DNA of 6,252 nt from Oscillospiraceae bacterium. Lineage in GTDB: Bacteria > Bacillota_A > Clostridia > Oscillospirales > Ruminococcaceae. The stretch covers positions 1 through 6,252 of the forward strand of contig JAFWUX010000240.1 of NCBI GenBank assembly GCA_017523995.1, written 5' to 3'. Positions 1 to 6,252 of this stretch are shown here, in pieces. Position 1 is the stretch's first letter, and each line of letters begins with the position of its first letter. The notes under the pieces are model-generated. The model searched no databases. It had not been told where the DNA came from and worked only from the letters and a program-made list of their open reading frames with translations. Position numbers and translations under genes: made by a program.

Positions 1-814
1 AATGGCTCTGTCGGATGAACCGGAACAGTATATTGATGATGTTAAGTCCGTCTATGAGAAACTGCATAAGGGGAAATTCCGGGATAATTCATATATGGTT
101 CTTGCTGCGATGCTGCTTTGTGATCTCGGCAGACAAAACACTGCTGATGAAATCATAGAAAAGCATAACGAGATCATGTGCCGGATGAATGACCTGCATC
201 CGGTTCTTGCAAGTTCCGAGGATATTTCATATGCAATTCTGCTTGCGCTTTCTGACAAATCGGTTGACGCAATGCTCAGCGATATGGCAGAATGCTATGA
301 CTATCTCAAAAAGGAATGCAAAATTAAAGTGGGATCGGATTCCGTACAGGGACTCAGCGAAATACTCGCACTGACCGACGGCAATATGAAAGCGAAATGC
401 GACAGGATCGTCAGCCTGCATAACCTGCTAAAGGATCATAAAGCCGACGCCGGCGGTTATGCGTTCATATCACTCGGCACTTTCGTCAATATAGATGCTG
501 ATCCGGAAGTGCTTGTCAAAGAGATCCTTGAGGCGGATGCATATCTGAGCGGGCTAAAGGGCTTTGACGAAAAGAATCTGCAAAAGAACTACAGACTCAT
601 GTTTGCGGTTATCCTTGTTGCCGAAAGCTATGGCGCGGGTATGTCGATCGCGAACAGCATCTCCGTCAGTACGGCTTTGAGCGTCATAAAAGTTCAGAAG
701 ATTGTAACGATGATCACAGTTTTGAGCAATGTGCTGCCTTCTGTATTGGGATCTGTGCTTGATAAGAGCGATGCTGAGGAGACTGATACGGAAGCAGGCG
801 CAGAAGAAGTCTAA
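1..814 (+). CDS. DUF4003-like protein, 5'-truncated by window edge
   Basis: This is the 3' part of a gene, 270 residues visible from the first in-frame ATG at position 2. I match it to the DUF4003 family by the early stretch reading roughly LSDEPEQYIDDVKSVYEKL followed by Y-x-VLAAMLL, which in the family lies some 70-80 residues into the protein. The ATG at 2 is therefore probably an internal Met and the true start lies left of the window. The protein is largely helical, with alternating acidic and hydrophobic stretches. A more hydrophobic segment near residues 215-255 (AGMSIANSISVST...VLPSVLGSVL) is followed by an acidic, Glu/Thr-rich tail. No catalytic motif, signal peptide or clear membrane span is visible. 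The biochemical function of the family is unknown to me. It ends in TAA 94 bases before a hairpin terminator, so it is transcribed separately from the genes to its right. Family call is fairly confident; role unknown. Confidence 0.72.
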   Translation, partial: MALSDEPEQYIDDVKSVYEKLHKGKFRDNSYMVLAAMLLCDLGRQNTADEIIEKHNEIMCRMNDLHPVLASSEDISYAILLALSDKSVDAMLSDMAECYDYLKKECKIKVGSDSVQGLSEILALTDGNMKAKCDRIVSLHNLLKDHKADAGGYAFISLGTFVNIDADPEVLVKEILEADAYLSGLKGFDEKNLQKNYRLMFAVILVAESYGAGMSIANSISVSTALSVIKVQKIVTMITVLSNVLPSVLGSVLDKSDAEETDTEAGAEEV

Positions 815-907
815 TTGTATTGGAGTAGGGGGCTCTTTTCCTCTTAAATCCTATGTCTATAGATTTACTTCTATTTGATACGATATCTGATATGTATATT
901 TTATTGA
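815..907. other. Intergenic 3' region, nothing recognised
   Basis: The AT-rich stretch between the stop at 814 and the terminator stem holds no convincing ORF, promoter or RNA. A loose inverted pattern (ATACGATATCTGATATGTAT, 878-897) is imperfect and is not called. Confidence 0.5.
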
Positions 908-931
908 AGCCCGGCAATGCCGGGCTGTTTT
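908..931 (+). terminator. Intrinsic terminator after the DUF4003-like gene
   Basis: An uninterrupted 8-bp GC-rich stem, AGCCCGGC (908-915) pairing with GCCGGGCT (919-926), closes an AAT loop and is followed by GTTTTA. This is a good Rho-independent terminator for the gene ending at 814. It also insulates the promoter that starts only 14 bases downstream. Confidence 0.85.
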
Positions 932-944
932 ATATCATATTATC

Positions 945-973
945 TTGCAATTTCAGCGAAAATATGCTATACT
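945..973 (+). promoter_or_regulatory. Sigma-A promoter for the HsdM-like remnant
   Basis: TTGCAA (-35, 945-950), a 17-bp spacer and TATACT (-10, 968-973), preceded by TGC at 965-967, which gives an extended -10. Start of transcription is expected near 980, giving a leader of about 30 bases before the ATG at 1011. The arrangement closely resembles the second promoter at 1332-1360. Confidence 0.8.
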
Positions 974-999
974 ATACTTGGATTATTATAATCTTTTAC

Positions 1000-1005
1000 A
1001 GGAGG
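1000..1005 (+). promoter_or_regulatory. Ribosome binding site fixing the 1011 start
   Basis: A perfect AGGAGG lies 5 bases before the ATG at 1011. It decides that start over the in-frame TTG at 945, which falls inside the -35 box and upstream of the expected transcript start. Confidence 0.9.
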
Positions 1006-1010
1006 CTCCC

Positions 1011-1196
1011 ATGATTACAGGCGAGATCAAGAATAAAGCTGATAAAATCTGGACGGACATTTGGTCAGGCGGCATCACCAAACAGTTACGAGCTGTAATG
1101 GGAAATGCGGCTATTAAAATTATTCTAAAACCTGACGGGGAGTCTTATAAAGATCTTCTCGCACATCTTGGTGTGGATGACAGTAATCAAGCATAA
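1011..1196 (+). pseudogene. HsdM N-terminal remnant (type I restriction-modification methyltransferase), 61 aa
   Basis: The ORF encodes 61 residues. The first ~23 (MITGEIKNKADKIWTDIWSG, then GIT) are a close match to the conserved N-terminus of type I restriction-modification DNA methyltransferase subunits HsdM, which normally open MITGELK..D.IW..FW.GGITNPL and run to about 500 residues. After GIT the family pattern stops: NPL and the following helix are replaced by KQLRAVMGNAAIKIILKPDG and a short acidic tail ending in TAA. There is no methyltransferase motif (no SAM-binding or NPPF/NPPY motif), so it cannot be an active methylase. The simplest reading is a large internal deletion that joined the hsdM start to unrelated or degenerate sequence. 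The tail phrase AIKIILKP weakly recalls the C-terminal end of zinc-type dehydrogenases, but that is a guess. Promoter, AGGAGG and a downstream hairpin are all intact, so a short peptide may still be made. Confidence 0.65.
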
Positions 1197-1202
1197 ACTA
1201 CT

Positions 1203-1235
1203 GGAGGCGGCAGCAATGCCGCCTTCTATTATTAT
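1203..1235 (+). terminator. Hairpin terminator with GCAA tetraloop
   Basis: GGAGGCGGCA (1203-1212) pairs with TGCCGCCTTC (1217-1226, with one G-U pair) around a GCAA loop, a stable GNRA-type tetraloop. The following TATTATTATTAT tract is T-rich but broken by A, so termination may be incomplete. It sits 7 bases after the stop at 1196 and separates the mini-gene from the peptidase operon. Confidence 0.72.
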
Positions 1236-1315
1236 TATACGGCTTAATCCCATATCTGTCAAGTGGGGATTTATTTTAAAAAAAGCGGAAATCTGGACAT
1301 TTAAAAATATAACCT
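1236..1315. other. Spacer between terminator and operon promoter
   Basis: AT-rich non-coding stretch. I see no gene or clear site here. Confidence 0.5.
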
Positions 1316-1335
1316 GCAAGCAAATTCATGCTTGC
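1316..1335. promoter_or_regulatory. Inverted repeat overlapping the operon -35 (possible operator)
   Basis: GCAAGCA (1316-1322) and TGCTTGC (1329-1335) are perfect 7-bp arms around AATTCA. The right arm covers four of the six bases of the -35 box at 1332-1337. A regulator bound here would block polymerase, so an operator is a reasonable inference. A weak hairpin terminator for read-through from the left is the alternative, since TTTCT follows. Confidence 0.45.
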
Positions 1336-1360
1336 TTTCTGAAACGGCCTATGCTATAAT
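1332..1360 (+). promoter_or_regulatory. Sigma-A promoter of the peptidase operon
   Basis: TTGCTT (-35, 1332-1337), a 17-bp spacer, and a consensus TATAAT (-10, 1355-1360) with TGC just upstream (1352-1354), an extended -10. Transcription should begin near 1367 and give a leader of about 64 bases before the ATG at 1431. No riboswitch-like structure is evident in that leader. No other promoter of this quality was seen between genes A, B and C, so it probably serves all three. Confidence 0.85.
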
Positions 1361-1419
1361 GAAGAAAAAACACCGTACAACTTTCAGGGGGAATGCAAAG
1401 AGACTGACCAATATTTTGG

Positions 1420-1424
1420 GGAGG
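1420..1424 (+). promoter_or_regulatory. Ribosome binding site of peptidase A
   Basis: GGAGG inside the run GGGGAGGG (1418-1425) lies 6 bases before the ATG at 1431. It supports that start, which opens directly into a signal peptide, over the in-frame TTG at 1332, which falls in the -35 box of the promoter. Confidence 0.85.
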
Positions 1425-1499
1425 GATACTATGAAACACAAATCCATTCTGCGCAAACTCACAGCCGCTTTACTGTCCTGCACGCTCTGCTGCACTAGC

Positions 1500-1519
1500 A
1501 TGACGGTTCCGGTTTTTTC
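1500..1519 (+). repeat. Signal-peptide coding repeat, copy in A
   Basis: ATGACGGTTCCGGTTTTTTC encodes the end of the signal peptide (MTVPVFS). It recurs identically at 3093-3112 in B and with one change at 4776-4795 in C. It is a trace of tandem duplication and a possible site for recombination between the paralogues. Confidence 0.8.
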
Positions 1520-2045
1520 AGCAGACGAAACAACCGAACTGCCGGAGCGTTTTGATTACCGGGAGGCAGCACCGGAGATCCTGACGCCGGTCAAAAACCA
1601 GGTCGGCGAAACCTGCTGGGCGTATTCTGCACTCTCCTGTATCGAATCGAACATGATACGGAAGGGTATGGCAGATAATAGTATTGACCTTTCTGAATCG
1701 CATCTGGTCTGGTTTACGCTCGGGCAGGGTTTCCCGACAGATCCGGAAGATCCGCGGTACGGCGGCGGAGTGAAATACGGGAGTGAAGCGTATGATGCCG
1801 GCGCCTATATCACGATCGAACAGGCCTCTCATGCATCATGGCAGGGTGCGGTTGCCGAAAGCGATGCCGCTCCGATCTCCGAACTGCCCGTGCTGAACGA
1901 ATCCCTGCGTTATCAGTCTGTCGCACATGTGCAGAACATGCCTTATTACACATATCCAAACAGAAGCAGGGAATTCACGAAGCAGCTGCTCCTAGACAAA
2001 GGTCCGCTGAGAATTACCTATTTTCAGAGCAGCCTGCACAACCTT

Positions 2046-2048
2046 TAA
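2046..2048 (+). other. In-frame TAA stop within peptidase A
   Basis: Context is CTT TAA AAA AAC AGC, codons 205-209. In gene C the aligned codons read CTC TCG GAT AAA AGC, so the stop aligns with Ser204 of C. A single C-to-A change from TCA would create it. The stop borders a run of seven A (2047-2053), where sequencing or polymerase slippage is possible, but a single indel would not keep the downstream frame as it is. Confidence 0.85.
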
Positions 2049-2828
2049 AAAAACAGCGGTTACTACAATCCGGACTATTTGACGGAAATGAAGGCCGGTC
2101 TGGAGAAAGGAAAGGATCACTGTGTCCAGATGGTCGGCTGGGACGATCATTACACAAAAGAAAATTTCATGAAGGAACCGCCGGAAGACGGGGCATGGAT
2201 CATTCGGAACAGCTGGGGGGATTATGCTAACTCGGAGGATGGTTATTTCTACTTAAGCTATTATGAATCGACCATATCACTGATCACATATTTTGACTGC
2301 GAGCCTGTTACGAATTATGGCAGCAATTACAGCTACAGTTGCACCCACATTTCCGCATGGCCCGCGCATTCATTAAAGCATGGGTATTATTCGGCAAATG
2401 TCTTTGAAGCACAGAAAGACGAAAAGATCGAGGCAGTCGGCTTTCACACGGTCCGGATTTTTTTCGATCCGGCACAGTATGAAATCTCTGTCTGGTTACT
2501 GGATTCGGAGCCGGAAGGTCCGCAGGACGGCATGATCGTCGGTCAGTTCACAGAAACGCTTGAATTCTCCGGATACTATACGTTGAAGCTGCCGGAAAGC
2601 ATTGCAGTCAAAAAAGGGCAGAAGTATTCTGTTGTGATGAAAACGCCGCTCGGGACCCAATGCTTTTTTGATAAAGCAAGTTATAAAGAAGGCGTTTCCT
2701 ACTACGCGTACTACACGGAAGATGAAGGAGAGCCGACTGACTGGACAGACTGCTTCGGTACAGAGTACGGCGATGTCTGCATCCATGTATACACTGAGTA
2801 TGAGGGCGAGACTGAAGACTGCATCCGC

Positions 2829-2996
2829 GGAGACCTGAACCGTGACTGCAAAGTGAATGCTGTTGATCTTTCACTGCTGAAACAGGTACTGCTCGGCAGC
2901 GAACGGACAGACATTGACCGAAAGGCGGCAGACTGGAACGGCGACAACGCAATGAACGCAGAGGATGTGAACGGGATGCTTGAATTTTTGCTGCAA
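2829..2996 (+). other. Type I dockerin domain of peptidase A (after the stop)
   Basis: Two duplicated Ca-binding segments: loop 1 D468-D479 (DLNRDCKVNAVD) followed by LSLLKQVLLGS, and loop 2 D501-D512 (DWNGDNAMNAED) followed by VNGMLEFLLQK. Asp/Asn ligands at loop positions 1, 3, 5, 9 and 12 are all present. Cys473 replaces the usual Gly at position 6 of loop 1. It is nearly identical to the B dockerin in segment 1. It would bind a cohesin on a scaffoldin, but lies behind the TAA. Confidence 0.88.
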
Positions 2997-2999
2997 AAA

Positions 3000-3019
3000 G
3001 AAGCGTAACGAAAGGTGGG
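3000..3019 (+). repeat. Conserved 20-bp gene junction, copy 1 (A/B)
   Basis: GAAGCGTAACGAAAGGTGGG covers the last two codons and stop of A and the ribosome site of B (AAAGGTGG). The same 20 bases occur at 4683-4702 between B and C. The B start at ATG 3024 is 5 bases after AAAGGTGG, preferred over the GTG at 3015 that lies within this ribosome site. Confidence 0.9.
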
Positions 3020-3023
3020 CGCT

Positions 3024-4691
3024 ATGAAACACAAAAACATTCTGCGAATGCTTACGGTGGGCGTGCTGTGCTCCACGCTTTGCTGTACCGTCATGACGGT
3101 TCCGGTTTTTTCGGCGGAAGGAACCGAAGAACTGCCTGCACGCTTTGATCTTCGTGATGAAGGTGCCATCACTTCGGTCAAAAGTCAGTATCACGGCACA
3201 TGTGTTCTGTTTGCGTGCTTTGCTGCGATCGAATCCAATATGATCAAAAAAGGTATGGCGGATTCGACGCTTGATCTTGCTGAACAGCATTATTCCTGGT
3301 TTTCCTACGGCAAGAGCGGTCCGGACGATCCGGATGACCCGCTTTCAGGCGATTGGGAACAGGACGGTCTGAACTGCTATAATCATGGTGCAAGCTATTG
3401 GCTGGTAACGGGTACGCTGGCTTCCTGGACGGGTGTAGTTCCTGCCTCGCAGATCCCGGACTGCGAACAGTTTGTCGAGATCGATGAATCCCTGCGCTAT
3501 GCTGATATTGCGCACCTGCAGAATGCACGGTTATTTGATATGGAAGATACGGAGGGAATCAAGCGCGCAATCATGAAAAATGGCGGAATGCACATCGGCT
3601 ATTTCAACGTAAGAAAACCGGAGCATTATTCCCAATATGGCGGGTATTACCAATCTGATCTGATGGGCACCGATGATGATGATCCCTCCAAGCTGGACGG
3701 CGGCGGACATGCAGTCTGCCTCTGCGGATGGGACGACAATTTTCCGAAAGAGTATTTTATCGAAACGCCGCCCGGTGACGGTGCATGGATCTGTAAGAAC
3801 AGCTGGGGACCGGAAACAACTGCCGGTGTTGATGGCTATACCTACATTTCCTATTACGATCGCTCGCTCAGCAATCCGATGCAGTTTGATATGGAGCCTG
3901 CGGATAATTATGACAGTATTTATCAGCGCTGCGGCAGTATGCGAGCTGCATATACCACATCCAATCGCGGCTGGGTGTATTCCAATATCTATACCGCAAA
4001 AAAAGACGAAAACCTTACTGCCGTTTCGATCGTAACTCATGAAGCAGATCTGCCTTATGAGATAAGCATCTATGCGCTGAAGGATGGATACGAAAACCCG
4101 CGTGACGGTGAGCTCCTTGCACAGATCAGCGGCACGGAACATTATGCCGGATATCATACATATCCGCTGGAATCATCCTGTACAGTTGCGGCCGGACAGA
4201 CGTTTTCTGCCGTTGTCAAGACAGGGATTCACCCCTCCACGACGACCTTTATGGACAAGAATCCGGATAATTCCGGAACATCGTTCTATCTGCTGTATGA
4301 TGAGAAGGGGGAGTCCTCATGGCATGATGCGACAACAATCAACGATCACGGGAATGTTCTAGTCAAGGTGTTTACGAAGGACGGTACCGCGGTCAATGAG
4401 CAGAATTATCCCGATCCGCTTTACCGTAAAGCTGAATCGGATGCTTACGATAAAAACGGGGATTATGTCATCACCGAAAAGGAGCTTGCAGAAGGCGAAC
4501 AATACCTTTGCGGCGACCTGAATCGTGACGGCAAAGTGAATGCCGTTGACCTTTCGCTGCTGAAACAGGTGCTGCTCGGCAGTGAGCGCACAGACCTTTG
4601 TCTATTGGCGGGAGATTGGAACAGGGATAAGGCAATCAGTGCAGAGGACGCCAGAGGAATCCTTGGTTTCCTGCAGCAAGCGGAAGCGTAA
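3024..4691 (+). CDS. Peptidase B: secreted C1 (papain) family peptidase with EF-hand loop and dockerin
   Basis: A complete 555-residue protein. Residues 1-30 are a Sec signal peptide (MKHKNILRML, core, VPVFS). The mature papain-fold domain begins right away (LPARFDLRD), with no I29-type propeptide. Catalytic residues are in place: Gln55, Cys60 (YHGTCVLFACF), His229 (GGGHAVCLCGWDD), Asn259 (ICKNSWG). The near-invariant Trp after the Cys is Val61. A lectin-like beta domain covers about 300-452. A canonical EF-hand loop follows at 476-487 (DKNGDYVITEKE), absent from A and C, and then a type I dockerin at 497-550. It should be exported and held on a cohesin scaffold outside the cell, hydrolysing peptide bonds; the substrate is unknown. 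It starts 15 bases after A, shares the operon promoter, and could suffer polarity from the stop in A. The Trp loss leaves some doubt whether it is catalytically normal. Confidence 0.9.
   Translation: MKHKNILRMLTVGVLCSTLCCTVMTVPVFSAEGTEELPARFDLRDEGAITSVKSQYHGTCVLFACFAAIESNMIKKGMADSTLDLAEQHYSWFSYGKSGPDDPDDPLSGDWEQDGLNCYNHGASYWLVTGTLASWTGVVPASQIPDCEQFVEIDESLRYADIAHLQNARLFDMEDTEGIKRAIMKNGGMHIGYFNVRKPEHYSQYGGYYQSDLMGTDDDDPSKLDGGGHAVCLCGWDDNFPKEYFIETPPGDGAWICKNSWGPETTAGVDGYTYISYYDRSLSNPMQFDMEPADNYDSIYQRCGSMRAAYTTSNRGWVYSNIYTAKKDENLTAVSIVTHEADLPYEISIYALKDGYENPRDGELLAQISGTEHYAGYHTYPLESSCTVAAGQTFSAVVKTGIHPSTTTFMDKNPDNSGTSFYLLYDEKGESSWHDATTINDHGNVLVKVFTKDGTAVNEQNYPDPLYRKAESDAYDKNGDYVITEKELAEGEQYLCGDLNRDGKVNAVDLSLLKQVLLGSERTDLCLLAGDWNRDKAISAEDARGILGFLQQAEA
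4449..4484 (+). other. Extra EF-hand loop in peptidase B
   Basis: Residues 476-487 read D-K-N-G-D-Y-V-I-T-E-K-E: acidic or Asn ligands at positions 1, 3 and 5, Thr at 9, Ile at 8 and Glu at 12, the canonical 12-residue EF-hand pattern. It lies in a linker of about 45 residues between the lectin-like domain and the dockerin. A and C have only a short linker at that place. Confidence 0.75.
4509..4673 (+). other. Type I dockerin domain of peptidase B
   Basis: Loop 1 D498-D509 (DLNRDGKVNAVD) then LSLLKQVLLGS, and loop 2 D531-D542 (DWNRDKAISAED) then ARGILGFLQQ. Calcium ligands are complete in both loops. The presumed recognition positions 10/11 and 17/18 are A-V and K-Q in repeat 1 but A-E and L-G in repeat 2. 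The two halves are thus unlike, which argues for one preferred binding orientation rather than a symmetric dual mode (inference). Confidence 0.9.
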
Positions 4692-4702
4692 CGAAAGGTG
4701 GG
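4683..4702 (+). repeat. Conserved 20-bp gene junction, copy 2 (B/C)
   Basis: Exact second copy of the 20 bases at 3000-3019, covering the stop of B and the AAAGGTGG ribosome site 5 bases before the ATG of C at 4707. The retained junction supports tandem duplication of a whole gene unit. Confidence 0.9.
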
Positions 4703-4706
4703 TACT

Positions 4707-6252
4707 ATGAAAAAGCATTCCGTTTTACGAAGAATCACAGCAACATTGCTATCCAGCACACTCTGCTGCTCAGGCATGACGGTTCCGGCTTTTTCGGTGG
4801 ATGAAACAGAAAAACTCCCTGCACGCTTTGACTGGCGCGAGGAAGCACCGGAGATTTTGACGCCAGTCAAAAAACAGGTCGGCGGCACCTGCTGGGCACA
4901 TGCAACACTCGGCTGCATTGAATCAAATATGATTCGGAAGGGGATGGCGAACAACACCATTGACCTTTCTGAATCGCATCTAATCTGGTTCACGGAAGGG
5001 CAGGATTCTCCAACCGATCCGGACGATCTGCGATACGGCGGGGGCCGGAATCTCAGAAAAGATGCCTATGATAACGGGACCAAGTTGTTTGGCATTGCTG
5101 CATCACTTGCAGCATGGCAGGGCGTCGTGTATGAAGATGAAGTACCGTCTCATTCCCAAAAGCCGGAACTCGATGAATCTCTGCGCTATCGGTCTATCGC
5201 ACATTTGCAGAATGCAGAGTCCTATGATACAAATGATGTTATGAATGCCAAGCACCAGCTGATGAAGAAAGGACCCTTGTTTTTGAGCTATTTCAACGAC
5301 CATAATCATCCGCTCTCGGATAAAAGCGGCTACTATAATCCAAACTATACATGGGAAAAAGACAATGCCGGTGAATTAGATGGAAACGGTCATGCCGTCA
5401 TGATCGTCGGTTGGGATGACAATTATCCAAAGGAATCCTTCAATGATTCGCCGCCGGACGACGGTGCATGGATTTTGAGAAACAGTTATGGTGACAGTTA
5501 TAAGAACTCAGATCATGGCTTTTTTTATATGAGCTACTATGAACCGTCCATAAACACGATCGGTTCCTTTGATTGTGAACCGGTTTCGAATTACGGCAGC
5601 GTGCATCACTACAATTGCGCTCAACTATCCTATCGCATCCCGCCTTCTCAGACATACGGCTTTTATGTTGCGAATGTATTTGAAGCCGCGAAACCGGAGA
5701 AACTAACTGCGGTCGGCTTTTTTTCAGAGAATGCTGCCATTTCGTACGAGCTCTTTGTATACGCGCTGAATGATGATCCCGCGAATCCGCAGGACGGCAC
5801 GCTGGCAGCAAAAACAGAAGGATTCTCAGAGTTCAGAGGTTTTCATACAGTAAAGCTGCCGCAGAGCATTGCCGTTGAAAAGGGGCAGAAGTATTCCGTT
5901 GTACTGAAACTGCCGATCGGTGCCGGAACACACTTTGATACCGGTTGTTACAAAGAGGGCGTTTCATACTATGCTTATTATTCTGCCAAAACGGCGGATC
6001 AGGAAAAAAGAAGCTGGTCTGACTGTTATCAAAAAGAGATGGGCGACATTTGCCTTCATGTGTATACAGAGTACGAAGGCGAAACTGTGCCGACGCTTCC
6101 CGGTGATATGGACCGCAACGGCAGACTGACAGCCGCCGACCTCTCGCTGATGAAACAAGCGATCCGGCAGCCGGAACGTTCCGACCTGTATCAGCCTGCT
6201 GCTGACTGGAACGGTGACAGCGAGATCAATGCAGAGGATGCACGCGGTTTGC
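4707..6252 (+). CDS. Peptidase C: secreted C1 (papain) family peptidase with dockerin, 3' end outside window
   Basis: The frame is open for 515 codons from ATG 4707 to the window edge, with no stop. Residues 1-30 are a signal peptide (MKKHSVLRRI, core with Cys20-Cys21, VPAFS). The papain-like domain begins at LPARFDWRE and has Gln57 and Cys62 (KQVGGTCWAHAT), His229 (GNGHAVMIVGWDD) and Asn259 (LRNSYGD; Tyr instead of the usual Trp after Asn-Ser). A lectin-like domain covers about 300-456 (YVANVFEAAKPEKL...KGQKYSVVLKLP). The dockerin starts near 466 and is cut inside its second repeat; probably only some 10-20 residues are missing. It is the closest relative of A in the peptidase and lectin-like parts and appears to be the intact version of it. 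It should be an active secreted protease held on a cohesin scaffold; the substrate is unknown. It follows B by 15 bases in the same operon. Confidence 0.92.
   Translation, partial: MKKHSVLRRITATLLSSTLCCSGMTVPAFSVDETEKLPARFDWREEAPEILTPVKKQVGGTCWAHATLGCIESNMIRKGMANNTIDLSESHLIWFTEGQDSPTDPDDLRYGGGRNLRKDAYDNGTKLFGIAASLAAWQGVVYEDEVPSHSQKPELDESLRYRSIAHLQNAESYDTNDVMNAKHQLMKKGPLFLSYFNDHNHPLSDKSGYYNPNYTWEKDNAGELDGNGHAVMIVGWDDNYPKESFNDSPPDDGAWILRNSYGDSYKNSDHGFFYMSYYEPSINTIGSFDCEPVSNYGSVHHYNCAQLSYRIPPSQTYGFYVANVFEAAKPEKLTAVGFFSENAAISYELFVYALNDDPANPQDGTLAAKTEGFSEFRGFHTVKLPQSIAVEKGQKYSVVLKLPIGAGTHFDTGCYKEGVSYYAYYSAKTADQEKRSWSDCYQKEMGDICLHVYTEYEGETVPTLPGDMDRNGRLTAADLSLMKQAIRQPERSDLYQPAADWNGDSEINAEDARGL
6102..6252 (+). 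other. Diverged type I dockerin of peptidase C, partial
   Basis: Loop 1 D467-D478 reads DMDRNGRLTAAD followed by LSLMKQAIRQPERSD, and loop 2 begins D500 (DWNGDSEINAED) before the window ends. Loop 1 has Asn at position 5 and Thr at 9, where A and B have Asp and Asn, and the LLGS segment is replaced by IRQP. It is still a dockerin but clearly different from those of A and B. Confidence 0.85.

Follow-up and report, generated by a model that had tools for sequence, protein, structure and literature searches.

Three protease genes lie in tandem in the stretch of DNA from a rumen member of the Oscillospiraceae analysed here (the window, 6,252 nucleotides), and the question raised by this locus is which of them has changed its C-terminal dockerin, and by exchange with what. 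The plus strand carries in order a DUF4003 ORF (2-814), a small ORF and the tandem genes A, B and C, each built of a leader, a papain-type (C1) peptidase, a lectin-like domain and a dockerin of type I. Two types of dockerin are involved: T1, the common one (NAVDLSLLKQVLLGSERTD), is carried by A and B, and T2 (LTAADLSLMKQAI..PERSDLYQPAADWN) is carried by C. The features are as follows.

1431-3008, plus strand: gene A, C1 peptidase, lectin-like domain and T1 dockerin, with an in-frame TAA at 2046-2048
1431-1523, plus strand: leader of A
2784-2813, plus strand: HVYTEYEGET segment of A, conserved in A/C-type bodies, directly 5' of the break
2814-2822, plus strand: best break in A by maximum chi-square, C-like upstream and B-like downstream
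2829-3005, plus strand: dockerin of A, T1 with a DRK-type repeat 2
3009-3116, plus strand: spacer and leader of B
3024-4691, plus strand: gene B, C1 peptidase, lectin-like domain and T1 dockerin, of the B-type body subfamily
4512-4688, plus strand: dockerin of B, T1 with a CLx-type repeat 2
4692-4799, plus strand: spacer and leader of C
4707-6252, plus strand: gene C, C1 peptidase, lectin-like domain and T2 dockerin, cut by the end of the window
6057-6086, plus strand: HVYTEYEGET segment of C
6102-6252, plus strand: dockerin of C, T2, continuing beyond the end of the window

The array matches the Pfam profiles PF00112, PF18560 and PF00404. Scores for PF00112 were 45.6 bits in B and 61.7 in C, with the match in A split into 30.3 and 23.5 (cut-off 20.7), and those for PF00404 were 43.4, 38.5 and 31.8 bits in A, B and C respectively (cut-off 22.9; C is shortened by the window end). 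All three genes have the Gln, Cys, His and Asn residues that we take to be catalytic in PF00112. Among the relatives described below the Cys column is Cys in 46/48 A/C-type and 32/33 B-type rows, the remaining three being gaps, and the Asn column is Asp in 10/48 A/C-type rows. The residue after the catalytic Cys (the column of C residue 63) is Trp in 46/48 A/C-type rows, with gaps in the other two, and in 0/33 B-type rows, which have G, V, C or others instead. Asp occupies calcium-loop positions 1 and 12 of each dockerin repeat in 81/81 rows. The full C protein is P0001, of 577 residues, with zero differences in the 514 that were compared. P0064 departs from B at a single residue, as does P0074 from the 3' part of A, and each of these three proteins has a longest listed contig of 11,824 bases. 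The TAA in A may be genuine decay or an assembly error. A relative, P0024, is identical at 506 of 522 compared residues, has the same dockerin and lacks the stop, and intact copies therefore exist. A longer linker precedes the dockerin in B (4377-4511) and includes an EF-hand-like stretch, DAYDKNGDYVITEKEL. Upstream of A on the minus strand (1234-1262) there is a perfect TTGACA-17-TATAAT beside a terminator-like hairpin (1203-1226); a promoter scan gave 7 promoter-like sites against 7.7 expected, and nothing matched Rfam at the gathering score.

Genes A (1431-3008), B (3024-4691) and C (4707-6248) were aligned by codon, and the mosaic described in the earlier note was recovered. A resembles C in the peptidase (146/255 identical residues, against 98/253 for A and B and 113/255 for B and C) and in the lectin-like domain (89/169, against 60/165 and 59/165), and in dockerin repeat 1 the pattern flips, with A and B identical at 27/28 residues, A and C at 13/29 and B and C at 14/28. 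The flip is confined to repeat 1, identities in repeat 2 being 13/27 for A and B, 12/21 for A and C and 13/21 for B and C. Over the leader (first 31 residues) the genes are closer to one another than over the bodies, with nucleotide identities of 0.76 (A and B), 0.74 (A and C) and 0.66 (B and C). When A was treated as the child, maximum chi-square placed a break at alignment columns 506 (nucleotide) and 508 (amino acid), equivalent to 2814-2822 and within the 2810-2830 interval given in the earlier note; it was reached by 0/1000 permutations, with p 0.09 for third positions alone. With B as the child a break at column 508 was found at the nucleotide level (p 0.008), and taking C as the child gave no significant result at any of the three levels (p 0.10-0.54). 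The three-gene test alone implicates A, not C, as the recombinant. Among the three genes the synonymous sites of the bodies are saturated or nearly so, so three sequences alone can neither date nor orient the event. The test breaks with A as child, weakly with B and not with C; relatives are required to tell which gene changed.

Relatives were collected by two protein searches, with C and B as queries, which listed 120 proteins each and 202 overall. The 110 rows aligned were the three window genes, 87 proteins out of the 202 and 20 ORFs from genomes; removal of 24 rows whose dockerins were of other kinds and of four that had none left 82 (67 T1 and 15 T2), of which three match another row's body exactly, and the second gene of L071 is nearly the same as P0003. 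The tree of the bodies, a quick tree with SH-aLRT support only, has two sides, each with starred support of 100: a B-type side of 33 rows and an A/C-type side of 48 rows plus the long-branch P0044, which was dropped from later A/C-type counts. The likeness of the A body to that of C is therefore old subfamily kinship. Arrays in the genomes G002, G003, G006 and G017 likewise contain both A/C-type and B-type genes. The proteases were found in eight genus genomes out of 30 searched, a family-wide search of 396 genomes, with at most three candidates scored in each, gave nothing above 38% identity beyond those genus genomes, and a scan of viral contigs with P0002 as query found no relative. The four relatives that have a record title come from Oscillospiraceae MAGs, and the labels of three are goat omasum, sheep omasum and water buffalo rumen. 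The fourth gene of the G003 array (L068:11864-12226) has an A/C-like start and is open for 120 residues only. When B is compared with L071:294-1712 identity climbs along the gene (peptidase 80/192, lectin-like domain 115/169, dockerin 49/56), which may be a further mosaic within the body, although this L071 gene appears frame-shifted.

The T2 dockerin of C is about 50-65% alike to T1 dockerins. Within repeat 1 the two types differ at positions 11 and 19-22 and agree at 10, 17 and 18, and repeat 2 is mostly common to both. T2 forms a single clade in the dockerin tree (starred support of 99), dockerin trees being likewise quick, with SH-aLRT support only, noisy and based on 56-57 columns, with 6/73 inner branches starred in the 57-column tree. 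On the body tree (67 T1 and 15 T2 rows) T2 needs eight changes, of which starred branches force at least seven, counts that give no direction, and a T2 clade imposed on the body data was rejected (AU p 5e-34). Dockerin data in turn rejected the body tree for the 45 A/C rows (AU p 4.6e-6), for the 31 A/C rows with T1 only (AU p 1.2e-95) and for the 33 B rows (AU p 1.4e-6); the rejection of dockerin trees by body data carries little weight, the trees being noisy. As this rejection of the body tree extends to T1-only A/C rows and to B rows, exchange reaches beyond T2, and the idea that it might be limited to that type was discarded. T2 occurs in 0/33 B-type rows, which are without HVYTEYEGET and have a different linker. 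A single T2 gene (87-98% to the query) was found in each of G002, G010 and G017, genomes that also have T1 dockerins and cohesins; the other five of the eight genomes had no match this close, the next best being 65%, in assemblies whose completeness is not stated. Among T2 matches below E 1e-10 in the eight genomes, 16/17 were within the same protease family.

Bodies and dockerins in this family have incongruent histories, with breakpoints and synonymous contrasts, and these are clearest in pairs that share one part and differ in the other. P0002 has a 99%-identical C body with a T1 dockerin: identity to C is 256/258 in the peptidase, 167/168 in the lectin-like domain, 29/56 in the dockerin and 12/20 in the first 20 residues of the leader (P0002 was compared as protein only, and its longest contig is 3,081 bases). 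The reverse is seen in G017, in which a T2 gene comes after a B-type gene, the same order as in the window. The body of this second gene (L071) is 61% identical to that of C (242/399; nucleotide identity 0.69/0.60, dS 1.9 or saturated), and its dockerin is that of C (nucleotide identity 0.98, dS 0.06, 23/24 four-fold sites identical). Both G017 genes appear frame-shifted N-terminally; for the second, a protein that is almost the same, P0003, is intact. The contrast is the other way round from G017 in L073 (T2) and L074 (T1), which have bodies with nucleotide identities of 0.91/0.92 and dS of 0.28/0.19 and dockerins at 0.60 with dS 2.8, whereas L073 and L076, both T2, have bodies at 0.64/0.59 and dockerins at 0.93 with dS 0.31. 

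The best explanation of these data, to which a probability of roughly 0.8 can be given, is that C is the recombinant, having acquired its dockerin by exchange, and that A and B kept the T1 dockerins of their own subfamilies. Two old body subfamilies, A/C-type and B-type, stand in this tandem C1 peptidase array, and in the family the C-terminal dockerin, often together with the tail that follows it, recombines separately from the protease-lectin body. Breaks fall at the lectin-dockerin joint, where HVYTEYEGET followed by GD and R residues is common to A/C-type genes. The C body occurs elsewhere with T1, in P0002, and the T2 of C occurs elsewhere on quite different bodies. The mechanism is probably homologous recombination between related copies, whether in one genome or across genomes. 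The earlier note had raised the case that the C dockerin alone diverged quickly while A and B kept the ancestral one; A and B do appear to have kept it, but the C dockerin appears to have been replaced rather than to have evolved fast.

The positions of the breaks were examined in pairs with close bodies. In 14/16 close-body T2/T1 pairs, which have members in common and are not independent, the best break was at C residues 457-473, the lectin-dockerin joint; in the remaining two, P0008 versus P0022 and P0010 versus P0022, it lay earlier, at residues 395 and 410. Mirror pairs, six picked from 13, had the best break at 451-472 in 6/6. For C and P0002 the exchange break is at residues 467-469 (about 6105-6113). 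The break zone contains HVYTEYEGET and the GD..R dockerin start, both well conserved in A/C-type rows, and we infer that this shared segment is the likely crossover zone.

Two tails follow the dockerins of this family. One of 275 residues with a HELAH motif was found in the T2 rows P0004, P0008, P0009, P0011, L073 (8756-9580) and L076, in part in P0013, and as the first 42 residues only in P0015. The other, of 217 residues, follows T1 in P0005, P0006, P0016 and L075 (with only its start in P0040) and T2 in P0017 and P0076; only its start is found in C and P0010, and in P0001, the full C protein, it is recognisable after residue 521 for ~41 residues and then departs. The 217-residue tails of P0076 (T2) and L075 (T1) are 98% alike and their dockerins differ, which places breaks both before and after the dockerin. 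Against Pfam the two tail modules gave nothing over the cut-off; in P0076, P0017 and L075 there was a PepSY hint below it. A search with the L073 dockerin and tail gave 38 matches, 12 of them with T2, all A/C-type proteases, and 19 new tail relatives (P0203-P0221) had HExxH in 19/19 and the T2 motif in 0/19. The HELAH tail looks like a metallopeptidase and would make a two-protease protein.

The junctions between genes were also compared. The A dockerin, the spacer and the B leader make up one junction block, which resembles the B/C block at 213/291 aligned columns; in 30-base steps 27, 27, 23, 21, 20, 21, 22, 16 and 20 bases of 30 agree, and finally 19/21. In the G003 array the junction after an A/C-type gene was compared with that after each of its two B-type neighbours. 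The bodies are at nucleotide identities of 0.51-0.52, the last 60 coding nucleotides match at 58/60 and 59/60, and over five 30-base steps through the dockerin end, stop, spacer and next leader 24-30/30 bases agree per step, 29 or 30 of them in 7/10 comparisons. These matches indicate that neighbour gene conversion is real in the G003 array, and it is not seen at A and B in the window. One reading of such blocks, unlikely but not negligible, is that the array is a cassette system in which the dockerin end, spacer and next leader act as homology arms between which bodies are moved as units, into a single T2 slot among others. It would be consistent with C and P0002 sharing a body and differing at both leader and dockerin, with the G003 junction blocks being near identical over about 150 bases, and with the leaders of P0020 (A/C-type) and P0126 (B-type) being identical at 31/31 residues, eight of them non-consensus. 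If true, the T2 slot would dock elsewhere on the scaffold and strains would vary the protease at each place.

An exchange between neighbours, by gene conversion or by trading of dockerins, had been the suggestion of the earlier note. Its general part holds up, in that dockerins recombine separately from bodies at the lectin-dockerin joint and neighbour conversion occurs in G003, but a trade between A and B themselves is disfavoured and must be rated improbable. The break at 2814-2822 is indeed found with A as the child, and the A and B dockerins are identical at 15/21 four-fold sites, above the 8/19 to 13/22 seen between A and seven other B-type genes. However, their nucleotide identity of 0.77 is not above the 0.67-0.80 found between A and seven B-type genes from other genomes, and the last 60 nucleotides agree at only 41/60. 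The subtypes of repeat 2 moreover track the body subfamily: its start in T1 dockerins is DRK-like in 22/33 A/C-type rows (CLx in 10, other in one) and CLx-like in 30/33 B-type rows (DRK in three), with A having DRK and B CLx. Over all arrays the raw mean dockerin identity between A/C-type and B-type genes was 0.767 within the same array (n=5, two from one array) versus 0.703 for other pairs (n=51).

That the contrasts come from chimeric metagenome contigs, assemblers having joined genes at the conserved leader and the dockerin repeats, is quite improbable. Members of the family are most alike in leader and dockerin, P0002, P0003, P0017 and P0076 have longest listed contigs of 1.9-4.0 kb and L071 is on a 3.2-kb contig; yet the T1/T2 contrasts persist between the longer contigs L073 (50.7 kb), L074 (187 kb) and L076 (114 kb), the P0001 and P0002 clusters contain 14 and 9 member sequences, and the T2 bodies are deeply divergent. 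Purifying selection that held the dockerins while bodies diverged and the C dockerin drifted, with no recombination, is scarcely credible, since although many of the compared pairs have a better conserved dockerin than body, the synonymous contrasts go both ways (low dockerin dS in C/L071, low body dS in L073/L074), which rules against it, and T2 needs its eight changes on the body tree.

Dockerin exchange in C corrects the simpler account of an A/B swap: the exchanged gene is probably C. The PF00963 cohesin profile was over the cut-off in 8/8 genus genomes that carry the proteases, and docking is therefore plausible. Some of the dockerin positions compared between T1 and T2 face the cohesin, and a different cohesin partner for T2 is possible. 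The family provides natural matched pairs, one protease with two dockerins and one dockerin on many proteases, so that the question of cohesin partner and enzyme placement becomes directly testable.

As module shuffling the exchange is ordinary in kind and unusual in its frequency and in the precision with which it can be seen. In the literature searched, tandem protease paralogues that exchange dockerins were not reported, nor was module shuffling mapped to a few codons, recurrent in one family and visible between near-identical alleles. Tandem paralogues can undergo concerted evolution through gene conversion, and the homogenised dockerin end, spacer and next leader in G003 resemble this, whereas the junction blocks of the window array are only moderately alike (213/291 columns). 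Among known systems, PMC3573020 describes RflaF_05439 of Ruminococcus flavefaciens FD-1, which has an NlpC/P60 fold and an X-dockerin dyad that binds ScaE; it is likewise a dockerin-borne putative cysteine peptidase from a rumen cellulosome bacterium, but the array has PF00112, PF18560 and PF00404 in place of the NlpC/P60 fold and X-dockerin dyad reported there. The dockerin groups of R. flavefaciens have group-specific cohesin partners (PMC5301203); they are similarly discrete dockerin classes within one cellulosome system, whereas T1 and T2, about 50-65% alike, are known here by sequence, and in the eight genomes T2 matches are nearly confined to one protease family. Finally, domain shuffling among R. 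flavefaciens strains was noted for xylanases and suggested to occur readily in enzymes of this species (PMC2721979), which is again module exchange in cellulosomal proteins, a process by which the diversity of cellulosomes is said to increase, seen there as whole-module architecture and here as a break mapped to a few codons and recurrent.
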